NCBI GenBank assembly: GCA_002839315.1
Contig: PGXV01000001.1
Coordinates: 248,001-312,000, forward strand
From: Spirochaetae bacterium HGW-Spirochaetae-3
Lineage (GTDB): Bacteria > Spirochaetota > Spirochaetia > Treponematales > UBA12059
Direction: 5' to 3'
Length of the DNA stretch: 64,000 nucleotides
The translations under genes and the position numbers were made by a program. The notes beneath the pieces are model-generated. The model was not told the DNA's origin, did not search any database, and saw nothing but the letters and a program-made list of their open reading frames with translations. This document shows, piece by piece, positions 1 to 64,000 of this stretch; position 1 is the stretch's first letter; each line of letters begins with the position of its first letter.

Positions 1-1497
1 ATCTTCACACTGTCGAAAGCGGCCAGGGGCCTGCACGCGGAGATACCGGAAAACGTCAGGATCAGCTATTTCGTATCGAAGAGCCTGGCGGATAGGCATC
101 CGGGGCCTGGAGCCATCGAGGATTTCCTGCGCGAGCTCGAAGCGGCCAACGAAGGCAAGGTACGGGTGCGTATCGTCGACCCGGGCAAGGACGGATCCGA
201 GGCGGAGGGCTTCGGAATAGCCGCCCAGCAGATGCAGGTCGTGGAGCGATCCGAGCAGCGTATCGCCCTGGTCTATACGGGCATCGTCGTAGAATACCTC
301 GGACGGCACGAGACTATCCCGGCGATACTGTCCACCGAGACCCTCGAGTACGAGCTGGTCAAGGCGATCCGGGCCGTCGTGTCCGACGCGCATACCGTCG
401 CGGGGCTGCTCGTCGGCGATGCGGACAAATCGCTGTCAGTAGACTACCGAACCCTCTCCGGAACCCTCGCGAGAGCGGGGTACGAGCCGCGCGAGATACG
501 CAGGGGAGAGCCTATAGACGACGACGTGGACCTCCTGTTCGTGCTCGGGAACGCCGCCATGGACCGGTACGACGCCGCCTACGTAGACGCCTTCCTGATG
601 CGCGGAGGCAGGGTCTTCTTCGCGGTCAAGGGCGTGGACATCGATCCCGAATACGGCCTCGTGGCCAGGCCCGTGGCGGAAGGCGGCCTGTTGTCGGCTC
701 TCTCGGCTTACGGCTTCGACGTGAGGCGGCAGCTCGTGCTCGATCAATCGAACCTGACGGTACCGTTCCAGACTCAGACGAGCTCGGGAGCGTCCCGTAT
801 ACAGTACGTCCGCTATCCCCATTGGGTAGCCGTGGACCCGCGTAACGTAGACCCCGAGAACCCGATGACCGCGCGGTTCGCTGGCCTCGACCTCTACTGG
901 CCGAGCCCTATCGCGCTACGTCCCGTTGCGGGCGCGTCGTACGCGGAATTGGCCAGGTCCACGCCGAGAGCCTGGTTGCAGACCGCCGATTTCGCCGCCG
1001 GGCCGGACGACCAGTCGTTGTACGCCCTGGAGAGGGACGAGACGACGGGACAGTACCTGCTCGCGGCCGCGGCGAGCGGGTCGTTCCCGAGCGCCTTCTC
1101 TGCCGGCGACATGCCGATCAGGGACGGGGCTCCGACGGTTCCCGCGCCGCCGTCCGCGAAATCGGCCGATACGCGCATAGTCGTCGTCTCGGCGGCGGAC
1201 TTCGTCACGGACCTGATGACGATGAGCGATTCGGGCTTCAACGCGTCGTTCGCGCTGTCGGCCGCGGATTGGCTCTCGTCCAGGGACGACCTGATCGCGA
1301 TACGGACCAGGGCGGTAGCCGATGCGAGGTTGAACAGGATACGTGACGAGGGCCTCAGGGAATTCCTCGTCGCGCTCGTCTATGCGGTCTGCCTCGGGAT
1401 CGTGCCCCTCGGCGTAGTAGCCTACGGGCTGGCGCGCTCCGCCGGGCGCGCGCGCGTAGAGCGCGAGTCGCGGGCGGAACGGGGAGGCGAGGCATGA
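1..1497 (+). CDS. GldG-like auxiliary component of an ABC transport system (5' end outside window)
   Basis: The frame is open from base 1 and reads as the interior of a GldG/ABC_transp_aux protein: the first residues (LSKAARGLHAEIPENVRISY) match the 'LSKAT...L...PV.I.YY.S' block that follows the N-terminal membrane helix in this family. 498 residues are visible. A GTG at 166 is internal and should not be taken as the start. A hydrophobic segment near visible residues 452-475, followed by a basic tail, is the C-terminal membrane anchor. The family partners ABC-2 type ATPase/permease pairs, in gliding bacteria and in many non-gliders; the substrate is unknown. It overlaps the following DUF4340 gene by ATGA (1494-1497), so the two are translationally coupled. 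The ATPase and permease would be expected just left of the window. Confidence 0.8.
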   Translation: MFTLSKAARGLHAEIPENVRISYFVSKSLADRHPGPGAIEDFLRELEAANEGKVRVRIVDPGKDGSEAEGFGIAAQQMQVVERSEQRIALVYTGIVVEYLGRHETIPAILSTETLEYELVKAIRAVVSDAHTVAGLLVGDADKSLSVDYRTLSGTLARAGYEPREIRRGEPIDDDVDLLFVLGNAAMDRYDAAYVDAFLMRGGRVFFAVKGVDIDPEYGLVARPVAEGGLLSALSAYGFDVRRQLVLDQSNLTVPFQTQTSSGASRIQYVRYPHWVAVDPRNVDPENPMTARFAGLDLYWPSPIALRPVAGASYAELARSTPRAWLQTADFAAGPDDQSLYALERDETTGQYLLAAAASGSFPSAFSAGDMPIRDGAPTVPAPPSAKSADTRIVVVSAADFVTDLMTMSDSGFNASFALSAADWLSSRDDLIAIRTRAVADARLNRIRDEGLREFLVALVYAVCLGIVPLGVVAYGLARSAGRARVERESRAERGGEA

Positions 1498-2447
1498 TGG
1501 GCTACAGGGACAAGGTTCGCGTGTCGGTCGGCGTCGACGTGGCGCTCGCCCTGCTTATAGCGCTGGGACTCGTCTTCTCGCCCCGTTCCGCCGATTCCCG
1601 CTCTAACAGGAGGGATCTCCTCGCCGACGCGGCGTCTGTTCGGACCATCGCCATACGGGGAACTGAAGACGTAGAGATGTCGCGTACGGACGACGGTTGG
1701 GCGATGCTGTCGCCGGACGGGGCGCTGCCGGCAGACGGCTCGAGGGTGGAGGCGTTCCTCAAGGCGGTAGACTCCGTGGCGAGCATGGAGCGAGTCGCCT
1801 CGGACGCGTCCTCCCTGGCGGAGTTGGGTCTGGGTTCCGGCCGCGGCAGACGCGTGACGCTATCCGGCGATAAGGGCGCCAGCCTCTGCGATTTTACGCT
1901 CGGCGACTACGCCGCGTCTCCGGGCGTCGTATATATAGCGCCTTACGGCGGTACGGCGGCGTATTCGGTATCGGCGGCGATGGCGTCCTACGTACTCGGC
2001 AAGCGCGCCTCGTGGCTTGACTTGAAGGCCTGGACCGCGCCGCCGTCCGTCAAGGACGTACAGGAACTGTACATCCGCGGCCGTATCGCCGGAGACGACG
2101 GCGCCGACAGGATCTTCGACTATACGGCGTCGAGGAAAGGCGCGGGCTGGGTCTCCGGCGACGCGGAACTTGATGCCTACAGGATCGAGGCGATGGCGCG
2201 CGCGCTATCATCGCTGCGCGGCGACGACTACGCGCCCGCGTCAGAGGCCGTCGGCGCGACGGCGGTCGCCGTGGAGATAAGGCTAAGCGACGGCCGGTCG
2301 CTACGGCTCGATGTAGAGGATCGCCGCGAAGACGGACGCTACGCCGTTGCCTCCTCGCAACGCGACAGGCGCTTCTACCTGCCGGCCTGGGCGTTGAACG
2401 AGGCTCTGAGGACCATAGACGAGTTGAAGGCCGCCGACGGATCCTAG
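1494..2447 (+). CDS. DUF4340-domain membrane-anchored protein
   Basis: 317 residues. A single N-terminal membrane helix lies at about residues 13-30, followed by a long soluble part that carries the DUF4340 pattern (repeated 'v..i.i.......l.r..dgW' units, here TIAIRGTEDVEMSRTDDGWA). DUF4340 proteins habitually follow GldG-like proteins in ABC operons, as here with a 4-base ATGA overlap, so it is probably the extracytoplasmic partner of that transporter. Two ATGs sit in tandem (1494 and 1497); the first overlaps the upstream stop and is used here. The function beyond membership of the complex is not known. Confidence 0.75.
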   Translation: MMGYRDKVRVSVGVDVALALLIALGLVFSPRSADSRSNRRDLLADAASVRTIAIRGTEDVEMSRTDDGWAMLSPDGALPADGSRVEAFLKAVDSVASMERVASDASSLAELGLGSGRGRRVTLSGDKGASLCDFTLGDYAASPGVVYIAPYGGTAAYSVSAAMASYVLGKRASWLDLKAWTAPPSVKDVQELYIRGRIAGDDGADRIFDYTASRKGAGWVSGDAELDAYRIEAMARALSSLRGDDYAPASEAVGATAVAVEIRLSDGRSLRLDVEDRREDGRYAVASSQRDRRFYLPAWALNEALRTIDELKAADGS

Positions 2448-2449
2448 GC

Positions 2450-3664
2450 TTATTGACCGGCGAGGTAGGCCCGAAATTTTTCCGGGTCGGGCTTGAACGC
2501 CATGATCTTCGAACCGCCGCCCTTGGCCTTGGACATCGCGGCCATCGCCTCGCCTATGATACGGTCAGCGTCGACGAGCCGCCCCGCGCGCGAACTCAGG
2601 CCCATATAGACGCCCGGGGCGCAGCCGGACCGGTCCTGGAACAAAGCCCCCAGCTTTTTAAGCAGCTCTTCGCTCATCCTGAGCGCGTGGTCGACGTCGA
2701 TGTTGGGCAATATGAGCGCCGCTCCGCCGTCCCCGAACAGGAACGCCATATCCTTGAAGCTGAAATAGTCCCTGACCGTCGTCGCGAAAAGGTTGAATTC
2801 CTCGTCGCCTCGGCTAGAGCCGTCGAGCGATGTTATCAGTAGAGAGAGATCCTGCTCGAACGATGCCGAGCGGCGAAGCTCAGAGCTCAGGCGCTCGCGG
2901 AGATAGGCTTCCCAGCCCAGGCCGGATTCGGCGTCGAAAAGGCCGCACGGCCCCTCGAGAGCGCCTGAAGGCAGGTCCGCCGGGCGAATGAACGCGACCG
3001 CGGGTACCGGTTCCGGCGATGGCTCGGGATCATTGAACGGATTCTCCGCGTACAGGGATGATTCGGTCGGTATAAGGTCGGGGATAGTCGGCGTCCAGTC
3101 ATCCTGATTCTGATCGGCAGATCCCTCCTCGACCGCCGATCCGCTCGCGGGTGGCGCGTAGGATACTACCAGGAGCCACGCTACGAGCAGCGCCAGTACC
3201 GCGGCGAAGGCGATCGCGGCGTCACGGATCGGATAGTATACGTCCTCCTGGCTGAGCGTTACGTACAGCGCCTCCATCGATAGGCCGGAGGAAAGCGGGC
3301 CGGAAAAACGCGTCGTCGTACCTTCAGGGTGCTCGAAGGCCAAGCCCTCGGGAGCGCGCCTGTAATACGGAGAGGAGCCGGGCCTGGCGTAGAGCACGTC
3401 GCCGTCGGGATTCTTGATGACTATCGCGAGCAGCCGGTCCTGCGATCTCCACGCCGACTCGGCCTCGGACCGCCACGCCTCGCCCACGGCGCCGACGGGA
3501 TCGGACACGATGTTCAAGGCCGACCTGCGGAGCGCGGAGAACGATATTCGGGCTTCGGCCGAGCCTGCGTCAATGGCGTTCGCTATCCGGATGACCGGCC
3601 AGGCGGCCATGGCGACGACGGCCGCGAAAGAGCATATCGCTATCAGTAATGGTCCACGTTTCAT
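2450..3664 (-). CDS. two-helix membrane protein with C-terminal degenerate GGDEF-like domain
   Basis: 404 residues from the ATG at 3664; the frame is open further upstream but would run into the divergent gene. A membrane helix at about residues 5-26, an extracytoplasmic segment of about 120 residues, a second helix at about 148-170, an acidic proline-rich linker, then a C-terminal part (about 240-400) built like a GGDEF fold: the family motif position reads GDGGA, followed by an ILPNIDVDHAL stretch. The catalytic GG[DE]EF signature is lost, so diguanylate cyclase activity is unlikely; such domains can act as GTP or c-di-GMP sensors (inference). The start has no Shine-Dalgarno and lies 8 bases after a TATACT box (see promoter). 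It ends 2 bases from the convergent DUF4340 gene. Confidence 0.6.
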   Translation of the reverse strand: MKRGPLLIAICSFAAVVAMAAWPVIRIANAIDAGSAEARISFSALRRSALNIVSDPVGAVGEAWRSEAESAWRSQDRLLAIVIKNPDGDVLYARPGSSPYYRRAPEGLAFEHPEGTTTRFSGPLSSGLSMEALYVTLSQEDVYYPIRDAAIAFAAVLALLVAWLLVVSYAPPASGSAVEEGSADQNQDDWTPTIPDLIPTESSLYAENPFNDPEPSPEPVPAVAFIRPADLPSGALEGPCGLFDAESGLGWEAYLRERLSSELRRSASFEQDLSLLITSLDGSSRGDEEFNLFATTVRDYFSFKDMAFLFGDGGAALILPNIDVDHALRMSEELLKKLGALFQDRSGCAPGVYMGLSSRAGRLVDADRIIGEAMAAMSKAKGGGSKIMAFKPDPEKFRAYLAGQ

Positions 3665-3672
3665 GGTCGTAG

Positions 3673-3678
3673 AGTATA
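3673..3678 (-). promoter_or_regulatory. TATACT -10 box placed for a leaderless transcript
   Basis: On the minus strand TATACT is followed by exactly 8 bases and then the ATG at 3664, with no Shine-Dalgarno. Transcription would start 1-2 bases before the ATG. It overlaps a plus-strand TATAAT (3675-3680) that could serve the divergent Memo-family gene, so the site may be a shared bidirectional -10. No good -35 is visible on either strand. Confidence 0.5.
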
Positions 3679-3716
3679 ATCCCAATATCGACATTTTGGA
3701 ACCGCAAGGAGGTCGT

Positions 3717-4547
3717 ATGTCCACGAGAGCGATGAGCCTGCCGACGGGATGGTATCCGTCCGAGCGAAGGGAGGTCGAAGCCCGGCTGGACGCGTGGAAC
3801 AGGGTCGACGAAGCGGCCCGCGCCGAGGGCGCGGCGTCGGCCATAGCCCCGCACGCGGGCTGGTACTATTCCGGGCGCATAGCCTGGTCGGCATGGAGCT
3901 CGGCGGCCGAGTCCGATACCGTCGTCATCATCGGCGGGCACTTGCCCGCGGGCTCGGATTTCAGGTATTACGCCGAAGAAGGATTCGCTACGCCGATCGG
4001 CGCGGTAGCGGCGGATCGAGCGCTGACTGACGCGGTGGCCCGCGCGGTCAAGGCCGTTCCGGACAGGAGCGCCGACAATACCGTCGAGGTGCACATGCCG
4101 ATGGCGGCCTATAAATTCCCCAAGGCGCGGATGGCGTGCTTCAGGGCGCCCAACGACGCGAGGGCCGCCGATCTCGGCCGGGCCATAGCCGACTTCGCTG
4201 ACGCGTCGGGCGGCAGGGTGTTCGTGCTCGGATCGACGGACCTTACCCATTACGGCAGGGCTTACGGGTTCGAGCCGGACGGCCCGGGGCCCGAAGGCTT
4301 CGCGTGGGCGCGCCGAGCGGATAAGGCTATCGTCGAGGCCTTCGTCGCGATGGACGGGGCCATGGCGCTTACGAAGGCCGGAGAGGACGGGTCCGCCTGT
4401 TCGGTCGGCGCCGCGGTCGCTGCCATCGCCTATGCGAAGCGGCGGGGCGCGCTGCGGTCCAGGATGCTGATGCGCGGCTCGAGCGACGAGATCGCTCCCG
4501 GCGGCGACTCGTCGGTCGGATACTGCGCAGTGGCGTTCATGCGATGA
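3717..4547 (+). CDS. AmmeMemoRadiSam system protein B / Memo-family protein
   Basis: 276 residues from the ATG at 3717, preceded by AAGGAGG (3706-3712, spacing 4). The protein has the Memo (PF01875) layout: an N-terminal 'P.GWYPSERREVEARL' block, APHAGWYYSGRIAW with the conserved His, an IIGGHLP block, VEVHMPM with a His, and STDLTHYGRAYGF near the end. Memo proteins resemble class III extradiol dioxygenases (LigB fold), often with the metal ligands altered; the bacterial version co-occurs with an AMMECR1 protein and a radical SAM protein, neither of which is next to it here. The substrate is unknown. It is convergent with murD, 4 bases apart. Confidence 0.82.
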   Translation: MSTRAMSLPTGWYPSERREVEARLDAWNRVDEAARAEGAASAIAPHAGWYYSGRIAWSAWSSAAESDTVVIIGGHLPAGSDFRYYAEEGFATPIGAVAADRALTDAVARAVKAVPDRSADNTVEVHMPMAAYKFPKARMACFRAPNDARAADLGRAIADFADASGGRVFVLGSTDLTHYGRAYGFEPDGPGPEGFAWARRADKAIVEAFVAMDGAMALTKAGEDGSACSVGAAVAAIAYAKRRGALRSRMLMRGSSDEIAPGGDSSVGYCAVAFMR

Positions 4548-4551
4548 TTCG

Positions 4552-5937
4552 TCAGTCGGGTAGCGCCGCGACCGCCTCCTTGTAGCTCCGTCCCCTGTCG
4601 AACTCGTTCTTGAACATGCCGAACGATGTGCATCCGGGCGACAGCACGGCGACGTAGCCGGGGCGCGCTAGCCTGGCCGCCTCCGCGACGGCGGTGACTA
4701 TGTCCCCGAAGGGGCCTCGGTACGCTATCGAGTCGGCGTCCAGTATGGCGCGGATCTTGTCGGTTCCCGTGCCGGCGAGGAGGACTACGGCCTCGGCGCG
4801 GCGGTAGGCGGCGCGCGCCGCCTGGAAGTCGAGTTGCTTGTCGGTCCCACCCGTGATGAGCACCACCGGTTCCTCGAATGCCTCTACGGCGGCGCTGGCC
4901 GCTTCGGGTACGGTGGCCGCGGAATCGTTGTACCAGCGGACGCCGCGGCGCTCCCGTATCGGCTCGAGCCTATGCTCGATGCCGGGGAAGGTCGCCGCGG
5001 CCGAGGCGATAGACCGCGGGTCGGCGCCGCAGGCCCACGCGGAGACGGCGGCGGCCGCCACGTTGCGCCTCGAATGCGCGCCCGGTACAAGGAGGCGCGC
5101 AGGTACCAGTTCAACGTCGTCTGTTCCCGGTAGCCTCGCTACGCAGGGCCCGCCTTCGGGCACAGTTACGCCGTAGGCTCCCGCGGGGAGCTCTGAGCCG
5201 TACGCCAGCGCGCGCGCGCGCGTCTCGGACGCGAACGAACGGCCGTAAGGGTCGTCGATATCGTAGACCGTCCAGTCCGTCGGGCCTTGGTCGGCGTATA
5301 TCAGGCGCTTGTCCGCGACATACGCCTCCATCGTGCCGTACCGGTCAAGGTGATCGGGCACGATACGCGTCATCGCTGCGACGCACGGCCTGAGCGCTCC
5401 CTTGCCCTTGAGGTCGCCTAGTTGCCAGCTCGACAGCTCGAGTACGACGACGTCGGAAGGGCGGGCGACGTCCAGGAAGCCCAGCGGCGAAACGGTTATG
5501 TTCCCACCGAGGAAGGCCTTGACGCCGCCGGCGTTTAGCATCCAGGCGAGCGCGGTGGACGTCGTCGACTTGCCCTTCGAGCCGGTTACCGCCGCGATCC
5601 GGGCCGGGCAGAGGCGCAGGAATATCGACAAGTCCGTTTCCACCGTCTTGGCCGCGCGAAGGAAGGGGTTGTCCGGCCGGACGGCGGGGTTCTTTATGAC
5701 GAGGTCAGCTCCGGAGAAATCGGCCTCGTCGTGGCGTCCGAGCACGTAGCGGATATCGTATTCCGATAGCGCCGCGACGGATTCCGCGAGGGCGCTCTCG
5801 TCCTTGGTATCGGTTACGGTGACCGCGGCGCCCCGCTCGGCGAAGAACCGGGCAGAGGCCAGGCCCCCGCCGTTGAGGCCGAGCCCCATGACGGTGACGC
5901 GCAGGCCGGGAATGTCTTCAAGCCGTATCGTTTGCAT
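4552..5937 (-). CDS. murD: UDP-N-acetylmuramoylalanine--D-glutamate ligase
   Basis: 461 residues, the usual MurD length. It adds D-glutamate to UDP-MurNAc-L-Ala in the cytoplasmic phase of peptidoglycan synthesis. Seen in order: an N-terminal Rossmann-like domain (VTVMGLGLNGGG), the ATP-binding TGSKGKST at residues 118-125, a conserved ELSSWQL block, a DHLDRYGTMEAY block, and the C-terminal ligase part with EHRLEPI and SAATVPEAA and a TGGTDKQLD motif. The start at 5937 is chosen because AGAAGGAG lies 13 bases upstream; an in-frame ATG at 5970 has no ribosome-binding site. The gene overlaps the 3' end of the upstream unknown gene by 20 bases. No other dcw-cluster gene is adjacent. Confidence 0.93.
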   Translation of the reverse strand: MQTIRLEDIPGLRVTVMGLGLNGGGLASARFFAERGAAVTVTDTKDESALAESVAALSEYDIRYVLGRHDEADFSGADLVIKNPAVRPDNPFLRAAKTVETDLSIFLRLCPARIAAVTGSKGKSTTSTALAWMLNAGGVKAFLGGNITVSPLGFLDVARPSDVVVLELSSWQLGDLKGKGALRPCVAAMTRIVPDHLDRYGTMEAYVADKRLIYADQGPTDWTVYDIDDPYGRSFASETRARALAYGSELPAGAYGVTVPEGGPCVARLPGTDDVELVPARLLVPGAHSRRNVAAAAVSAWACGADPRSIASAAATFPGIEHRLEPIRERRGVRWYNDSAATVPEAASAAVEAFEEPVVLITGGTDKQLDFQAARAAYRRAEAVVLLAGTGTDKIRAILDADSIAYRGPFGDIVTAVAEAARLARPGYVAVLSPGCTSFGMFKNEFDRGRSYKEAVAALPD

Positions 5938-6883
5938 AATCGAGTGAATACTCCTTCTGCTCTCGGTCATTGAGGTACGCGGCGATGCTGAATCGAGCGA
6001 GAGGGGCCTTCCATTGGTCGGGGATCTTTTCCCTGAGCGCCGCGAAGTCGGGCATCGATTCCGCGAACTTGGCGTCGCGGAGCACGTCCTGAATTCGGCC
6101 TATCTCGGGCGCGAGGAATTTTGCGGCCCGGTGCAGTAGCGGAATGAACTTCCGCCTTCCGTCCGAGCTGAGTATCGGGGCCGTAGCGCATAGCGTCTTG
6201 TATTTGCAGAAGAGCGGGTAGAACGGGTATATGCGCTTGCCCGAAGGCAGGAACAGCTTCGTGAAGAACTTGGAGAGGTCGGTATCCATCCACACGCCGC
6301 GCACGAGGTAACCCTTGCCGGTCTCTCCTATCCAGGTCTGGGATATCAACTGCCGTATCCTGAACGCCTTGACCCGGCCGGCTTCCCACATCACCGCCTC
6401 AAGCGGGATTATCTCCGACTCCAGGAAGAGGCGCCTCGTGGAGTAAGCCTGGGTAACGTCGTTGGTACCCGCCTCGAGCATCTCGGCGTCGAACGGACGG
6501 GGAAGGAGGTCTACCCTGAGCAGGTACAGGTATACTTCATCGTCGGCCTTGTACAGGCGGTAGAAACAAGGCTTGAGTATCTCGGCATTGTCGAAGAAGT
6601 AGGTAAGGCCCATGAAGCACTCGGGCAGGATGTAGACGAGCTGACGCACAACGTCCCGTATCGCCGTCGCGTAATCGGCGTCCGGAACCGACCTTCGTAT
6701 ATCGTGGTGTATGGGCAGGTGAGGAACGAGCAGCGGCGTCTCCAATTCGACGAAGAACTCCTCGCCCTGGTTGAAGCGCATGCCGTACGGACCGTTCCGC
6801 GCGGATTCCGGAATATCGAGGATCACTTGATTGATTCCAGAATCTATGTAGGCGATCCTGATCTCGTTTAGCAGCTGCTCCAT
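5918..6883 (-). CDS. conserved-looking hypothetical protein, about 321 residues
   Basis: I do not recognise this protein. It is soluble, with no signal peptide or membrane helix, rich in aromatic residues (for example LTYFFDNAEILKPCFYRLYK and a YPFYPLFCKYKTLC stretch with two cysteines). Codon use and GC match the neighbours, and the frame is clean over its whole length. The ATG at 6883 has no Shine-Dalgarno; TATACT ends 11 bases upstream, so the mRNA may have almost no leader. A TTG at 6895 is an alternative start. It overlaps murD and may be co-transcribed with it. Confidence 0.65.
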   Translation of the reverse strand: MEQLLNEIRIAYIDSGINQVILDIPESARNGPYGMRFNQGEEFFVELETPLLVPHLPIHHDIRRSVPDADYATAIRDVVRQLVYILPECFMGLTYFFDNAEILKPCFYRLYKADDEVYLYLLRVDLLPRPFDAEMLEAGTNDVTQAYSTRRLFLESEIIPLEAVMWEAGRVKAFRIRQLISQTWIGETGKGYLVRGVWMDTDLSKFFTKLFLPSGKRIYPFYPLFCKYKTLCATAPILSSDGRRKFIPLLHRAAKFLAPEIGRIQDVLRDAKFAESMPDFAALREKIPDQWKAPLARFSIAAYLNDREQKEYSLDYANDTA

Positions 6884-6894
6884 GATTTTCAACA

Positions 6895-6900
6895 AGTATA
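6895..6900 (-). promoter_or_regulatory. TATACT -10 box close to the start codon
   Basis: Minus-strand TATACT with 11 bases between it and the ATG at 6883 and no ribosome-binding site. It is the looser of the four leaderless-looking sites in the window. Confidence 0.35.
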
Positions 6901-6939
6901 TCTGCCCGAGGTAAATAAATCAACGAAATCATGTTCGCG

Positions 6940-6968
6940 TTGCTGACGTACCGCGGCCATGGTATAGT
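6940..6968 (+). promoter_or_regulatory. promoter for the FecR-domain gene
   Basis: TTGCTG (6940-6945), 17 bases, TATAGT (6963-6968). The spacing is ideal; the -35 matches only three consensus bases. The leader before the ATG at 7009 would be about 35 bases. Confidence 0.4.
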
Positions 6969-7008
6969 TAGCGCTACGCGATCCGGTTCGGTTCCTGGAG
7001 GTCCCTCG

Positions 7009-8055
7009 ATGAAATATCCTATCGGAATTATAGGCCTCGCATGCGCGTTGTCGCTCGCCGCCGCGGGGGCCTGGGCCGAGGACGCCGCGGCGGTCATAGA
7101 ATTCTCGAGCGGCGACGACGTCATCGTCATCCGCGAAGGGCGGAGGGTCGCGTCCGACGACCCCATAGGGCTCGAGCTATTCCAGGGCGACCAGGTTCAG
7201 ACCGGCAAGGGCGTGTTCGTGGAGATGCGACTGTCCGGCGGCGGTTCCGTCGTCAAGCTGGCGGAGAATACCACCTTCGTGCTGGAACGCCTCTCCGACG
7301 GCCAGACGTCGCTGCAGCTGGTATACGGCCGCGTACGGGCAAAGGTAGAGCGGCTTTCCGGCGCCGACTCGTTCTCCGTGCGCAGCTCGCAGGCCATAGC
7401 GGGCGTACGGGGTACGGATTTCGGCCTCGACGTCGTCGCGTCGCGGTCGGCCTTGGCCGCGACGACGACGAACGCCTACTGCTTCGAGGGCGCGGTGGAG
7501 GTCACCGCCTTCGTCCGCTCGGACGCGCAGATCGCGGAGTCGCTCGAGGCTATTCCCCAGGCCTTCTTGATTCAGGCCGGCGAGATGCTCAGGATTGAGG
7601 GCGCGAAGGGCGGTACCGAGGCTATCAAGTCGACCGTCGATACGTCGATACGCGATTTCTGGGCGGAGAACGACTACGTCCTCGTCGTGCCCGCAAAGGC
7701 GTCCACGGCCGTGACCGTTCCCGAGTCCTCGGGGCAGAAGCGAGCGCTCTACGACGAAGGCTACGCCCAGGGACTGGCCGATGCGAAGGCGAGCCTCGGC
7801 GTCGCGTCGGGCGTTCCGAAAGGGTTCGTCAGCGACGAGGAGGTCGCGGCCATACGCATGGCCGCGCGCAGGCAGGCGGGCGGCATCATCGCCGGCGGTC
7901 TCATATGCGTCGGAGGATTGGCCTTGGCGATCCGCGGCTATGTACTGACCGACTCGGGCGACGTCGAAGGAGGTAACGATTCCTTCGCGGCCGGGGCGAT
8001 AATCAGCGCGATGTCCTTGCCCTTCTTCACTCTGGCGCTATTCTCTAAGCCCTAG
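7009..8055 (+). CDS. exported FecR-domain protein
   Basis: 348 residues from the ATG at 7009, with TGGAGG (6996-7001) 7 bases upstream. A signal peptide runs to about residue 23 (cleavage near AWA-ED). Residues 50-150 form a FecR-type domain: the L.......V.TG..g.v...L..G..v.L...T.f.l pattern, then a VRAKVERLSGADSFSVRSSQ stretch leading to the highly characteristic AIAGVRGTDFG. The C-terminal part has two hydrophobic segments (GIIAGGLICVGGLALAI and a final one). No FecI-type sigma factor or TonB receptor is in the window, so this is one of the many stand-alone spirochaete-type FecR proteins, possibly binding cell-wall or surface polymer (inference). It overlaps the convergent ABC gene by 18 bases. 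Confidence 0.8.
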   Translation: MKYPIGIIGLACALSLAAAGAWAEDAAAVIEFSSGDDVIVIREGRRVASDDPIGLELFQGDQVQTGKGVFVEMRLSGGGSVVKLAENTTFVLERLSDGQTSLQLVYGRVRAKVERLSGADSFSVRSSQAIAGVRGTDFGLDVVASRSALAATTTNAYCFEGAVEVTAFVRSDAQIAESLEAIPQAFLIQAGEMLRIEGAKGGTEAIKSTVDTSIRDFWAENDYVLVVPAKASTAVTVPESSGQKRALYDEGYAQGLADAKASLGVASGVPKGFVSDEEVAAIRMAARRQAGGIIAGGLICVGGLALAIRGYVLTDSGDVEGGNDSFAAGAIISAMSLPFFTLALFSKP

Positions 8056-9858
8056 GCTTACCGTCGGCGCAGGGCCCGACGGGCGGCACATATGCTCCTC
8101 GATGAAGGCCCGATACCACGGCAGGCAAAGGAGTTCCTCGTGGGTGCCGAAGCCGAGCGCCTTGCCGCCGTCCAGGTACAGCACCTTGTCGACGTACTGC
8201 AGGGTGGATAGCCTGTGCGAGACGATGACGCATCCGAGGTCGGCGTAGAGCTCGTCGAGGCGTCGCATAAGGCGCTCCTCGTTGGCGGCGTCGAGGCTGG
8301 CGGTGATGTCGTCGAACAGCAGTATCCTGGGCCGCCTGGCGACCGCCCTCGCTATCGCCATCCGCTGCTTCTGCCCGCCGGACAGGCTGACTCCGCGCTG
8401 ACCTACTACGGTATTCTCGCCGTCGGCGAACGATTCCATCTCGGCCTCTATCTGGGCAGCCTCTATCGCCGTCCTGAACAGCGCGTCGTCCGGGGAGTCG
8501 GACCCGAAATCGACGTTTTCCCTTAGGGTGCCCGAGAATAGCAGCGCTTCCTGCGGTACGTAGCCTAGCTGGGCTCGGTACGAACGCAGGTCGGCGTCCC
8601 GCAGGTCGATACCGTTGACCAGTACGGAGCCCTCTCGCGGCGGGAGTACGCCGAGGAGCGTCTTCAGTAGCGTAGACTTGCCAGCCCCGACCGGCCCTAT
8701 AACGCCGATGCGCTCGCCGCGCCCGACGCTCATCGATATACCCGACAGGGCGTCCGCCGGCCGGTCTCCGTACGCGAAGCTGACGCCGGCGAGCGATATG
8801 GACTCTATGGTCCCGACGGGCGATACCGAGTCCTTGACCGCGGGTTCGGGGAAGGATGACATCTCCTCCAGGCGGTCGATGTTGACGAAGGCGCGCTTGC
8901 CCGATACGAAGAGCTGGGGGATGTCGAGTATCGGGTAAATAAGCATCGATAAATAGGTGTAGAAGGCGTAGAAGGTGCCTATCGAAATCTTCCCTTTTAC
9001 GGCCATCAGTCCGCCGGCGAATACGATGCCGACCTGCGCGACGTAGTCGATGTACTGATAGATCATGTGAAGGACGACCTCGAGCCTCGCGACGGCCATC
9101 TCGGTATTCCATCTCGTGCCGAGCACCTCGGAGAAGAAGCGTCCGTACTTCTCCTCGCAGGCGTACGCCTTTATGATGCGGACGCCGGAGAAACTCATCT
9201 CCAGCCTCGTGTTGATGGCGCTGATAGCCTGCTGGTTCTTCTGGAAGGTGTCGTAGATCCTGTCCTGCGTGATATAGAAAAGGGCTATCATTACCGGGAT
9301 AGGCACGATGGAGAACAGCGTCAGCCTCCAGTCGAGCAGTATCATCGCCCCGAGGCAGAACGCTATCTTGCTTATCGACTCGACCGCCCGGAATATGCCG
9401 GAGCACAGGAACCACGACAGCTTAGGAAAGTCGTAGATGTCGTCGGTCAGCCTCGTGACGATGTCGCCGGAGCCGAATTTAGCGAAGAACGCGTAGTCCT
9501 TGCCGAGCACCTTCCTCCAGTACGTGGAGCGTATCGCGTGCTCGAAGATGGAGTTGGTCACGCCGCGGATGCCTGGGAACAGGGAAGCGACGAGCCCGCC
9601 TACGCCGACGGCGATGAACACCCAGAGCAGGCGGTCAACCTCGCGCATCGGGTCGACGGTGCCCGGTTTCTCGAGCAGGGCCTGTATCATGTCGAGGAGT
9701 CGCTTGCACAGGTACGGATACGTCACCGCGACGGCGCTCGATAGCAGCGTGAGCACGAAGAGGCCCGCTATTAGCCAGGGTTTCCGTCGCCATAGCCTGC
9801 CTATCCAGCGTATATGGTCGACGCGCGGCGCCGCTGCGCCGGACGCGGAATCGCTCAT
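8038..9858 (-). CDS. ABC exporter half-transporter with degenerate Walker B (heterodimer subunit)
   Basis: 606 residues: an ABC type-1 membrane domain with six helices (about 25-325) and a nucleotide-binding domain (about 350-595). Walker A is GPVGAGKS (388-395), the signature LSGGQ (492-496) is canonical, and the H-loop His is at 548. Walker B is ILLFDD (512-517): the catalytic Glu is replaced by Asp517. With its partner's odd signature this predicts one degenerate and one active ATP site, as in TM287/288 or BmrCD. It overlaps the upstream partner gene by ATGA (9855-9858), so the two are coupled. Substrate unknown; drug or lipid export is typical of the family. It could also be called MdlB/MsbA-like, but the asymmetry favours a heterodimer. 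Confidence 0.88.
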   Translation of the reverse strand: MSDSASGAAAPRVDHIRWIGRLWRRKPWLIAGLFVLTLLSSAVAVTYPYLCKRLLDMIQALLEKPGTVDPMREVDRLLWVFIAVGVGGLVASLFPGIRGVTNSIFEHAIRSTYWRKVLGKDYAFFAKFGSGDIVTRLTDDIYDFPKLSWFLCSGIFRAVESISKIAFCLGAMILLDWRLTLFSIVPIPVMIALFYITQDRIYDTFQKNQQAISAINTRLEMSFSGVRIIKAYACEEKYGRFFSEVLGTRWNTEMAVARLEVVLHMIYQYIDYVAQVGIVFAGGLMAVKGKISIGTFYAFYTYLSMLIYPILDIPQLFVSGKRAFVNIDRLEEMSSFPEPAVKDSVSPVGTIESISLAGVSFAYGDRPADALSGISMSVGRGERIGVIGPVGAGKSTLLKTLLGVLPPREGSVLVNGIDLRDADLRSYRAQLGYVPQEALLFSGTLRENVDFGSDSPDDALFRTAIEAAQIEAEMESFADGENTVVGQRGVSLSGGQKQRMAIARAVARRPRILLFDDITASLDAANEERLMRRLDELYADLGCVIVSHRLSTLQYVDKVLYLDGGKALGFGTHEELLCLPWYRAFIEEHMCRPSGPAPTVSLGLRE

Positions 9859-11624
9859 CGAATCGCCTCCGTCTCGGTTTCTAGGTCCGGGAACTGTAAC
9901 CGTACCAGCTCCCTGTACTCGGGCAGGGCCGCTACGAGCTCGTCATGGCTGCCTTGCGCTATGACGCGGCCGTCCTTGAAGAACAGGATCTTGTCGGCCT
10001 TAAGGATGGAGGAGAGCCGGTGGGCGACGATCACCGCGGTGCGTCCCTCGAGGAGGCGCTCCAGGCTCTCTTGAATAAGCCGTTCCGTAGCCACGTCGAC
10101 GCTGGCCGTAGCCTCGTCCATGATGACGATGTCGGCGCCGAAGGCCACCGCGCGAGCGAACGACAGGAGCTGCTTCTCCCCCGTGGACAGGTTCGATCCG
10201 CGCTCGTGCAGGGTAGTGCCCATGCCTTCGGGAAGCCGGCCCACGAAGCCCGCCGCGTGAACGGTCCGTAGCGCGTCCATCGCGTCGTCGGGCGCGATGG
10301 ATTCGTCGTAGACCCTGACGTTCTCGAGGATCGTGCCCGGGAACAGGTATATGTCCTGGAGCACCAGCCCTATCTCGCGGCGCCATTCCTGTAGCGATAG
10401 CGAGCTCAGCGGAACGCCGTCGACGAGTATGGAGCCACCGGTCGCCTCGTAGAACCTGCAGAGGAGGCTGACCGTCGTGGTCTTGCCGGAACCGGAAGCG
10501 CCGACGAGGGCCACCGTATCGCCTTTGCGTATCGTGAACGACACGCGGTCCAGTACCGTCTCCCCGGGCTTGTACTCGAAGCTTACGTCACGGAACTCTA
10601 TCTCCCGCTCGAATACGGGAGCCACTCCTTCGCCCGCCGGTTCGGAAGGGAGGTCCATGATGTCGAAGATGCGGCTCATCGCGACGCGCGCCTGCTGAAT
10701 GCCCCGGATATTCTCCCCTATGCTGAACAGCGGCTCGAACAGCCTGACGCCGTACTCGATGAACACGAGGAGCGTGCCGACGGTCAGGACGCCGGAGAAC
10801 ACGCCGGGCGCCACGAGCCTGACTATAAGCACGATGAACAGCGGGCCGCCGAGGAAGCTCATGAAGCCCATCGTCGTGTATTCGGTCATGCCGGCCTTTA
10901 TCTCGGCGTCGAGCTTCTCCTTGCTGGCCGCCTCGAGCCTCGCGGCCGCGTGCTCCGTCCGGTTGAACGCCTGGACCACCTCTATGCCCTGCACGAACTC
11001 GGTGGCTATAGCCGTTATCTCGGCGTATTTCCTACGGCTCTTCTCGTACAGCGGCCTGAGCCTGTCGAACACGAAGATGAAGCCGGCGAGCAGTATGGGC
11101 GACGGTATGAGGATAAGGGCCGCTATCCTCGCGTCCATGGAGAAGAATACGGCGAACATGCCGATGAAGTAGACGGCGTTGGCTATGAGCATTATGCCGG
11201 TCTCGCTAAACAGCAGCTTGACCTTCTCCGTATCGTTCTCGACGCGGGCCATCAGCTCGCCTACCGGATGCTTGTCGTAGTAGGCGACCGGGAGCGTAAG
11301 CATGTGCGCGAACAGGTCCCTCTTGATGGCGGTTACGACGTTGAGGCCGAGCCGTATGATCGTCGTGGACTGGTAGAAGGTCAGGGCGCCCATTACGACG
11401 ATGATCCCCAGGTACAGGAGCGCGTACTCGATCATGCCCGCGGTATCTCCCGCGGGAATGGCGCCGTCGACGAGCGCTCGCAGGATCAGGGGGCCGGAAA
11501 GCCGCGCGACCGTGGCCAGGAGCATCGCGAAGAGACCGACGAGGAACAGGCCCCAGTACGGGGAGAGGTACTTCAAGAATCTCGAGAGGGCTTTTCGGCG
11601 CCCGGCCGGTTCGATTTTATTCAT
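9855..11624 (-). CDS. ABC exporter half-transporter with catalytic Walker B but LSTGE signature (heterodimer partner)
   Basis: 589 residues with six membrane helices (about 22-310) and a nucleotide-binding domain. Walker A GASGSGKT is at 375-382 and Walker B VIMDE at 500-504 has the catalytic Glu, but the signature is LSTGE (479-483) instead of LSGGQ. In the head-to-tail dimer, this Walker B pairs with the partner's canonical LSGGQ (active site) and this LSTGE pairs with the partner's Asp Walker B (inactive site), an internally consistent split. The start ATG is at 11624; no strong Shine-Dalgarno is visible. It is first of the coupled pair, 75 bases downstream of the AEC transporter gene on the same strand. 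Confidence 0.88.
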   Translation of the reverse strand: MNKIEPAGRRKALSRFLKYLSPYWGLFLVGLFAMLLATVARLSGPLILRALVDGAIPAGDTAGMIEYALLYLGIIVVMGALTFYQSTTIIRLGLNVVTAIKRDLFAHMLTLPVAYYDKHPVGELMARVENDTEKVKLLFSETGIMLIANAVYFIGMFAVFFSMDARIAALILIPSPILLAGFIFVFDRLRPLYEKSRRKYAEITAIATEFVQGIEVVQAFNRTEHAAARLEAASKEKLDAEIKAGMTEYTTMGFMSFLGGPLFIVLIVRLVAPGVFSGVLTVGTLLVFIEYGVRLFEPLFSIGENIRGIQQARVAMSRIFDIMDLPSEPAGEGVAPVFEREIEFRDVSFEYKPGETVLDRVSFTIRKGDTVALVGASGSGKTTTVSLLCRFYEATGGSILVDGVPLSSLSLQEWRREIGLVLQDIYLFPGTILENVRVYDESIAPDDAMDALRTVHAAGFVGRLPEGMGTTLHERGSNLSTGEKQLLSFARAVAFGADIVIMDEATASVDVATERLIQESLERLLEGRTAVIVAHRLSSILKADKILFFKDGRVIAQGSHDELVAALPEYRELVRLQFPDLETETEAIR

Positions 11625-11699
11625 ATCCAGTGGCGAGACTATAGCCTCGGCCGACCTGCGGGTAAAGGGATAGATCGACTATAACGGCTCCGTTCCGGC

Positions 11700-12626
11700 T
11701 TACAGGATGAAGGATCCTATCAGCGGAATGGTGACTAGCGACAGTAGCGTCGACGCGAACACGAGGCCCGACGCCGTGACGTCGTCGCCGCCGTATACGC
11801 CCGCGAGTATCGTGCTGTTCGCCGCGACGGGCATAGCCGAGACGAGTACGGGGACGGCGAGCTCCATCCCCGACAGGCCGACGGCCTTGGCGACGGCGAA
11901 CACGAGGAGGGGATGGACGCCGAGGCGGTACGCGGTCGTCAGCCAGAGCCGGGGATTGCCCAGTACGCCGCCTAGCCGCGTCTGCGCGAGGACCGCGCCT
12001 ATCACCGCCATCGCGAGCGGTGTGGTCATGCCGCCGAGGAGCTCCATGGCCGAGAAGAGCGGGTCGGGGATACTGACGGAGCCGAGGAACAGCGCGAAGC
12101 CGACGAGCGCCGAGACGATGGCCGGGTTGAACAGCGACTTGAGCGCCGCGGAACCGCGCGGCCCGTCCTTCCTCTTCCCCGCTATCATAGCGATTCCGAC
12201 GGAGAACGCGAGGAGCTGGAACGGAATGTTGTATATGGAGACGATGAAGAGGCTCTCCCGCCCGAGTAGCGACTCCGCTACGGGGAAGCCCATGAAGGCC
12301 ACGTTGGAGAAGCACATCGCGAAACGGTGGACGCCCAGCTCCGCTCGCCCGGCCTTCCGGTACGCGGCCGTGGCGGCGTAGGCCAGCGGGAACGAGACGG
12401 CGTATACGATCGACGATATGACGAGTATGCGTACGGACTGGTCCCTGAGCGCGGGGCTGAACGGCCTCTGCATCGAGACGATGATGATGGCGGGCAGGGT
12501 AAAGTCCACGAGGAAACGCGACAGGGCACGGACCGTGTCGCCCTTGAGCACGCCTGCCTTCCCCGCGGCGAAGCCGGAGCAAATAAGCAGGAATAGTATG
12601 AGGCTCTGCATCATCGAGGGCGGCAT
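11700..12626 (-). CDS. AEC-family (auxin efflux carrier-like) transporter
   Basis: 308 residues, almost entirely membrane-embedded, with about ten hydrophobic segments in two halves. The Mem_trans (PF03547) signs are the N-terminal G-F-x-A-G-K-A-G-V-L loop, SRFLVDFTLPAIII, a FSNVAFMGFPV block and the C-terminal MPVAANSTILAGVYGGD motif. Members move carboxylates such as malate and malonate, or are uncharacterised permeases. AAGGAG lies 8 bases before the ATG. It follows the FGGY kinase by one base, so import of a small acid or sugar-derived compound tied to that kinase is possible, though not shown by the sequence. Confidence 0.82.
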   Translation of the reverse strand: MPPSMMQSLILFLLICSGFAAGKAGVLKGDTVRALSRFLVDFTLPAIIIVSMQRPFSPALRDQSVRILVISSIVYAVSFPLAYAATAAYRKAGRAELGVHRFAMCFSNVAFMGFPVAESLLGRESLFIVSIYNIPFQLLAFSVGIAMIAGKRKDGPRGSAALKSLFNPAIVSALVGFALFLGSVSIPDPLFSAMELLGGMTTPLAMAVIGAVLAQTRLGGVLGNPRLWLTTAYRLGVHPLLVFAVAKAVGLSGMELAVPVLVSAMPVAANSTILAGVYGGDDVTASGLVFASTLLSLVTIPLIGSFIL

Positions 12627-12627
12627 A

Positions 12628-14082
12628 TCACGGCTCCTTATAGGGGGCGTTCCGAGGAGAGGAAAGACGTATCGCGGCGTCCAGCGCGTCCTTCCACGCG
12701 ACGAAGCGTTCTTCGTATATCGCGGAGGAAGCGTCGTCGGGTTCGTAACGCGAGGCTATGCGCACCATAGCGTTGGAGGCGTCCTTGAGGCTAGCGTGCT
12801 CCGACAACGCGACGGCGCACGCGCACGCGTCGCCCATCGCCTCGCACTCCGGGTTCTCGGGTACCTCTATCGCTATGCCGAGCACGTCGGCTTTTATGGC
12901 GCACAGCATACTGTCCCGAGCCGCGCCGCCGGAGCAGCGGGCGACGTCGATACGGAATTCACCGCCGCGTATCCGGTCTGCGGCCAGCCTCAGGCCGTAG
13001 GCCAGCGACTCGACGACCGCCCTCGCCATTTCGCGCCTGCCGTGGGCAAGCGAAAGGCCGAAGAACGCGCCGCGGAGGCTGGAATTCCATAGCGGCGCCC
13101 GCTCTCCCGCCAGATACGGCAGGAAGAGGAGGCCGTCGGCGCCCGCCGCGACGCGTTCGGCATCCTGGTATACGCTATCGGAGCCTATGCCCGAGTAGCC
13201 GGCGACGCCCGAGAACCATTCCAGCGCCTTGCCGCTCGTGGAGAGGCCGCCGGACAGGTTCCATAAGCCGCGCACGGCGTGCGGCAGGCTGAAGATCGAG
13301 CGATCCGGGAAGGGCCTCTGGGCGCATACGTTGAGCGCCTCGCTCGAGCCGGATCGATCGCACGCGAGGCCGGGGGAGACGGCGCCCGATCCGACGAGCG
13401 CGGCCAGGAAGTCGGGGAACCCCGAGACGATGGGCAGTCCCGCGGGCAGTCCTACCGCCTCGGCCGCGTTGGCGCTTACCTCGCCTATGACCTTGGCCGG
13501 ATCGACGTACGGGGGGAATAGCGCGGAGTCGAGGCCGAGCCGGGCGCCCGTCGCCCGGTCCCATACGAAGGCGTCGTAGTAATCGTCGACGAGATACGAT
13601 ACGGGCGCGGCTCCGAGGGTGAACGCGAGGTATTCCGGGCCGGAGAAGAACTTGGATACGGAACCGCCAGCTTCGGAACCAAGGACGCGCAGGGCCTTGG
13701 GTAGGTAGAACGAGGGATCGACCGCGCGGCCCGCGGCTTCCGATACGCGCGCGGCCTCGGCGACGGCGCTCCTGTCCATCCATGAACAGGCCCGACCGAC
13801 GGGCAGGCCGTCGCGGCCGGCCGCGACGAGCGTCGGCCCGTTCCCCGATATGGCGACGGCGCGAAGCCGATCCCGTAGACCGGCTTCGCCGAGGCCGGTC
13901 GCCTCGGAGGCTTCGGCGTACGCGGCCGCGCAGGCCTTGAGCCACTCCAGCGGGTCGGCCTCGTAGCCTGCGTCGCCTCTATACAATCCGACGGGAGCCC
14001 GGCCGAGGCCGCGCCTGGAACCGTTCTCGTCGACGAGGAGGCACTTGATGGACGACGTGCCGATATCGATGCCGCAATACAA
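12628..14082 (-). CDS. FGGY-family carbohydrate kinase (xylulokinase-like), TTG start
   Basis: 484 residues. The N-terminus reads YCGIDIGTSSIKCLLVDE, the phosphate-1 motif of the FGGY/ASKHA fold, and the C-terminal half contains GGLSTSGKALEWFSG, LFLPYLAGERAPLWNSSLRG and a CSGGAARDSMLC block, close to xylulokinase. The frame stays open to 14163, but those extra residues are arginine-rich and run through the MerR gene; the TTG at 14082 is preceded by GGGAG (14090-14094) with 7 bases spacing and begins right at the family N-terminus, so it is taken as the start. It phosphorylates a sugar or polyol, D-xylulose being only the best guess. It begins 2 bases after the MerR stop codon and runs into the AEC transporter gene. 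Confidence 0.85.
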   Translation of the reverse strand: MYCGIDIGTSSIKCLLVDENGSRRGLGRAPVGLYRGDAGYEADPLEWLKACAAAYAEASEATGLGEAGLRDRLRAVAISGNGPTLVAAGRDGLPVGRACSWMDRSAVAEAARVSEAAGRAVDPSFYLPKALRVLGSEAGGSVSKFFSGPEYLAFTLGAAPVSYLVDDYYDAFVWDRATGARLGLDSALFPPYVDPAKVIGEVSANAAEAVGLPAGLPIVSGFPDFLAALVGSGAVSPGLACDRSGSSEALNVCAQRPFPDRSIFSLPHAVRGLWNLSGGLSTSGKALEWFSGVAGYSGIGSDSVYQDAERVAAGADGLLFLPYLAGERAPLWNSSLRGAFFGLSLAHGRREMARAVVESLAYGLRLAADRIRGGEFRIDVARCSGGAARDSMLCAIKADVLGIAIEVPENPECEAMGDACACAVALSEHASLKDASNAMVRIASRYEPDDASSAIYEERFVAWKDALDAAIRLSSPRNAPYKEP

Positions 14083-14084
14083 CG

Positions 14085-14549
14085 CTAGACTCCCTTCGAT
14101 ACGAGTAGCCGCACGTCGCAGCGCTCGGCCCAGCGGCAGTCGGCGCAGGAGGCGCCGGGGCACTCGAAGAAGTCCTGGACGCGTTCCAGCTGCTCGACGT
14201 GCCAGGAGAGGTCGTCGATGTACTCGTCGATGGCCTGGCGACGCTTCCTGGCCTCGTCGAGACGCGCGTGGTATTTTTCAGCGAGGCTCTTCCTGACCGA
14301 GTCGCCCGATCGGTCGCGCCTGGCCAGCTCGAACAGCTCGTGTATCTCGGCGAGCGTCAGACCGTAGTCCTTGAGCTGCTGGATACGCTTGATGCGAACG
14401 GCGTTGCGCTCCGAGTACCGGCGGTGCTCGGGACCGTCCCTGTCCTCGGACTCGAGGAGCCCTAGCTCCTCGTAGTAACGGATCGCGCGCGCGGTCAAGC
14501 CGAACATACGCGATAATTCGCCTATTTTATACGATCGCTCGGAACTCAT
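14085..14549 (-). CDS. MerR-family regulator with C-terminal four-cysteine cluster
   Basis: 154 residues. The N-terminal winged helix is textbook MerR (YKIGELSRMFGLTARAIRYY, then R-R-Y-S at 43-46), followed by a coiled-coil dimerisation helix at about 75-127. The end carries Cys130, Cys135, Cys138 and Cys144, spacing C-x4-C-x2-C-x5-C. SoxR uses C-x2-C-x-C-x5-C for a [2Fe-2S] cluster; this spacing differs, so a zinc site or a redox Fe-S cluster is inferred, not shown. It heads the minus-strand run with the FGGY kinase and AEC transporter, and diverges from the nucleoside importer, whose upstream region has a MerR-type promoter. Likely regulator of one or both. Confidence 0.85.
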   Translation of the reverse strand: MSSERSYKIGELSRMFGLTARAIRYYEELGLLESEDRDGPEHRRYSERNAVRIKRIQQLKDYGLTLAEIHELFELARRDRSGDSVRKSLAEKYHARLDEARKRRQAIDEYIDDLSWHVEQLERVQDFFECPGASCADCRWAERCDVRLLVSKGV

Positions 14550-14554
14550 CTAAA

Positions 14555-14585
14555 TTGACCTTTAACGTAAAGTTCTGGATAGGAC
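14555..14585 (+). promoter_or_regulatory. MerR-type promoter with dyad operator
   Basis: TTGACC (14555-14560), a 19-base spacer, TAGGAC (14580-14585). The long 19-base spacer is the hallmark of MerR-activated promoters, and the spacer holds a perfect inverted repeat CTTTA-ACG-TAAAG (14560-14572). It points toward the nucleoside importer and lies 6 bases from the merR start codon, so binding could also control merR itself. Confidence 0.55.
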
Positions 14586-14621
14586 AGCCTGCGCGTACTG
14601 ATGGCGCACTGACGCGCTAAG

Positions 14622-14627
14622 TATACT
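14622..14627 (+). promoter_or_regulatory. second -10 candidate upstream of the nucleoside importer
   Basis: TATACT inside a palindromic AGTATACT (14620-14627), with CTGATG 18 bases upstream as a weak -35. A start about 7 bases downstream would place the leader-peptide ATG (14642) almost at the 5' end. Confidence 0.35.
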
Positions 14628-14641
14628 CGTGGTCGATAAAC

Positions 14642-14704
14642 ATGAATAGCGTGATCGCGCGGCGCCTTGGGACGACCTCCGCGATCGCCAAGGAGTACGC
14701 ATGA
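14642..14704 (+). CDS. possible 20-codon leader peptide overlapping pnrA-like start
   Basis: ATG at 14642 opens a 20-codon frame (MNSVIARRLGTTSAIAKEYA) whose TGA overlaps the importer ATG as ATGA. The AAGGAG for the importer lies inside it, so translating the leader could couple to or gate the downstream gene. There is no ribosome-binding site of its own; the frame could be chance. Confidence 0.25.
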   Translation: MNSVIARRLGTTSAIAKEYA

Positions 14705-15738
14705 ACCGTCAATCGAACGCTTTCAAGACACTCTACGCCGTCGTGGCCATCGCGGCGATCGCCTTAGCCGTCTCGTGCTCGAAGTCCGCCGCCGGCCCCG
14801 ATCCGCTCTCGGTAGCAGTATTCGTTCCCGGCGTGGCCTCGGGTAGCCCAATATACGAGATGCTCGTGGCCGGCGCCGAGAAGGCCGTCGCGGAGATCCC
14901 GGGCGCGACCGTCAAGGTAATCGAGGCGGGGTACGATCAGTCGACGTGGCTCGACTCGCTACGGGATACGGTAGCGTCCGGCGAATTCAGCATAGTCGTC
15001 AGCTCTAACCCGTCCCTGCCGGAACTGTGCGCCAAGCTGTCCCCCGATTATCCGTCGGTGCGCTTCATCGTCGCCGACGCGTACCTTCCCGGTAATCCCG
15101 CAATACATACTATCCTCTTCAATCAGATGGAACAGGGATTCATCGTAGGCTATCTCGCCGGCCTCGTGACGAAGGACCGTAATCCCGACGCCGCGCCGGT
15201 CGCCGGGATCGTCGCGGCTCAGCACTATCCGACCCTCGACCGGCTTATACGACCTGGCTTCGAGGCGGGCCTCAAGGCCGTCGATCCGGAATTCAAGCTG
15301 GAATTCCGCGAGGTGGGAAACTGGTACGACTCGGCTAAGGCCTCGGAGCTGGCGTCCTCGCTGTACGGGTCGGGCGTCGAGGTAATACTTCCTATCGCCG
15401 GCTCGGGCGGGCAGGGAGTCGTAGCGTCGGCGAGGGAGAACGGAGCGTCGGTCGTCTGGTTCGACGGCGCAGGGTACGCGCTCGACCCGGAGGCCGTTAT
15501 AGGCTGTGCGACGATCGCCCAGGACCGACTCGTCTACGAGCGGCTCAAGGCCGCGCTTTCAGGGGATACGTCGCTGTACGGCAGGGCCGACATAGTATCC
15601 GCCCGCGACGGCTACGTCGGATTCGATCCCGACGGCAAGGGATACGCCGCCTTGCCGCGATCCGTGCGCGACGCGCTTGACGCGGCGATAGCCGGCTTGA
15701 AAGCGGGTACCCCGGACTTTTCCATGGACACGTTCTGA
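14701..15738 (+). CDS. BMP-family nucleoside-binding lipoprotein (PnrA/TmpC type)
   Basis: 345 residues. A lipoprotein signal ends at LAVSC (Cys26). The mature part follows the Bmp/PnrA fold: VFVPGVASGSPIYEMLVAGAEKA, then the SSNPSLPELC, FNQMEQGFIVGYLAGL (family QxxGFLAGxLAA) and GSGGQGV blocks and a YVGFDPD near the end. PnrA of Treponema pallidum (TP0319) binds purine nucleosides, and the following ATPase and two permeases repeat that operon order, so purine nucleoside import is the best prediction. AAGGAG (14690-14695) lies 5 bases before the ATG. Regulation by the divergent four-cysteine MerR protein is suggested by the promoter architecture. No further ligand detail can be read from the sequence. 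Confidence 0.88.
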   Translation: MNRQSNAFKTLYAVVAIAAIALAVSCSKSAAGPDPLSVAVFVPGVASGSPIYEMLVAGAEKAVAEIPGATVKVIEAGYDQSTWLDSLRDTVASGEFSIVVSSNPSLPELCAKLSPDYPSVRFIVADAYLPGNPAIHTILFNQMEQGFIVGYLAGLVTKDRNPDAAPVAGIVAAQHYPTLDRLIRPGFEAGLKAVDPEFKLEFREVGNWYDSAKASELASSLYGSGVEVILPIAGSGGQGVVASARENGASVVWFDGAGYALDPEAVIGCATIAQDRLVYERLKAALSGDTSLYGRADIVSARDGYVGFDPDGKGYAALPRSVRDALDAAIAGLKAGTPDFSMDTF

Positions 15739-15755
15739 GAGTATCTTCGACTACG

Positions 15756-17255
15756 ATGCAACTAGCCACGCTCACGTCGATACGTAAGTACTATCCGTCC
15801 ACCAACGCTCTTGCCGTGGACGGCGCTGATTTCTCGCTCGAGCGGGGCGAGGTCCACGCGTTGGTCGGCGAGAACGGAGCCGGCAAGTCGACGCTCGCCA
15901 AGATCCTGTGCGGCTTCGAGTCCCCCGATTCGGGTACCGTGGCGATACGGGGAAGCCCGGTAAGTTTCTCGTCGCACCGCGACGCCGAGAAGGCCGGCAT
16001 AGGGTTCGTGCCTCAATACTCCATGCTCGCGCCTGGGCTGAGCGCCGCCGATAACGTCGCTCTCGGACACGAGCCGAGGTTCCTCGGCGTATTCTCGGAC
16101 AGGCGCAGGGTCGCCTACGATTTCTCCTTGCTCGCGGACCGATACGGGTTCTCCGTGAATCCGGACGCGATCGTGTCTACGTTATCGGCTTCCGGGCGCC
16201 GCGAGGTGGAGATACTGAGGGCCTTGGCCAGGGGCGGCGGCGTACTCGTGCTCGACGAACCCACGAGCATACTCGGCGAGCGGGAAACCGAGGCGCTGTT
16301 CGCGCTGATACGGCGGCTCAAGTCCGCCGGAGCCGGCATCGTGTACATCTCGCATCGCGCCAAGGAGATACTCGACCTGGCCGACAGGATAAGCGTCATG
16401 AGGGCGGGGAGAGTCGAACGGACCATACGCCCCGACGATACGGACGAGTGCGGACTCGCCGACCTCATCGTGAGGAGCTCGTCATGCGCGGCCGGGACCG
16501 ATTCCGGGAGCACTCCCGGAAAGCCCGGGCTTACGCTCCGTAGCGTAACCCTATCCAGGAGGGGCTCGGACTCGCTCGACGGCGCGGACCTCGTCGTGCG
16601 GAAAGGCGAGGTCGTCGCCGTCGTCGCGCTTGGCGGTAACGGGCTCGACGCGCTAGAGGACGTAGCGGCCGGCGTCGTCGGACCGGATAGCGGCGACGTG
16701 CTCGTGCTGGGCAAGGATATTCATTCCTATCCTCCCCGTATCCTGCGTTCCGGCGTCATGGCGTATATCCCGACCGACCGGGAGGGCCGCGGCCTGTGCG
16801 CCAAGGCGAGCGTCGCGCTAAACGCGATAGCGGGGCGCCTGCGAGGATACTCGTTCGCCGACTTCGCCCTAGGGCGAGCCCCGCTTGCGGACGCCGACGC
16901 CTTGCTCGCGTCGTTCGACGTGAAGAACGGTGGTCGCCGCCGCGTCGATACGCTGTCTGGCGGGAATCGCCAGCGCGTAGTCGCCGCCCGGGAACTGGAC
17001 GGCCCCGCCGATGTCGTCGTAGCCGCGAATCCGACCCAGGGACTCGATCGATCCTCCCGCGCCGCGCTACTTTCGCGCCTGGCCGAGATGCGGGACGAAG
17101 GCTCCGCCGTACTGCTATTGAGTTCCGATCCAGAAGACGCCTCCGAACTGGCCGACCGGTCGTTCGTCCTGTATCGCGGAAGGCTCAAGGCGTTGAGCGG
17201 GCCGGGTTCCGACGATTCGGCCATAGCCGCGGCGTTGACCGGAGTAGAGCCGTGA
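15756..17255 (+). CDS. nucleoside ABC importer ATPase, two fused nucleotide-binding domains
   Basis: 499 residues with two ABC domains, the sugar/nucleoside (RbsA, YufO, PnrC-like) architecture. Domain 1 (about 1-235) has Walker A GENGAGKS (38-45) and VLVLDEPTS, with a weak signature LSASGRRE. Domain 2 (about 255-495) has a degenerate Walker A, ALGGNGLDAL without the Lys, but a good LSGGNRQR signature and a Walker B lacking the Glu (VVVAANPTQGLD). One active and one structural site is normal for this family. It sits 17 bases after the binding-protein gene and overlaps the next gene by GTGA (17252-17255). Confidence 0.9.
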   Translation: MQLATLTSIRKYYPSTNALAVDGADFSLERGEVHALVGENGAGKSTLAKILCGFESPDSGTVAIRGSPVSFSSHRDAEKAGIGFVPQYSMLAPGLSAADNVALGHEPRFLGVFSDRRRVAYDFSLLADRYGFSVNPDAIVSTLSASGRREVEILRALARGGGVLVLDEPTSILGERETEALFALIRRLKSAGAGIVYISHRAKEILDLADRISVMRAGRVERTIRPDDTDECGLADLIVRSSSCAAGTDSGSTPGKPGLTLRSVTLSRRGSDSLDGADLVVRKGEVVAVVALGGNGLDALEDVAAGVVGPDSGDVLVLGKDIHSYPPRILRSGVMAYIPTDREGRGLCAKASVALNAIAGRLRGYSFADFALGRAPLADADALLASFDVKNGGRRRVDTLSGGNRQRVVAARELDGPADVVVAANPTQGLDRSSRAALLSRLAEMRDEGSAVLLLSSDPEDASELADRSFVLYRGRLKALSGPGSDDSAIAAALTGVEP

Positions 17256-18331
17256 TATCGCCGGTACTGAGGACGGTCAAGGATACCGGCGCCTCGAGCA
17301 CGCCGAAGAGGCTGGCCATCGCCGTGGCTACGGCGGCGGCCCTCGCCGCGCTGGCCGCTGCCGCGTTGTCCGGCGAGCCGTCAACGGCGCTTCGCGCCTT
17401 CTTCGTGGCGCCGTTCTCGAACGCGTCGTCCATCCTTAACATGGTCGAACTATCCGCTCCGCTCGCCCTGTGCGCGCTGGGAGTCATCGTGACGTTCAGG
17501 GCGGGGCACTACAGCCTGGGCGGAGAGGGCCAGGCGTACGCCGGTTCCATCGCCGCCGCGGCGGCGGGCTACTACGGCTACGCGGCGCTCGGGCCGGGCG
17601 CCACGCTAGCCGCGGTCGTAGCGGGCGTCCTGGCGGGCGCGGCCGTAGCGGCGCTTCCGGCCATGGGAAGACGATTCGCCGGCGCCGAGGTGCTCCTTAC
17701 CAGCATCCTCGTATCGCAGGGCTTCATCTTCGTCATCGACTGGGCCATAGGCGGCCCTCTGCGCGATCGCTCGGGAAACCTCATCGCCATGCCGGCCCTC
17801 GAAACGGAGGCGCTGCTCGCCAGGCTCGAACCTCCGTCGACGCTGACCGTAGCCCCATTCGTCGTACTGATACTGTGCGTCGCGGCATCGTTCTACTTCG
17901 AGCGCACGAGAAGCGGAGCCGCCCACGATCTGTACGGAAGGAATCCGCGTTTCGCCGAGCTACAAGGCTACGACGTCGAACGCCTGTCATGGGCTCCCGT
18001 CGTAGCGTCAGGCATGCTGCACGGCCTCGCCGGCGCGTTGATGGTACTTGGCGCGAAGGGTACCGCTATCAGGGGCATGAGCGGCGGCATAGGCTGGAGC
18101 GCTATCGGAGCGGCGTTGGTCGCCGGTTCCCGACCTTCCGCCGTACCGTTGGCCGCGCTGCTCTTCGCCTGGCTCGATTCAGGGGCCAGACAGGCGGCGG
18201 TACTGTCCGATCTGCCGCCTGACGCCGGAATGGCCATAAAGGCGCTCGTCATCCTCGTAGTCAGTTCCAGGCCGTCGTGGACCGCCGTCAAGGCCTTCAT
18301 GAGGCGAACGCCTACAAGGAGGGCGAAATGA
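17252..18331 (+). CDS. nucleoside ABC importer permease 1
   Basis: 359 residues from a GTG at 17252 that overlaps the ATPase stop (GTGA). About eight to nine hydrophobic segments; the BPD_transp_2 family pattern is clear: LSAPLALCALGVIVTFRAGHYSLGGEGQ and FAGAEVLLTSILVSQG, then GLAGALMVLGAKGTAIRGMSGGIGWSAIGAALV. The frame remains open upstream inside the ATPase gene, but the earlier residues are arginine-rich shadow sequence. It forms the membrane channel with the next gene product. AAGGAGGG near its 3' end (18316-18323) serves the next gene. Confidence 0.87.
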   Translation: MISPVLRTVKDTGASSTPKRLAIAVATAAALAALAAAALSGEPSTALRAFFVAPFSNASSILNMVELSAPLALCALGVIVTFRAGHYSLGGEGQAYAGSIAAAAAGYYGYAALGPGATLAAVVAGVLAGAAVAALPAMGRRFAGAEVLLTSILVSQGFIFVIDWAIGGPLRDRSGNLIAMPALETEALLARLEPPSTLTVAPFVVLILCVAASFYFERTRSGAAHDLYGRNPRFAELQGYDVERLSWAPVVASGMLHGLAGALMVLGAKGTAIRGMSGGIGWSAIGAALVAGSRPSAVPLAALLFAWLDSGARQAAVLSDLPPDAGMAIKALVILVVSSRPSWTAVKAFMRRTPTRRAK

Positions 18332-19203
18332 TTCACCTTTCGGCCTTGCTACTCGACGCGATAGCCTTCCTGGCTGTGCTCGCTCCCGCGGCCATCGGGG
18401 GGTTGGCGACCGAGTACGCAGGCTCCCTCAATATCGCCTTGGAGGGCCTCATGCTCGCGGGCGCGTTCTCGTATATGGCCTTCGGGGCGGCTTTCGGTAC
18501 GGTCGCCGGCTTTATCGCCGCGATGCTCGTGCCGAGCGCCATCGCGTACGTCTCGGACCTGTTCTCCAGGAAGGCCAACGCCGATTCGTTCGTCGTCGGC
18601 CTCGGCGTCAACATGCTCGTTCCCGCTGCCGCTTCGATGCTGTCTAAGTACGTCTTCGGAAGCAAGGGCGTCGCTGCGGTAGCCGGCCTGCAATCCGGCC
18701 GCCCCTTCGCGGGCGCCGCCTCGATTCCCGTCGTCGGCGCTCTCTTCGGGCAGCGCTCCAGCGATTACCTGGCGTTCGGCGTCGCGATCATGGTGGCGCT
18801 GGTGCTGGCGCGTACGCCGCTGGGTACGAGGGCCAAGGCGGCAGGCATGAATCGGGACGCGTTGACCATGGCCGGTATAGACTCCGGCGGCGTTCGAGGC
18901 GCCGTCTACGCGCTATCCGGACTCGCCTGCGGGATCTCCGGCGCCGCGCTGGCCTCGTCGGTCGGTGCATGGGTGCCGAATATGAGCGCCGGCCGCGGTT
19001 GGATAGCCCTCGTAGCCGTATACCTCGGCGGCAAGCGCCTGGGCGGTACCTTCGCGGCAAGCGCGCTGTTCGCGCTGCTGCTGTCGCTGGCCACCAGGGC
19101 GCAGGCGATTACTGAGGCTCCGGCCGAACTGTTGTTGTCGTTGCCGTACTTCCTGACGGCCGTCGTCGTCGTGCTCGGTTCCTCCCGCTCCAAGAGAAAA
19201 TAG
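18328..19203 (+). CDS. nucleoside ABC importer permease 2
   Basis: 291 residues from the ATG at 18328, overlapping the previous stop by ATGA and preceded by AAGGAGGG with 4 bases spacing. Residues 10-60 carry the BPD_transp_2 hallmark (LAPAAIGGLATEYAGSLNIA, then LEGLMLAGAFSYM), and RTPLGTRAKAAGMN with DSGGVRGAVYALSGLACGIS follow. It is the second half of the heterodimeric permease and the last gene of the importer operon; 85 bases and a fresh promoter separate it from the iron-sulfur operon. Confidence 0.87.
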   Translation: MIHLSALLLDAIAFLAVLAPAAIGGLATEYAGSLNIALEGLMLAGAFSYMAFGAAFGTVAGFIAAMLVPSAIAYVSDLFSRKANADSFVVGLGVNMLVPAAASMLSKYVFGSKGVAAVAGLQSGRPFAGAASIPVVGALFGQRSSDYLAFGVAIMVALVLARTPLGTRAKAAGMNRDALTMAGIDSGGVRGAVYALSGLACGISGAALASSVGAWVPNMSAGRGWIALVAVYLGGKRLGGTFAASALFALLLSLATRAQAITEAPAELLLSLPYFLTAVVVVLGSSRSKRK

Positions 19204-19222
19204 ACATTCCATGATCGCGGGC

Positions 19223-19252
19223 TTGACCAAGATGACGGGCGTTGGCTATATT
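19223..19252 (+). promoter_or_regulatory. promoter of the Rrf2-iscS-nifU operon
   Basis: TTGACC (19223-19228), 18 bases, TATATT (19247-19252). The -10 overlaps the left arm of the adjoining palindrome, so a bound protein would block polymerase. Confidence 0.6.
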
Positions 19253-19273
19253 CCTATTAAACAGATAGGAATA
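19249..19273. promoter_or_regulatory. 25-bp palindromic operator, probably for the Rrf2/IscR-like protein
   Basis: Perfect 9-base arms TATTCCTAT (19249-19257) and ATAGGAATA (19265-19273) around TAAACAG. The total length of 25 bases equals the IscR type 1 site; the sequence is different. Its place over the -10 of its own operon argues for autorepression. Confidence 0.6.
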
Positions 19274-19288
19274 CAGGGGATACCAGGC

Positions 19289-19690
19289 ATGTTTTCAGTT
19301 TCCGCGAGAACCCAGTACGCCATACGGGCAATGTCTTGCCTCGCCAAGAGGCCCGACCGCTCGGCGACGGCCTCTGAGATAGCGGCGTCGGAGAGCATTC
19401 CAGCCAAGTACCTCGAAGGAATCCTGTCCAGGCTCAAGTCATCGGGCCTGATAGAGAGCGAACGGGGCAAGAACGGCGGCTACAGGATGGCCAAGGATCC
19501 CGCGGAAATACGCATGCTCGAGATAGTCGAGGCGATAGACGGCAGGGTCAAGCCCGTCAGTTGCGTCGACGCCCCCGGTGCCTGCGTGCTGGGCGGAGCC
19601 TGCCATCCGCGCAATTTCTGGATAGGGCTCAAGGCCACGATAGACGCGTACCTGGCCGAGCGCACGCTCAAGGACGTCTCGGAGGGATGA
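19289..19690 (+). CDS. Rrf2/IscR-like Fe-S-sensing repressor
   Basis: 133 residues from the ATG at 19289, with AGGGGA upstream. The Rrf2 winged helix is clear: FSVSARTQYAIRAMSCLA at the N-terminus, the recognition region IPAKYLEGILSRLKSSGLI, and the GKNGGYRMAK wing. Cys92, Cys99 and Cys105 (C-x6-C-x5-C) parallel the three cluster ligands of IscR (C-x5-C-x5-C), so a [2Fe-2S] sensor is likely. It heads the operon with cysteine desulfurase and scaffold. An earlier in-frame start at 19211 would overlap its own promoter and is rejected. Confidence 0.9.
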   Translation: MFSVSARTQYAIRAMSCLAKRPDRSATASEIAASESIPAKYLEGILSRLKSSGLIESERGKNGGYRMAKDPAEIRMLEIVEAIDGRVKPVSCVDAPGACVLGGACHPRNFWIGLKATIDAYLAERTLKDVSEG

Positions 19691-19695
19691 GGGAT

Positions 19696-20862
19696 ATGGA
19701 ACAACGTTTCGTTTACATGGACTATAACGCCACGACGCCGCTACGGCCCGAGGTGAAGGCCGAGATGATTGCCGACCTCGAGGTATACGCTAACGCCTCG
19801 AGCATGCACGAGGCGGGGCGCAGGGCCCGCTCGCGCATAGAGCAGTCACGAGCCTCCGTTGCCCGGCTGATAGGCGCCACCGATCCCGAGCGCGTCATAT
19901 TCACGAGCGGCGGCTCGGAGTCGAACAATACCGTATTCGCGACCATGTTCCATCTCGGCCGCAAGGGCCCGAGGCGCGGGATCGTTACTACGAAGATAGA
20001 GCATCCTTGCGTGCTCAACGCGGCCAAATGGCTCGCCGACGAGGGCTTCCCGGTTACATTCGTCGACGTGGACGAGTACGGACGGATCAGGCTCGATCAG
20101 CTGGAAAAGGCCGTCGGGCCCGATACGCTGCTCGTCTCGGTGATGGCCGCCAACAACGAGATAGGTACCGTACAGGATATGGTCGCCGTATCGAGGATAG
20201 CCAAGGCCTCCGGCGCGTTCTTCCACAGCGACGCGACCCAGTCCGTCGGCAAGATTCACGTGGACGTGAACGAGTGGGGCGTCGACTATATGACCATGTC
20301 GTGCCACAAGCTATACGGCCCCAAGGGCATAGGCGGCCTGTACGTCAAGACGGGCGCGCCGCTGGAGCCGCTTATCCGGGGCGGGCACCAGGAGCACGGC
20401 TTCCGAGCGGGTACCTACAATAACCAGGGAATACTGGGTTTCGGCCTCGCCGCCGATCTGGCTCGCGAGGAGCTCGACGAGTACATCGTCCGGATAGGCG
20501 GGCTCAGGGCCCGGCTCCGCGACGGAATACTGGCCGCGGTTCCCAAGAGCAGGGTAAACGGGCATCCCGAGCACGTCCTGCCCAACACGCTCAACGTATC
20601 GTTCCCCGGCGCCGAGGGCGAGGCGATCCTCCTGTCCATGGACATCGAGGGCATACGCGTGTCCACCGGGTCGGCGTGCGCCTCCGGTAGCCTCGAGCCG
20701 AGCCACGTGCTGCTCGCGACTGGCGTAGGCCCCGAGCTCGCGCACGGCTCGATACGATTCAGCCTCGGAAGGGACTCGACCGAGGCCGACGTCGATTACG
20801 TCATCTCGAAGATCGGACCCATCATCGCGCGCCTGCGCAAGATGTCTACCGTTTCGTACTGA
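19696..20862 (+). CDS. cysteine desulfurase (IscS/NifS)
   Basis: 388 residues. A PLP-dependent class V aminotransferase fold that releases sulfur from cysteine for cluster assembly. Seen: the N-terminal MDYNATTPLRPEV, TSGGSESNN, HSDATQSVGKI, the PLP lysine in SCHKLYGPKG (Lys205), and the persulfide cysteine in STGSACASGSLEPSHVLL (Cys328), a group I loop like IscS/NifS. GGAGGG (19681-19686) gives 9 bases to the ATG at 19696; an ATG at 19687 overlaps the upstream stop but abuts the ribosome-binding site. Between the Rrf2 regulator and the NifU-like scaffold, it forms a three-gene minimal Isc system without hscAB, fdx or iscA. Confidence 0.94.
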   Translation: MEQRFVYMDYNATTPLRPEVKAEMIADLEVYANASSMHEAGRRARSRIEQSRASVARLIGATDPERVIFTSGGSESNNTVFATMFHLGRKGPRRGIVTTKIEHPCVLNAAKWLADEGFPVTFVDVDEYGRIRLDQLEKAVGPDTLLVSVMAANNEIGTVQDMVAVSRIAKASGAFFHSDATQSVGKIHVDVNEWGVDYMTMSCHKLYGPKGIGGLYVKTGAPLEPLIRGGHQEHGFRAGTYNNQGILGFGLAADLAREELDEYIVRIGGLRARLRDGILAAVPKSRVNGHPEHVLPNTLNVSFPGAEGEAILLSMDIEGIRVSTGSACASGSLEPSHVLLATGVGPELAHGSIRFSLGRDSTEADVDYVISKIGPIIARLRKMSTVSY

Positions 20863-20879
20863 AAGATATGGAGGAAACC

Positions 20880-21482
20880 GTGAGCGACGCTTTCGCCTGG
20901 CTCTATTCGGACGTCGTGAAGGAGCACTTCACGAACCCCAAGAACGTATTCGACCCCGCAGAGGGTTTCGTCTATAACGCAGAGGGCATGACCGGCAATA
21001 TAAAGTGCGGCGACCAGATGATGTTCCGCCTCCGCATTGAGGGCGACGTCATCGTCGACGCGCGCTGGAAGACCTACGGCTGCGCCAGCGCGATAGCCAG
21101 CACGTCGATGCTGTCCGAGGTCATCAAGGGCCTCGGCATCAAGGACGCGTACAACATAAAGCCCGACGATATCGTCAAGCGCCTCGGCGGGCTGCCCGAC
21201 AACAAGATCCACTGCTCGGTGCTGGGCGACAAGGCCCTGCGAGCCGCGATAGACGATTACCTGGAGAAGAACGGCCGCTCCGGCGAGTTCCGCAACGAGG
21301 GCGCCCGCATAATATGCTCCTGCCTCAATATAAGCGATCGCGATATCGAGGAGGCGGTCAAGCAGGGCGCCCGCGATTGGGCCGGGCTCCAGGACCGCAC
21401 GAAGATCGGCACCGTCTGCGGCGGCTGCAAGGAATCCGCTGAGGAGTTGCTCCACGAGTACGTTCACATCTTCGCGGAATAA
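20880..21482 (+). CDS. NifU-like scaffold: IscU domain plus BFD-like [2Fe-2S] domain
   Basis: 200 residues from the GTG at 20880; GGAGG (20870-20874) with 5 bases spacing decides for it over an ATG at 20868. The N-terminal IscU domain has the three cluster cysteines and the Asp: Cys43 and Asp45 in KCGDQM, Cys68 in YGCASAIAS, Cys112 in IHCSVLGDKAL. The second domain has Cys146, Cys148, Cys180 and Cys183 (CSC and VCGGC), the permanent [2Fe-2S] site of NifU/BFD. The C-terminal Nfu domain of full NifU is absent. It receives sulfur from the preceding desulfurase. Confidence 0.92.
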   Translation: MSDAFAWLYSDVVKEHFTNPKNVFDPAEGFVYNAEGMTGNIKCGDQMMFRLRIEGDVIVDARWKTYGCASAIASTSMLSEVIKGLGIKDAYNIKPDDIVKRLGGLPDNKIHCSVLGDKALRAAIDDYLEKNGRSGEFRNEGARIICSCLNISDRDIEEAVKQGARDWAGLQDRTKIGTVCGGCKESAEELLHEYVHIFAE

Positions 21483-21502
21483 TAGCTAGCGCGACCGGCG
21501 CT

Positions 21503-21542
21503 TGCCCGCGGTCCGGATTGGTTGCTATAATCGAACCAATTC
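21503..21542 (+). promoter_or_regulatory. extended -10 promoter framed by an 8-bp inverted repeat
   Basis: TTGCCC (21503-21508), 18 bases, TATAAT (21527-21532) preceded by an extended TGC. GATTGGTT (21517-21524) and AACCAATC (21535-21542) form perfect arms either side of the -10, an obvious place for a repressor. The leader to the ATG at 21559 is about 20 bases. Confidence 0.6.
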
Positions 21543-21558
21543 GGATCGCGGAGTCATA

Positions 21559-23763
21559 ATGAGAAAACAAGTACTGGTACCTCTCGTCTGCGCATTGGTT
21601 TTTTCATGTTCAGGCGCCGATCGACCGGACGAAGCCGCTTTAGCAGAATTCGGGGCGATTCGATATTCCGCGGGGGACGATACCGCCCGCGCCGATCGTG
21701 CGTTCGATGATTCCTCCTGGGCGACCCTCGAGACCCCCGGAACTATAGACATCCGGGGCGGCGACGGAAATTTCTGGATCAGGACGACGGCCTCGGTTGC
21801 GACGACTATCCCCGGGGACCGAATATGGCTAGAGAGCGGCAAGATCGCCTGCGCCTTCGACCTTTACGCGGACGGAACCTACGTCGGCTCCCGCGGTAGC
21901 CTACCGCCTCGATACTACGTCAGGCCCCAGGTCGATTCGGTAATCCTCATCCCGGCTACGGCCTTCGACGACGGCGTCGCGACGCTCGCATTCAGGTGCT
22001 ATTACTCCGGCACCGAGGTAGCCGTACCCGGTTTCGCGCTGGTCGGCGAGGAGCGCGCCGATATGGTCAATCACCTGATGGCCTTCTTCGTCTCCACTAT
22101 CAATACCATCATCGCCGTACTCTGCATATTCATGGGCTTCTATTTCGCCGCCGGCTTCGCGGCGAGGCCGGACGACAAGGCGAGCCTCTTCTACGCGCTG
22201 TCCCTATTCCTCGTCGCCGTCTATTTCATCGATATGGGCTCCGAGCGAATCATGCTGGGCGGGCTACTACAGCGCGCCGTCGCCAGGGTCAGTCTGTCAT
22301 GGTCGATGGCGTTCACGCTGCTGTTCTTCGTCAAGTACTTCGATGCCAAGGGATACAGGGCCGCCAGGATATTCGCGGCCGCCGATATGGCGGTCTTCGG
22401 AGCGGCCTTCTTGTTCTTCGCCCAGGACGACGCCGCCATCAACCTGCTTTTCAACCTGAGCCTCGCTCCTATCTTCGGGATCATCGTCGTCGTGGCCGTC
22501 ATCGTGGCCAAGGCGGCGCGCTCGGGCAAGAAGGACGCCGCGACCATCCTGCTTGGGCTGGCTATCGGGCTCGGCTTCGCCATCCACGATATCGTCTACC
22601 AGGTGCTAGGCGCGCAGCCGTTCGCCTGGCTCCAGGGCTTCACGTTCTTCAGCCTTAACCTGTCGGTCTTCATCGCGATGTCGCTACGGTCGTCGACGAT
22701 GCGCAAGGAACTCGACGAGTATACCAAGGCGGTATCGGATCAGCGGGACAAGCTGTCCAACCTCCTGTGCGAGGCTGAGCGGGCGGCCGACGAGACCCTG
22801 ACCGTCGCGAAGCTGCTCGACGGGGAGATAGCCGCCGTATCCGGGGCGGCCCAGCTATCGGCCGACGGCGCGGAGGCCATCGGCGCCTCGGCCGAGGCGC
22901 AGCGGAAGACGCTGGAGTCCGCGTCCGCGTCGATCGCCAGCCTGCTATCGTCGATAGCGTCCGTGCAGACCGAACTGGAGACGGAGGCGTCGTGCATAGA
23001 GCGTACTACCCGCGGCACCGGCATGCTCATAGAGGGCGTTTCGCGGGTAAGCGAGGCGATAGACGGCACGGCCGCCTTCGCCGCAAGCCTCGATACGCTG
23101 ACCGGGACGGGCAGGGCGGCCATGACCAGGCTGGCCGCGTCGATGGTACGCGTCAGGGAGTCGTCCGGCGAGATACGAGCGGTCGTGGAAGCGGTAAACG
23201 AATTCGCGGACCAGACTAACCTGCTAGCGATGAACGCCTCTATCGAGGCCGCCCACGCCGGTTCCGCGGGCAAGGGCTTCGGCGTCATCGCCCACGAGAT
23301 AAAGCGGCTCGCCCAGGCTAGCGCCGAGCGCTCTTCCCGCATAGGGGCCATAATAGGGGGCATAGAGACCGCCGTCGGAGAAGGCGTCGAGGCGAGCTCG
23401 TCGGTGAGCGACGCGCTCGCCAGCATAACCGAGGGCGCGGCGCAGACGAGCGTGCGTATATCGGAGGCCGCTACGGAGGCCGCGCGGCAAAGGGAATCAG
23501 GCGAGGGCATACTCGTCGATTCGCGCGCCCTGGCGGCCTCCGCCGTCAAGATGATGGAGGAGGCGGCGAAGGAATCGACTCTGTCGGGTAACGCCTCCAA
23601 GGGCATGCGAGACCTGGAATCGAGCCAGGGCGCGGTCGCGGAGTCTACCGCAGCCATCGTCGACAGGAACGCTGAGCTCGCGAGGCGCGCAAGGTCGCTT
23701 GAGTCGCTTGCCGGCAGGGCGCGCAAGGCAGCCGACGATCTCGTCGCGGCGATGAGCCGATAG
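21559..23763 (+). CDS. methyl-accepting chemotaxis protein with 7TM-like membrane part and lipoprotein-like signal
   Basis: 734 residues. The N-terminus looks like a lipoprotein signal (LVFSC, Cys17). Residues 20-185 form a beta-rich extracytoplasmic domain of the jelly-roll/7TMR-DISM ligand-binding kind (FDDSSWATLETPG and NFWIR blocks). About seven hydrophobic segments fill 185-395. The rest is a coiled-coil signalling domain whose hairpin reads FADQTNLLAMNASIEAAHAG then GKGFGVIAHEIKRLA, the conserved CheA/CheW-contact tip of MCPs. No HAMP domain is evident. It senses an unknown ligand and signals to the flagellar chemosensory system. No ribosome-binding site stronger than GGAG (21550-21553) is seen. 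Confidence 0.85.
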   Translation: MRKQVLVPLVCALVFSCSGADRPDEAALAEFGAIRYSAGDDTARADRAFDDSSWATLETPGTIDIRGGDGNFWIRTTASVATTIPGDRIWLESGKIACAFDLYADGTYVGSRGSLPPRYYVRPQVDSVILIPATAFDDGVATLAFRCYYSGTEVAVPGFALVGEERADMVNHLMAFFVSTINTIIAVLCIFMGFYFAAGFAARPDDKASLFYALSLFLVAVYFIDMGSERIMLGGLLQRAVARVSLSWSMAFTLLFFVKYFDAKGYRAARIFAAADMAVFGAAFLFFAQDDAAINLLFNLSLAPIFGIIVVVAVIVAKAARSGKKDAATILLGLAIGLGFAIHDIVYQVLGAQPFAWLQGFTFFSLNLSVFIAMSLRSSTMRKELDEYTKAVSDQRDKLSNLLCEAERAADETLTVAKLLDGEIAAVSGAAQLSADGAEAIGASAEAQRKTLESASASIASLLSSIASVQTELETEASCIERTTRGTGMLIEGVSRVSEAIDGTAAFAASLDTLTGTGRAAMTRLAASMVRVRESSGEIRAVVEAVNEFADQTNLLAMNASIEAAHAGSAGKGFGVIAHEIKRLAQASAERSSRIGAIIGGIETAVGEGVEASSSVSDALASITEGAAQTSVRISEAATEAARQRESGEGILVDSRALAASAVKMMEEAAKESTLSGNASKGMRDLESSQGAVAESTAAIVDRNAELARRARSLESLAGRARKAADDLVAAMSR

Positions 23764-23774
23764 GTTCGCGGCTA

Positions 23775-24608
23775 ATGGTCTCCCGGGAGGACGCGTTCGC
23801 GTTCAGGGCCGCGGTGCTCGACCTGTACGAACGGGAAGGCCGAGATTTCCCGTGGCGTAGGACCGCGGATCCATGGGCCGTATTCGTTTCCGAGATAATG
23901 CTTCAGCAGACGCAGACGGCGCGCGTCGAGCCGAAATACCTGGCGTGGATGGAGCGCTTCCCGGACGCCGAGGCGCTCGCGTGCGTCGACCTCGCGACCC
24001 TGTACGACGCCTGGCGCGGGCTCGGGTACAATTCGCGCGCGTTACGGCTACGAGAGTCGGCTCGGATATGCGCGGAGCTGTACGGCGGGATCCCTCCCCG
24101 CGACGAGCGCCTGCTCCTCGAGCTGCCTGGCGTCGGCAGGTACACGGCCAGGGCCGTGCTCGCGTTCGCCTACGGCGTGCCGAGCCCCTTCCTCGAGACT
24201 AATATACGAGCGGCGCTGATCTTCCATTTCTTCCGCGGCGCCGATAAGGTGCCGGACCGCGACCTGGAGACGGTAGCGGCCGCGGTCCTGGACCGCGACG
24301 ATCCGCGTACCTGGTATTACGCCCTGATGGACTACGGAGCATGGCTAAAGCGGCGCGAGCCGAATCCGTCCAGGCGCGCATCGGCGTATTCTACGCAGAA
24401 GCGGTTCGAGGGATCGCTCCGCCAGGCCAGGGGCGCCGTGCTCAGGGCGCTATCGGCCGGCGCAGGTTACGGTACGAGGGGCCGCGGCCTCGCCGACATG
24501 GCCGCCGAGCTCGGCATGGAGTACGGCCGCGTCAAGGATGCGGCCGAGGGCCTGCGTCGCGACGGCCTCGTAAGGATCGAGGGCGATACGGTCCGCTTCT
24601 CGGACTAG
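23775..24608 (+). CDS. MutY-like HhH-GPD DNA glycosylase without Fe-S cluster motif
   Basis: 277 residues. The HhH-GPD fold is clear: FPWRRTADPWAVFVSEIMLQ with the MutY Glu (Glu40), YLAWMERFP, WRGLGYNSRALRLRESA, and the helix-hairpin-helix LPGVGRYTARAVLAFAYG (about 117-134). The catalytic position reads LETN (Glu141) where MutY has LDGN, so Asp is replaced by Glu. After GAWLKRREPNPSRR the C-x6-C-x2-C-x5-C cluster ligands and the NUDIX-like C-terminal domain of MutY are missing; instead a short winged-helix-like tail follows. It may excise adenine from 8-oxoG:A or have another specificity. It follows the chemoreceptor by 11 bases without a good ribosome-binding site. Confidence 0.75.
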   Translation: MVSREDAFAFRAAVLDLYEREGRDFPWRRTADPWAVFVSEIMLQQTQTARVEPKYLAWMERFPDAEALACVDLATLYDAWRGLGYNSRALRLRESARICAELYGGIPPRDERLLLELPGVGRYTARAVLAFAYGVPSPFLETNIRAALIFHFFRGADKVPDRDLETVAAAVLDRDDPRTWYYALMDYGAWLKRREPNPSRRASAYSTQKRFEGSLRQARGAVLRALSAGAGYGTRGRGLADMAAELGMEYGRVKDAAEGLRRDGLVRIEGDTVRFSD

Positions 24609-24618
24609 GCCCGCGCGT

Positions 24619-25820
24619 CTATCCCCTGACGAATACCCGCCTGAAGAAACGTATGATAGCGTCGCGCATGCGGATGAGCAGGTTGCCCTGAGGCACGTCC
24701 TCGGCCGCCACGAGATCGATCCGCCGAACGACGCTGTCGCCCGAGGTGAACACCACCCGGCCCAGTCGCGTCCCCGCGGCTACCGGGGCATCGACCTCGG
24801 TCTCAGCCTCTATGCGGGCGTCGATACGGCCGGTCAACGACGCGGGCACGGTGAACACCGGAGTATCCGCGTAGACCAGCGATACGGTCTCGGAGGCGCC
24901 GCCCCACGCGCGTACGGCGTCCGGAGCGGGAGCCGCGGGCTTGACCGTCCGCCAACGGGAGAACGACCAGTCGAGGAGGGCCTTGCCGGACCGCTCGCGG
25001 CCTCCGGGGCCGCTCGTGCCTCCGAGCGTGACGACGATGACGCGGGTACCGTCGCGCTCGGCCGTCGCGACGAGGTTATAGCCCGATTCGTCGATGTACC
25101 CGGTCTTGAGCCCGTCGCAGCCGTCGTAGCTGAACAGTAGCTTGTTCGTGGTCTGCAGGAGGATCTTGATAGCGGGCGGATCGACCCCGACGGGCATCAC
25201 GTCGGCGCGGGGGAAATTCATCGTGGTGCGCGAATGGTAGTCGGCGAGCGCCGCGGGGTGGCGTAGCAGGTACTCCCTGGCGAGCGTGGCCATCTCCCTG
25301 GCGGTCGTCGAATTGTACTCGGAAAGGCCGGAAGGCTCGACGAACCGGGTGCGCGTCAGGCCGAGCCTGTCGGCCTCGGCGTTCATCCGCTCGGCGAACG
25401 CGGCCGTGGAACCGGCCAGGACGCGCGCGACGGTCAAGGCCGCGTCGTTACCCGAGATCACGGCCATGCCGCGTAGCAGGTCGTCGAACGGGACGCTCAT
25501 GCCTTCCTGCAGGTACATAAGCGACGAGCGGTACGGAAGGGTCGCGTCCTGCTTCGTGATGTCGATACGGTCGGTAAGGGCGATACGCCCATCGTCGACG
25601 GCGTCGAGCGCCAGCATCATCGTCATTATCTTCGTAAGGCTGGCGGGCGGAATGACGAGATCGGCGTCATGCTCGTACAGCACGTCCCCGTTGGCCATGT
25701 CGATGACGATGACGGACCTGGCGTCGACGGCGGGAGGCGCAGCGACGTCGAAACGAGGCGACTCGGCGGCCGAAGCAGCCGAGACGATCGCGAGGACCAG
25801 GAAGAGACGGGCGACCTTCT

Positions 25821-25824
<4 letters not shown>
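24619..25824 (-). CDS. dacA: D-alanyl-D-alanine carboxypeptidase (PBP5/6 type), TTG start
   Basis: 401 residues. A low-molecular-weight penicillin-binding protein that trims the terminal D-Ala of peptidoglycan pentapeptides. A signal peptide runs to about residue 20; the SxxK motif is SLTK (62-65), SxN is SGN (124-126) and KTG is at 240-242. A PBP5 C-terminal domain follows, and the last 20 residues form a basic amphipathic helix (LLIRMRDAIIRFFRRVF) that anchors the protein to the membrane surface. The TTG at 25824 overlaps the asnS stop as TTGA. The frame is open far upstream inside asnS, but that part is shadow sequence. Confidence 0.9.
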
Positions 25825-27209
<1,385 letters not shown>

Positions 27210-27318
27210 GGCATAGTAATACCACCCCGCGGGTCTGTTGGTCAAAGGCCTGCGCCCCCTGATTTTCCATCGGCCGTTTTCGTGGTATTATATACGCATC
27301 TATTTTCCGGAGAACGCA

Positions 27319-27837
27319 ATGTACTATAATACGACGATCGCTTACCTGCTATGGGCGCTCGGAGGCTTCGGCGCCCTTGGCTTCCATAGATTCTACCTGC
27401 GCAAGGTGCCGACTGGCGTCCTGTGGTTATTTACGGGCGGACTCGGCTATGTCGGCGCCATATACGATTTCTTCACGCTGTCCGGGCAGGTAAGGGAGGC
27501 CAATATACGGGCCGGTTACCGGGAAGCCCTGAATATGTCGCCCCGCGAGCGCGTCGTCTTCAGGGATCGCTACGTCGACCCGTCCTTCGCGGAGCAGCCG
27601 AGGACGCGGGAGACCATCGAGAAGACCATCCTGAAGGCCGCGAAGAAGAACGGCGGGCTCGTCACTCCCGGGGAGATAGCCATCGAGAGCGAATACTCTT
27701 CGGACGACGCCCGTAGCGCGCTCGAGAAGCTGGCAGCCAAGGGGTTCTGCGAGATGCGCGTCAGGCCTTCGGGGGTCATCGTGTTCCGCTTCCCTGAATT
27801 CGCGGCCGGCGACGAGGGTTTCGAACCGGGACTATAG
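27319..27837 (+). CDS. TM2-domain protein with C-terminal winged-helix-like part
   Basis: 172 residues from the ATG at 27319, GGAG 6 bases upstream. Residues 5-60 are a TM2 domain: two membrane helices linked by GFHRFYLRKVPTGVLWLFTG, with the conserved D (AIYDFFTL) after the second. Residues 95-165 look like a small winged helix (ETIEKTILKAAKKNGGLVTP, then EYSSDDARSALEKLAAKG). Role unknown. Upstream, TATTAT (27286-27291) with a poor -35 is a possible promoter divergent from asnS. Confidence 0.72.
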   Translation: MYYNTTIAYLLWALGGFGALGFHRFYLRKVPTGVLWLFTGGLGYVGAIYDFFTLSGQVREANIRAGYREALNMSPRERVVFRDRYVDPSFAEQPRTRETIEKTILKAAKKNGGLVTPGEIAIESEYSSDDARSALEKLAAKGFCEMRVRPSGVIVFRFPEFAAGDEGFEPGL

Positions 27838-27859
27838 ATCGATAGGGCGGAGGCTTACG

Positions 27860-28096
27860 ATGGACCCGAACCATGACGTAATCCAGTTCAGGATCGAGCG
27901 CGCCATCGCGGTGCTTGGCCCTTCAGGCAAGGACTGGGCGATGGAGCTGAACCTCGTATCGTGGAACGGCCGCGAGCCCAAGCTGGACGTGCGCAGCTGG
28001 GATCCGTCACACTCGCGCATGGGCAAGGGCATCGCGCTGACCAAGGAAGAGGCAGAGCGGCTCCGCGACGCGCTTGGAGCCTACCTGGCGGAATAG
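27860..28096 (+). CDS. YdbC/PC4-like single-stranded nucleic-acid-binding protein
   Basis: 78 residues. The sequence around WAMELNLVSWNGREPKLDVR and WDPSHSRMGKGIALTKEEAE is the PC4-like (PF02229) pattern found in Lactococcus YdbC, a homodimer that binds single-stranded DNA and RNA without sequence preference. GGAGG lies 8 bases before the ATG. It starts 23 bases after the TM2 gene and is probably co-transcribed with it. Function in the cell is not established for the bacterial family. Confidence 0.78.
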   Translation: MDPNHDVIQFRIERAIAVLGPSGKDWAMELNLVSWNGREPKLDVRSWDPSHSRMGKGIALTKEEAERLRDALGAYLAE

Positions 28097-28105
28097 GCCG
28101 GGCTC

Positions 28106-29521
28106 TCAGTCGACCGCCCACAGCGCGTACTCCCGCGCCGTGCCCGACAGGTGGGGCATATAGTCCTGGTACTGTTCGAGGTTCGTATCGTAGACGTGCT
28201 CCTGCGTCGAATTCCAGTTCGCGTCTATGAAGGCCGCGCAGTACGCGTACAGCTCGCTCGTGGTCACGTAGCCGTCGCCGTCGAGGTCGGAGCCTCCCGA
28301 AGCGGCGCCCCGAAGCAGCGCGTACGTGAAGATGCCGTGCCCGTACGTCGACGATTCCCAGGAGGCTTCGCCGGCCCCCGCGGCCGATATGACTATATAG
28401 CCGGAATCGCCCGAATAGCTCGTATAGCCATTGATAGCGTCCCCGAGCGCGTCGACGAACCACGTATACGCGATGTCACCGCCGTCGTTCTCGCCGAAGA
28501 CGTCGGGTATCGCGTCGACGGTCGCCCCTTCTTCGACGAAGCCGCCCGAGAAGCAACTGTCGAGAACGATGACGACGTTCTTGAGCCCGGCGGCCTTGAA
28601 CATCGCGGTCAGTTCCGACGCGGTGATCCATTGTGTAGAGTCGCTTACCGTGCCGTACGGGATGATGTTGGCTTTTCCGTTCACGAGACCGCCGTGGCCC
28701 GAATAATAGAACAGCACGATGCCGTCTGTACCGGCCAAGGCCGATATAGCACTCGTGATACCGGATAGATCGGAATCCTCGTCCAATTTTAACGATGTCG
28801 TCCATCCGTTCATGATAAGCGTATCCGCGATATCGGTAGCGTCATCGTCAGTGTACGCAAGGTCGTTGCTAGTTCCTTCGTAGTCTGCTATCCCGAAAAC
28901 CAGCGCCGTTCTCTGGGGGGGCTCCGGCATAGAGCACGCTGCTATAGCTACGGCGACGGAGATTGCGGCGAAGACGATACGTATATCGGGTCTCATCGCC
29001 CGCCCCCAGCGGCTTGGCCGGTTCTCGGCGCGAACGAGAACCTCGCCACGGCGCGCGCGCCCGCCGCCGACCTCGACCAGGAGCCTGTCGCCGAGCGTCG
29101 CGACAGGCAACGTCCCGCCGGCCTCGACGAACGGGAACCAGAAGTAAGAATAGCTAGTATCGTACTTGGCCAATTGCCCGCCGCCGAGGAGATAGGCCGC
29201 CACGGGGCCTATGCGTCCGAAGTAGCCCGCTCCCATGTCCATGCCCGAGAATCCGCGGTAACGGTACCAGTCGGCCGAATACCCGGTCGGGGCCTGATAC
29301 GCGATCCTATAGGCGAAGAGCGCGCCGCGGGCGTCGCCTACGCGCAGCTCCGCGCCGATGGCGCAGGCCCCGCCTACGGCGCTACCGTACGATAGCTGGT
29401 CGGTCATCGACGCACCGGCCGATACGGATAGGCCGGGCGTGACCGGGAGTCCGGAAAACGAGGTGTATAGGAGGCTCGCGAGCGCGAAAACGATGAATGT
29501 CATGCGGGTGGGCTTTAACAT
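28106..29521 (-). CDS. continuous frame: barrel-like exported protein joined to caspase-like (C14) lipoprotein with EF-hand loop
   Basis: 471 residues in one frame from the ATG at 29521, but it looks like two proteins. Residues 1-165: a signal peptide, then a beta-rich, glycine/tyrosine-rich part like a small outer-membrane barrel. At residue 176 (ATG at 28996) a complete lipoprotein signal begins (MRPDIRIVF... to IAAC), followed by a caspase-like domain: numbering from that ATG, the dyad is His101 in YYSGHGG and Cys148 in VLDSCFSGG, and residues 237-248 (DLDGDGYVTTSE) are a perfect EF-hand calcium loop. A (GC)5 run at 29051-29060 lies just before the junction; in the neighbouring frame the barrel would end with a TGA overlapping the caspase ATG as ATGA. 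Either two genes joined by an indel, or the caspase is made from 28996. The substrate is unknown. Confidence 0.65.
   Translation of the reverse strand: MLKPTRMTFIVFALASLLYTSFSGLPVTPGLSVSAGASMTDQLSYGSAVGGACAIGAELRVGDARGALFAYRIAYQAPTGYSADWYRYRGFSGMDMGAGYFGRIGPVAAYLLGGGQLAKYDTSYSYFWFPFVEAGGTLPVATLGDRLLVEVGGGRARRGEVLVRAENRPSRWGRAMRPDIRIVFAAISVAVAIAACSMPEPPQRTALVFGIADYEGTSNDLAYTDDDATDIADTLIMNGWTTSLKLDEDSDLSGITSAISALAGTDGIVLFYYSGHGGLVNGKANIIPYGTVSDSTQWITASELTAMFKAAGLKNVVIVLDSCFSGGFVEEGATVDAIPDVFGENDGGDIAYTWFVDALGDAINGYTSYSGDSGYIVISAAGAGEASWESSTYGHGIFTYALLRGAASGGSDLDGDGYVTTSELYAYCAAFIDANWNSTQEHVYDTNLEQYQDYMPHLSGTAREYALWAVD
29051..29060. repeat. (GC)5 dinucleotide run at the barrel/caspase junction
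   Basis: Five GC units. Adding one unit, or losing one base, would move the upstream barrel into a frame that ends ...ARFSFAPRTGQAAGGGR with a stop overlapping the caspase ATG (28996). Confidence 0.6.
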
Positions 29522-29544
29522 GCCGCGTTTTTTATATAAATTCA

Positions 29545-29570
29545 ATGACGCGCGGTTTACCGCGCGTCAT
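29545..29570. promoter_or_regulatory. 26-bp perfect palindrome between divergent genes
   Basis: ATGACGCGCGG and CCGCGCGTCAT arms (11 bases each) around TTTA. No T-run follows on either strand, so it is more likely a protein-binding operator than a terminator. A minus-strand TATATA lies just inside, 11 bases before the ATG at 29521. Confidence 0.5.
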
Positions 29571-29593
29571 CGGTTAATAATGAAAGGGATTTG

Positions 29594-29971
29594 ATGCGCA
29601 GGATCGCGATAGCTGCTTTATTCATCTTCGTAGCGTCATCGGCGTTGATCTCCTCGTGCTCCGACAAGGAGCCGCAGGGATTGAGCCTGGAAGAGACGCC
29701 TATACTCTCCGGAGGCTTGGGATGGGGCGTCATTTCGATAGCCTATGCCCGCCTCATGCTCGATGCCTCGTCAGAGGCTCCCGATTCCGGAACCGCGAGG
29801 CGCGGCGAGGTCTGCAGGATCGTTGCCCGGTCCCGATCGTTCTCCGGGAGGGACGCCGGCGTCTGGTACCGCGTCGAGCTTGGATCGTCGGCCGGATGGC
29901 TACGCGAATCCGCGCTGTCAGTCTATCAGAGCGAGGCCGAGGCTCGAAAGGCCTCGGAGGTCGGTTCGTGA
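29594..29971 (+). CDS. small lipoprotein, possibly SH3-like
   Basis: 125 residues from the ATG at 29594 with AAAGGGA upstream. The signal ends at LISSC. The mature part has an ARRGEVCRIVARSRSF... WYRVELGSSAGWLRESAL pattern like a bacterial SH3 (SH3b) domain, which would suggest cell-wall or peptide binding; this is a weak match. It overlaps the DUF445 gene by GTGA, so the two are coupled. Confidence 0.65.
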   Translation: MRRIAIAALFIFVASSALISSCSDKEPQGLSLEETPILSGGLGWGVISIAYARLMLDASSEAPDSGTARRGEVCRIVARSRSFSGRDAGVWYRVELGSSAGWLRESALSVYQSEAEARKASEVGS

Positions 29972-31536
29972 TTCTATCGGAGTCCCTTGTATATATCCTT
30001 CCGCCCGTCATAGGAGCGGGAATCGGCCTTTTCACCAATTGGCTCGCCATCAAGATGCTGTTCAGGCCGCTCGCTGAACGGCGGGTGTTAGGGTTTAGGG
30101 TTCCGTTCACGCCCGGCATCCTGCCCAGGGAGCGGCCGAGGCTGTCCCGTTCGATCGGAGACGCGGTCGCCGTCGATCTTCTGGACGAGGCTACCATAGC
30201 CGGGCGGCTACGTAGCCCCGCATTCAGGGAGTCCCTGCGACAGGCCGCCCTTGGACTCGGCAGAAAGGCCCTGCAGACGAGGCCGTCCGACATGGCTTCC
30301 GGACTGGATAGGCGGATGGTAGACTTGCTCCACGAAGCCGCCCTCGAGGCGCTGTCGGGCCTCGCGACGAGCGAGACGGTCTCCGACTCGCTGATAGCCG
30401 GGTCAGCCGCCGCGATCGACGCGTCCAGGGACGTACCGCTGTCCAGCCTCCTGGACCATGCCGCCGCTACCCGGATCGTAGGCTCTCTGGCGAGCCCCGA
30501 AGGTTCGGAGCGAGCGGCCTCGGCTATGGCGGGAGCGATCGTGTCGGCCCTGGAGAGAGCGGCCGCCGAAGGCAAGAGCGTTTCGTCGTTCATCGACGAG
30601 GACGCCCTGACGTCGTTCTCTTCCAGGGCTATAGACGCGGCGTATCCGGTATTGACGGAGGCGATCGACGGAATCCTCTCTGAGAAGGCCGTCGTCGCGT
30701 CGATGGAGAAGGCCGGCGCGCGTATCATCCGCAGGAGCCTGGATCGCTTCAACTCGGTTCAGCGGTTCTTCATAGGCTTAGGTCAGTACGACAGGGCTAT
30801 CCTCGATAATATGCCGGCGACGATAGCCGATTTCTCGGAGACGGTACGCTCGCTGCTAAGCGAAGCCTCTACGAGGAAGGCGATAGCCGATCGCGTTACG
30901 GCCTCAATTTCCGCCTTCGCCGAACGGCCTCTATCCAGTTTCGCGTTCATGGCCGATGAAGCGTCGGTATCAGCCGCGCGGGAATCGCTTGCGGCCACTC
31001 TTCGCTCCGCCTTCGGGGCGATAGACGCGGAGGCCGCGGGTTCCATCGTTTCCGGATCGCTTGAGCGCGGTACCATAGGCGGCGCGCTCGAGCGCTTCCC
31101 CGGGCTGGAGGACAGGATAGGCCCCGCCGTCGCGCGATGGGCCGCCGGGATGTTCGGGCGCGAATCAGCGTCCGGATCGGCTGCGGGCAGGGTTGCCGCG
31201 GCGTTCTTCTCGGCGTTCTCGATTCGATTCGGCAAGGAAGCCGCCAGCGTTCCCCTTGGAAAGACCGTTGCGCTGGACGACGAGGCCCTGGAGTCCCTCG
31301 CCGTCTCCGCGTCCGAGGGCCTGGCCGAATTGGCGGCTTCTGAGAGTTCGTCGATGCTGAGGTCCATGGACATTCGTTCGCTCGTGGTTGAAAAAATAGA
31401 TACTTTGGATATGATTGACGTTGAACGGATGATACTGAAGGTAGTAGACAAGGAGCTCGGGGCTATAACTATTTTCGGCGGAATACTCGGCGCTATCATC
31501 GGGATATTCCAGAGCCTATTCTTTCTCCTGCGTTAG
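29968..31536 (+). CDS. DUF445-family membrane protein
   Basis: 522 residues from a GTG at 29968 overlapping the previous stop; GGAGG (29956-29960) sits 7 bases upstream. The N-terminus is the DUF445 (PF04286) signature: a membrane helix with PPVIGAGIGLFTNWLAIKML then FRPLAERRVLGFRVPFTPGILPRERPRLSRSIG. A long, mostly helical, Ala/Ser-rich middle follows, and a C-terminal membrane helix (GGILGAIIGIFQSLFFLL). The family (YheB/YjiN) is of unknown function. The frame is open upstream but those residues are shadow sequence of the lipoprotein gene. Confidence 0.82.
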   Translation: MILSESLVYILPPVIGAGIGLFTNWLAIKMLFRPLAERRVLGFRVPFTPGILPRERPRLSRSIGDAVAVDLLDEATIAGRLRSPAFRESLRQAALGLGRKALQTRPSDMASGLDRRMVDLLHEAALEALSGLATSETVSDSLIAGSAAAIDASRDVPLSSLLDHAAATRIVGSLASPEGSERAASAMAGAIVSALERAAAEGKSVSSFIDEDALTSFSSRAIDAAYPVLTEAIDGILSEKAVVASMEKAGARIIRRSLDRFNSVQRFFIGLGQYDRAILDNMPATIADFSETVRSLLSEASTRKAIADRVTASISAFAERPLSSFAFMADEASVSAARESLAATLRSAFGAIDAEAAGSIVSGSLERGTIGGALERFPGLEDRIGPAVARWAAGMFGRESASGSAAGRVAAAFFSAFSIRFGKEAASVPLGKTVALDDEALESLAVSASEGLAELAASESSSMLRSMDIRSLVVEKIDTLDMIDVERMILKVVDKELGAITIFGGILGAIIGIFQSLFFLLR

Positions 31537-31572
31537 GCTCTCCGCCAGGGCGGGCCGGAACGGAAAACAAAA

Positions 31573-32601
31573 ATGGAAGCGCGCGATACGATTCTTATCG
31601 TCGACGATAGCGAGGCCTTCGCGGCGGCCGTCGTAGACATGCTGGACGGCTCCTTCGATGCCCGCGTCGCGCATTCGGCGCGCGAGGCCCTCGAGATGGC
31701 GGAGGATATCCGGCCCCGTATCGTATTCCTGGATATCGTCCTGCCCGACGGAGAGGGCTATGACGTCTGCTCCAGGCTCAAGCGCGCCTTCGTGAACCAG
31801 CCGATGCAGATCGTGTTGATGTCCGCGAACTACGAAGCCAATCGCATGGAGAGGATCCTGGCGACCGGCGCGGACGACTTCATAAAGAAACCGTTCGAGC
31901 CCCTGGAATTCCAGCTCAGGCTGAAGGCGGCGCAGATTCGCCTCCGGGCCCAGATGAAGATGATGGAAGAGCGGGAATTCTATCGTCAGGCCGTCAGGCA
32001 GGAAGAGAACCTTACGATAAAGCTGCTCGACCGTCAGCTGGGCCTCAAGGAAACGTTAGCCGATCTTGAGTCCAAGAAGATCGGCCTGGAGCGCGAGAAT
32101 ACGAAGCTGGACGCGGCGGCCCGCTTCGACGTGCTTACGGGCCTCCTCAACAGGAACAGCCTGAACGCCAGGCTGGAGCTTGAGGTCAGGCGCGCGGCCG
32201 AGGAATCGACTACGCTGTCCGGCATGATGATAGACATAGACGAATTCAAGTCCGTCAACGATTCCTTCGGTCACCTCGTCGGCGACGACGTATTACGAGC
32301 GGTCGGCGACGCCCTCCGCGCGTGCCTGCGGCGAGAGGATTTTGCCGGCAGGTACGGGGGCGAGGAATTCTTCGTGATACTGCCGGGTAGCGGCATGGAC
32401 GCGGCCTGGGCCATAGCGGAGCGCATCAGGTCGATGATAGCGGCGACGGACGTCGTCGTAGGAGGCGCCAAGGTGTCGGTGACCGCCTCGGTCGGGGTCG
32501 CGCCGTACGCACTGGGCGACGCGGCGGCCGATTGGGTAGGGAAGGCCGACGCCGCGATGTACCGCGCCAAGCAGGCCGGGCGCAACCGGGTGGAGATCTA
32601 A
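31573..32601 (+). CDS. response regulator with GGDEF domain (diguanylate cyclase)
   Basis: 342 residues. The receiver domain has Asp11/Asp12, the phosphorylation site Asp54 (VFLDIVLPDG) and Lys106. A coiled coil of about 50 residues (125-180) links it to a GGDEF domain with GGEEF at 262-266 and an intact inhibitory I-site RxxD (Arg253-Asp256) exactly five residues before it, so c-di-GMP synthesis with product inhibition is expected. This PleD/WspR-like layout implies activation by an unidentified histidine kinase; none is adjacent. The ATG at 31573 has only a weak upstream purine stretch. Confidence 0.92.
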   Translation: MEARDTILIVDDSEAFAAAVVDMLDGSFDARVAHSAREALEMAEDIRPRIVFLDIVLPDGEGYDVCSRLKRAFVNQPMQIVLMSANYEANRMERILATGADDFIKKPFEPLEFQLRLKAAQIRLRAQMKMMEEREFYRQAVRQEENLTIKLLDRQLGLKETLADLESKKIGLERENTKLDAAARFDVLTGLLNRNSLNARLELEVRRAAEESTTLSGMMIDIDEFKSVNDSFGHLVGDDVLRAVGDALRACLRREDFAGRYGGEEFFVILPGSGMDAAWAIAERIRSMIAATDVVVGGAKVSVTASVGVAPYALGDAAADWVGKADAAMYRAKQAGRNRVEI

Positions 32602-33914
32602 CCGATAATCGCGGCGGTCGCGGCGCATAGATAGAAGGAGCCGGTGACGAGGAGCGGCATCCCGGCCCCCGAGGCGCGGCCCAGCGCCGACTCTATCGCC
32701 TTCGCGGTGTCGTCGAGGCGCGCGACCTCGAAGCCTTCGGCCGCGAAGGCGGCCTCTATGTCGGCCGTGTCGCTTTCTTTGAAGGTACCGGGTCTCGTGA
32801 CGATGACAGAGGAGAAGAACGGGCGCAACGCGGCCGCCATAGGGCGCGCGGGCTTGTCCTTGGCACAGCCGAACAACAGGGAACCGCCTCCGGGGAATAG
32901 GGCCGAGAAATCCTCGGCGCAGGCGCGTATGGAATCCTCGGTATGCGCTCCGTCCAGTATGACGACCGGATCTCCGGTAATAATCTCGAACCTGGCCCTG
33001 AGCCGCGCGGATCCGACCCCGCGGAGTATCGCCGGCTCGTCGACGCCCAGAGACTTGGCGACCATGGCCGCGATGGCGGCGTTCCTCGCCTGCACCCGGC
33101 CTATCATCGGCGTACGTAATTCCATAGGCGCTTCGAAGACCGACCGGTCCCTCCAGCGGGCCACCGCCGACGTCCCGGCCGCGGAGACGCGGATATCGTC
33201 AAGCGACACGGCCTCGTCGAGGACGGTAAGCGGCGCTCCTAGGTCCCGCGCCCGCGCCCTGATGACGTCCAGGGCCTCGGGCCTCGCGGCGCTCGTGAAG
33301 ACCGGTACGCCGGGCTTTATGATCCCGGCCTTCTCGTAGGCGATAAGCGGTATCGTCGCGCCGAGCAGCTCGGTATGTTCCAGCTCTATAGGCGTGATGA
33401 CGCACGCGGCGGGAGTTACGACGTTCGTCGAATCGAGCCTGCCGCCCAGCCCTACCTCTATGACCGCGTCCGTACAGCCCGCCTTCCTGAAGCACAGGAA
33501 GCCGAGCATGGTCAGGAGCTCGAAGTAGGTAGGGGCCTCGCCTCCGGGGAAGTCCGCGGGGCTCTCGCCGTCCATCGTCCCCGCCAGATCGCGAGCGCAC
33601 GACAGTAGCGTACCGTCGTCGACGGGAACGCCGCCTATCGCTATGCGCTCGGTGAACGACAGGAGGTGCGGGGAGGTGTACAGGCCGACCGTACCGCCGG
33701 CCTCGGCCAGGCAGGCGGCGATCATGGTCGCGGTGGATCCTTTGCCCTTGGAACCGGCCACGTGGACGACGCGGTATGCGTCGTCGAGACGGCCGAACAG
33801 CTCGCGCAGCCTTTGCATCCTGTCAAGGCGATACTCAGTAGGCTCTAGCCTGCGCTCGAAGTTGAGGAAGCGGTTAAGGTAGGCGTAAACGTCGCCGGTA
33901 CTGTCGAACTTCAT
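32598..33914 (-). CDS. folC: folylpolyglutamate synthase / dihydrofolate synthase
   Basis: 438 residues from the ATG at 33914 (AAGGGAG 5 bases upstream), overlapping the upstream stop by ATGA. A Mur-ligase-family fold: ATP loop HVAGSKGKGST (51-61), YTSPHLLSFTERI, the EVGLGGRLDSTNVV block, ITPIELEHTELLG, and a C-terminal ILDGAHTEDS. It glutamylates folates and, in bifunctional members, makes dihydrofolate. It converges on the diguanylate cyclase gene, overlapping by 4 bases. Confidence 0.92.
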   Translation of the reverse strand: MKFDSTGDVYAYLNRFLNFERRLEPTEYRLDRMQRLRELFGRLDDAYRVVHVAGSKGKGSTATMIAACLAEAGGTVGLYTSPHLLSFTERIAIGGVPVDDGTLLSCARDLAGTMDGESPADFPGGEAPTYFELLTMLGFLCFRKAGCTDAVIEVGLGGRLDSTNVVTPAACVITPIELEHTELLGATIPLIAYEKAGIIKPGVPVFTSAARPEALDVIRARARDLGAPLTVLDEAVSLDDIRVSAAGTSAVARWRDRSVFEAPMELRTPMIGRVQARNAAIAAMVAKSLGVDEPAILRGVGSARLRARFEIITGDPVVILDGAHTEDSIRACAEDFSALFPGGGSLLFGCAKDKPARPMAAALRPFFSSVIVTRPGTFKESDTADIEAAFAAEGFEVARLDDTAKAIESALGRASGAGMPLLVTGSFYLCAATAAIIG

Positions 33915-34795
33915 GATGCTCCCTTCCAGCGAATGGCGGCGAGCAGTACGGCCCTGGCCGCGTCTATGCCGCATGTCCCTTCGAGCGCCTCGAATCCGGG
34001 GCAGGCGTTCGTCTCGCAGACGACGAACGACGTCGCCTCCTCGTTCCCGAACAGGAAGTCTACGGTGCCGTACGCGAGGCCGGAATCGTCGAATACGCGC
34101 TTAGCCTCGGCCGCGAGTCCCGCGGGCGGATCGAACGGCCGCATGACGCCTCCGGAATGCGAATTGGAGGCGAGGCCCTCGGCTTCGCGTATGACGGCTA
34201 TCGCGGTCGGGTAGGGCTCCTCATCGTCGAAGCGGGCGAAGAAGAACCGGACGTCGCGGCCGCGGCTGGGCTCGACGTATTCCTGCGCGACGTATGGGAC
34301 CCGTTCCGGTTCGCCGCTATCCATGAATGATAGCCATCGGGTATACGAATCGACGAGCGCGACGCCGCGACCCATCATGCCGTACCGCGGCTTGACGACG
34401 AAGGGGAAACCGAGCGGGGCGCGCCGTTCCGACGGGTCGATCGCCGCCGTGCGGGGATGGGCCGCGCCTATGGCCGCGTAGCGCCGCGCCTGCCCCAGCT
34501 TGTCAGCCGCCAGAGAGGTGGCGCTCGCGCAGTTCACGACCGATATGCCGGACGCCTCGAGCTCCTCGTACAATTCGATCGGCAGCTCTCCGCGCAACAG
34601 CGCGACGTGGCCGGCGCAGAATTCCACGGCGCGGCTAAAGGGGTAGCCTGCATAGTGGATAGCCGCATCGTAGTCTATGCCGAGATCGCGAGCGGCCTCG
34701 GCGAGCCGCCTCGACGGATAGAACGAGTCGAGGTAGCCGGTATCTTCTGTCTTGAGTCCGTAGACGAGCCTAATGCCCATACCGCGTATGCCCAT
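33911..34795 (-). CDS. RimK-like ATP-grasp ligase
   Basis: 294 residues. ATP-grasp fold: a N-terminal pre-ATP domain, SLAADKLGQARRYAAIG and GFPFVVKPRYGMMGRGV (the glycine-rich lid), VAQEYVEP, RDVRFFF, and metal-binding DFLFGNEE...VCETNACPGFEALEGT at the end. RimK relatives add glutamate or other amino acids to proteins or cofactors; being coupled to folC by an ATGA overlap, a glutamate-ligase role is plausible. The start region carries a 15-base tandem duplication giving MGIRGMGIR; the ATG at 34795 or the one at 34780 could be used. No ribosome-binding site is present; TATACT lies 8 bases upstream of 34795. Confidence 0.8.
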   Translation of the reverse strand: MGIRGMGIRLVYGLKTEDTGYLDSFYPSRRLAEAARDLGIDYDAAIHYAGYPFSRAVEFCAGHVALLRGELPIELYEELEASGISVVNCASATSLAADKLGQARRYAAIGAAHPRTAAIDPSERRAPLGFPFVVKPRYGMMGRGVALVDSYTRWLSFMDSGEPERVPYVAQEYVEPSRGRDVRFFFARFDDEEPYPTAIAVIREAEGLASNSHSGGVMRPFDPPAGLAAEAKRVFDDSGLAYGTVDFLFGNEEATSFVVCETNACPGFEALEGTCGIDAARAVLLAAIRWKGAS

Positions 34796-34801
34796 ACCGC
34801 G
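34772..34801. repeat. 15-base tandem duplication containing two start codons
   Basis: On the minus strand the unit CGCGGTATGGGCATA is followed by CGCGGTATGGGCATT, differing in the last base. Both copies hold an ATG in the same frame of the ATP-grasp gene. Confidence 0.7.
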
Positions 34802-34803
34802 GG

Positions 34804-34809
34804 AGTATA
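34804..34809 (-). promoter_or_regulatory. TATACT -10 box placed for a leaderless transcript
   Basis: Minus-strand TATACT, exactly 8 bases before the ATG at 34795, with TAGACG 17 bases upstream as a fair -35 (4 of 6). No Shine-Dalgarno. Confidence 0.5.
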
Positions 34810-34829
34810 GCCGGCGAGGACGGGGCCGT

Positions 34830-37073
34830 CTATCGGGCCCGTCCTCGGGCCATGGAGACGGTCCACGAGCTGGGCCAGATGATCGGTCCGGCGGCGAATG
34901 CCTTCTTGAGCGCTTCCCTTATCGAGTCGAGCTGCGTAGCGCTCAAGGCCGTCGCTACGGCTCCTCCATACGCCGAATCGGGCGACGACCACGCGTCGGC
35001 CTCCCTGTCTCCGAGAGAGCGCCGCGCCTCTACGCGATAGGCATCGACGCGCCCCGGTTCGAGCCCGGCCTCGGCTATCGTCAGCGCCAACGCCTCCGGG
35101 GACAGGCCGGGGGCGGTATCCGACGCGTAGAACGCGGCGTCGGCCGCGGCGAATACGGCCAGCGTACCTTCGTCGATATACGGGGCGACGACTCCCGGGA
35201 GTATGCCCGGCATCGGCGCCCGCTCGGCGAACACGAAGGCCAGGGGCGCTCCCGCGGCCGAGCCGAGCGCATCGTCGCATGCGCGTAGTCCGCGTATCGC
35301 GGCGTTGCGGTCGCCGTACGCGGACAGGAAGCCCGAGGCTACGATGAGGTCGAAGTTACGGTGATCGGCGGCCTTCAGCACCGAATCGGCGACGCTTTCC
35401 GGAGTGTCGCAGGCGATGATGCGCGGCTTGTTAAGGTCCTCGACGTCCGAGAACGAGAAGGATAGCCTCTCGAGCGACGCTGGGTTCCTGCAGACTCCGA
35501 ACGCCGAGCCTTCGGGGCATATGCGTACCGCTTCGCGTAACAGGAGCCCGTCGTCAGCGTTAAGCACCAGCACGTTGGCGTGCCGGGGCGGGAAGGCCAG
35601 TTTGTATACGACGTCGCGGAGGCCGGCCAGGCCGCCGGCGACGCTGGCTTCCGCCCTGGCCGTCCATGCCGCGGCCTGCGCGTGGCTCGTGGGCGAACTC
35701 GTGCCGGAGCCGGCCTGCGCGTCTAAATCGCCTGACAGCCACGCCGCGAGCTGGGCGTCGCGCCGCCTGAGTACTTCGTCGCGTACCTGCGACTCGTAGC
35801 CCATGGATCCCGGTTGATAGAATACGGCGCCCTTGAGGCTCTCGGGTAAGTACTGCTGGGCCGTCCAGTGGCTGCGGAACGCGTGGGGGTATAGGTAACC
35901 GGCGCCGTGCCCGAGGCCTTCGGCGTCGCGACTGGCGTCCTTCAGGTGGTCGGGCACTTCGGCACGCTCCGACTCGACGGCGGCCAGCGCGTCGAAGTAG
36001 GCCATGCCCGAATTGGACTTGGGCGTCGTCGCCAGGTACAGCGTAGCCTCGGCCAGGTGGAACTGCCCCTCGGGCAGGCCTATACGCTCGTACGCGGCGG
36101 CGCACGACTCCACGACGCCTATCGCACGCGGGTCGGCCAGTCCGACGTCCTCGGCGGCCGAGATAAGGAGCCGCCTGAAGATGAAGCGCGGATCCTCGCC
36201 CGCGTAGACCATGCGGGCCAGCCAGTACAGGGCGGCGTCCGGATCCGAGCCGCGTACGCTCTTGATGAAGGCGCTAACGGCGTCGTAGTGGTAGTCTCCG
36301 TCGCGGTCGTATAGGACGGCCCTGCGCTGTATGCTCTGCTCGGCGGCCTCCATCGTCACGAGCACCGTAGCGCCCGTCGAAGGCGGCCACGGCTCGGCGC
36401 TCGTCTCTATCGCCAGCTCGAGCGCGTTGAGGAGGCTGCGCGCGTCGCCGTCCGCTATCTTTATCAGGTGCTCGAGCGCGTCGTCCTCGAACTCTACGCG
36501 CCAGCGGCCGTAGCCGCGGTCCGCGTCGGATATAGCCGAGCGCGCCGCGGCGGCCAGGTCGTCGTCGCCCAGCGGATGAAGCTGGAATACCCTGGACCGG
36601 GATACCAGCGCCTTGTTGACCTCGAAGAAAGGGTTCTCGGTAGTGGCGCCTATCAGGATGATGGTGCCGTTCTCTACGAACGGCAAGAGCGCGTCCTGCT
36701 GGGCCTTGTTCCAGCGGTGCACCTCGTCGACGAACAGTATGGTCCGCCGGTCGTACAGGTCGCGCTCGCGCTTCGCCGAGTCTACGGAGTCGCGTATCGC
36801 CTGCACGCCAGAGAGCACCGCGTTTATCGATATGAAGCGCGACTTGGTGGTATTGGCTATCACGCGGGCCAGCGTCGTCTTGCCGGTGCCCGGAGGACCC
36901 GACAGTATGATCGACGACAGCCGGTCGCGCTGTATCGCGCGCCTGAGGAGGCGGCCGGGACCTACGATGTGGTCCTGGCCTATGAACTCGTCGAGGGTAC
37001 GGGGACGCATCCTGTCCGCGAGCGGCCCCGTGCCCTCTTTGGGCTGGGCGCCCGCGAACAGGTCGTCGCTCAA
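34830..37073 (-). CDS. rarA: RarA/MgsA-type AAA+ ATPase with long C-terminal methyltransferase-like extension
   Basis: 747 residues from a TTG at 37073, where homology begins (SDDLFAG...PLADRMRPRTLDEFIGQ); an ATG at 37118 would add 15 residues read through the end of the upstream gene, and neither has a clear ribosome-binding site. Residues 20-430 are a RarA clamp-loader-like ATPase: Walker A GPPGTGKT (59-66), Walker B ILFVDE (112-117), GATTENPFFEVN and a C-terminal lid and tetramerisation part ending QPGSMGYE. RarA acts at stalled replication forks. Beyond it are about 300 extra residues with a Rossmann-like block (VLVLNADDGLLLREAV; FDLIVASGFLSAY) resembling a SAM-methyltransferase fold without an obvious catalytic motif. 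E. coli RarA ends near 447. Confidence 0.85.
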   Translation of the reverse strand: MSDDLFAGAQPKEGTGPLADRMRPRTLDEFIGQDHIVGPGRLLRRAIQRDRLSSIILSGPPGTGKTTLARVIANTTKSRFISINAVLSGVQAIRDSVDSAKRERDLYDRRTILFVDEVHRWNKAQQDALLPFVENGTIILIGATTENPFFEVNKALVSRSRVFQLHPLGDDDLAAAARSAISDADRGYGRWRVEFEDDALEHLIKIADGDARSLLNALELAIETSAEPWPPSTGATVLVTMEAAEQSIQRRAVLYDRDGDYHYDAVSAFIKSVRGSDPDAALYWLARMVYAGEDPRFIFRRLLISAAEDVGLADPRAIGVVESCAAAYERIGLPEGQFHLAEATLYLATTPKSNSGMAYFDALAAVESERAEVPDHLKDASRDAEGLGHGAGYLYPHAFRSHWTAQQYLPESLKGAVFYQPGSMGYESQVRDEVLRRRDAQLAAWLSGDLDAQAGSGTSSPTSHAQAAAWTARAEASVAGGLAGLRDVVYKLAFPPRHANVLVLNADDGLLLREAVRICPEGSAFGVCRNPASLERLSFSFSDVEDLNKPRIIACDTPESVADSVLKAADHRNFDLIVASGFLSAYGDRNAAIRGLRACDDALGSAAGAPLAFVFAERAPMPGILPGVVAPYIDEGTLAVFAAADAAFYASDTAPGLSPEALALTIAEAGLEPGRVDAYRVEARRSLGDREADAWSSPDSAYGGAVATALSATQLDSIREALKKAFAAGPIIWPSSWTVSMARGRAR

Positions 37074-37083
37074 GGCTACGCCG

Positions 37084-38274
37084 CTATTCCTGTTGCCATC
37101 CGCCCCAGGCGGTATCATAGGTATTGGACCATAGCCCGTCTCCGGCGGTCATCGCGAAGATCTTGCCTTCCGCGCTGAAATACGGCATGCCGTTGATCGA
37201 AGCGCCCGCGAGGCTGCTTTCAAAATTGGTAGCGGACGATATAAGCTCGTGGGTATCGTCCTCTGCCATCGTCGCAGTAAACCCGCCGCTTATGTCGAAC
37301 TCGAGGTATCCGTCTACCGACGGACTATCGCTGGAGCTGCGGTACTTGCTGTTGGTACCGACGACGAGTACTTGCTTAGTAACGTAATCGATGTAGGTCG
37401 GCGCAGACAGCGAATAGGCGTCTCCGGATGAATCGGTATAGGCACTCGTTGACGATAACCATGAAATACCGTTATCGGCGGAGTAGTATAGCTTGCCGTA
37501 TCGACCAGAGACAAAGAAGTTCGTACCGTCCGTACAAACGCCGCCATAGGTCGGCGTGTCGTCTATGCTAGCCCAGTCCGCCGGACCGGAAGCGACGACC
37601 GTCAGCGAGCCAGCGTCGGCGCCCCGTATCAGCTTTCCGCCTGCGGTAAAGATGTAGTTAGCACCGTTCCATGCAACGGACGTAGGGACGCCGATTTCAA
37701 TATTGTCTATGATGGCGGTTGGGGTAAAAGCGGTAGTTGCCGAACTGTATATGCTATACTCGGCGTCTGCCTCGGTATCGGACCTGACATTACCGGTAAC
37801 AACGAACACTATGTTGTTAGCCGCAAGCACCGCCTTTATACGCTCGCCGGGCGGTAAGCCGGTGACTTGCGCCCAGGTCGCTCCGTCGTTCGTCCACCTG
37901 ACGCCTATATCATCGCGGCTGACCGCCTCCGTGAACGCAACAAAAAGCGTATCGGTACCGGTAATAGGAATGACGACTCCGGCGCTCGGTATGAGCGTCT
38001 TGCTCGTCACGTCCGAGGTGTCCGCCTGGGTCCAGCTGGAATCGCCGTCGGCCTTCTTCCATAGCGTGCCGATGCCTGCATAGTAGGTCGTCCCGAGGCG
38101 AGCGACGAAGGTGGGCGAAGAGGATTCCAGAGCCTTGGTCGAATTGTCTGACGTAGACTCAGCGTCGGCGACGTATGAGAAAATGCCGGCGGCGCCTTCT
38201 TCGCAGGAAACCAGGATGAGCGCCGCGAGCAGTGCGGCCAATACAAGAGGGCGACGTCTGTCGATAGATTTCAT
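37084..38274 (-). CDS. lipoprotein with propeller-like repeats
   Basis: 396 residues; GAGGAT 8 bases before the ATG at 38274. The lipobox is LILVSC. The mature part has recurring short blocks such as VRWTNDGATW, NYIFTAGGKLIRG, FFVSGRYGKLYYSADNGISW, typical of BNR/Asp-box-like beta-propellers. Its GC is visibly lower than that of the neighbours, with stretches rich in Thr, Ser and Asp, which may point to a faster-evolving surface protein. Function unknown. Confidence 0.68.
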   Translation of the reverse strand: MKSIDRRRPLVLAALLAALILVSCEEGAAGIFSYVADAESTSDNSTKALESSSPTFVARLGTTYYAGIGTLWKKADGDSSWTQADTSDVTSKTLIPSAGVVIPITGTDTLFVAFTEAVSRDDIGVRWTNDGATWAQVTGLPPGERIKAVLAANNIVFVVTGNVRSDTEADAEYSIYSSATTAFTPTAIIDNIEIGVPTSVAWNGANYIFTAGGKLIRGADAGSLTVVASGPADWASIDDTPTYGGVCTDGTNFFVSGRYGKLYYSADNGISWLSSTSAYTDSSGDAYSLSAPTYIDYVTKQVLVVGTNSKYRSSSDSPSVDGYLEFDISGGFTATMAEDDTHELISSATNFESSLAGASINGMPYFSAEGKIFAMTAGDGLWSNTYDTAWGGWQQE

Positions 38275-38291
38275 ACGGTTATCCTCGGCTC

Positions 38292-38915
38292 TCACAGATG
38301 GTAGGAGACGGACAGGGTCGTCTCCAGGAAGAATCCGACGCGGGAATTCTCTGGGTAATCGCTCATGATCTGCGGTATGACGTTGCCGAAGACGTTAAGC
38401 CCGTAGCTCATGTCGGGCGACGCCTTCCACAGGAACGAAGAACCAGCCTTGAACAGGAAGTCTACGTGCTTATAATCGCCTACCGCCGATATCGCCATAC
38501 CGGCGCCTGCGGTAGGCATGATGACGAACTGGCCGATGGGGAACGCCCTTATGAAGCGTAAGGCCAACGGCGCGATGAATAGCCTGTCGTCGCTGACGGT
38601 GCCTATGAAGCTACCCGCCAGGTCTCCGGCCAACGCCCATTTCTCGTTGAGGAATCCCGCGTACGACAGCGAGAAGGCGAAGCCGGGGGTCGAATTCGCG
38701 GCTTCGAACACCGCTTCGCCTGGATTGTAGAACCCTAACGGGATGGCGACGCCGAGCGATAGGGACAGGATGCCGTCGCCGCGCTCGAAGGCGGTGTAAC
38801 CGGTCAAGGCAATAGCGGGCGCCTCGTCACCGGGCAAGGCGGCCTCGTCCTGGGCCATGGCCGGCGCCCCGATAGCGAGCGCGGCTACGAATACGGTCAA
38901 GGGAAAGGAGCGCAT
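38292..38915 (-). CDS. putative outer-membrane beta-barrel protein
   Basis: 207 residues; GGAGGA 4 bases before the ATG. A signal peptide ends near AMA-QDE. The mature chain alternates polar and hydrophobic residues with many glycines and aromatics (ILSLSLGVAIPLGFYNPGEA, FAFSLSYAGFLNEKWALAGD), the pattern of an 8- to 10-strand barrel, and ends in a strand TLSVSYHL. It precedes the propeller lipoprotein by 17 bases on the same strand, so the two probably form an envelope operon. Upstream, TTTCAG-17-TATATT (38950-38978) is a possible promoter. Confidence 0.65.
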   Translation of the reverse strand: MRSFPLTVFVAALAIGAPAMAQDEAALPGDEAPAIALTGYTAFERGDGILSLSLGVAIPLGFYNPGEAVFEAANSTPGFAFSLSYAGFLNEKWALAGDLAGSFIGTVSDDRLFIAPLALRFIRAFPIGQFVIMPTAGAGMAISAVGDYKHVDFLFKAGSSFLWKASPDMSYGLNVFGNVIPQIMSDYPENSRVGFFLETTLSVSYHL

Positions 38916-38949
38916 CGTTCCTCCGATAGATTTCTAGATATGCGGCGCG

Positions 38950-38978
38950 AATATATCACGGTCCGTACGCCTCTGAAA
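38950..38978 (-). promoter_or_regulatory. promoter candidate for the barrel-lipoprotein pair
   Basis: Minus-strand TTTCAG (38973-38978), 17 bases, TATATT (38950-38955). Confidence 0.3.
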
Positions 38979-39006
38979 AGGCGCGAGCCATCGCCGCGGT
39001 TACGCT

Positions 39007-39567
39007 TTATTCGATCTTTACGGTGGATCTGGCCTGAGAAAGCGTCGCCCAGGACGAGGACAGTCCAGATTCTATATCCCAGCGCAGCTCGATCTGGGCG
39101 AGGATATAGGTCTTGGCGCGGATCGGAGAGACGGCGAGCCGGTCGACGACGGGAAGGTGCGAACCGTCCGATGACGAAAGGGTAGCGCAATAGCAGCCTT
39201 TTCCCGCCTCGAAGGGGCCTGGCCGGCATGCCGAGGAAGCGGTGGCGAGCGGTAGACGCGCGACGAGTTCATCCAGCGCGGACGAGCGGGTCGCCGGAAA
39301 GCAGAGGAATACGTCGTCGCCGAGCCGCTCGAGGCCGATAAGCTCGAACGGCAGCCGGCTTCTAGAGGCTATGCCCGCGAGCGACGCTCCGGATATGGGT
39401 TGGCCGAGCCAGGCGATGACGGGGTAGTCGAAGAAAGCCCTCGCGCTCGCGGCGCCGAGTTCCGTCCAGAACGCGCGGCGGATATCCGCGATCGTGCGCG
39501 TCACGTTGCCTGGCGGTACCATGGCCAAGGCGATGCTAGAGACGGATTCTAATGTTCCCAAACCCAT
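39007..39567 (-). CDS. hypothetical protein, 186 residues
   Basis: I do not recognise this protein. From the ATG at 39567 it has no signal peptide. It has several cysteines (CFPATRSS; SSACRPGPFEAGKGCYCATL), mixed alpha/beta composition, and an end with repeated charged/hydrophobic alternation (TYILAQIELRWDIE). The frame is open upstream into the divergent gene but those codons are shadow sequence. The ATG has no Shine-Dalgarno and sits exactly 8 bases after TATACT. Confidence 0.55.
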   Translation of the reverse strand: MGLGTLESVSSIALAMVPPGNVTRTIADIRRAFWTELGAASARAFFDYPVIAWLGQPISGASLAGIASRSRLPFELIGLERLGDDVFLCFPATRSSALDELVARLPLATASSACRPGPFEAGKGCYCATLSSSDGSHLPVVDRLAVSPIRAKTYILAQIELRWDIESGLSSSWATLSQARSTVKIE

Positions 39568-39575
39568 GAAGCTAT

Positions 39576-39583
39576 AGTATACT
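39576..39583. promoter_or_regulatory. palindromic AGTATACT, possible bidirectional leaderless promoter
   Basis: Read on the minus strand, TATACT (39576-39581) lies 8 bases before the ATG at 39567, with TTTACA (39597-39602) 15 bases upstream. Read on the plus strand, TATACT (39578-39583) has TTCCCA (39555-39560) at 17 bases and serves the gene at 39620. The symmetric core could fire both ways. Confidence 0.5.
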
Positions 39584-39619
39584 CGCTCTATCCTCTTGTA
39601 AAGGAACGATATAGTCATG

Positions 39620-40393
39620 ATGCATAAAGTAGAGCGCATAGCTTCGAAGCTCACCTCGATCATATCCGCGTGGCCGGAGGTAGAGAGCGTTCTATCGTGC
39701 GAAGCATCAGAAACGGACGTGCTCGATCCGTATTTCGCCCTCGTCCTCGACGTATACTACGACGGCGCTATACCGGGGCGGGATGAACGGCAATCCTTGT
39801 ATGATAATCCTGGCGCCTTCGAGACTTCGAGCTCCGGAGAGAAGGACCGGTTCTTCCTGGAGAGCCTGCCCATACACATAGAATACAAGCACGCGAGCGC
39901 GCTCGAGAACGTTATCGGGAACCAGTTCGATTCCATGCTGGTATTCGGCTCTTCAGGCACCTACATACTGCATCGCCTCGTCAACGGTACCATCCTCTAT
40001 AAGCGTAACGATAGGATAGAGCGCATACGGGAATCGCTTAACCATAGCCCGCTCGAATTCTGGCAGCACCTCCGTGAAGTCAATCAGCAGAAGATGGAGC
40101 ATTGCTTAAGCGACTTGGGCGGCGCGGCGCTCAAGGATGACCGTTTCTTCTATTTCGTATCGCTTTCCGGCTTCATGAGGGCCTTCGTCTCGGCTATCTT
40201 CGCCGCGAATAGGCAGTGGGAGCCTTCAGACAGGCATATGTCGGCCGCTCTTCTGGCTCTGCCGATACTGCCCGAGGACCTGCAGGGCCGATGGGCGCAA
40301 CTCCTGCAAACAGACGGCTCGGTAGACCCCGAGCGGCGATATCAGATAGCTCAGCTCATAACCCGGAGCGTTTTCGCTCTTGAACAGGCATAA
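39620..40393 (+). CDS. hypothetical protein, possibly nucleotidyltransferase-fold
   Basis: 257 residues from the ATG at 39620 (an adjacent ATG lies at 39617); AAGGAA lies 9 bases upstream. Soluble, no signal. The N-terminal block (VESVLSCEASETDVLDPYFA then LVLDVYYDG) and a later helical part (FWQHLREVNQQKMEHCLSDL) weakly recall nucleotidyltransferase-like DUF4037 proteins, but the GS...D.D catalytic motif is not present, so this is a guess. It overlaps the next gene by 14 bases, suggesting an operon. Confidence 0.5.
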   Translation: MHKVERIASKLTSIISAWPEVESVLSCEASETDVLDPYFALVLDVYYDGAIPGRDERQSLYDNPGAFETSSSGEKDRFFLESLPIHIEYKHASALENVIGNQFDSMLVFGSSGTYILHRLVNGTILYKRNDRIERIRESLNHSPLEFWQHLREVNQQKMEHCLSDLGGAALKDDRFFYFVSLSGFMRAFVSAIFAANRQWEPSDRHMSAALLALPILPEDLQGRWAQLLQTDGSVDPERRYQIAQLITRSVFALEQA

Positions 40394-41966
40394 TCCGCTA
40401 GCGATAGCGTCGGCGCTCGTACTTTTCCTCGCCTTCGCCTGCGCCCCCGACTATGTCGAGGGCCTTTCCCTATCCGAGTTCGACGGAACCGCGGTCGACG
40501 TTTCTAGGGCGAGGGGCGAAGGCTCCGTCGTCCCGGCCGATAGCGTCGCCGTATTCTCGCCGGAGCGACCGATATCCTTCGGGGCCGAGCAGGACCTGGC
40601 CATACTGGTCAGGGGCTCGGGTCGGCTGACGGTACGGTTGTTCGCGTCTACCAGGTCAGGCTCGCCCGTCGCGTCCGCCGACTTCGCCGTCATAGCCGGG
40701 CTGGACGCCGAGCTCAGGATACCGGTACCGAGCGGCGCTTCGGTCTCAGTCATAGAGATAGGATCCGTCGCGGGTAGCGACGCCCCCGGCGGCGCCGAAC
40801 TGTCGGGTTTCGCCGTGAGGCCGGCCTTCTGGGGGTTCCGATTCGACGGCGACGGGTATATCGTAGACGCGACCACGACGCTGAAGGCCGATTCCGTAGC
40901 GACATACGCGCGGCTCGAGGTTCCTCGCGGCCTCGACGCCTCCCTGATCGTCGGCGCTGTAGCGGACGGAACGGTCAGGATAACGCCGCTCGGCTCCGGC
41001 GGCGCCCGGGAACGGGCCTTCGTCGCGACCTTGCGCGCGGGCACGGACCTGGCCCTTCCGCTGGCCGCGCTCGATGGCGCAGCGGCCGTATCGATAGAAT
41101 CCGCCGCCGGCCTGCGTTCGGCTTCGTACCTGCGCGGCGAAGGCGCCCCGCTATCCGATCTACACGCCATCCTCGCGATCGCGTTACCGGTACCCGTCGC
41201 GCCCGCCGTATACCGCTGGGATATCCTGCCTGGCACGCTCGTGTTCGACTTCGCCGATTACGCCGCTCAGGACCGGTACCTGAAGCGGCTGGCCTTCTTC
41301 GCCGAGAAACCGGGATTCCGCGGTCGACTCGCGTCAGACGGAGAGATAGAGAAACTGCACGGTTGGAACGCCCACGATTATTCTGCCGGTACCATGGCGG
41401 CCTTCTTCGCCAAGGCCGAAGCGGAAAAATTCCCCCTGAACAGGTCAGAGGAAGAATTGCTCGAGACGCTCGTCTCGTACGGCGTTCTGACGAGGGATTC
41501 TGGCGGGATAGGCGCCGGAACCGGAGCCATCATATCCATTTCAAGGGAATCGTCGCCGGAGCTCCGTCGGCTCTTCCTGGATCATGAGGCGTCTCATGCG
41601 TTGTTCTTCCAGGACGCGGAATACCGGAGACTTTCGGAGCGCCTCTGGGACTCCCTGGGACCCGAGGCGAGGCGTTTCTGGCTGACGCACCTGTCATGGA
41701 GACGCTACGATACGAAGGACAGGTATCTATGCGTAAACGAGCATCAGTCCTATCTAGTGCAACAGGCTACGCGCTACACGCGTACGTACTACGAATCGGT
41801 ACTGGCTCGGCTGATAGAGGCGTACCCGATGGAACAGGCGCGCCTCGAGGCCGACGCCCCGTTGATCCTTGAATCGACCAGCCGATGCGCCGATGAGTTG
41901 GATAGCTACCTCGCTTCCCGCTGGGGACTATCCGCCGGCCGTTTCGGGCGGCTCCGTCGGCCCTAG
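40380..41966 (+). CDS. lipoprotein with putative zinc-metallopeptidase HExxH motif, TTG start
   Basis: 528 residues. The only start that leaves an intact signal peptide is the TTG at 40380, inside the end of the preceding gene. The lipobox is LAFAC. Residues 25-290 form beta-sandwich-like repeats; the C-terminal third is helical and holds LDHEASHALFF, an HExxH zinc motif, followed about 55 residues later by CVNEHQSYLVQQ, whose Glu or His could be the third ligand (gluzincin-like). It is predicted to be an envelope-anchored peptidase. No family name is claimed. It is convergent with the Maf gene, 2 bases apart. Confidence 0.65.
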   Translation: MNRHNPLAIASALVLFLAFACAPDYVEGLSLSEFDGTAVDVSRARGEGSVVPADSVAVFSPERPISFGAEQDLAILVRGSGRLTVRLFASTRSGSPVASADFAVIAGLDAELRIPVPSGASVSVIEIGSVAGSDAPGGAELSGFAVRPAFWGFRFDGDGYIVDATTTLKADSVATYARLEVPRGLDASLIVGAVADGTVRITPLGSGGARERAFVATLRAGTDLALPLAALDGAAAVSIESAAGLRSASYLRGEGAPLSDLHAILAIALPVPVAPAVYRWDILPGTLVFDFADYAAQDRYLKRLAFFAEKPGFRGRLASDGEIEKLHGWNAHDYSAGTMAAFFAKAEAEKFPLNRSEEELLETLVSYGVLTRDSGGIGAGTGAIISISRESSPELRRLFLDHEASHALFFQDAEYRRLSERLWDSLGPEARRFWLTHLSWRRYDTKDRYLCVNEHQSYLVQQATRYTRTYYESVLARLIEAYPMEQARLEADAPLILESTSRCADELDSYLASRWGLSAGRFGRLRRP

Positions 41967-41968
41967 GC

Positions 41969-43645
41969 CTAGGATACGCGATTCAACTCGTCCAGGACGA
42001 CCGTGGAGCACCAGGAACGAGTCTGTTCGAGGAGTTCGTACGGGGTCGGCGGCGAATCGCCCGCCTCGCGCCTGAACGCCGCCGCGGACGGCAGCATCGT
42101 CATCCATACGTCCTTCTCGTGGGCGCCTAGCCCGTCGAGGTACGCGGCCGCGTGACGATACGGCGCCGGTAGCGCCAGGATGTCCTGGGCGTAGGATTCC
42201 AGGAAGGCCGCGGGCTTCTGGTACGCTCGCCCGGCCGCGAAGACCCTGCCTTCGGTATGCTTCGATCCTCTCGCGCCGCGATCGGTATCGGCCGCGACGC
42301 CGTAACCGCGCACCCGGTCCAGCCTGCATGGAATCGTCGCCGATAATCGTTCTAGCCGTTCCTTGTACATGACGAGCGGCTTCGTCACGTAGCGGAAGCA
42401 GCCGTCGCCGTCTTCTTCCCTGTCTATGGACTGGTTGCGGTACAGGAATTCCGAGAACAACGACTCGGAAGGACGTAACCGAGATTGCCTGATATCGAAG
42501 TACGGGTATATGTACGTGCCGCGAGCGTAGCTCTTGCCGAACGGGTACGAGAAATCGGCTCCGAATATCCTCGCGACCGACGCGCCGAGGTACGAGGCGA
42601 GCGATACGGCGGCGTGCGTCACGTTACCGCCCGAGGTGTCCAGGACGGGGAAGGCCCTGTAACGGGACATGATGTACCTCGATAACGGATGCCCGGACGA
42701 GAAGAAATACGGTTTCGACGCGAGGCGGGACACCGTCGGGGGAGAGGCCAGGTCGAGGAACAGCGGAATCCGCTCGGGTAGGCCGAGGGAAAAATGATAG
42801 TAGCTGATATGCTGGCAGTCTATGCTTATGACGGCGTCTGGCTCTATGCCGCGCTCGAGGAGCGCCCGCAGGCTCGTATCCGTGGCGATCAGGAAAGCGC
42901 CCTTGGGTCGTCCGGCTATCTCGTCGAAGGAAGCCTCGAGCGACGGACCGGCCGCGGTCACGTAGGCCTCGCGTATAGGGCCGACCGGAGGCGTCGGCTT
43001 GTTGGATATCTCGAGGTTCCTGACGATATTGGAGAACCAGCGCTTGCCGAAGAACGACTGCACCGAATAGTCATCCGATATGACGCCTATCGCGCCGCGG
43101 ATCGAGTCGGCGGCGTTCTGGAACAGCGCCGGGGCCGCGTCGATACGGCCCCGCAGCGGAACCGATACGAAGTCCCCGGTTACCGCGGGTACGTAGCCCG
43201 TCGCCACGGCCTCGTCCAATTCACCGGCGGTCGGATCGACCAGAAGGCGCAGTCGCCTGTCTCCGAGTACGTGGGTTAGATCGACGAGCTCTAGGACCGA
43301 CCTCATGGTCGAGGCTCCGTATTCGATAATAAGGCCCTTCGCGACGAGCCCCGTCTTCAGTAGCGCCGCCACCTCGTAACCGGCTCCGACTCCGAGGAAA
43401 ACGTAGAATCCCGCCTTCTCATAGTGCTCGGCCAGGCGGGCCGCCTCGCGTACGGGATCGAACCGGGAGTGCATGAAGGCTTGCCTGTCGCCGAGATCGA
43501 TGTACGGTACAAGCGATCCGTCGCGCGTCGTGACGACGCGTACGCGGTCGTCTGCCGAGGCGGACCTGAGTCGGTCGGCGCAGAGCGGTCCGTGCCGCGA
43601 AGCCACGGCGAGCATATTGCGTTCGAATATCTGCGGGTCTAGCAT
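41969..43645 (-). CDS. Maf/DUF115-family motility accessory protein 1
   Basis: 558 residues; GGAG 5 bases before the ATG. The core (about 200-420) is DUF115 (MptE/Maf-like): YVTAAGPSLEAS, LIATDTSLRALLERGIEPDAVISIDCQ, SGGNVTHAAVSLA and an IFGADFSY block. Maf proteins transfer nonulosonic acids such as pseudaminic acid to flagellin in several bacteria; spirochaete flagellins are glycosylated in some species, so that role is plausible here. It overlaps the second Maf gene by 7 bases, and the two share a FHSR[FY]DPVREAAR block, showing they are tandem paralogues. Confidence 0.78.
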   Translation of the reverse strand: MLDPQIFERNMLAVASRHGPLCADRLRSASADDRVRVVTTRDGSLVPYIDLGDRQAFMHSRFDPVREAARLAEHYEKAGFYVFLGVGAGYEVAALLKTGLVAKGLIIEYGASTMRSVLELVDLTHVLGDRRLRLLVDPTAGELDEAVATGYVPAVTGDFVSVPLRGRIDAAPALFQNAADSIRGAIGVISDDYSVQSFFGKRWFSNIVRNLEISNKPTPPVGPIREAYVTAAGPSLEASFDEIAGRPKGAFLIATDTSLRALLERGIEPDAVISIDCQHISYYHFSLGLPERIPLFLDLASPPTVSRLASKPYFFSSGHPLSRYIMSRYRAFPVLDTSGGNVTHAAVSLASYLGASVARIFGADFSYPFGKSYARGTYIYPYFDIRQSRLRPSESLFSEFLYRNQSIDREEDGDGCFRYVTKPLVMYKERLERLSATIPCRLDRVRGYGVAADTDRGARGSKHTEGRVFAAGRAYQKPAAFLESYAQDILALPAPYRHAAAYLDGLGAHEKDVWMTMLPSAAAFRREAGDSPPTPYELLEQTRSWCSTVVLDELNRVS

Positions 43646-45198
43646 GCTTCTCCAAGCGTTACCGCTAGGGCGGCCTCGCGAGCGGCCGCGTCGGCGGCGG
43701 CGGCGGCGGCGACCGTCGACTGACCGCGGGCCGCGTCGGCGATAAGGGGCGCTGCCGTCTTCGGAGCGAGCGCCTTGTAGAAGAGCGTCGCCTCGTACGG
43801 TAGCGGCGTACCTTCTTTAATTGCGGCGAGGGACGCGTATAATGATCGATCGGCGAGGGCGCACAGCGCGTCGCGCATGGCGGCGCGAGTATCGGCTTCC
43901 GTCCTGCGCCGACGGCCGGCCAAGGGCATACAAACCGGAGGTTCCCCGGATCCGCCCATGATATCGTCGATCCCGCCCCTGCGCATGCCCGTCTCGATCG
44001 GTGACGTTCCGGAGCGGAATACGCGGTCCTCGTCTTCCGGGCTCGCTCGTATCGTCGCGGCATAGGCCGAGAAGGCTCGTGAACGGCGCCATGGGCCTGA
44101 CGGTTCCGGATACCCGGTCAGGACGCGGGCCGTTCTCGCGGAAAGCGCCGGAGATAGTCTCGCCTCCGACGTCTCGTCGAGGACGTCGAAGGAATACGGC
44201 CTGCAATGCTCTTGGAGGCCGAGCGCGGCGAGGTCATAGCCGGCGAGCAAGACTCGTCCGCTCGTCAGCCGCAGCGCCAACGCGAGGGCGCTACCGGCGG
44301 CGCTACCTGCGGGACTAGTGCGCTCGGAAGACAGCCCGGCGGCGTCGATGGCGATACGTTCGAAACAAAGCCCTGTATCGAGTGATAGTACGTCCGAAGA
44401 CGAAAGCGTCTCTCCGGAAGCGAAGGCGCTCGGCGGCATGGCTATCGGTATACCCGCGTCGCGAGACGCCCTGAGGTGCGAGCCGTTCCAGAATCCAGGA
44501 TCCGTCGATACGGTCATATCGGGCCTGAGCCCTCCCTTGAGCAACGCGGGAACCGCCGACGCGAGAGCCCATAGCGCTATGTCGGCACGGACGCGGCGTA
44601 TGCCGGGCAGCGATGACTCGAGGCTCGGGCCGGCGCACGCTACTACTATGGGGCCGTCGCCGCGTGCGACGGCGGCTTCGCCCGAGACGGCGATCGCGAA
44701 GCGAACGCTATTGCGTAGCCACCTCGAGGCCCAGAATCCCGTCGTGGCCGAATCGGCGCTCGCTGTCTCGAGCACGTCCCTGAGCACGCGCCTGATGCGC
44801 TCCGAACCCGCCTCGAAACGAGCGACCACGGGAGGCCATTCCACGATGGCTACTCCTCCGGCCAGGCGATTGTCGGCGACGGCCATGGAGATAGTCGCGT
44901 ACAAGGACGACCCGCTGGACGGAGACCACCTGAGCGAGGGCGAATCGAGTTCCTTGCCGTCGAAGATATCGCTCGGCTGCAGCGATACCCTGGTCGCCTT
45001 CGGAAAACGCTCTGCGGCGACGGATCCTATGTAGTTCAATCCGCCGCCGATAATGAATATTACTGACGGACGCTTTCCGGCCAGCACGGCGTCGACGTGC
45101 CGCGCCGCCTCCCTGACGGGATCGTATCGGGAATGAAAGGAGGAAGGAGTCGAATCCGCGATCGGCGCGGTTCGGCCGTCGACGTTACCTGAGGCCAT
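43639..45198 (-). CDS. Maf/DUF115-family protein 2 (shorter, diverged paralogue)
   Basis: 519 residues from the ATG at 45198; an ATG pair at 45234 is an alternative. Neither has a ribosome-binding site; the first keeps a 14-base overlap with the upstream gene. It shares FHSRYDPVREAAR and the CAGPSLESSLPGI, ALLKGGLRPDMTVSTD blocks with the neighbouring Maf protein, but lacks its first 50 residues and several conserved motifs, and its tail is Ala-rich. It may be a non-catalytic partner or have a different acceptor. It lies in the same minus-strand run as the acidic protein. Confidence 0.72.
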   Translation of the reverse strand: MASGNVDGRTAPIADSTPSSFHSRYDPVREAARHVDAVLAGKRPSVIFIIGGGLNYIGSVAAERFPKATRVSLQPSDIFDGKELDSPSLRWSPSSGSSLYATISMAVADNRLAGGVAIVEWPPVVARFEAGSERIRRVLRDVLETASADSATTGFWASRWLRNSVRFAIAVSGEAAVARGDGPIVVACAGPSLESSLPGIRRVRADIALWALASAVPALLKGGLRPDMTVSTDPGFWNGSHLRASRDAGIPIAMPPSAFASGETLSSSDVLSLDTGLCFERIAIDAAGLSSERTSPAGSAAGSALALALRLTSGRVLLAGYDLAALGLQEHCRPYSFDVLDETSEARLSPALSARTARVLTGYPEPSGPWRRSRAFSAYAATIRASPEDEDRVFRSGTSPIETGMRRGGIDDIMGGSGEPPVCMPLAGRRRRTEADTRAAMRDALCALADRSLYASLAAIKEGTPLPYEATLFYKALAPKTAAPLIADAARGQSTVAAAAAADAAAREAALAVTLGEAC

Positions 45199-46086
45199 CG
45201 ATGAACGAGCCGATGGCGGCTCCGGCTTCATCATCCGAAAGCTTGAAGGACGCGTACGGGCCGGTCGCGAGGCGCTTGGTATCCTTAATCGACAGGACGC
45301 GGGCGAGAGTTCTCGTTATCTGCGTCGCTATGAGCTCCGCGTCGCCGAACGCATGGCCAAAGAAGGCGCAGAGGCATACGCCTTGGCGCAGGCTGAAGGC
45401 GCGCGCGGTAGAGCCTAGCACGGTGGCTATATAGGCGTACAGCTCGTCGTTAACGGAGGCGGCGGTAGAATGCGGGCAGAGCGCGATCGTTTTCTCGGTT
45501 ATAGCCGTCGCGTCCAACCTGAATAGCGACACGTATGGGAAATTCCTTCGCGCTCCATACTTAAGGATCGCATCGACGTTCAAGAACGGCTCTATAGGAT
45601 GCCTGCTCTCGACTATCGCCGCGACGCTCGATATGGAAGCGATACGATGCAATTCCTTGATAGCGTCGGCGGACGGGGAGGATGTTTCCGGGTTGAAGAA
45701 ATAATGACCGGGGCGTATCTCTATGGCTATCGCGCTGTCGCCGTTGAAACGGAACGGGACCTGAGAAAGCAATGAAACGGGGAGAGTATCATGACGCGAC
45801 AAGCCCGACGACGCGCGTTCTACGAGTTCGCCGGATCTGCTGACGAAATAGGCTCCCCACGGCTCTCCGTCCGAGACGACGGCCTCGAACGATAGCCTGA
45901 TGCCGAGGAAGGGGTCGGTTATCCCGCTAAGCCTCTCTACGACGGATACGGCCGACGTGGCCGGAGCCGATATCTCCGAAACCCCTATCGCCTCGGAGAC
46001 TTTTTTTTTTGACTAAGGGCCAGGAGGCCCGCGTTCCTGGCGGCTGAATCGCCTGAGCGATTAGCCGCCTTTTCCAATAGACCCAT
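45185..46086 (-). CDS. unknown gene split by an A10 tract (frameshift or slippage)
   Basis: An ATG at 46086 overlaps the upstream stop (TGATG) and opens MGLLEKAANRSGDSAARNAG then LLALSQKKK, which stops after four more codons. The coding frame resumes in another phase immediately at the run of ten A (46001-46010) as KVSEAIGVSEISAPATSA and continues without a start codon through SGITDPFLGIRLSFEA to the end at 45185. A TTG at 45802 is the first start-like codon of that frame but sits mid-protein. With 11 A (or 8) the whole reads as one 300-residue protein. No family is recognised; there is no signal peptide. Its place between the acidic protein and the Maf pair suggests a role in the same process. 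Codon use fits the neighbours throughout. Confidence 0.75.
46001..46010 (-). repeat. A10 homopolymer (slippage site)
   Basis: Ten A on the coding (minus) strand, in a genome region with few such runs. It is exactly where the reading frame of the surrounding gene changes. Confidence 0.9.
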
Positions 46087-48359
46087 CAGAGCAACCCCAA
46101 GTCGTCGAATAGCCGCTTGTACGTGTCGTAATACTCGCTCGAGGCGAATTCCTCTATCTTCTCCTCGGGCAACGAGGCGAGCAACTGATCCAGGTATACG
46201 AGCACCGATTTGACGTCACGCTTAAGCTTGTCCGGCACGGAGGCGCCGGCTGAATCGGTAGCCTCCTCGGGGGCCTCCGGCTCCGTAGCGACGTTATCCG
46301 GTTCTTCGACTATATCCTCAAGCGCGGGCTCGGGTTTCGAGACTGGAGAAGGCTCGACGAACAGGGAATCGTCCAGGCTCGTCGGAATATCCTCAGGATG
46401 ATACTGAACGGGCATCGACTGGAACTGCGCCGGCGCCGGTACCTCGGGAACAGTAGCCGGAGTCACTTCCTCTGGCGATTCCTCCGCCTCGTCCAATTCC
46501 TCGAGAAGATCGTCGGCGGACTCCGAATGGAGATCGAGCCCTCCCATGTCCTCGGGCTCGAGCAGTTCCTCGAGTTCGAAGGCGTCTTCGACCTCTTCGA
46601 TCGGCTCCGGGAACGAATCTACGGTCGAAACGACCGGTTCGTCGTCCGCATCTATATCGAGGACGATCTCGGGTTCGGGCTCGTCATCGGCGGCCTCGAT
46701 GATAGGCAGTTCTTCGTCCTCGTTTCCGAAGGCGGAGTCGACAAGTATATCGAGGTCGGACGGATCGGGCTCGACCAGGGGGACGTCTTCGAGGGGCATG
46801 CCCTCGAGTTCGATTATTTCGTCGTCGGGCGATTCGTCGAGGAAACTCGTATCCTCCGGAAGGCTCGTGAGCGGAGTGACGCCGTCCTGGGCGTCGAGGT
46901 CGATCAACTCCTCGATTTCCAGATCATCGACGGGGGATTCGATAGTTTCGATACCCTGCTCGGGCGTCGAAGCGTAATCGCCGTCCTCGGGAAGCAGCTC
47001 TATATCTTCGGGCACCTCGAGCTGAGGCGCTTCGATCGACTCGAGCGACTCGTCATCGGCGGCTTCCTCGGTAAAGTCGGCGGTATTCAGGATGTTGTCG
47101 AGTTCGTCGCCGGTCAGTGCGATGGTGTCGTCGTCCTCGTCGTCGAAGAACCCGCCCGGAGCGACTTCCTCGATGGACTCCGTATCCGAATCGGAATCCT
47201 CCTCGGGGATGGTAGCGCCGGCGGCCTTGAGGCTGCTGAGCTGACCCCGAAGGCTTACGAGCTCTTCTTTTATCGAAGAAAGCTCCGCCGCTATCTGCTT
47301 GAGGAGATCGGAAGAAGGCTCGCCCGATCCGGCTCCCAGATCGTCGGTAACCGCCCGTATATCGTCGAACCCGTCGCTTCCTTCGGCGGAGTCGCTGATG
47401 GAAACCCTCTCCATTTCAAGGTCGGGGATGATTCCGGACGAATCGTCCGCGTCGTCGTCTATGAAAGAGTCGAGCGAAATGCTGTCATAATCGGGGGTAA
47501 CTGGTTCCGACACCGGTTCTTTCGCGGCCGCCGGCTTCTTTTCCGCCCGCGGAGGCTCTTCGGGAAGCCCGATGGAGTCGATGTCGACCGTTTCAAACTC
47601 AGAAGAAAGGTCGAGGACGTCATCGTCAGTTAACGAATCGACGCTTTCGACGGTATCCAGGGAGGGGATGGTATCGTCGAATTGCAGGTCGATATCGAGG
47701 GATTCGAACTCGTCGGAAGGCGCGACGAGGGACTCGTCCCGCGGCATGGCGATATCTGTATCGAATTTACCCATGCTCTCAAGGGAGGGGGCCCCGTCTG
47801 ACGTCTCGTCGTCGCCTAAGCCGAAGTCGTCGATACTGATTTCGGTAGTATGGAACGCGTCTTCGACGGGCGGCTCGGATTCGCCCAAGAGCTCCTCGGC
47901 GACCGCCTCGGGCACTGGCTCCTCGTAATCGAGCTCGTCGAGCGGTACATCGATAACGGTATCCTCGATGACGCTCTCGTCTATGGATTCCAGGCCTAGC
48001 GGCTCAAGGGACTCGAAATCGAACGCATCCATATCTTCCGGCGAATCCTCCGGCGATTTAGACTCGTCGAGAGGGGAGAGCTCCTCGATTTCATCGAAGC
48101 TCTCTATAAAGCCTTCCGGCTCTGTAGACTCGGCTGTTTCCTCGGGAAGGTCGAATGAATCAAGGATATCCTCTTCCTCTTCGGAAAGGAGGACCGCATC
48201 GGAGCCGTCGACCGGCGTCGCGTCGATAGTCTCGCGATCGATCTTTGGTTCATCGATAACGTCCTGCGGTTCTGCCTTGACCCAAACACCATAACGTTCG
48301 AGCTCCAGCTCTGGCGTAGGAATGGGATCTGTTTTCCCTTGCGGGGCTTTGTTCTGCAT
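46086..48359 (-). CDS. very acidic, mostly disordered 757-residue protein
   Basis: 757 residues, cytoplasmic by sequence, extremely rich in Asp, Glu, Ser and Pro (for example LSEEEEDILDSFDLPEE). The N-terminus has a short ordered motif (ELELERYGVWVKAEPQDV). In the middle, LLKQIAAELSSIKEELVSLR is a short coiled coil, and the last 50 residues (LKRDVKSVLVYLDQLLASLP then EEKIEEFASSEYYDTYKRLF) form a helical module that looks like the functional end. No known family is assigned. The promoter is TTGACA-17-TAGAGT, and the three downstream genes (split gene, two Maf proteins) follow with overlapping ends, so this is one operon. Confidence 0.7.
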   Translation of the reverse strand: MQNKAPQGKTDPIPTPELELERYGVWVKAEPQDVIDEPKIDRETIDATPVDGSDAVLLSEEEEDILDSFDLPEETAESTEPEGFIESFDEIEELSPLDESKSPEDSPEDMDAFDFESLEPLGLESIDESVIEDTVIDVPLDELDYEEPVPEAVAEELLGESEPPVEDAFHTTEISIDDFGLGDDETSDGAPSLESMGKFDTDIAMPRDESLVAPSDEFESLDIDLQFDDTIPSLDTVESVDSLTDDDVLDLSSEFETVDIDSIGLPEEPPRAEKKPAAAKEPVSEPVTPDYDSISLDSFIDDDADDSSGIIPDLEMERVSISDSAEGSDGFDDIRAVTDDLGAGSGEPSSDLLKQIAAELSSIKEELVSLRGQLSSLKAAGATIPEEDSDSDTESIEEVAPGGFFDDEDDDTIALTGDELDNILNTADFTEEAADDESLESIEAPQLEVPEDIELLPEDGDYASTPEQGIETIESPVDDLEIEELIDLDAQDGVTPLTSLPEDTSFLDESPDDEIIELEGMPLEDVPLVEPDPSDLDILVDSAFGNEDEELPIIEAADDEPEPEIVLDIDADDEPVVSTVDSFPEPIEEVEDAFELEELLEPEDMGGLDLHSESADDLLEELDEAEESPEEVTPATVPEVPAPAQFQSMPVQYHPEDIPTSLDDSLFVEPSPVSKPEPALEDIVEEPDNVATEPEAPEEATDSAGASVPDKLKRDVKSVLVYLDQLLASLPEEKIEEFASSEYYDTYKRLFDDLGLL

Positions 48360-48443
48360 GGCGCACGCACTCCGTCAACTGGATTGATCTCATCCAAATA
48401 TCGGCAGTAATAGCCGGAATAGTAATGCGAACCGGCGTATTTC

Positions 48444-48472
48444 ACTCTAATCGCGCTTTTTCCTATTGTCAA
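48444..48472 (-). promoter_or_regulatory. promoter of the acidic-protein/Maf operon
   Basis: Minus-strand TTGACA (48467-48472), 17 bases, TAGAGT (48444-48449): a consensus -35 with ideal spacing. The leader to the ATG at 48359 is about 78 bases. Confidence 0.6.
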
Positions 48473-48538
48473 CCGTATGAGAATTTTATCGTGGTGGATG
48501 GGGTAAAGCTAAACCGTGGATATTCCGTTAATGAATAG

Positions 48539-49000
48539 GTGAAGCGAATATTCATTGCATCGTGTTGGATAGGCATCGCCTCGTATTGCGCCCTCGCGTC
48601 GCTGGTAGGGCCGTCAGGGCTCGTATCCTGTATGAAGGTAGCCACGGCGACCGAGTACATGAAGCAGAACGCGGCGGAACTGTCATCGCTGAACGCGCGC
48701 TACTCGTCAGAATGGGAGAGCCTGCGTACCGAGGCGGAAGCTACCGTACTCGAGGCTCGTTCCCTCGGATACCTCGCCGACGACGAGGTGGTAGTGCGGC
48801 TATCGGTAGCCGCGCCTGAATTCGTGCCGCCTTCGGCGGGAAAGCGGCTTAGCTACGAGCCGGTATCCGTCCTGTCGGAAGGACGGGTCAAGGAATTAGC
48901 CGCCGTTGCAGCCTTGCTGACGGTGATAGCGGGGATGGCGCTACGACTGGCAAAGCCTCGTCAGCGCGAGATCCTGACCCAGGAAGCCTCGCGAACGTAA
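48539..49000 (+). CDS. small FtsB/DivIC-like membrane protein
   Basis: 153 residues from a GTG at 48539. A membrane helix near the N-terminus (WIGIASYCALASLVG), a coiled coil with MKQNAAELSSLNARYSSEWE, then an EARSLGYLADDEVVVRL motif much like the E-x-a-r-e-l-G-y-v-r-p-g-E block of septum-formation initiator (DivIC/FtsB) proteins, and a second hydrophobic stretch near residue 135, which is unusual for that family. A role in the divisome is plausible. It runs 40 bases into the convergent gene. Confidence 0.55.
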   Translation: MKRIFIASCWIGIASYCALASLVGPSGLVSCMKVATATEYMKQNAAELSSLNARYSSEWESLRTEAEATVLEARSLGYLADDEVVVRLSVAAPEFVPPSAGKRLSYEPVSVLSEGRVKELAAVAALLTVIAGMALRLAKPRQREILTQEASRT

Positions 49001-49884
49001 CCGTTATCTATCTCGAGCGAGGATCCGGTTCCGCTTATCGAAACGGATTCCTTTTTCCCGAACAGCGTCGTACCGTCGGAGCTGAGAGCGAAGAGCCACC
49101 GCATCGGGCGCGCCTCGGCGGCGATTCGCTTCGCTATTTCGAACGACATGGACGTCGCCCTGTACATGGCGACGTCATTAGGCTGATCCTGAGAAACCTG
49201 GACTGCGTCCCCCGCTATGGCAACCCTGATCTTGAGCGTTCCCCCGCCGCTTAGTATCGCTAACCCCGTTCCGTTAGGGAAGATCCTGACCGTTTCGAGG
49301 CCCTTGTCGCCGCGCCAGGTGCCGATGAGGTCGTCGGGCGTAGGGGTTTTGACCGCTACGGACGATAGGGATCCACCCGACCCGGAGTTATCCGCGCCGG
49401 CTACCGGCGGATCCGCAGCGACCTCGTCCGCGGCACCGTCCTGGTCGAAGAGGGATCTCGTCAACGCCCGGGCCCGTAGCACTATATCGCTGATGGAAGG
49501 TGCGGTATCGGAGACGTATAGTTTCTCGCCGTTCGAGACCTTCGTGACGCCGAGCGTAAAGGCGAATACGTCTCCGATCTTGCCGACCGTCCCCTCGATG
49601 ATGAAGTCGGCGGTAAGCATCGAGGGGACGGCGCCCGTCCGACCCTGGGCGAGCGCGGCTTCGGTCTCGTTCAGGGCCATCTCCTGCCCGCGATCGTCGA
49701 CTACCCTGAACGTCTTCAGTTCCGTGACGTATGAGGAAACGAGCCGTTCGAGCATCGAAGCTTCGCTCGTTCCGACCCCGGATACGGAAAACGGAGCGAT
49801 CCTGACGATAGCCTGTCTCGTCTGTCCGAAGGACGCCGCGAGCACGGTAGACGCCAATAGCAGTATTAGTGTCTGTTTCCTCAT
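48961..49884 (-). CDS. exported hypothetical protein
   Basis: 307 residues; AAGGAGG 5 bases before the ATG. A signal peptide ends near SFG-QTR. Residues 25-150 follow a pattern seen in penicillin-binding-protein-activator/CsgG-like surface proteins (IAPFSVSGVGTSEASMLERL, TADFIIEGTVGKIG with KVSNGEKLY), then an Asp/Gly/Ser linker and a C-terminal beta-rich part (LIGTWRGDKGLETVRIFPNG) like a lipocalin-ish 'GtWrg' domain. The function is not known. Confidence 0.6.
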   Translation of the reverse strand: MRKQTLILLLASTVLAASFGQTRQAIVRIAPFSVSGVGTSEASMLERLVSSYVTELKTFRVVDDRGQEMALNETEAALAQGRTGAVPSMLTADFIIEGTVGKIGDVFAFTLGVTKVSNGEKLYVSDTAPSISDIVLRARALTRSLFDQDGAADEVAADPPVAGADNSGSGGSLSSVAVKTPTPDDLIGTWRGDKGLETVRIFPNGTGLAILSGGGTLKIRVAIAGDAVQVSQDQPNDVAMYRATSMSFEIAKRIAAEARPMRWLFALSSDGTTLFGKKESVSISGTGSSLEIDNGYVREASWVRISR

Positions 49885-49915
49885 GATCGCCTCCTTCGGC
49901 CTGGTAGCGCTGGTC

Positions 49916-50308
49916 CTAATCCTCTATCCCGAATAATTTGCGGAAGAAGCTCACGATCGCGTTCCATACGCGGCGGAAGAATCCGGGATTCTTTAGCTTC
50001 TCGAGCCGTTCTAGCGCGATTCCGAGCTCGTCATGCGCGAGCGGATAGCGTTGAACGTTCTCGTCCAGTTCTATCTCGAGCCGCTTGGCGACGTCGCTAT
50101 GGCTAATGACGATAGCCTCTATGCTAGACCACCCGATGGAGCGCGCGGCCTCAAGACGGCGCCTGCCGCTTATAAGGACCTTCTTTGGGGTAATGACTAT
50201 AGGATGCAGCTGCCCGAAACGCTTCATGCTATCAGCCAGCTGGTCTATATCCCTGAGTTCCTTTCGAACCCTCTTTCGTATGCGGATCGACGCTATCTCG
50301 ACTTGCAC
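49916..50308 (-). CDS. stand-alone ParB N-terminal domain with amphipathic membrane tail
   Basis: 130 residues from a GTG at 50308 with GGAGG 6 bases upstream. The ParB/sulfiredoxin-like fold is visible: IASIRIRKRVRKELRDIDQL, HPIVITPKKVLISGRRRLEA (the GERRxxA-like box) and DENVQRYPL (like ENxQR). The DNA-binding helix-turn-helix and dimerisation domains of ParB are absent; instead the end is a basic aromatic amphipathic helix (FFRRVWNAIVSFFRKLFG) that should bind membrane. It follows the PBP1A gene closely on the same strand, so a nucleotide-dependent role at the envelope is an interesting guess. Confidence 0.7.
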   Translation of the reverse strand: MQVEIASIRIRKRVRKELRDIDQLADSMKRFGQLHPIVITPKKVLISGRRRLEAARSIGWSSIEAIVISHSDVAKRLEIELDENVQRYPLAHDELGIALERLEKLKNPGFFRRVWNAIVSFFRKLFGIED

Positions 50309-50356
50309 GCGTACCTCCGGCAGGATATACGGATAATGGTATCGCCGATCCCGCGC

Positions 50357-52939
50357 CTAATCAAGGATATCCGTGGCGTCTTGCTCGGGGACGGGCGGTG
50401 CCGCGCCGGGCGCGGGCGTCGAATCGGGGCCGGATGCTTCGGGGGGCGCCGATTCGGCCCGCTGCTCCAGTATCCTGAGTAGGGCGTCCAGGTCGCTGGG
50501 ATCGAAGTCGAGCGTAGAATCGATGCGTCCGCCGCCTAGTACGTCCTGCTGCCCGGAGAGGCTACGTATCGTTGATTCCGCCTGCTCGGACTTGAATTGG
50601 TGAAGATCGCAGTAGCGCTTGGGCTGGGTTCCTTCGTAGTACGTCAGCGATACGGTGCCTTCGTCGCAGTATTCGGTCGGCAGCAGGCCCGATACAGAGC
50701 ATACGGTTACGTCTATGAGACCGGACTGAGGGCGGATGAAGTCTCGATACGGAAGGCCGCGGTGTATCTCGGCCATATAGTTAGCCCAGGCTATTCCGGC
50801 TATCGCGGCTCCGGACTGGCTGACGCCGAGGGAATTGCCGGGTCTGTCGAAGCCGAACCAGATGGCGGTCGTCATGTACGGCGTGTATCCGACGGTCCAC
50901 GCGTCGGCCCAGTTCTGCGTGGTTCCCGTCTTGCCCGCTGCGGGTATCGTATAGCGCTTCCCGTCGGGATCCTTATACGTGAACGCGGCTCCGGACGAGG
51001 TCGGCCAGGCGAGCGTTCCCATCTTGACGACGCGCTTGAGCAGGTCGGTCATTACGTAGGCGTTCTGGGGCGATATCACCTGTATGCTCGAGCCCTTCTT
51101 CTTCTGCTCGGCTCGGAGGTCCTTCTCGGGATCGAGTATGGGACGGCCCGACCTGTCCTCTATCGACCGGATGGAAATAGGCGTCACTTCGCGTCCCTGG
51201 TTGGCGAATACGGCGAACGCGCGGGCCATGCGTAACGGCGAAACCTGGCTGATGCCGAGGGCGAGGGGGTATACCCGCGGGAACGTCGTCCTGATCTGGT
51301 CGGGATCGGTGATGTCGAGCAGCGCTGCCGCCCTGTTGATGGCGGCGTCGAACCCTATGCCGTCGAGCACCTTCACCGCTGGTACGTTCATCGATTTCGC
51401 GAGCGCGTACCAGGTCAGTACCTGGCCCATCCATTCGCCCTTGTAATTGAGGGGAATATACGGCGTGCCGTCCTCATTATAGAAAACGACGGGCGCGTCG
51501 TAGATGAGCGTGCCCGGGGTGAATCGCCTGGAGTCTATCGCGGCCGAATAGAAGAGCGGCTTGAAGCACGACCCGGGCATCAGCTGCGCCTGTGTCGCGC
51601 GAATCAGCTGGTTCGATTGGTCGAATTTCGATCCTCCGACGATGGCCTTGATGTGCCCGGTATCGTTCTCTATCGTTATCAGCGCGCCTTCTACGATGTT
51701 CTTCTCCATCTCGGTCTTGGAGGTGCCGTAGCTGGCGTTGGCGGCCGCCTTCAGCGGCTCCAGGCCGAACATCAACGCGAGGGCGTCAACCGTAGGATTG
51801 ATCTCCTTCCGGTAGTATTCCATGGATTTTCCGTGGATCTTGGTTTCCTGGAAGAAGATGCCCTCGAGGTTGAACGCGAGGCCGAGCATCTCGGCCATCG
51901 GCGCGTATATGCGTTCCGCTTCCTGGAGTCGTTGCGAGCTGGACGACGCGTATTCCCTGTTCACCTGCGCTATATAGCGGTTCATGTACTTGTCCGCTAC
52001 GGCCTGGTAATCGAGGTTGAGGGTCGTATGGATCGTCAGTCCGTCCTTGTACAGGTCGGTGGATCCGTACAGCATGTCCTCGAGTTGACGGCGGACGTAC
52101 TCGCTGAACCACGGCGCCTTGTCGTCCTTCGAATAGAAGGACGCGTTGGCTACCCGGGTATAATCGTAATTATCCCAGTACCGCGCGAATGAATCGTCGG
52201 CCGATTCCTTGCCGATATATCCCAGGTCGACCATCTGGTCGAGGACCTCGCGCGAACGCTCCCTGGCTATGTTGGGGTTACGTATAGGATTATAGCGTGT
52301 AGGGCTGGATAGCTGGATTACGAGGATGGCCGACTCGGCCACGGTGACGTCCCTGGCGGAATGCCCGAAGAAATACTTGCTCGCGGCTTCTACGCCGTAT
52401 ACGCCCGGACCCATGATCATCCGGTTCATGTACATCTCTATGATCTCTTGCTTGGAGAAGCGTCGCTCGAGCTGGAGCGCCCACCATAGCTCTACGAACT
52501 TGCGCCTGAAGCTTATGTCCTTGCGGTCGGCGTACAGCGTGCCGGCGAGCTGGAGCGTTATCGTTGAACCGCCGCCCAGGTTCTTGCCCGTGACTATGCC
52601 GACGGCGGCGCGCAGGTAGCCCCTGAACGTAAAGCCCGGATGGGTCCAGAACGACTGGTCCTCGCGGGTGACGAGAGCGTCTATAAGATGCTGGGGGACG
52701 TCCTTGATCGAGACGATTTCCCTCTTCTCGTTGGAAGCGAACTCGGTGATGATCCGGCCCTCGCTGTCCAGGAGCTTGGAAGGAAGCGGCGGCTCGAAGG
52801 TCGTGAAATTCTCCACGGAGACGATGTTCTTGACCGACGCTATCGCGACGCCGAAGGCTACGCCGAACAGGACGGCCGACGCGACCGCTACGATTATGAG
52901 TGTCTTGACCGTTGTTCTCGCGATACGGGAGGATGCCAT
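50357..52939 (-). CDS. class A penicillin-binding protein (PBP1A type)
   Basis: 860 residues. A membrane helix at about 12-36, then a GT51 glycosyltransferase domain (about 70-240: TREDQSFWTHPGF with the catalytic Glu, LGGGSTITLQLAGTL, KQEIIEMYMNRM) and a transpeptidase domain with the serine motif SCFK (LMPGSCFKPLF), SMN (AKSMNVPAVK) and KTG (AGKTGTTQNWADAW). It polymerises and cross-links peptidoglycan. A large insertion of about 130 residues between the two domains (YMNRYIAQVNREYASSSS and onward) and an acidic, Pro/Ala-rich tail are present. No clear ribosome-binding site is seen before the ATG. Confidence 0.93.
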   Translation of the reverse strand: MASSRIARTTVKTLIIVAVASAVLFGVAFGVAIASVKNIVSVENFTTFEPPLPSKLLDSEGRIITEFASNEKREIVSIKDVPQHLIDALVTREDQSFWTHPGFTFRGYLRAAVGIVTGKNLGGGSTITLQLAGTLYADRKDISFRRKFVELWWALQLERRFSKQEIIEMYMNRMIMGPGVYGVEAASKYFFGHSARDVTVAESAILVIQLSSPTRYNPIRNPNIARERSREVLDQMVDLGYIGKESADDSFARYWDNYDYTRVANASFYSKDDKAPWFSEYVRRQLEDMLYGSTDLYKDGLTIHTTLNLDYQAVADKYMNRYIAQVNREYASSSSQRLQEAERIYAPMAEMLGLAFNLEGIFFQETKIHGKSMEYYRKEINPTVDALALMFGLEPLKAAANASYGTSKTEMEKNIVEGALITIENDTGHIKAIVGGSKFDQSNQLIRATQAQLMPGSCFKPLFYSAAIDSRRFTPGTLIYDAPVVFYNEDGTPYIPLNYKGEWMGQVLTWYALAKSMNVPAVKVLDGIGFDAAINRAAALLDITDPDQIRTTFPRVYPLALGISQVSPLRMARAFAVFANQGREVTPISIRSIEDRSGRPILDPEKDLRAEQKKKGSSIQVISPQNAYVMTDLLKRVVKMGTLAWPTSSGAAFTYKDPDGKRYTIPAAGKTGTTQNWADAWTVGYTPYMTTAIWFGFDRPGNSLGVSQSGAAIAGIAWANYMAEIHRGLPYRDFIRPQSGLIDVTVCSVSGLLPTEYCDEGTVSLTYYEGTQPKRYCDLHQFKSEQAESTIRSLSGQQDVLGGGRIDSTLDFDPSDLDALLRILEQRAESAPPEASGPDSTPAPGAAPPVPEQDATDILD

Positions 52940-53026
52940 GACGGCGGAAAGCGTACGCGAAAGGCCGCTCCTAGGTCAAGGCGCGGCTCCCGAGTCCGCG
53001 TATTCCACGGTCGCGCGGCGCGGGCG

Positions 53027-53055
53027 AAAAAAAAGGCCGGTCTGCTTGACCGGCC
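53027..53055 (-). terminator. intrinsic terminator (minus strand) upstream of PBP1A gene
   Basis: Perfect stem GGCCGGTC/GACCGGCC (53035-53042, 53048-53055), loop TGCTT, followed on the minus strand by eight U. It would stop leftward transcripts before they reach the PBP1A gene, so it is either an attenuator in that leader or the end of a small RNA. Confidence 0.75.
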
Positions 53056-53111
53056 CGCCCTGACAGGCTGTCGACATACGCCATGACGAATTGGGAGGGG
53101 AGCCATGGCGC

Positions 53112-53153
53112 CGCCCGACACTATAAGTATCGGGCGCCCGCGTCCTTTTTTTT
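53112..53153 (+). terminator. terminator-like hairpin (plus strand)
   Basis: Stem CGCCCGA/TCGGGCG (53112-53118, 53130-53136), with U8 at 53146-53153, nine bases further on. The distance to the U-run weakens the call. It lies before the gap promoter, so it would end some other rightward transcript. Confidence 0.4.
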
Positions 53154-53205
53154 AATCAAAACGTTTGCGTCCGGTATGCATTATTGCGTATATTTATCGA
53201 ACTTA

Positions 53206-53235
53206 TTGACGAGCGATTCTACTTGTCGGTATCCT
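53206..53235 (+). promoter_or_regulatory. gap promoter
   Basis: TTGACG (53206-53211), 18 bases, TATCCT (53230-53235). The leader to the ATG at 53295 is about 53 bases in an AT-rich stretch. Confidence 0.55.
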
Positions 53236-53243
53236 ATGGATAG

Positions 53244-54371
<1,128 letters not shown>

Positions 54372-54384
54372 TCCGCCTCTTCAG

Positions 54385-54412
54385 GGCCCGCCATCGCGGC
54401 GGGCCTTTTTTT
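54385..54412 (+). terminator. intrinsic terminator after gap
   Basis: Stem GGCCCGCC/GGCGGGCC (54385-54392, 54398-54405), loop ATCGC, then seven U. It sits between gap and pgk, so much gap mRNA should end here. Confidence 0.88.
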
Positions 54413-54464
54413 ACGGGACGCCGGCCGCGCGCCGCTACGTCCATCCGCCTATGGAGGATACCCC

Positions 54465-55724
54465 ATGATAAAGACAATCAAGGACGTCGGATTGGCCGGC
54501 AAGCGCGTCGTGATGCGCGTCGACTTCAACGTGCCGATGAAGGACGGCGTCATACAGGACGACACGCGCATCGTCTCGGCCATACCGTCCATAGAATACA
54601 TCATCGCTCAGGGCGCCAAGGGCATCGTGCTGATGAGCCACCTGGGCGACCCGAAGAAGGATACGAGGAAGGCCAAGGAGAAGGCCGAACAGGCCGGCAA
54701 GGCCTGGGACGAGGAGAGATACCTGGCCGGCAAGCATCGCATGCGCCCGGTCGCGGAGTACCTCTCCGCCAAGCTCGGCCGCCCGGTCGTCTTCGCGGGC
54801 GAGGACGGGTGCTTCGGCAAGAAGGCCTTCATAGAATCGCAGCCGGACGGCTCCATCGTCATGCTGGAGAACACGCGCTTCCACAAGGAAGAGACGAGCT
54901 CAGACCCCGCCGAGCGCGATACGCTCGCGAAGGAACTGGCGACGTACGGCGACCTGTTCGTAAACGACGCATTCGGGACGGCGCACCGCGACCACGCGTC
55001 TACCGCCTCGATAGCCAAGTTCATGCCGATCTCGGTCGGAGGCTTCCTCATGGACAAGGAAGTCAAGTATCTGGAGCCGATGGTGACGAACCCGCCGAAG
55101 CCGATGGTGGCTATAATAGGCGGCGCCAAGGTCAGTTCCAAGATCGCCGTGCTCGAGAGCCTGCTCAGGAACGCCTCCGCGCTCGTCGTCGGCGGCGGCA
55201 TGGCCTATACCTTCCTCAAGGCGCAGGGCAAGTCCGTCGGCAACTCGCTCGTCGAGGACGACCAGATCGATACCGCCAAGGCGATACTGGCCGCCGCGTC
55301 TAAAGCCGGCGTAGAGATCGTATTGCCCGTCGACCACGTGTGCGCAGACAGGTTCGACGCGGCGGCCGTCCCGAAGGCGGTTGACGGCCCGGACGTGCCC
55401 GCGGGGCTGATGGGCCTCGACGTAGGTCCCAAGACGCTGGCCAAGTACCGCTCCGTCATCGCGACGGCGAAGAGCGTCGTCTGGAACGGGCCCGTCGGCG
55501 TGTTCGAGTTCGAGGCGTTCGCGAAGGGCACCGGAGAGGTCGCGAGGCTGGTAGCCGAGGCGACCGATCGCGGAGCCATAACGGTCGTCGGAGGTGGAGA
55601 CTCGGTGTCCGCGGTCAATAAGTTCGGCCTCGCGGACAGGATGAGCCACGTGTCGACGGGCGGCGGAGCATCGCTCGAGCTGCTGGAGGGCAAGAAGCTC
55701 CCCGGCATAGAAGTATGCCGATAG
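54465..55724 (+). CDS. pgk: phosphoglycerate kinase
   Basis: 419 residues; GGAGG (54453-54457) 7 bases before the ATG. The conserved N-terminal VVMRVDFNVPMKDG, the RPVVFAGEDGCFG region, VMLENTRFHKEE, the GGAKVSSKIAVLESL hinge block, VWNGPVGVFEFEAF and the C-terminal VGGGDSVSAVNKFG with STGGGASLELLEG are all present. It makes ATP from 1,3-bisphosphoglycerate, the step after gap. Like gap it uses the codons of highly expressed genes. Confidence 0.96.
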   Translation: MIKTIKDVGLAGKRVVMRVDFNVPMKDGVIQDDTRIVSAIPSIEYIIAQGAKGIVLMSHLGDPKKDTRKAKEKAEQAGKAWDEERYLAGKHRMRPVAEYLSAKLGRPVVFAGEDGCFGKKAFIESQPDGSIVMLENTRFHKEETSSDPAERDTLAKELATYGDLFVNDAFGTAHRDHASTASIAKFMPISVGGFLMDKEVKYLEPMVTNPPKPMVAIIGGAKVSSKIAVLESLLRNASALVVGGGMAYTFLKAQGKSVGNSLVEDDQIDTAKAILAAASKAGVEIVLPVDHVCADRFDAAAVPKAVDGPDVPAGLMGLDVGPKTLAKYRSVIATAKSVVWNGPVGVFEFEAFAKGTGEVARLVAEATDRGAITVVGGGDSVSAVNKFGLADRMSHVSTGGGASLELLEGKKLPGIEVCR

Positions 55725-55749
55725 TAGTCCGCTAGTCCGCCGTCAATTG

Positions 55750-55791
55750 AAGGGGACGGGACCGCCGGCGAGCCGGTAGTCCCGTCCCCTT
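55750..55791. terminator. bidirectional terminator-like hairpin between pgk and the flavin reductase gene
   Basis: A 13-base perfect stem (AAGGGGACGGGAC/GTCCCGTCCCCTT) encloses a smaller inner hairpin. The flanking U-runs are short on both strands. It separates convergent genes. Confidence 0.6.
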
Positions 55792-55825
55792 ATCATTCTG
55801 CGCCGCGCGCGGGCGCGGGTAGCCG

Positions 55826-57568
55826 TTACTTCTTGGCGGCTACGCTCTTTCCAGCGATGCGGCCGAATACTATCGTGTCGGCTATGGCGTTCCCGCCGAG
55901 GCGGTTGCCGCCGTGGATGCCGCCGGTGACCTCGCCCGCTGCGTACAGCCCCGGGATGACGTCGCCGGCCTCGTCGATGGCCCGCGCCAGGGTGTCGATC
56001 CTCACGCCGCCCATGGTGTGGTGCACCGTCGGGACGCGGGGGCTGGCGTAGAACGGCGCCTTGTCGATCTTGCTGCCGAGGAGCTTCTTCCCGAAGCTGT
56101 CGACGCCCGAATCGATGCCGCGGTTGTAATCGTCGATAGTCGCCCTGAAGGCGGCCGGATCGACGCCGATCTTGGCGGCGAGCTCCTCGATAGAATCGGC
56201 GGAGAACGCGGTGCCCTTCTTGACGAGTTCCTCGGCGGTCTCGTTGAAGCTGTTCTTGGTCTGGGGCGTCGGCATCGAGTGCGCGTCGCAGACGATGAAC
56301 ATGAACTGATCCTTCTGCTTAATGAGCGCCTGGGTCATCACGTCGCGCCGTTCGGCCTCGCTGACGAAGCGCTTGCCGCCCTTGTTGATATAGATGAAGT
56401 CCTCGACGTTGAAGCCGACCCAGCCGTTGAGCGCGCCGGTCTCGGGGTTGCCGAGCGGCAGCATCTGGATGTACTCCATGCCGACCAACGCCGCGCCTAT
56501 CTTCTTCGCCATGACGATTCCCTCGCCGAGGGCTCCGGGATGGTTCGTCGTGCCGAGGTTCGGGGTGATGAGCGGATCGTACTCCTGGCGCATCTCCTTG
56601 TTGGCGGCGAATCCGCCGGTCGCGAGTACGACGCCGCGCTTGGCGTTGATCCTGATCCTCTTGCCGGACGCGTCAACGACGACGATACCCGTCACTCGGC
56701 CGTCCTCGCGCAGTATCTGGTCGGCGGTCGTCTCGAGCATGATCCTGACGCCGTTGGACTCGGCCGTCCGGGAAAGCGTATTGATGAATCCGGTACCGAC
56801 GGGCTCGACGGCCGCGTGGCTCCTCGGCCACAGCGCGCCGAGCACGGTGAACACGTTCGGCTGGAATTTCATTCCGAGCGATTCGAGCCAGGTGATGCCC
56901 TCGGGAGCGCCTTCCACGAAGGTCTTCACGAGAGCCGGGTCTGCCTTCTTGTCGCCGCCCTCGAAGGTCTGCTGATAATGCTTCTCTATGGAGTCCTCGA
57001 TGCCCTGCGGGATCTGGCGGGCGGGATCGACGGCGTTATACGCTCCTCCGGCCCGGATGGAGTTGCCCCCCAGGAACGGCATCTTCTCGACCAGTATCAC
57101 CTTGGCTCCCGCGAGCGAAGCCTCGACGGCCGCGGCCAATCCGGCGTTCCCTCCTCCGATGACGACGACGTCCGTCTTGATCGTCTTGTCTACGGGGTAG
57201 AGCGTCGCTCCGGCGAGCGCGTCCGCGACGGCCGCCTTGATAGCCTCGCTCGTCTCGGTAGCGCCGGCGATCGCGTCGACCTCGATAGCCTGCGCCTTGA
57301 TGATGGCTGCCGGCAACTTGACAATAGCCGCGTCGGATATGCCCGCGCTATCGGTCGCGCGTATCACTACATCCGCTATCTTTCCCTTTTTTACGGTCAC
57401 GACGACGGAGAGCTCCCCGCCGTGGCTCGGCGCCGAGCCTTCGTAGGTACCGTTGAGGTAGGATGGCTTACCGCTCGGCGCCGAGTAAGCGCCGGCGCCT
57501 ATAAATACGAGTGAAGCGATCGCGATGACCGCCATGATGGCGATCGGCCTTGTGAGACGTTTGGACAT
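55826..57568 (-). CDS. periplasmic fumarate-reductase-like flavoprotein with FMN-binding domain
   Basis: 580 residues; GGAGGA before the ATG. A signal or anchor helix at about 9-30. Residues 38-120 are an FMN_bind domain with DAIAGATETS, the Thr104 motif at which ApbE-type transferases attach FMN covalently. Residues 130-580 are a fumarate reductase/succinate dehydrogenase-type FAD domain: VVVIGGGNAGLAAAVEA, GGNSIRAGGAYNA, ERRDVMTQ, VHHTMGGVRID and GGIHGGNRLGGNA, with the His and Arg residues of flavocytochrome c reductases. No haem motif. It probably reduces fumarate, urocanate or a similar unsaturated acid as an electron sink. It is divergent from a TetR gene that has matching operators between them. 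Confidence 0.88.
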   Translation of the reverse strand: MSKRLTRPIAIMAVIAIASLVFIGAGAYSAPSGKPSYLNGTYEGSAPSHGGELSVVVTVKKGKIADVVIRATDSAGISDAAIVKLPAAIIKAQAIEVDAIAGATETSEAIKAAVADALAGATLYPVDKTIKTDVVVIGGGNAGLAAAVEASLAGAKVILVEKMPFLGGNSIRAGGAYNAVDPARQIPQGIEDSIEKHYQQTFEGGDKKADPALVKTFVEGAPEGITWLESLGMKFQPNVFTVLGALWPRSHAAVEPVGTGFINTLSRTAESNGVRIMLETTADQILREDGRVTGIVVVDASGKRIRINAKRGVVLATGGFAANKEMRQEYDPLITPNLGTTNHPGALGEGIVMAKKIGAALVGMEYIQMLPLGNPETGALNGWVGFNVEDFIYINKGGKRFVSEAERRDVMTQALIKQKDQFMFIVCDAHSMPTPQTKNSFNETAEELVKKGTAFSADSIEELAAKIGVDPAAFRATIDDYNRGIDSGVDSFGKKLLGSKIDKAPFYASPRVPTVHHTMGGVRIDTLARAIDEAGDVIPGLYAAGEVTGGIHGGNRLGGNAIADTIVFGRIAGKSVAAKK

Positions 57569-57619
57569 GTATTCCTCCGATAGAACTACTGAAATGGTGC
57601 AATAAGCACTTTAATTATC

Positions 57620-57648
57620 GTAATATATCTAGAATGCATTCTAGTCAA
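57620..57648 (-). promoter_or_regulatory. promoter of the flavin reductase gene
   Basis: Minus-strand TTGACT (57643-57648), 17 bases, TATTAC (57620-57625). The first operator lies within the spacer. Confidence 0.55.
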
Positions 57649-57667
57649 TAGCTATAATGCATTCTAC
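57629..57667. promoter_or_regulatory. two tandem TetR-type operators
   Basis: CTAGAATGCATTCTAG (57629-57644) is a perfect 16-base palindrome; CTATAATGCATTCTAC (57652-57667) is a second copy with two changes. Centres are 23 bases apart. The second contains TATAAT (57653-57658), a plus-strand -10 for the tetR gene; the first sits between the -35 and -10 of the reductase promoter. Confidence 0.75.
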
Positions 57668-57741
57668 TAAAAAATGGTCGATATCGAATGGATTGCCTGA
57701 AACCGGCCGATCTGCTACGGTCTTCCACGAGGTGATCTTTG

Positions 57742-58335
57742 ATGGATACGAGGAAAGCACCGACGAAGCGCAGGCTTAAGACGGAAGAAGTCAAGAACGG
57801 AGTGTATATCGCCGCCTTGGCCGTCATCGGCGAAAAAGGATTCGAGCACGCGACGATCCGCGATATTACCTCCAGGGCCGGCGTTACGATCGGTACGTTT
57901 TACCATCACTTCAAGTCTAAGGACGGCGTTCTAGAAGAAGCCTTCATACGGGCCGACAAGAGGTTCACCGAGTATGCCGCTAGCCCGGAGAGCCGGAGGG
58001 GCGATGCCGCCGAGCGTATACTACGGTACTTCGATCGCTACGCCGACCTCGTCGAGGCTACGGGCTACGATCTCTCGAAGCACTTCTATACCTATAGGAA
58101 TAAGCAGTTCATGAGGAAAGGCCGTCGCATGCAGACGGGCCTCGTCGAGATACTCTCCGAGGCGCAGGCGGGAGGCGAGCTGAAGCGCACGAAGGATCCC
58201 GAGGAACTATGCTCGTACCTCTTCGTCATCGCCCGAGGAATCGTGTTCCATTGGTGCCTGAACGAGGCCTCCGAGGATATTCACGACATGATGCGAGATT
58301 ACCTGTCCGTCATCATGCCGGTCTTCGTCGCATAG
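57742..58335 (+). CDS. TetR-family repressor
   Basis: 197 residues from the ATG at 57742 (GAGGTGA 6 bases upstream; a TTG at 57739 is in the track as a start). The N-terminal helix-turn-helix is clear: VIGEKGFEHATIRDITSRAG then VTIGTFYHHFKSKDGVLEEA. The C-terminal ligand domain is helical, with an aromatic/His-rich part (YDLSKHFYTYRNKQFMRKGR). It most likely represses itself and the divergent reductase gene; the inducer is unknown, perhaps the substrate of the reductase. Confidence 0.9.
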   Translation: MDTRKAPTKRRLKTEEVKNGVYIAALAVIGEKGFEHATIRDITSRAGVTIGTFYHHFKSKDGVLEEAFIRADKRFTEYAASPESRRGDAAERILRYFDRYADLVEATGYDLSKHFYTYRNKQFMRKGRRMQTGLVEILSEAQAGGELKRTKDPEELCSYLFVIARGIVFHWCLNEASEDIHDMMRDYLSVIMPVFVA

Positions 58336-58433
58336 CCGCTTTACGAAGATCGTCGTCATGATTACTATTGAAGCAATGCGGTTCCGTCCTCGCCGGGTCG
58401 GAACCGCTTATCCTCATTACGATAGGATGGCAT

Positions 58434-59186
58434 ATGCGTAGTTATTACATGGCCGGTAATTGGAAGATGCACAAGACGGTAGCCGAGTCGGTCGCCCTCG
58501 CCAAGGCGCTCGTGGCCGGGTTGGGAAACTGCAAGGAACGCGTCATGATAGCCCCCGCCTTTACGGCCCTCTCTGCCGTCGCCGAAGTGGTCAAGGGCAC
58601 TAACATCATTCTCGGAGCGCAGAATATGGGACCGGAACTGCAGGGCGCACATACCGGCGAGATATCTCCGCTGATGCTCAAGGATCTTGGCGTCGCCGCG
58701 GTCATACTCGGGCACTCGGAACGCCGGCATTCGTACCTGGAGACCGACGCGCTCATCAATAAGAAAGTCCTCCTCGCCCTCGCGCAGGGGCTCGATCCGA
58801 TCCTATGCGTCGGAGAGACGCTCGAGGAACGAGAAGCAGGTAATTTGGAGGCCGTCGTAGGCGCTCAGGTAAAGGAAGGGTTGAAAGGCGTAGCCGCCTC
58901 CGAGCTCGGAAAGGTCACGATAGCCTACGAGCCGGTCTGGGCTATCGGTACGGGCAAGACGGCGACGCCCGAGGACGCAGACGCGGTTCACGCGTATATC
59001 CGCAAGGTCCTCGGCGGAATGTACGGCGACGCGCCAGCCAAGGCCATGTGCATCCAGTACGGCGGATCGGTAAAGCCCGATAATGCGGCCGAGCTTATGG
59101 CGAAGCCGAATATAGACGGCGCGCTGGTCGGCGGGGCGGCTCTCAAGGCTGAGACTTTCGCGCCGATCGCCATGTTCAGGTCCTGA
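58434..59186 (+). CDS. tpiA: triosephosphate isomerase
   Basis: 250 residues from the ATG at 58434, preceded by AGGATGG. Catalytic Lys in AGNWKMHKT, electrophile His in LGHSERR, catalytic Glu in AYEPVWAIGTG, and the IQYGGSVKPDNAAEL and VGGAALKAETF blocks. It interconverts dihydroxyacetone phosphate and glyceraldehyde 3-phosphate. An earlier start at 58368 adds residues with no family match. The gene continues the gap-pgk cluster after the reductase/tetR interruption and runs with secG. Confidence 0.95.
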   Translation: MRSYYMAGNWKMHKTVAESVALAKALVAGLGNCKERVMIAPAFTALSAVAEVVKGTNIILGAQNMGPELQGAHTGEISPLMLKDLGVAAVILGHSERRHSYLETDALINKKVLLALAQGLDPILCVGETLEEREAGNLEAVVGAQVKEGLKGVAASELGKVTIAYEPVWAIGTGKTATPEDADAVHAYIRKVLGGMYGDAPAKAMCIQYGGSVKPDNAAELMAKPNIDGALVGGAALKAETFAPIAMFRS

Positions 59187-59242
59187 TCCTCCGCGTCTAT
59201 GCCCCGCTACTAGCCTTCGTCGTTTCGGGGTATGGACGCTAC

Positions 59243-59272
59243 TTGCGCGGCTTCCGCCGTTTAGTATATTAT
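59243..59272 (+). promoter_or_regulatory. promoter candidate upstream of secG
   Basis: TTGCGC (59243-59248) followed at 16 bases by TATATT (59265-59270) or at 18 bases by TATTAT (59267-59272). Confidence 0.4.
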
Positions 59273-59333
59273 CGCCCGAAGCGGCGTCCCCGGACGTCAG
59301 CGACGCAGACCCAAATCAAATCGGAGTCGTACA

Positions 59334-59690
59334 ATGGGTGTTTTCGGTACCGTCCTTCTCGTTCTGTTCACGATCGTTTGTCTTTTGCTTATTTTCATGG
59401 TCGTCATCCAGGACCAGGAAGGCGAAGGCCTTGGCGGATTATTCTCCGGCGCGGGGAATGCGGCCTTCGGATCGCGTTCCTCCAACGTAGTCGTCCGCTT
59501 TACGTATATTCTCGGCGGCCTATTCTTCATCATAGCGATAGGCCTCGCCGTACTGAGCCGGAGTTCTATCGGCGACGTGGAGAAGGCAGTGCGCTCGCAG
59601 GACGGACAGTCTACCGAGTGGTGGAGCAAGGACGCCAAGCCCGCCGAGGCTCCCGCGGCCGAGACGCCTCTCGAGCCCGCCACGAACTAG
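59334..59690 (+). CDS. secG: protein translocase subunit SecG
   Basis: 118 residues. Two membrane helices with the SecG loop between them: IFMVVIQDQEGEGLGGLFSG then GNAAFGSRSSNVVVRFTYIL. A Glu/Pro/Ala tail follows. It binds SecYE in the inner-membrane translocon. secG after tpiA is a common order. GGAG lies 8 bases upstream. Confidence 0.9.
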   Translation: MGVFGTVLLVLFTIVCLLLIFMVVIQDQEGEGLGGLFSGAGNAAFGSRSSNVVVRFTYILGGLFFIIAIGLAVLSRSSIGDVEKAVRSQDGQSTEWWSKDAKPAEAPAAETPLEPATN

Positions 59691-59697
59691 GCGCGTC

Positions 59698-60186
59698 ATG
59701 AATTCGCGCCCGCTCGCGCTCCGCGAATTATTTCCCGAGAACCGGATACGCACGGATATAGCGAGCGTCGATAAAGAATCACTCTTCGTGGAACTCGTCG
59801 ACCTTATTGGCCTGACGAGTTCCGGTAATTTCGATCGCGGCGCCGCCTTGGGCTGCGTCATGGAACGCGAGGCTCTGATGTCGACGGGCATTCGCCACGG
59901 CATCGCAGTGCCTCACGGGAAGTGCGACGCCTTCGAGAGTATGGTCGGAGCGATCGGTATTTCAAGGAGCGGTATCGATTACGACGCCTTCGACGGCTGT
60001 CCCGTCCATATCGCATTCTTGATCATATCGCCGCGACGGAATCCGGAGACCCACCTGCGAACGCTCAAGCTCCTCGCCGAGATCCTCGACCTGCCCGGGT
60101 TCGTCGACGCGTTGAAGTCCGCTTCCAGTCCCAAGGAAGTCAGCGACGCGCTGGAACTCTTCGAGGACCGGTTGGGCTCCGCCTGA
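59698..60186 (+). CDS. PTS EIIA-like protein (PtsN/EIIA-Ntr type)
   Basis: 162 residues. The EIIA fructose/nitrogen-type fold with the phospho-histidine in GIRHGIAVPHGKCDA; EREALMSTG, AFLIISPRRNPETHLRTL and LKLLAEIL follow the family pattern. No EIIB or EIIC part is attached, so it is probably a regulatory PtsN, receiving phosphate from HPr-like proteins encoded elsewhere. It starts 7 bases after secG and precedes the J-domain gene by 10. Confidence 0.85.
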   Translation: MNSRPLALRELFPENRIRTDIASVDKESLFVELVDLIGLTSSGNFDRGAALGCVMEREALMSTGIRHGIAVPHGKCDAFESMVGAIGISRSGIDYDAFDGCPVHIAFLIISPRRNPETHLRTLKLLAEILDLPGFVDALKSASSPKEVSDALELFEDRLGSA

Positions 60187-60196
60187 CCAGAAGTCC

Positions 60197-61006
60197 GTGA
60201 AAGATTTTTACACGATCCTTGGCGTCCAGCCGGAAGCATCTCCGAAAGAGATAAAGAGCGCATTCCGGAGGACGGCCAAGGCGCTGCACCCCGATACCGG
60301 CGCCAAGGACGAGGAGTCCATGCGGCTTATCCTCGAGGCGTATAAGGTATTGGTAGACGCTCAGTCCAGGCGCGAGTACGATCGTAGCCGTTTACGGCTG
60401 GTTCCGCACGGCGAAGGTTCCGCTTTTGACTACCGTGTATGGCTAAAGGAACGCCTGGATACGCCCGAGTACATTGCCAAGCTGGTTTTCTACGATCTGT
60501 TGCACGACCTCGAGGATGAGGCGCTCCAGCTATACGAGCGCATACGCGATACGGACGACGGGAGGCTGGAGCGATTCTTCGAGCGCCCCGAGGCCATGGA
60601 CGCCGAATTCTGCATAGCCGAAGAGTATGCGCAACGCGGCCGTTTCGTTGATTCCTACCGCGTCATGCGAAAGCTCATCGCGATGGAACAGCGAGGGGCG
60701 GGTTTCGGGTATTTCTACGACGTCGTGCTCGCGCGCTTCAGGCGGCTCGTTCTGGAGGACCTTCCGAAGGTCTTGGAGCCCGAGATCTTGCTCGAGACGT
60801 TGTCGGAAGCTATAGAAGCTCGTAGCTCCTCCGATAACGACGCGCAATTCCTGCGGCGCCGAGCCGAGATACTATATCGCCTCGGACGATCGGCGGAGGC
60901 GAGAGCCGCGGTCGTGAGGGCCGCCGCGTTGGCGCCGAAGATGCCCGGCCTCAAGGCTCTGGCGCAAAAGATGGCGGCGAACAGGGTCCGCGCAACGCAG
61001 CCTTGA
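60197..61006 (+). CDS. J-domain protein with helical C-terminal part
   Basis: 269 residues from a GTG at 60197. Residues 1-65 are a J domain (DFYTILGVQPEASPKEIKSA then ALHPDTG with the essential HPD and AYKVLVDAQSRREYD). The G/F and zinc-finger parts of DnaJ are absent. The remaining 200 residues are alpha-helical, TPR-like (RRRAEILYRLGRSAEARAAV near the end). It would recruit DnaK to an unknown client. Confidence 0.82.
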   Translation: MKDFYTILGVQPEASPKEIKSAFRRTAKALHPDTGAKDEESMRLILEAYKVLVDAQSRREYDRSRLRLVPHGEGSAFDYRVWLKERLDTPEYIAKLVFYDLLHDLEDEALQLYERIRDTDDGRLERFFERPEAMDAEFCIAEEYAQRGRFVDSYRVMRKLIAMEQRGAGFGYFYDVVLARFRRLVLEDLPKVLEPEILLETLSEAIEARSSSDNDAQFLRRRAEILYRLGRSAEARAAVVRAAALAPKMPGLKALAQKMAANRVRATQP

Positions 61007-61107
61007 ACAGACGCGGTGTTTTTCATTAACCTAAGTGGTTCCCGGTTGTTATCTATCATAGCCGGACCTTAAGTCCGACCTTAAATTCGTCCGCAGTTGG
61101 AGTGAAA

Positions 61108-62136
61108 ATGCAAAAGCGACTCATCGCGATATTCGCAGCCAGTCTTGTCACGGCTACTGTCTGGGCCCAGCCCCTGAGTACCAGCCTCGGCGCCCCCCTG
61201 GCGACCGTTAAGCTCATAAAGACCGAAGTCGTATCCGACAAGTCGTTCAAGGCCGACGTCGTCAAGCTCGAGGCCAGCCTCGGTAAGACGCTGAGCGCGG
61301 AAGAGCGCAAGTCATACCTGGACGACGTCATCAACGACCTGCTTTTCTACCAAATGTGCGAACGCGACGGCATAAAGGTAAGTGATGGCGAAATTGACGG
61401 ATATATAGCGAAGCTTCGTTCTCAGCGTCCTGCCGGCGAGAGCGAAGAGCAGTTCTCCGCCTATCTCGCTACTCAGGGCATACCGTTTGACGATCTCCGT
61501 ACGTACTATCGAAAGCAAGTCCTTATCCAGCGATGGCTGATGAGCGCCAGGTCGGCTGAAATCTCCGCCATAGCTCCCATTACCACCGAAGAGGTCCTGA
61601 CTACCTACGAGCTATACAAGGCGCGGCTCGTTCGCCCCGATACCGTGAAGCTGGCGTTCCTTTTCTACCAGTTCAAGGACTCGGGCGCCGCGGATCGCAC
61701 CAAGGGCGCCGAGCTCATGAAGGGTTTGGCCGATCGCTTGGCTAAGGGCGAGTCGTTCGACGTACTCAGGCTCAAGTCGCAGGAGGGCGGATACGCCGCC
61801 AACAAGGACGCTATCTATTTCGAGAAGAGCGACGTCTTCCGTTCGCAGTTCGGCAAGACCTTCTACGACATGGTCTTCACGATGAAGGACGGCACGAATT
61901 CCATGCCCTTCGAGACCGAGGCCGGCTGGTGGATCGTGCGGCGGATCGAGTACATGCCCCAGAAGCAGCTTGAGCTATCCGATCCGTACAGGCTCGGTCA
62001 GGCCGGTACGGTACAGGACTACATCGGGCAGCTTCTCGCGAAGCAACGCGAGAACGAGTTCCTCAAGAAGACCTTCGGCGAACTGTTCGCCAAGCTGAGG
62101 GGCCAGGCCGAGATCAAGATCATCGGAAAGCCCTGA
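61108..62136 (+). CDS. SurA/PrsA-like periplasmic folding factor
   Basis: 342 residues from the ATG at 61108 (GGAG 5 bases upstream). A signal peptide ends near VWA-QPL. An N-terminal SurA-like helical domain (LSAEERKSYLDDVINDLLFY, then GIKVSDGEIDGYIAKL and YYRKQVLIQRWL) is followed by a PPIC-type parvulin region, which here is diverged (YQFKDSGAADRTKGAELMKG, LAKGESFDVL, FEKSDVFRSQFGKTFYDMVF), so isomerase activity is uncertain; chaperone function is likely. nusB follows one base later. Confidence 0.78.
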   Translation: MQKRLIAIFAASLVTATVWAQPLSTSLGAPLATVKLIKTEVVSDKSFKADVVKLEASLGKTLSAEERKSYLDDVINDLLFYQMCERDGIKVSDGEIDGYIAKLRSQRPAGESEEQFSAYLATQGIPFDDLRTYYRKQVLIQRWLMSARSAEISAIAPITTEEVLTTYELYKARLVRPDTVKLAFLFYQFKDSGAADRTKGAELMKGLADRLAKGESFDVLRLKSQEGGYAANKDAIYFEKSDVFRSQFGKTFYDMVFTMKDGTNSMPFETEAGWWIVRRIEYMPQKQLELSDPYRLGQAGTVQDYIGQLLAKQRENEFLKKTFGELFAKLRGQAEIKIIGKP

Positions 62137-62137
62137 G

Positions 62138-62563
62138 ATGGCTTCGCGTAGAAAGGCGAGAATAGTCGCGTTCCAGGCGCTCTACGCGTGGGACGCGTCA
62201 TCGATGGGGTTCGACGAATTGCTCTCGTTCTCATGGCTGGGTGAAGACAGCGCGGCTAGTACAGACGAAGAGTTGAAGACCTTCGCTGGATTGATCGTGT
62301 CCGGCACCATAGAGAATATCGAGGCGATCGACCTACTTATAAAGAAGCACCTCGATCATTGGGCCTTCGAGCGTCTAAAGAAGGTCGACCTGGCCATACT
62401 CCGGGTCTCCGTCTATTCGCTCGTGTTCCAGTCGGACATCCCCGTCCAGATAACCATCGACGAGGCGATAGAGATAGCCAAGGAATACGGCGCAGAGGAT
62501 TCGTACCGCTTTATCAACGGCGTTCTGGATGCCGTATGGAAAGAACGCGAATCCGCGAGCTGA
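62138..62563 (+). CDS. nusB: transcription antitermination factor NusB
   Basis: 141 residues. SRRKARIVAFQALYAWDAS, FAGLIVSGTIENIEAIDLLI, LDHWAFERLKKVDLAILRVS and a C-terminal PVQITIDEAIEIAKEYG then RFINGVLDAVWKE are the full NusB pattern. It acts with NusE (S10) in rRNA antitermination. The downstream lipoprotein gene starts inside its last codons. Confidence 0.93.
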   Translation: MASRRKARIVAFQALYAWDASSMGFDELLSFSWLGEDSAASTDEELKTFAGLIVSGTIENIEAIDLLIKKHLDHWAFERLKKVDLAILRVSVYSLVFQSDIPVQITIDEAIEIAKEYGAEDSYRFINGVLDAVWKERESAS

Positions 62564-64000
62564 CGCGCCGCGGCGGAGTCGCCGCCGCGGTCGCTATCTC
62601 CTTGTCGCTTTTCGGCGCGTGCCGCGGAGCGGAGCCGTCCTTCGGCGCCCTTCTCGCCAAGATAGACGCGGATCCCGCGGCGGCGACGCGTTCCGCGTAC
62701 CTCAACGCCGCCGCCCTCGCGTCCGGCACTGAGGAGCGCCTGCGCCTCCTGAAGCGAGCCTCCGCCCTCGATCCCGTTATATACGCCGATTCCGCCAGGG
62801 AGATCATGGCGGCCGGGCCGGTATCGGAACCGGTAGCTATGGCCGTCCTCGACGCGTACCTCGGCGCGGGATGTTTTGAAGAGGCGCTGGCGCTTTTCGA
62901 CGGGCCGCTCGATCCCGCCGATAAAGCGGCCGCACTCGCCGAGACGCTCGTCCTCGCCACGCGTACCGGGTATTCTCCCCCGCGGCAATCGGTCGATCGT
63001 TTAGTCCTATGCTCAGACGCGACGATGGACGGCAGATTCATGGAATCGGCCGCGGTAGATTCCATGCTTGAAGGCGATCGTCCAAGAGCCCGCGCGTTGC
63101 TCGACGACGCTACGAAATTCTCCGTGCGTAACGGGCGGCGTATTCCGTACCGGCTGCTATGGGACGCCGTCGCCGTCGAGGCCCTGTGCGACCGCGTTCC
63201 CGATCCGTCCGACCCCCTCGAAATATCGGTCGGCGCCGACGCGGAGTACCTGCGCGGGAATATCGCCTCCGCCTGCGCAGCCTACGCTGACTTGATAGGA
63301 CGATTCCCCTCGTGGTCGTGGAAACCCTACGCAGCGTTGGCCCGATCCGGCGTCCCCGTAGCCGACGAGTCTCCGTCGGAATGGCCGCATGCCTTAAAGG
63401 CAGATTCATACGCGGCGCTTTCGAACCCGACGAGGATAACGGCCAGGCTTTTTTCCGATATGGCCGAACGCTTCCCCGATTCTACGGGAGCGGCGCTGGA
63501 GCGAGCTCGCTGGCTCGCGTCAATCGGCCAGCGGGAACGGGCCGCCTCCGAAGCGGCGACCGTTTCCGGCGAGGCCGCCGCGATAGCGGGGGTGCGTTAC
63601 GGGCCGCTCGCGAGGGCCGTTCCCGATGCATTGCGCCTCGCGGCCGAGTATCCAGCCTCGCCGCGCGCAATAGACGAGGCGCTCGCTGCGTTAGCCAAGA
63701 GCGGCGCATGGGAGCGCTTCTCGGAAATCGCCGCCAGGAGCGCCGCTTCCGGTATCGAGACGGAACGATCGTGGTTCTGGCGCATCGTAGCCTATTCGTT
63801 ATCGGGCGATGCCATCGCGGCAGCCAAGGCAATCCGGGACTATGGGATCGAATCGGCGGGCTATCCCGGCGCGTACGATCTTGGTATTCTGGAACTGGCC
63901 GCGTCGCGACCGGCGAAGTCTGCCGCCGCGTTCGTACTCGCCGCCGGGCTGGCCGCGTCGCCCGAGGAACGCGCCGACGCGTACGTCATGGCGGGCGACG
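62536..64000 (+). CDS. TPR-like lipoprotein, 3' end outside window
   Basis: The frame from the ATG at 62536 stays open to the window edge, 488 codons. A basic n-region (MERTRIRELTRRGG) and hydrophobic core lead to the lipobox LFGAC. The rest is Ala-rich and helical with repeated pairs of about 34 residues (for example YLGAGCFEEALALFDGPLDP, SPRAIDEALAALAKSGAWER), like the tetratricopeptide outer-membrane lipoproteins that often precede lytic enzymes. The start overlaps nusB by 28 bases; no ribosome-binding site is clear. Function unknown. Confidence 0.75.
   Translation, partial: MERTRIRELTRRGGVAAAVAISLSLFGACRGAEPSFGALLAKIDADPAAATRSAYLNAAALASGTEERLRLLKRASALDPVIYADSAREIMAAGPVSEPVAMAVLDAYLGAGCFEEALALFDGPLDPADKAAALAETLVLATRTGYSPPRQSVDRLVLCSDATMDGRFMESAAVDSMLEGDRPRARALLDDATKFSVRNGRRIPYRLLWDAVAVEALCDRVPDPSDPLEISVGADAEYLRGNIASACAAYADLIGRFPSWSWKPYAALARSGVPVADESPSEWPHALKADSYAALSNPTRITARLFSDMAERFPDSTGAALERARWLASIGQRERAASEAATVSGEAAAIAGVRYGPLARAVPDALRLAAEYPASPRAIDEALAALAKSGAWERFSEIAARSAASGIETERSWFWRIVAYSLSGDAIAAAKAIRDYGIESAGYPGAYDLGILELAASRPAKSAAAFVLAAGLAASPEERADAYVMAGD

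Follow-up and report, generated by a model that had tools for sequence, protein, structure and literature searches.

Why should a conserved bacterial gene carry, shortly after its start codon, a run of ten A's beyond which its coding sequence continues in another reading frame? The question arises in a stretch of 64,000 nucleotides (C11:248001-312000; hereafter the window) within a spirochaete genome of 3.88 Mb in 18 contigs. A first-pass annotation had read one protein across this run and left three explanations side by side: an authentic slippage gene, a phase switch or a homopolymer sequencing error. From the comparison of the locus with its relatives in the Spirochaetia we consider it likely that the A10 tract is a programmed RNA-polymerase slippage site, which would allow the gene to produce both a short and a full-length protein.

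Reading frames around the A10 tract

The features of the locus are compiled in Table 1. On the coding strand the surroundings of the tract read ...CCCTTAGTC AAAAAAAAAA GTCTCCGAGG..., and in the ATG frame the ten A's fill the codons CAA AAA AAA AAG between the first C and the last G. This frame translates to MGLLEKAANRSGDSAARNAGLLALSQKKKSPRR followed by a stop, and the early termination directly past the run, which the first-pass annotation had described, is confirmed. The long frame lies at -1 relative to the ATG frame and encodes a protein reading KKKVSEAIGV...GSFIDGLR. That it lacks a start codon and is nevertheless coding had also been noted, and its translation, codon-position constraint and predicted fold bear this out. 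A stop closes the long frame one codon 5' of the tract, and its first ATG, GTG or TTG is codon 69, with none in the first 68 codons. This first start codon lies inside the folded domain, so a protein begun there in the usual way would lack conserved sequence.

Table 1 Features of the A10 locus and its operon neighbours in window coordinates; the PF01973 cut-off is the gathering score of 34.6 bits
Feature	Position	Strand	Basis
A10 tract, proposed transcriptional slippage site	46010-46001	- (coding)	read directly
Short ORF, MGLL N-terminal peptide, 33 codons + TAG (45987-45985)	45985..46086	-	translation
Long ORF, 274 codons from KKK + TAA (45187-45185)	45185..46009	-	translation
Preceding gene, 757-aa acidic protein, conserved C-terminus	46086..48359	-	ORF list
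First Maf-type protein (PF01973, MptE-like)	43639..45198	-	Pfam, 52.9 bits (cut-off 34.6)
Second Maf-type protein (PF01973, MptE-like)	41969..43645	-	Pfam, 89.6 bits (cut-off 34.6)

In the whole 3.88 Mb genome A10 or T10 runs occur only twice, and longer runs are absent. Lysine is encoded in eight window genes by 85 AAG and 21 AAA codons, so the A10 run is not simply a matter of codon habit. The second ten-base run, a T10, falls in the signal-peptide part of the gene for an RbsB-like lipoprotein (L002:1459-2456; G000 C17 near 89835-89844) and breaks this gene one base short. We considered it as a second slippage gene and rejected it, since an 83%-identical relative in genome G010 is intact without the T-run and the site is hence not conserved; the run may be an error or a mutation, or else a slippage site confined to this lineage. 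Runs of at least nine A's in the window genome (G000) are distributed as three on the plus strand versus 13 distinct ones on the minus strand of the contigs, several of them near contig ends or terminator-like.

Conservation in the family and across the class

A protein search of 99 related genomes gave matches in six, the window genome and five others, all belonging to one genus. The five congeners show 34-38% identity across most of the query and, with one of them represented on two contigs, share the layout of the locus: a beginning ATGGG..., the motif MGLLEKAA.RS, the sequence C-A10-G (A9 in one of them) and a long frame that is out of frame. P0001 as the sole query had no match among the genome contigs searched, and further loci were found by anchoring on the conserved C-terminus of the preceding gene, giving a family sample of 20 genomes with the locus from ten genera. 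Every one of them has A9 or A10 at the same spot. In 19 the long ORF lies out of frame, while in the remaining genome (G012) the A10 run stands at phase 2, in frame, and the gene is intact. In the 19 out-of-frame members the run is always at codon phase 1, behind an upstream segment of 61-106 nt; 17 have A10 and need -1, and two have A9 and need +1, both of the latter resting on single metagenome assemblies. A length that would be in frame at the common phase occurs in no family member. The base that follows the run varies among members (G, C or T). No other run of at least nine A's or T's was present in 57 kb flanking the family loci, and in four genomes (G002, G006, G010 and G011) the site is the sole A10 or T10 of the whole genome. 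Two strain-like contigs of G003, the only within-species sample, both have A10. In several members (window, G003, G006, G016 and G020) the long frame is without a start codon for 64-104 codons, and some members have a TTG, GTG or ATG 5-15 codons past the run.

Coding constraint acts on both sides of the run. Among the congeners, mismatches per site upstream of it amount to 0.21, 0.21 and 0.62 at codon positions 1, 2 and 3 of the ATG frame; downstream, in the shifted frame, the closest pair differs at 64, 44 and 112 sites in the same order. The N-terminal and the long frame are both under codon-position constraint.

The class sample consisted of 120 anchored loci from the window's family and from other families of the order and the class. 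A run of A9-A12 was found in this gene at 60 of them, in 17 families, with A10 in 43; the long frame is one base short (-1) at 39 loci, in frame at 19 and in +1 at two, but these counts are not independent samples since the loci share ancestry. At least one -1 member occurs in 15 families, and f1, f3, f9 and f11 each hold both in-frame and -1 members. Outside the order, the run lies within 175 nt of the preceding stop in 30 of 53 loci, compared to 0.53 expected from the run density elsewhere in the same loci, and the longest-run lengths in these 53 loci are two-humped, mostly at most six or about ten. In loci above 50% GC the run is present in 32 of 57, versus one other run of at least nine A's in 104 kb. 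The MGLLxKA motif is conserved across the class, and in related families the two parts form one continuous ORF.

The run is not universal. In families f2, f4 and f5, and in the greater part of f3 (the treponemes), the gene lacks it and is mostly intact; in a few the gene is absent. The first-pass annotation had named homologues that are all intact without any A-run as a refuting result; such homologues characterize only some other families, namely f2, f4, f5, the greater part of f3 and further ones, and not the window's own. Within f3, a group of treponeme loci (L161, L163, L175, L235, L237, L238 and L240) has A10-A12 in frame directly 5' of KKK[NT]GLL or a similar sequence, and this group is a natural counterpart of the -1 state in the window. 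One in-frame member, L182, has A13 closer to the start. Brucepastera parasyntrophica (L160, at the location of L124) combines A9 at -1 with another frame break beyond it, and its gene may be in decay; the locus is counted in the class tally but carries little weight.

Predicted products and operon context

The short product would be the N-terminal MGLLxKA peptide, with 33 aa in the window and about 15-80 aa elsewhere. For the downstream ORF an AlphaFold2 model with a mean pLDDT of 89.5 was obtained, in which residues ~13-138 resemble GAF domains and residues 138-274 GGDEF domains (Foldseek, VIA-align). The best Foldseek hits are below 1e-3, and residues 138-274 align with GGDEF chains at Z values of about 7-8, which are modest alone. 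DcsBis (PDB 4zmu) matches the GAF-like and GGDEF-like parts in this order, again modestly (Z 8.1, 210 residues, rmsd 7.3). The slippage-gene protein has no Pfam or NCBIfam match. Since the catalytic GG(D/E)EF signature is absent from the 274-aa long-ORF sequence, the modelled protein is probably a non-catalytic sensor or scaffold and not a cyclase.

The ATG of the slippage gene starts on the last base of the TGA that ends the preceding gene (TGATG, with a shared A at 46086). The acidic protein encoded upstream, which has no Pfam match, ends in a C-terminus that is conserved in the 20 family genomes and, within the order, in 352 of 394. The two Maf-type proteins that had been placed in the operon, and which are encoded downstream, were identified correctly, both scoring above the PF01973 cut-off, and their family membership points to a role in flagellar glycosylation. 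The first Maf gene probably starts at an ATG (45198) within the final codons of the long ORF. Such an overlap (SF[IV]DGL / ATGG) is the arrangement in most of the genus; in many other families the slippage-gene end and the Maf start overlap or adjoin. In some treponemes and termite-gut relatives (L155, L156, L162, L166, L171, L174, L062, L106, L108, L113 and L115) the slippage gene is apparently missing, and the Maf gene adjoins the acidic gene almost directly. Elsewhere in the window, a 130-aa ORF on the minus strand (49916-50308) has by eye the look of a small ParB/Srx-type protein with a hydrophobic and basic C-terminal tail.

Proposed transcriptional slippage and its alternatives

Stretches of nine or more A's or T's are sites of efficient slippage by bacterial RNA polymerase, and dnaX transcripts of T. 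thermophilus acquire one or more additional A's, the proportion falling as their number rises (PMC5009743). Where a genome is GC-rich, a long A-run indicates positive selection (PMC1088944). The gene described here combines a run of at least about nine A's with a conserved frame transition, the sequence features by which programmed transcriptional slippage genes are recognized. On the A10 tract RNA polymerase would produce mRNAs with ten A's plus a fraction with extra A's. The unslipped mRNA would be translated to the 33-aa peptide, and an mRNA with one extra A to the full-length protein, in which the MGLL segment is joined to the GAF-like and degenerate GGDEF-like module. Templates in frame or one base short would lead to the same two products in a differing ratio. 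Selection would maintain the run in many families of the Spirochaetia, the window's own among them. Ribosomes that stop just past the run would not reach the Maf start; with the ATG overlapping the preceding stop and the Maf start overlapping or abutting the gene end, the slipped fraction probably influences Maf translation as well; this translation may depend on slippage, and the slipped fraction could in this way set the Maf dosage. Runs of at least nine and mostly ten A's, their occurrence in GC-rich genomes, their indifference to the next base and to hairpins and their phase of 0 or -1 are as slippage predicts. The excess of -1 over +1 templates (39:2) would follow from the addition of extra A's in diminishing proportion, as seen for the dnaX mRNAs of T. 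thermophilus.

The main rival is programmed -1 ribosomal frameshifting of the dnaX type, by which ribosomes would slip back one base on the run into the long frame. We regard it as unlikely, although it accounts for several observations: the codons of the tract contain A_AAA_AAG in phase with the ATG frame, exactly -1 is needed at 39 of the 41 out-of-frame loci, so that those 39 fit equally well, and the in-frame loci would yield a truncated product, as does E. coli dnaX. However, the heptamer needs six A's, yet the out-of-frame members always have at least nine, with two-humped run lengths and a peak at ten. The two A9 members need +1, so the long frame is not always reached by -1, and the base 3' of the run is not fixed. 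When the 20 family members were folded one by one, no hairpin up- or downstream of the run was shared. A clear downstream stem in the window (TCTCCGA...TCGGAGA) was considered as a stimulator and discarded, since relatives do not share it. Slippage at long A-runs requires no hairpin. The short and the downstream ORF could also encode two separate proteins, the latter started independently in or after the run. The short frame ends near the beginning of the long one, which makes reinitiation conceivable, and the start codons 5-15 codons past the run in some members would suit it. But in the window, G003, G006, G016 and G020 the first start is located well within the folded GAF-like domain, reinitiation leaves the conservation of the run unexplained, and the continuous ORF in related families unites both parts; two proteins are therefore highly improbable.

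Long homopolymers mutate, and genes for surface and flagellar glycosylation are frequent phase-variable targets. Replication slippage could hence switch the gene on and off, with the assemblies mostly showing the off state. Such phase variation predicts that about one third of the members are in frame and that +1 and -1 have equal shares; the family shows neither, and the class ratio departs strongly from equality. With 19 of 20 family members out of frame, lengths of nine or ten only, none of them in frame at the common phase, A10 on both strain-like contigs of G003 and its retention over class-level divergence, a phase switch is very unlikely. Homopolymers are also the usual place for indel errors, and the other ten-base run of the genome likewise breaks a gene one base short. 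Nevertheless, the idea of an ordinary gene that was wrongly sequenced or assembled, or was recently disabled by mutation, can be dismissed with near certainty: the same run and frame break recur in independent assemblies of 19 members from the various genera of the family and of 15 families in the class, codon constraint is seen on both sides of the run, and nine-base runs within four other genes of the window genome are all in frame. What stands of the first-pass interpretation is the slippage gene, strongly supported by the conserved run and the conserved out-of-frame state, together with its operon context; the phase switch is improbable, and the sequencing error is refuted.

Implications and comparison with known systems

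In the literature on slippage, programmed frameshifts and Maf proteins in spirochaetes, with subscription journals mostly outside the coverage, we found neither this gene nor a comparable site described, and the GeneTack survey of 2013 included only 10 spirochaete genomes. As a probable case of transcriptional slippage it appears to be new in its gene, in its phylum and in its position close to the beginning of a Maf operon, and the conservation is unusually wide for a slippage gene. To our knowledge, few conserved chromosomal genes depend on polymerase slippage. The strong preference for A10 even in GC-rich genomes, and the alternation of in-frame and one-base-short versions within families, offer a natural experiment on the purpose of slippage, which may be to hold the ratio of two products or to limit the downstream gene. 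In automated annotation such genes are likely to be labelled as pseudogenes or to go without their long part. More tentatively, we propose as a possibility still short of probable that a class-wide slippage valve exists in the Spirochaetia, in which the selected A10 sets the ratio of peptide to full protein and, via coupled translation, the Maf dose, possibly in response to nucleotide pools or temperature. If slippage does set the Maf dosage, the sugar decoration of flagella would be linked to a property of RNA polymerase.

Several known systems resemble the spirochaete gene in part. Its long product shares with DcsBis (PDB 4zmu) a GAF-like domain followed by a GGDEF-like fold; unlike GAF-GGDEF proteins of this kind, it lacks the GG(D/E)EF signature and Pfam or NCBIfam matches. 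In E. coli dnaX a heptamer like that in phase at the window tract directs -1 frameshifting, but there it is short and accompanied by stimulators, whereas here at least nine A's are always present and the family members showed no shared hairpin. In the Shigella genes mxiE, spa13 and spa33, slippage at A- or T-runs acts on one ORF split in two, and the adjacent downstream gene is affected (PMC5009743). The split ORF is a common feature, and the effect on the next gene parallels that proposed for Maf, but the Shigella genes are plasmid-borne secretion genes with an experimentally established effect, while the effect on Maf is deduced from the arrangement of the genes. In Citrobacter rodentium (A11) and Yersinia pseudotuberculosis, the full-length product of tssM is obtained through slippage, and function requires both forms and their ratio (PMC4256274). 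There, as here, the A-run is directly 5' of a premature stop; tssM is a type VI secretion gene with a late tract in two species, whereas the spirochaete tract is class-wide and near the start. Both frame states are also known for dnaX, that of Thermus thermophilus having an in-frame A9 and that of the Chlorobi being a split gene with mostly A10 out of frame (PMC1088944, PMC3711429). These are replicase genes with a late tract, for which slippage was demonstrated by experiment in Thermus, whereas the spirochaete gene is GAF/GGDEF-like, has its tract near the start and is known from its sequence. Common to both are the long A-run on the coding strand, the in-frame and split-ORF states among relatives and, as predicted for the spirochaete gene, products of two lengths.
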